6,912 bases of DNA, from positions 1 to 6,912 of the forward strand of contig JAKAUD010000071.1 in the NCBI GenBank assembly GCA_021827885.1, given 5' to 3'. Under the pieces are notes generated by a model, which worked only from the letters and a program-made list of their open reading frames with translations, searched no databases and was not told the DNA's origin. The translations under genes were made by a program, and so were the position numbers. This document shows, piece by piece, positions 1 through 6,912 of the stretch (position 1 is its first letter; each line of letters starts with the position of its first letter). Source of the stretch: Thermoplasmata archaeon (GTDB lineage Archaea > Thermoplasmatota > Thermoplasmata > Thermoplasmatales > Thermoplasmataceae).

Positions 1-33
1 AGAAGCAAAAAGAGACAAGATGGAACATATCCC

Positions 34-1062
34 ATGGTGGTTTCTCAACAGGAATTGTTGTCTAATTCATCAGTTAAAGCTTCTAAACTTAAAAAGTTAA
101 AGCCTTCGACCGGGATATTGGGTAAGTCCATTACAAATTCTGAAGAAACTATTGGAAGATTTGGTATTTCTAAGGGGAAGAGAGGAATTTATGACAGCAG
201 GAATCCTTTAAATGACCTGACTGGAAGGGAATGGGTCCGGTTCACAAGAAGTTGGGAAATTCATAATCCGCCATCAAGGAAAAGAAGCGAACTACTTCAC
301 CCTGCTAAGTTCCCAGAAACCCTTATTGAAGAATTTATCAGATTTTTTACAAAAGAAAATGAGATAGTGTTGGACCCTATGCTCGGCACTGGATCAACGT
401 TGGTTGCCTGCAAAATGGCCAATCGTAGGGGGGTAGGAATTGAATTATCTAAGAAGTGGGCTGACATTGCACGTAACAGAGCTATTCAAATAGACGAAAG
501 CGAAGTTAATCAAAGGCAGATAGTAATTGAAGGAGATTCTAGGAATCTAGTCGAACTATTGGCAGAAAGGGGTATCAATTCTGTTGATTTTTGCATAACC
601 TCTCCACCCTATTGGAATATGCTAAGAAAATCCAGAGGACACGTTAAATCCGAATCCAAAAAGAGGAAAGAAAATGGGTTAGATACTTATTACGGAGAGG
701 ACCCGAGGGATTACGGAAACATAGACGAATATGAAGGGTATCTTAACGAAATGTATTCATTATTCGCTAGGGTCTACCAAGTACTGAAAGATCAACGGTA
801 TCTAGTTGTTATTGCTCAAAATGTTCTTACCAAAGAGGGTAAGATGGTTCCTGTCGCTTGGGATATGGCGAAACGACTGGGCCAGTTATATACACTTAAG
901 CAAGAGAAAATTTGGCTGCAGAACAACAAAATGCTGGGATCGTGGGGGTATCCCTTTGAATACGTCTCTAATGTGCACCATCATTATTGTCTTATCTTTA
1001 AGAAGGATGAGTCTAAAACCTTAAAAGGGTTAGAGTTAGCCAGAGTCAAAGAGAGCCCATAG
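34..1062 (+). CDS. Site-specific DNA methyltransferase (N4-cytosine or N6-adenine, N6_N4_Mtase-like)
   Basis: This protein should transfer a methyl group from S-adenosylmethionine to the exocyclic amino group of cytosine or adenine at a specific DNA site. Visible motifs in order are: a motif X-like HPAKFPETL (89-97); motif I, LDPMLGTGST (113-122), the AdoMet loop; an acidic motif II, GIELS (E137); GDSRNL (167-172); and catalytic motif IV, TSPPYW (189-194). The order X-I-IV differs from the beta-class order. SPPY is commoner in N4-cytosine enzymes, so N4mC is favoured but not proven. A C-terminal block, YPFEYVSNVHHHYCLIF (306-322), also looks typical of this family. No large separate target-recognition domain is seen; residues about 196-235 are the best candidate. 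The first 50 residues are Ser/Lys-rich and unrecognised. The start is uncertain: the frame is open to base 1, no clear ribosome site precedes ATG 34, and the gene may begin before the window. It converges with the nuclease gene, whose 3' end it overlaps by 17 nt. It is probably the modification subunit of the cassette. Family call strong; base specificity unknown. Confidence 0.93.
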   Translation: MVVSQQELLSNSSVKASKLKKLKPSTGILGKSITNSEETIGRFGISKGKRGIYDSRNPLNDLTGREWVRFTRSWEIHNPPSRKRSELLHPAKFPETLIEEFIRFFTKENEIVLDPMLGTGSTLVACKMANRRGVGIELSKKWADIARNRAIQIDESEVNQRQIVIEGDSRNLVELLAERGINSVDFCITSPPYWNMLRKSRGHVKSESKKRKENGLDTYYGEDPRDYGNIDEYEGYLNEMYSLFARVYQVLKDQRYLVVIAQNVLTKEGKMVPVAWDMAKRLGQLYTLKQEKIWLQNNKMLGSWGYPFEYVSNVHHHYCLIFKKDESKTLKGLELARVKESP

Positions 1063-2404
1063 TATAAAGGTCTCTCGGTAAGACATAAATGGCGGATTCC
1101 GCAAGTGCATATGGTGGATAGTAGTAGCAGGCTGCTCCTAAGGGAGGCCCAAATTTGCGATTTGCAGAGATTAATATGCCAGCCTTGATCTTCTTGCCAG
1201 AGATTAGACCCGCAAATGACGGCCACGGTATCTTCTTACCTTCTTTGATGGCCTTATCACGTCGCTTATCAAGAGAGTTTAGTTTTTCAACAATTTTATC
1301 CGTTGCCATACCAGTAGAATTAACGGCAGGATTCTTAGGGGTGGGAATGAAGTAAGCAGGATATTTAATGAATTTCGCAGAGAATTCAGAAAAAGGGATG
1401 TGACCGATCCAGTATATCTTAAAGTCTTCAGGCACTTTTAAATTAACGAAACTTTCGCTGTTAAGGACCCATTCAAAGTTAGGGTCATTAATATTTTCAA
1501 GTGGATTTGTCGGCTTTGTGACCATATCATCAAAATTACTCTCTGCTGCTATCACAATCTTGTCGGAGGGGTTTAATTCAGATGGGTGGTCTACTCTGAT
1601 ACACCCAAGAGCAGAGTATCTTACTCTAGAACTCCCATCTTCTCCAGGTTTGAGGATAATTTCCACCACGGATTGGCGGTCTCCATTCCATTCACCTATA
1701 GGTATGATTCTAATGGACCCTCTCTCTTGTGAAAGAACTTTTTGACTCCTTTCCCACTTTGCCTTCAAAACAAAGCCTTTTTTAGATTTTTCTCTTGCTT
1801 CAATCAGTTTTCTATCTTGAAAATAAATCTGGGCCTTTCCGTAAGGCGCGGCGCACCAGAAGCCGGAGTCACCAAATGCAGGAGTCCTTCTTCTTAAATC
1901 TTGTTTGGTTTCGGCTATTCCGAATATATAGCTGTCCTTCATTCTTTCCGGGGTTAATTGAGTCATAGGAACCATCACAGGAAAGAATCTTCTCCATTCT
2001 GGACCAGGATAATCATAATTTTGTATGAAGAGTTCAGGAGTAAATTCTTGTCTTTTCCAGTTTGCACTGTATTCGGAATATATGACAGTAGTTTTCACAT
2101 CGTAAATCTTTTCGTTCACCTTGAAGTCAAAGATGTCACTTTCCCGGTAGCCCGTCCAGTCCATATCACATTTCTTCCCTCTTTTTGTAAGTTCTCTTTC
2201 TAATACAGATTGAGCAAGTACTCCTTCGGCGATGTGCACCATTCTGTCATTTGTAGATTTTTGAGCTTTTCCTCCGTAATGCATCCTGTCAAAGGTCCAG
2301 GGTAGACTAATTGTAGCATATTCAATTGCTTCTCTTTGTTCGCGTTCAGTTATTTTTGATTCCCATATTTGTTTAGGGTCTGAAAGCGGAGTGCGATTTC
2401 TCAT
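1046..2404 (-). CDS. Putative PD-(D/E)XK restriction endonuclease, unrecognised family
   Basis: I do not recognise the whole protein, but residues about 52-110 look like a PD-(D/E)XK nuclease core. A helix carries E60 (IAEGVLAQSVLERELTKRG), then comes SDIFDF (D90, D93), then a strand ending YDVKTT (D102, K104). The 12-residue spacing from D90 to D102-x-K104 fits the fold, although the proline of the classical PD is a serine here. Downstream strands DSYIFGIAE (158-165) and FKIYWIGHI (328-336) resemble the core strands that often follow the catalytic lysine in restriction enzymes. The middle and C-terminal parts, including a Tyr-rich tail (CYYYPPY, 426-432), show no known motif, helicase or methylase signature; they could recognise DNA. 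The ATG lies 5 nt after the helicase-nuclease stop, so the two are surely co-transcribed; only a weak purine patch precedes it. The 3' end overlaps the opposing methyltransferase gene. By context this is the likely restriction subunit. Nuclease call moderate; role inferred. Confidence 0.75.
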   Translation of the reverse strand: MRNRTPLSDPKQIWESKITEREQREAIEYATISLPWTFDRMHYGGKAQKSTNDRMVHIAEGVLAQSVLERELTKRGKKCDMDWTGYRESDIFDFKVNEKIYDVKTTVIYSEYSANWKRQEFTPELFIQNYDYPGPEWRRFFPVMVPMTQLTPERMKDSYIFGIAETKQDLRRRTPAFGDSGFWCAAPYGKAQIYFQDRKLIEAREKSKKGFVLKAKWERSQKVLSQERGSIRIIPIGEWNGDRQSVVEIILKPGEDGSSRVRYSALGCIRVDHPSELNPSDKIVIAAESNFDDMVTKPTNPLENINDPNFEWVLNSESFVNLKVPEDFKIYWIGHIPFSEFSAKFIKYPAYFIPTPKNPAVNSTGMATDKIVEKLNSLDKRRDKAIKEGKKIPWPSFAGLISGKKIKAGILISANRKFGPPLGAACYYYPPYALAESAIYVLPRDLYTMGSL

Positions 2405-2409
2405 AAAGC

Positions 2410-5121
2410 CTACACTGTATTAATAGGGGCAGATATAAAGTCATGGCACAATGAACTAATATCGCAGGCACCACACGAAATTTTCCCTGGAGTTGTGTAT
2501 GGGCCATTGAGCGAGAGCTTTTCAAACCGTCTTACTGCTTCCTCAATAAGTTTTGATACAGCCTCAATAGATACATTTACTGGAATCTGGGCAGTTAAAC
2601 CTTCCTGACTAAGATCGTATAATCTACCCTCTGATACATCAAAACCTCCATTTCTCAACCCATATGCATAGACCTTGAGTTGATGTTCATAGCGGTGTTC
2701 TAATTCCTTATGTACTGAGAATTTCCAGTCAACTACTATTATTGATTTCCCATCCTTAATTGTTGCGTCGACGAATCCACTTACGACTATATCACCTAGT
2801 TTGAAACTGAATCTATGCTCTGTTAAATCTACCTTCTTTAAAATTCCAGTCTTTATTAGTTGGAAGAGCTTTAATTTAATAGATTTTTGTATCTTGAGTT
2901 CTTGATTTATTTCTCCAAGAGGAAGATAAACTTCTTCATTTACTATATCGTCAAGCTTATGATCACCTTCACTCGTTATCCTTTGTATAGCCCTATGCGC
3001 TATATTTCCAGCTCCCAGCTCCGAACCTACCGGTACATCTACCCCTACGATTCTCCTGAGGTAAAAATGATATGGGCACTCCAGAAGCAGAATAAAATCT
3101 GAAACACCAAGGTGAAGGTAATATGGTCTAGTAAAGTCCTCTATTTCAGCTAGATTTGAATCACTGGAAACTGACACGTTGCCTGATTGTTTAAGCAGGA
3201 TTTTGATTAGTCTTTTATCTGCAAATCTGCTAGGTCTTTTCCTCTCATTCCCGGTAAAGATGTAAAGTCTATCTCTTGCACGAGTGATTGCCACATACCA
3301 CAATCTTCTTTCGTCCTCAATGGAAGTGCCGTAACGCTGTGCAATATTATCAGGAAACGACGACCTGTGACCCTCCGGCCGTCTCGGAAATCTATCTTCC
3401 CATGCGAACGGTAAAATCACTACGGGCCATTCAAGACCTTTGGCTGCGTGTACCGTAGATATTGTAACAGCATCAGTCCTTCTTGTGGACATCCCAACTT
3501 CAGTCCATCGTTCTATTTGCTTACTCAGTTGCCACCGAAGATTATTGGTGAAGACATCTACTGGGGAACTTCTGGCATTATACTTTGCGGAAAATCTCCT
3601 GCGATATGCCTCCTCTATAGCTCTCATTATCTGCGTTATAGCGGAAAAACCTTCTTGGACAGGAGAATCAGAAGGTTTAATTCTGAAACCAACTGACTCA
3701 ACGAAGTCAAAAAGTTGCTGCCTGAAGTTATATTGATCATTTAACGACCTTGCATTATTCATTACTAGTTTGCTATACCACTCTGCAACGTATCTATTGA
3801 TCCGGTTAATGTCCTTCTCTTCACAGAATACAGAAATTTTTGTCAAATATTCATTGATTTTGTTGTTAAGCTCTACTTCCTCACTCTTGTTTGCCGGAAT
3901 TGGAGGCTCATTCATAATTGAAACTAGGTCTATTATCGGCAACATAAAGTTGTTTACGAGAAGTATGCCAGAATTTCTATTAGGAGAATAATAGGGTATG
4001 TGAGCTTCCGCAAAAGAATCCATTAAGTCCTGACCATGATAAAGCACTGATCTCATCAGAACGGCTATCTCTCCTGGCTTAACGCCGTCGTGAATAAGAT
4101 TTTGTACAGTCTTCACGACTCCTAGTTCGTTTGGGAATGTTGTATTGTCAAATATAACAGAAGCATTGGAATTGGCCCTTGTAGGGTCTACCTCCATGTC
4201 ATTGATTGTAAATCTCATCGAGAAGGCCATATTCTTGGCGGTTAGATTTGCGTAATCTACTATGCCGTTCCGAGAGCGATGGTTCATTGTAATCTCATAA
4301 ATTTGAGCGTCCGGGAAGTCTTCCTTAAACGATAATATCCTTTCAACTTCACCTCCTCTCCACTGATAAATTGCCTGGCGAGGGTCTCCGACTGCTAGGA
4401 TCCTAGATTGGATATTCCCCTCCATCATTGCCTTGAGTAGCTCTACTTGAGCTGGATTGACATCCTGATATTCATCTACATAAACATCCATTCGATGACA
4501 TGAGAATTTTGAGTTTTTAAGGCGAAGAGTTGCTTTTCTTACTAGGAGACCAAAATCAATAAGCCTCTGTTCTTCCATGAACTTAAGATAATTCTGGATT
4601 GCCAGACATACATTTGATGGCATGATTTTATTATCAACTTCGAGAGACTCGTTGTAAAATATCTCGAGATCAGAAATGAATCTATCTATCTTTTCAAATT
4701 TATTACGACCCTCATATAACTTTTCCAGTTGCAATTCCTGATAAACTCTCTGAACAAGTTGAATCTGTTCTAGTTCATCTACAACTTTAGTGTTAGCTAG
4801 CTGCCCGTCTTCTTTCAGAAAATTGTCACACCAACCATGAATAGTCCCGATATAGATTTTATCCAAAAGATGCTCCTTTTTTAGAGTTTTTAGCTCCTTC
4901 GAGATCCTAACAACCAGTTCATCAGCCGCATTGTTAGTGAATGTGAACAAAATGACTTTTTCTCGGTCAGGAGTTACAATTCCCTCGTTAATCTGCTTTA
5001 TAAAGGTCTCAATTAGAAGCCTGGTCTTCCCAGAGCCAGCGGCTGCTACTACAAGTTGAGCTCTTTTTTTGGACTTAACAACTCTATTTACCGTGTTTTC
5101 AAAATTATCAAAGCTATCCAT
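2410..5121 (-). CDS. UvrD/AddA-like SF1 helicase fused to a RecB/Cas4-type nuclease with Fe-S cysteines
   Basis: This is an ATP-driven 3'-5' type SF1A DNA translocase with a nuclease tail. Helicase motifs are complete: Walker A AAAGSGKT (26-33), Ia FTFTNNAADEL (59-69), Ib GTIHGW (92-97), II DEYQD (216-220), III GDPRQAIYQWRGG (245-257), IV NHRSR (280-284), V TVHAAKGLEW (556-565) and VI WYVAITRARDRLY (608-620). The C-terminal domain (about 670-895) is of the PDDEXK_1/RecB type: H709, GFVD (D785), VVDWK (D798, K800), then Q814 with YAY (818-820). Four cysteines surround it, C682 in LECPYHFYLRR and C883/C886/C892 in CGACDISSLC, the one-plus-three arrangement of the AddB and Cas4 iron-sulfur clusters. 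The 903-residue length is shorter than typical bacterial AddA (about 1,200). All catalytic residues appear intact. It is the first gene of a two-gene minus-strand operon. Archaea usually resect ends with HerA-NurA and Mre11-Rad50, so an AddA-like enzyme beside a methyltransferase suggests an acquired defence role. ATG 5119-5121 is the first plausible start; no strong Shine-Dalgarno precedes it. Confidence 0.95.
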   Translation of the reverse strand: MDSFDNFENTVNRVVKSKKRAQLVVAAAGSGKTRLLIETFIKQINEGIVTPDREKVILFTFTNNAADELVVRISKELKTLKKEHLLDKIYIGTIHGWCDNFLKEDGQLANTKVVDELEQIQLVQRVYQELQLEKLYEGRNKFEKIDRFISDLEIFYNESLEVDNKIMPSNVCLAIQNYLKFMEEQRLIDFGLLVRKATLRLKNSKFSCHRMDVYVDEYQDVNPAQVELLKAMMEGNIQSRILAVGDPRQAIYQWRGGEVERILSFKEDFPDAQIYEITMNHRSRNGIVDYANLTAKNMAFSMRFTINDMEVDPTRANSNASVIFDNTTFPNELGVVKTVQNLIHDGVKPGEIAVLMRSVLYHGQDLMDSFAEAHIPYYSPNRNSGILLVNNFMLPIIDLVSIMNEPPIPANKSEEVELNNKINEYLTKISVFCEEKDINRINRYVAEWYSKLVMNNARSLNDQYNFRQQLFDFVESVGFRIKPSDSPVQEGFSAITQIMRAIEEAYRRRFSAKYNARSSPVDVFTNNLRWQLSKQIERWTEVGMSTRRTDAVTISTVHAAKGLEWPVVILPFAWEDRFPRRPEGHRSSFPDNIAQRYGTSIEDERRLWYVAITRARDRLYIFTGNERKRPSRFADKRLIKILLKQSGNVSVSSDSNLAEIEDFTRPYYLHLGVSDFILLLECPYHFYLRRIVGVDVPVGSELGAGNIAHRAIQRITSEGDHKLDDIVNEEVYLPLGEINQELKIQKSIKLKLFQLIKTGILKKVDLTEHRFSFKLGDIVVSGFVDATIKDGKSIIVVDWKFSVHKELEHRYEHQLKVYAYGLRNGGFDVSEGRLYDLSQEGLTAQIPVNVSIEAVSKLIEEAVRRFEKLSLNGPYTTPGKISCGACDISSLCHDFISAPINTV

Positions 5122-5153
5122 TCATTTATCTAAGTTTTGGTATGGTGAGAAGT

Positions 5154-5162
5154 GTATTAAAC
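5154..5162 (-). promoter_or_regulatory. Candidate TATA-like box for the helicase-nuclease operon
   Basis: On the minus strand this reads GTTTAATAC. Its centre is about 37 nt upstream of the helicase-nuclease ATG. With the usual archaeal spacing of about 26-27 nt from box to transcription start, the transcript would begin around 5131 with a leader of about 10 nt. No convincing BRE purine element is seen. The call rests on composition and spacing only. Confidence 0.35.
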
Positions 5163-5227
5163 TATTCCTACGTCTTCATTAGCCACTTTAGACCAGTTCA
5201 TTTGTTCTGGGATTTAACATGGACAAT

Positions 5228-5241
5228 TGACCAAGTGGTCA
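5228..5241. repeat. 14-bp inverted repeat TGACCA-AG-TGGTCA in the divergent intergenic region
   Basis: Two perfect 6-bp arms flank a 2-bp centre, between the helicase operon (start 5121, minus) and the zinc-ribbon gene (start 5341, plus). A further GACCA half-site lies at 5191-5195. The size and symmetry fit a dimeric regulator's operator, but the repeat is 107 nt from one start and 100 nt from the other, far for a simple repressor site overlapping either promoter. No DNA-binding regulator is encoded in the window apart from the possible zinc ribbon. Confidence 0.4.
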
Positions 5242-5340
5242 GTCTATCAGAATTTACGTAACATCATATGACACCTACGATCAACAATGCAAGGATTTTA
5301 GCGAGGAAAGACAGAAATAGATATTAGTGCATCTAGGTTT

Positions 5341-5535
5341 ATGGCTTACGATGGCATAATCAAATGCCCCTACTGTAATCACGAGGGTTCAGATTTCAAG
5401 TTCCTGAAGGAATGGGTAAGCGGAACTGCAATTGTCGATAGGTTTGAGTGTTTATCGTGTAGTCGAGTCTTTAGGTTATATTTTGGAGAAAAGCGTGATG
5501 GAAAAGAGTTCAAGTATACTATAAAGGCGAAATGA
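5341..5535 (+). CDS. Small zinc-ribbon protein
   Basis: A 64-residue protein with a clear zinc-ribbon: C9-P-Y-C12 and C37-L-S-C40, a C-x2-C / C-x24-C-x2-C arrangement that should bind one zinc ion. It has no membrane segment or signal peptide and ends in a basic stretch (GKEFKYTIKAK), so it is cytoplasmic and could contact nucleic acid. Small zinc ribbons opening with an M-A-Y-D-G / K-C-P-Y-C pattern are familiar from archaeal genomes, but I cannot assign a function. It is divergent from the helicase operon, and 219 bp of spacer separate the two starts. Upstream, AT-rich sequence around 5313-5326 is a weak TATA candidate; AGGT sits too close to the ATG (2 nt) to be a normal ribosome site, so a short or absent leader is likely. 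It could be a regulator of the cassette or an unrelated housekeeping gene; nothing decides this. Confidence 0.8.
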   Translation: MAYDGIIKCPYCNHEGSDFKFLKEWVSGTAIVDRFECLSCSRVFRLYFGEKRDGKEFKYTIKAK

Positions 5536-6144
5536 TATGATCTATGGAGCCTCTAACCTTAGGCGAATTATAAGGGCGTAAAGGAAAAAGAAGTTGCAGA
5601 CACTTAATTCCTATAGTGGTTAAGAGAACAGATGGATGAGGATGCTAGAGCAAACTTATAGGCAATCCCGTTTTTACTGTAATATACTGGTTCTCTGAAT
5701 TAGTTCTTAACCTTGCATTCGAACCCGTGATAACTTCAGAAGCAAATAAGGTTCCAATTCCTTGGTTTGGGCCATTAATAATAGTTGTTATCGTAGCCTG
5801 TGAAATTAGAGGGCATGTTTCGATATTGAAATCGGAAAGACATATAATTGATTCGAAACCGCACCCCTTGGCCTTGGGGGACAAACAAGGTTGCGACAAC
5901 CAAATAGCTGAAAACCAATAAACTTTCCTCAGTTACTACAAAGTAGGCAGGTCGTTTTTTCCATCACTAAATCTCGACATTCAAGATCTTCCGGGAGCCT
6001 CGCGTTCGACTGAACCTATCCTATTTTAGTCCTCAACTGCAGCGGCTAATTGAAAGATAAGGAATACCGATAATGAAAATATCATTTCAGGTACTGTCTA
6101 AATAAAGAAACGGCTCTAAACCCGAAGAATAAAAATAAAGATGA
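5536..6144. other. Intergenic stretch without a supported gene
   Basis: Two overlapping open frames lie here on opposite strands: minus 5645-5899 (84 residues) and plus 5649-5921 (a GTG start at 5727 gives 64 residues). The plus frame contains one hydrophobic stretch and, near its end, GDKQGCDN, loosely like the ADKGYDS signature of IS5-type transposases with one residue inserted; this is too weak to call a remnant. The minus frame is Thr/Ser/Asn-rich and unrecognised. Neither has a convincing promoter or ribosome site. A run of six T at 5955-5960 could end plus-strand transcription. A C4/G4 hairpin with an 8-nt loop lies at 5864-5879. I see no tRNA, rRNA, C/D-box RNA or CRISPR repeat. The region may hold decayed sequence or an unrecognised small gene. 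Confidence 0.5.
6124..6140 (-). terminator. U-rich archaeal terminator after the 115-residue membrane protein gene
   Basis: On the minus strand, starting 5 nt after the stop codon, the sequence reads CTTTATTTTTATTCTTC. There is no preceding hairpin. Archaeal transcription commonly ends at such U-rich tracts without a stem, and the position directly downstream of the gene fits. Confidence 0.5.
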
Positions 6145-6492
6145 CTAAGTAGGCTTATTCCTCCTTCTGGTTCCCTCCAGGACCGCACCGATGATAATCC
6201 CGAAAAACAAGCCTGCAAAAACACCAAAAATAAGACCGCGCGCCAAGGCAGCTGTCAGTGCATAAGAAAATGAAATGGCTGATTGGTTTACTTCAGAATA
6301 TAAAGTTTTAAAGTCAGTAAGGAGAAGGGTGTAGTTTTCTTTAGAGTAGTTTCCCGAAAAGTTGGGGGTTATGGTAATGCCAGGTAGGAAGTCATTTGAG
6401 GTAGCTCCTGTGTGTGGGGCTATGAACAAAAAAAAGACTGAGATTGTGAGCAGAAAGAGAACGACCGCTATGACTTTTGTTACATTCCGCAT
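6145..6492 (-). CDS. Small two-span membrane protein with glycine-zipper helix
   Basis: A 115-residue protein of unknown function. Residues about 7-26 form a hydrophobic helix (a signal anchor or uncleaved signal), about 27-75 a polar loop, and about 82-105 a second hydrophobic helix, followed by a basic tail (RRRNKPT). Basic residues at both ends predict both termini inside and the loop outside. The loop carries four N-glycosylation sequons (N44-F-S, N48-Y-S, N53-Y-T, N69-Q-S), in keeping with an archaeal surface protein. The second helix has glycines at 86, 90, 94, 98 and 102, a regular GxxxG series that favours close helix packing or oligomerisation. The ATG at 6490-6492 has no Shine-Dalgarno but a TATA-like element 29 nt upstream, as expected of a leaderless transcript, and a U-rich stretch follows the stop. 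It appears to be monocistronic. The coding call is good; I know of no family match. Confidence 0.75.
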   Translation of the reverse strand: MRNVTKVIAVVLFLLTISVFFLFIAPHTGATSNDFLPGITITPNFSGNYSKENYTLLLTDFKTLYSEVNQSAISFSYALTAALARGLIFGVFAGLFFGIIIGAVLEGTRRRNKPT

Positions 6493-6516
6493 TTACTCAG
6501 AACTGATTTTCAATTT

Positions 6517-6525
6517 GATTATTAA
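6517..6525 (-). promoter_or_regulatory. TATA-like box for the 115-residue membrane protein gene
   Basis: The minus strand reads TTAATAATC, centred 29 nt upstream of the ATG at 6492. At the usual archaeal box-to-start distance, transcription would begin within a few bases of the ATG, so the mRNA would be leaderless or nearly so. This agrees with the absence of a Shine-Dalgarno sequence. Confidence 0.5.
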
Positions 6526-6614
6526 GGTTCATGAAGAAATCTTCTACCCGAGGACTTGGAGCCTCTATTATCTGTGATATATAGTAGTATATGACCTCTC
6601 AAAACAATTCTCTC

Positions 6615-6652
6615 CTGTCCATATAAGATTTCCTTTTTGGACAGTGAAATCT
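6615..6652. repeat. Two interlocked inverted repeats downstream of the partial membrane gene
   Basis: Arms CTGTCC (6615-6620) and GGACAG (6639-6644) pair, and AGATTTC (6626-6632) and GAAATCT (6646-6652) pair. The arms alternate, so the two stems either exclude each other or form a pseudoknot-like fold. In a minus-strand transcript this would sit in the 3' region of the membrane gene ending at 6702, followed by a short TTTT. It could be a terminator or 3'-UTR element, or a protein-binding site at DNA level. Confidence 0.4.
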
Positions 6653-6701
6653 GAGAGTGGGATAAAAGGAAACAAGTCCATCCCATGGGATATTAGGGTA
6701 G

Positions 6702-6912
6702 TCAGTATGTATTTGCGATATACCAGGCCACAGCAGAGAGTATGACTGGACATGCTATCCACTCTGGATTCCTCGATATCCTTCTACCGAATCCCCGGAG
6801 TATCCAGTAGAAGTAGGCAGTGGAGGTGAGTATTGCCATGGAGGGTGTGTATTTCAAATTCATGTAGAGGAAGGGGATGATGGTTGGGTATAGGAGATAT
6901 GAAATAACGGTA
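6702..6912 (-). CDS. Polytopic membrane protein, C-terminal part (5' end outside window)
   Basis: A minus-strand frame is open from the right edge (first whole codon ends at 6911) to a TGA at 6702-6704, giving 69 residues without a start. It is strongly hydrophobic, with three likely membrane segments: residues about 1-19, about 24-40 and about 51-68, with a basic loop, GFGRRISRNPE (40-50), between the last two. The pattern, aromatic-rich helices and one short charged loop, is that of a real multi-span membrane protein rather than a chance frame. An internal ATG at 6861-6863 could be a start, but the upstream codons already encode a membrane segment, so the gene most likely continues beyond the window. 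I cannot assign a family. Another minus-strand frame at 6568-6762 overlaps this gene in a different phase and looks spurious. Confidence 0.65.
   Translation of the reverse strand, partial: TVISYLLYPTIIPFLYMNLKYTPSMAILTSTAYFYWILRGFGRRISRNPEWIACPVILSAVAWYIANTY

Follow-up and report, generated by a model that had tools for sequence, protein, structure and literature searches.

The window, i.e. the whole 6,912-nt stretch of DNA analysed here, carries three tightly packed genes. A DNA methyltransferase gene, M, lies on the + strand at 34..1062 (342 aa in the ORF list, counted from the ATG at position 34), and two genes are encoded on the − strand, namely R at 1046..2404 (452 aa), a member of a family without description and a putative PD-(D/E)XK endonuclease, and H at 2410..5121 (903 aa), in which a UvrD-type helicase is joined to a Cas4/AddB-like nuclease. 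M and R overlap tail to tail by 17 bases, and H and R form a two-gene unit with a gap of 5 bases. The first-pass annotation had described a methylase packed against a helicase-nuclease and a second nuclease-like protein, and this is confirmed by the ORFs, the domains and the conservation of R. It had also let M begin at 34; the gene is real, but due to the fact that its frame is open to base 1 (1..1062) and the alignment with P0200, a relative with 85% identity, extends beyond this ATG on its upstream side, ATG34 is probably not the true start, which would lie just outside the window.

In Pfam profile searches, M matched the DNA methylase family PF01555 (E = 6.6e-30), and both the SAM and the catalytic motifs of a DNA methyltransferase are present in the order X-I-IV (HPAKFPE, DPMLGTGST and TSPPYW). 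The catalytic motif TSPPYW occupies 598..615 on the + strand (residues 189-194 counted from ATG34), and its S-P-P-Y is kept in 120/120 listed relatives, which are the best 120 of 5598. The best PADLOC matches of M are type II methyltransferases, and its mark would probably be N4-cytosine on short host sites. A Natribaculum plasmid on which an M-related methyltransferase adjoins a long UvrD helicase and a protein of 452 aa was rejected as a further case; that 452-aa protein is unrelated to R.

The helicase part of H is matched by PF00580 (UvrD, E = 5.6e-45, with the N-terminal domain at 4312..5088 on the − strand, residues 12-270) and PF13361 (E = 9.5e-25), and the nuclease part by PF12705 (PDDEXK_1, E = 2e-15, at 2443..3105 on the − strand, residues 673-893); the Cas4 family PF01930 reached E = 3.4e-4, below its cut-off. 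The nuclease residues are H709, E768, D785, D798-x-K800, Q814 and Y818, together with the cysteines C682, C883, C886 and C892, and four-cysteine sites of this kind bind Fe-S. D785, D798, K800, Q814, Y818 and all four cysteines are kept in 69/69 close H (P0080-P0148, with 7 incomplete close sequences left out) and in 44/44 distant H. H had been called AddA-like, which holds as far as a UvrD helicase-nuclease is meant, but its nuclease is better described as a four-cysteine nuclease of the Cas4/AddB-like kind. H resembles AddAB/RecBCD in combining a UvrD helicase with a RecB-like nuclease, from which end-dependent unwinding and degradation would be expected, but it scored far below the NCBIfam cut-offs of AddA (98 vs 708 bits) and RecB (118 vs 696 bits), and neither R nor M has an AddB or RecC match in NCBIfam. 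The best PADLOC match of the helicase part (residues 10-630) was the GajB model of Gabija (E = 2.7e-53), whereas no GajA-like gene is found in the 6.9 kb window, H has an extra C-terminal four-cysteine nuclease, and a methyltransferase is present.

For R, nothing above cut-off was found in Pfam, no match was obtained in PADLOC, NCBIfam or PHROGs, and sequence and profile searches of the PDB gave nothing useful. R is more than a chance open frame: at E ≤ 2e-64 it has 78 further relatives, 76 of them aligned over at least 87% of its length, and Q65, D90, D93, D102 and K104 are kept in 81/81 aligned R sequences. The putative active site (D90, D93 and D102-x-K104; residues 90-104, 2093..2137 on the − strand) lies, in a structure model of R with pLDDT 92.6, at a strand pair (94-96 and 99-109) after a long helix (48-74) bearing the invariant Q65. 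This is the pattern of PD-(D/E)XK enzymes, in which D93 and D102-x-K104 follow a helix and sit on a strand pair, and from the invariant residues and the model we infer that R is a PD-(D/E)XK endonuclease of a new family; a large further part of the protein may serve DNA recognition. Fold searches with the full model gave no match at E ≤ 0.001. Some viral proteins, mostly unnamed ones, aligned to it with Foldseek probabilities of 0.9-1.0 over 100-170 columns at E values of 2.7e-3 or worse, and in the VIA rows the alignment was mostly to the beta-rich middle of R. Residues 1-210, modelled separately from 4 sequences, reached pLDDT 41. Searches of plasmids found one R relative; none was found in phages, and none was confirmed in viral contigs.

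M, H and R are adjacent in 6/6 readable loci with R, in two gene orders. In the window, in a Bathyarchaeota locus (L001), in a Nitrososphaerota locus (L003) and in a divergent copy (L010), H-R faces M, while in Halobacterium (L002) and on a Haloferax plasmid (L004) M-H-R all run in one direction. The R of L010 is 28% identical, and its H groups with a mainly bacterial helicase set on a long branch. A check proposed earlier was co-occurrence, and in the 6 readable loci H and R were not seen apart, nor was M missing. As a proxy for linkage on a larger scale, contigs were matched by length between the protein lists (H and M from the best 120 each, row P0093, which has no length, left out): for 31/75 close H the longest contig is also that of an R, and for 43/75 that of an R or M, vs 0/44 distant H in either comparison. 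These counts miss true cases, e.g. the contigs of L002 and L003, which carry all three genes and were unmatched. As to phylogenetic congruence, a further check proposed, pairwise distances correlate at 0.91-0.94, with 0.918 for R-H (n = 36), 0.910 for R-M (n = 25) and 0.938 for H-M (n = 20, contigs with an R only), and 0/5000 permutations were as high in each case; a two-R contig and the database copy of the window were left out, and the L001 contig was counted once. The proposal of a three-gene cassette is thus borne out by the six loci and the correlated divergence.

These data bear on a simpler explanation, already named in the first-pass annotation, that M and R are an ordinary type II pair which by chance lies beside a recombination or repair helicase-nuclease. 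M does fit type II methyltransferase models, and UvrD-type helicases are common. However, a repair gene should not co-diverge with M and R, and the H of the cassettes forms one side of a tree branch with SH-aLRT 100. Among close H of at least 850 aa, this tree of 53 sequences sampled the 39 linked ones at one in two and the 28 unlinked ones at one in four; it also took in 16/44 distant H and 10 H from loci. Close database rows were called cassette by similarity, and published fusions and other UvrD proteins were outside its sampling. A second group stands beside the cassette clade, and the type III-linked H falls outside it. Moreover, H relatives are too rare for a repair gene: at E ≤ 1e-60, they were found in 1/145 genomes sampled from the class of G002, namely the cassette carrier G002 itself, in a scan that for many genomes scored just 6 out of as many as 17 candidates, and in 6/250 genomes of the phylum of G001. 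These six are the carrier, two genomes (G187 and G154) whose H lies outside the cassette clade, and three helicase-part-only matches that were unplaced. Linkage, rarity and co-divergence together make the chance neighbourhood very improbable. Among the nearer non-cassette H relatives (P0156-P0199) the named ones are bacterial; for P0161 of this set no near relative was found on plasmids or phages, and its 16 matches in viral contigs are all distant.

The spread of the cassette is patchy and looks mobile. R carriers were 2/398, 1/392, 1/250, 2/256 and 1/292 genomes in overlapping samples around known carriers, and the matches were these known carriers themselves and G367. Plasmid, conjugation-like, integrase or terminase genes lie near 4/4 named loci, with an integrase in L001 and L002, a terminase in L001, a TraG-like protein in L003, and a plasmid with a recombinase in L004. 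Adjacency in 6/6 loci, correlated divergence, rarity and mobile surroundings indicate that M-H-R belong together as one unit, rather than a repair helicase having come to lie next to a type II pair. The same surroundings could be taken as the mark of a selfish module, or one for maintenance, carried by plasmids and integrated elements, where M, R and H would mainly kill segregants or manage the element's own DNA ends and defence would be a side effect, and R-M genes have been suggested as selfish elements in haloarchaea in the text consulted of PMC6471742. But such a role is compatible with restriction, and patchy mobile carriage is also usual for defence genes; we regard it as quite unlikely to be the main explanation.

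The combination had been thought unlike known systems, and the best PADLOC matches give no whole system, with H GajB-type, M type II and R without a match (best 25 of 57 families for H and of 67 for M). The idea is less new, however: as far as the available text of PMC5704561 goes, Hudaiberdiev et al. reported in 2017 that fusions of UvrD and Cas4 occur next to type III Mod/Res and Dcm/Vsr genes, and predicted them to be ancillary to several defence systems. H is alike: one polypeptide joins a UvrD-like SF1 helicase to a Cas4-like nuclease (PF12705), and genes for methylation and restriction lie next to it; the partners differ, being a TSPPYW-type M and R here and Mod/Res or Dcm/Vsr according to that text, whose Fig. 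6, with a PD-DExK nuclease named in its legend, or supplements could include single loci of the present kind. In the 6 loci read, it is M and R that neighbour H; neither the type III genes Mod/Res nor Dcm/Vsr do so. In L020, type III Mod and Res share an operon with a more distant H, and L017 has, judged by annotation, a like arrangement. Thus, H-type helicase-nucleases recur beside R-M genes.

The reading we favour, and hold to be somewhat probable, is a mobile archaeal three-gene restriction-modification cassette in which M protects, R cuts unmodified DNA and H degrades. M would methylate short host sites and thereby mark self, R would cut these sites wherever the mark is absent, and H would enter the broken ends, use ATP to unwind the DNA in the 3'-5' direction to be expected from a UvrD-like enzyme, and degrade the invader, i.e. 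act as a local counterpart of RecBCD, which acts on cut phage DNA in many bacteria. As in type II systems, modification has an enzyme of its own and the nuclease is likely a separate protein too, but such a cassette differs from them by a third helicase-nuclease gene in all six loci and by an R without a PADLOC restriction enzyme match. With type III systems it shares a methyltransferase, an ATP-driven helicase and a PD-(D/E)XK nuclease, and possibly one-strand marking; its motor, however, is SF1 UvrD and not SF2 ResIII (PF04851 reached only E = 0.034 on H, at the ATP-site region, and was not found on M or R), and the cassette has no Res-like gene.

Instead of acting one after another, H and R, perhaps with M, could form one ATP-driven complex similar to type I or III enzymes, where the site is given by R or M, H is the translocating component and takes part in recognition, and a cut requires two sites or a collision. 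The two-site rule of type III enzymes protects freshly replicated unmarked duplex. H and R are adjacent in 6/6 loci and tightly spaced in the window (5 bases), L001 (3 bases) and L010 (overlapping), type III Mod/Res are encoded with the more distant H of L020, and, if M is the enzyme of the Haloferax lucentense SVX82 motif CcTTG, its mark is on one strand only (according to the section of PMC11001535 used here, where the enzyme of this cytosine mark is not certain and 21-25% of the sites are unmethylated). A two-site rule would also tolerate this fraction of unmethylated sites under the same assumption. Against one complex, H and R are 26 to 103 bases apart in L002, L003 and L004, M is convergent or upstream so that there is no fixed arrangement, H in L020 comes besides Res, which better fits an ancillary role, no complex of this kind is known, and M is no more than a candidate for the CcTTG enzyme. 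We consider the single complex possible but improbable. A distinct R-M class appears rather unlikely to us: here M would put its mark on a single strand of short asymmetric sites such as CcTTG in SVX82, R would be a new endonuclease family, and H would be a degradase integral to the system, which by moving along the DNA would control when R is allowed to cut, e.g. only in the interval between two sites that lack the mark, so that host DNA survives if it is half-marked or partly unmarked; L010 would then predict that bacteria, too, have this system, so far unnoticed, with an R that has diverged strongly.

Returning to the cassette in which R cuts and H degrades, no description of M-H-R or of the R family was found in open-licence literature; as far as our searches reach, the R family and the M-H-R combination are new, and a helicase-nuclease beside R-M genes was already known. 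A helicase-nuclease tied this closely to one R-M module bears on what finishes restriction-cut DNA in archaea, and to our knowledge archaea are without RecBCD. R is a candidate restriction-enzyme family absent from Pfam, PADLOC 2.0.0, NCBIfam and PHROGs, and due to this absence defence surveys that use such models or require 65% identity to REBASE, as stated in the excerpted text of PMC12988326, would probably miss it. A Haloferax methyltransferase that has been called 'solitary' in print is very likely the M of an M-H-R cassette. In H. lucentense SVX82 the M gene is SVXHx_RS19050, and another candidate for the CcTTG enzyme is SVXHx_2221. Hence, the system is testable in a cultured Haloferax strain with the whole cassette, a published methylome and one cytosine motif without a certain enzyme.

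The first 5121 bases of the window are taken up by three genes. M, on the forward strand to 1062, encodes a DNA methyltransferase (PF01555, E 6.6e-30) whose frame is open at the left edge, and its true start probably lies outside the window. R (1046-2404, reverse strand; 452 aa) overlaps M tail to tail by 17 bases, and H (2410-5121, reverse strand; 903 aa), in which a UvrD helicase is joined to a PDDEXK_1 nuclease, is separated from R by 5 bases. Beyond them lie a 64-aa zinc-ribbon-like ORF (5341-5535, forward strand) with a weak NrdR-type match below the cut-off (E 0.003), and an ORF of 115 aa (6145-6492, reverse strand) that has hydrophobic stretches but no family match above a cut-off.

Copies of R also lie in genomic contigs from three archaea (a bathyarchaeon, a Halobacterium and a nitrososphaerote), on a plasmid of Haloferax lucentense and, as a divergent form (28% identical), in one further archaeal genome. 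M, H and R are mutually adjacent in all six loci, in two gene orders: H-R opposes M in four (the window, the bathyarchaeal, nitrososphaerote and divergent loci) and M-H-R is co-directional in the two haloarchaeal ones. The three genes are one unit, and the three-gene cassette proposed in the first-pass annotation is borne out. In the divergent cassette (L010:5955-11375), M is 524 aa long and carries a long extension at its N-terminus, and H falls, on a long branch, among the distant helicases, which are mainly bacterial. This suggests a bacterial branch of the cassette in which R has strongly diverged.

In the protein lists, equal length of the longest contig was used as a proxy for linkage. 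By this measure 31 of 75 close H matched R, 27 matched M and 43 matched either, whereas none of the 44 more distant H matched R or M; 15 lengths were common to the M, H and R lists. Nothing was matched by this proxy for 32/75 close H and 41/79 R, and true matches are partly hidden by clustering, e.g. at the Halobacterium and nitrososphaerote loci. On contigs of at least 7000 bases (n = 32), R had an H or M match in 23 cases and none in 9; unmatched R, with P0015 and P0024 on very long contigs, could be R without partners. Pairwise distances correlated at 0.918 for R-H (36 loci), 0.910 for R-M (25) and 0.938 for H-M (20), each reached in 0/5000 permutations; because common ancestry of the host organisms adds to these figures, they indicate joint inheritance rather than physical contact.

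The cassette is rare and mobile-looking. R occurred in 2/398 and 1/392 genomes in samples of two phyla and in 1/250, 2/256 and 1/292 in samples of three classes; these samples overlap and were drawn around known carriers, which with G367 make up the positives. Among the candidates listed for 145 genomes of the Halobacterium carrier's class, the sole H relative (E <= 1e-60) was the carrier's own, and 250 genomes of another phylum gave six H matches: a cassette carrier, G187 (in a type III operon), G154 (a lone gene) and three to the helicase part only. Linkage, rarity and congruence make it very improbable that H is a chance neighbour of M and R, the earlier alternative of a type II pair happening to lie beside a recombination helicase. 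Phage-type integrases lie near the bathyarchaeal and Halobacterium cassettes, a terminase near the former, and TraG-like and TFIIB-like proteins near the nitrososphaerote one; the Haloferax plasmid carries a recombinase and transposases. A mainly selfish role of the cassette we regard as unlikely. In Halobacterium sp. CBA1126, R is interrupted (L002:9992-11225) and M and H read through. Near the nitrososphaerote cassette (L003:15727-19004) lie another DNA methylase and a protein of 798 aa that bears two GHKL-type ATPase domains, a setting that defence islands may show.

Judged from conserved residues, H is an intact helicase-nuclease. Walker A K32-T33 is present in 65/69 close and 43/44 distant relatives, with a gap at the position in the remainder, and D216, E217, Q219 and later helicase residues, nuclease residues H709, E768, D785, D798, K800, Q814 and Y818, and cysteines C682, C883, C886 and C892 are found in 69/69 and 44/44; P0149-P0155, mostly truncated sequences, were left out of these counts. 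The four cysteines correspond to those of Cas4 and AddB. M has the motif order HPAKFPE, DPMLGTGST, TSPPYW, the last being the usual motif of N4-cytosine enzymes; M is thus a putative N4-cytosine enzyme, with both N4-cytosine and adenine enzymes among its PDB relatives. A ParB-like domain (PF02195) is fused to the M relatives P0285 and P0303 and, by listed domains, P0315, and other M relatives bear names of Asgard archaea. R has zero family matches in Pfam, PADLOC, NCBIfam and PHROGs and zero credible PDB relatives; we take it to be a putative nuclease. We somewhat favour a scheme in which M would mark self DNA, R would cut DNA lacking the mark, and H would start degradation at that cut.

The Haloferax cassette (NZ_CP104744.1:117686-122701) consists of M (SVXHx_RS19050) followed directly by H and R, and this M is the one DNA methyltransferase by name among 105 features listed for plasmid pSVX82-3. 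The sequenced strain, H. lucentense SVX82, has been described as expressing a solitary methyltransferase, SVXHx_5097, from that plasmid (Reva et al. 2024, PMC11001535). The two genes are very likely the same, though this is not proved because the tag systems are unmatched and the gene table is incomplete; if so, the published enzyme is not solitary, since H and R adjoin it. That account describes two cytosine motifs of the strain's own, cTAG, given to SVXHx_0753, and CcTTG, which is methylated on one strand only, at 75-79% of sites, and given there to no single enzyme; in our reading, SVXHx_2221 and the cassette M are candidates. If CcTTG is the cassette's mark, its restriction to one strand and its incompleteness would favour the chief rival to cutting by R and degradation by H, a single ATP-driven H-R complex sensing more than one site, which we hold possible though less probable. 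The same source reports that SVX82 lysate cut lambda DNA into a smear but left much of it uncleaved, a result for which several enzymes could account.

By the feature tests applied, the cassette is neither Gabija nor AddAB/RecBCD nor type III. In a tree of 53 H sequences, made by a quick method and with long branches flagged for L010 and L018, cassette H formed one clade (SH-aLRT 100), adjoined by a group of distant H (the named ones bacterial) with L010 H; H of L017, L018, L020 and L021 branch outside both groups. At L020, H shares an operon with a methyltransferase of type III (PADLOC MTase_III, E 9e-166) and with Res (PADLOC REase_III, E 4.4e-155), and at L017 and L018 a DNA methyltransferase, its methylase domain confirmed, and a DEAD/DEAH protein adjoin H by annotation. 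These contexts agree with a survey of UvrD-Cas4 fusions, predicted ancillary defence parts most often beside type III Mod/Res and otherwise Dcm/Vsr (Hudaiberdiev et al. 2017, PMC5704561); the M-H-R cassette adds a context in which the partners differ. On the Tunicatimonas pelagia plasmid (L018, 4822-13414), a DprA-annotated gene, the distant UvrD helicase-nuclease, the methyltransferase and the DEAD/DEAH protein, with a TnsA-like end, stand in a single row. A Natribaculum luteum plasmid (L039, 191-6840) may carry another archaeal pairing of methyltransferase and helicase: an M-related methyltransferase (29%) is found there close to a UvrD helicase of 1189 aa and to two hypothetical proteins, neither of them related to R.
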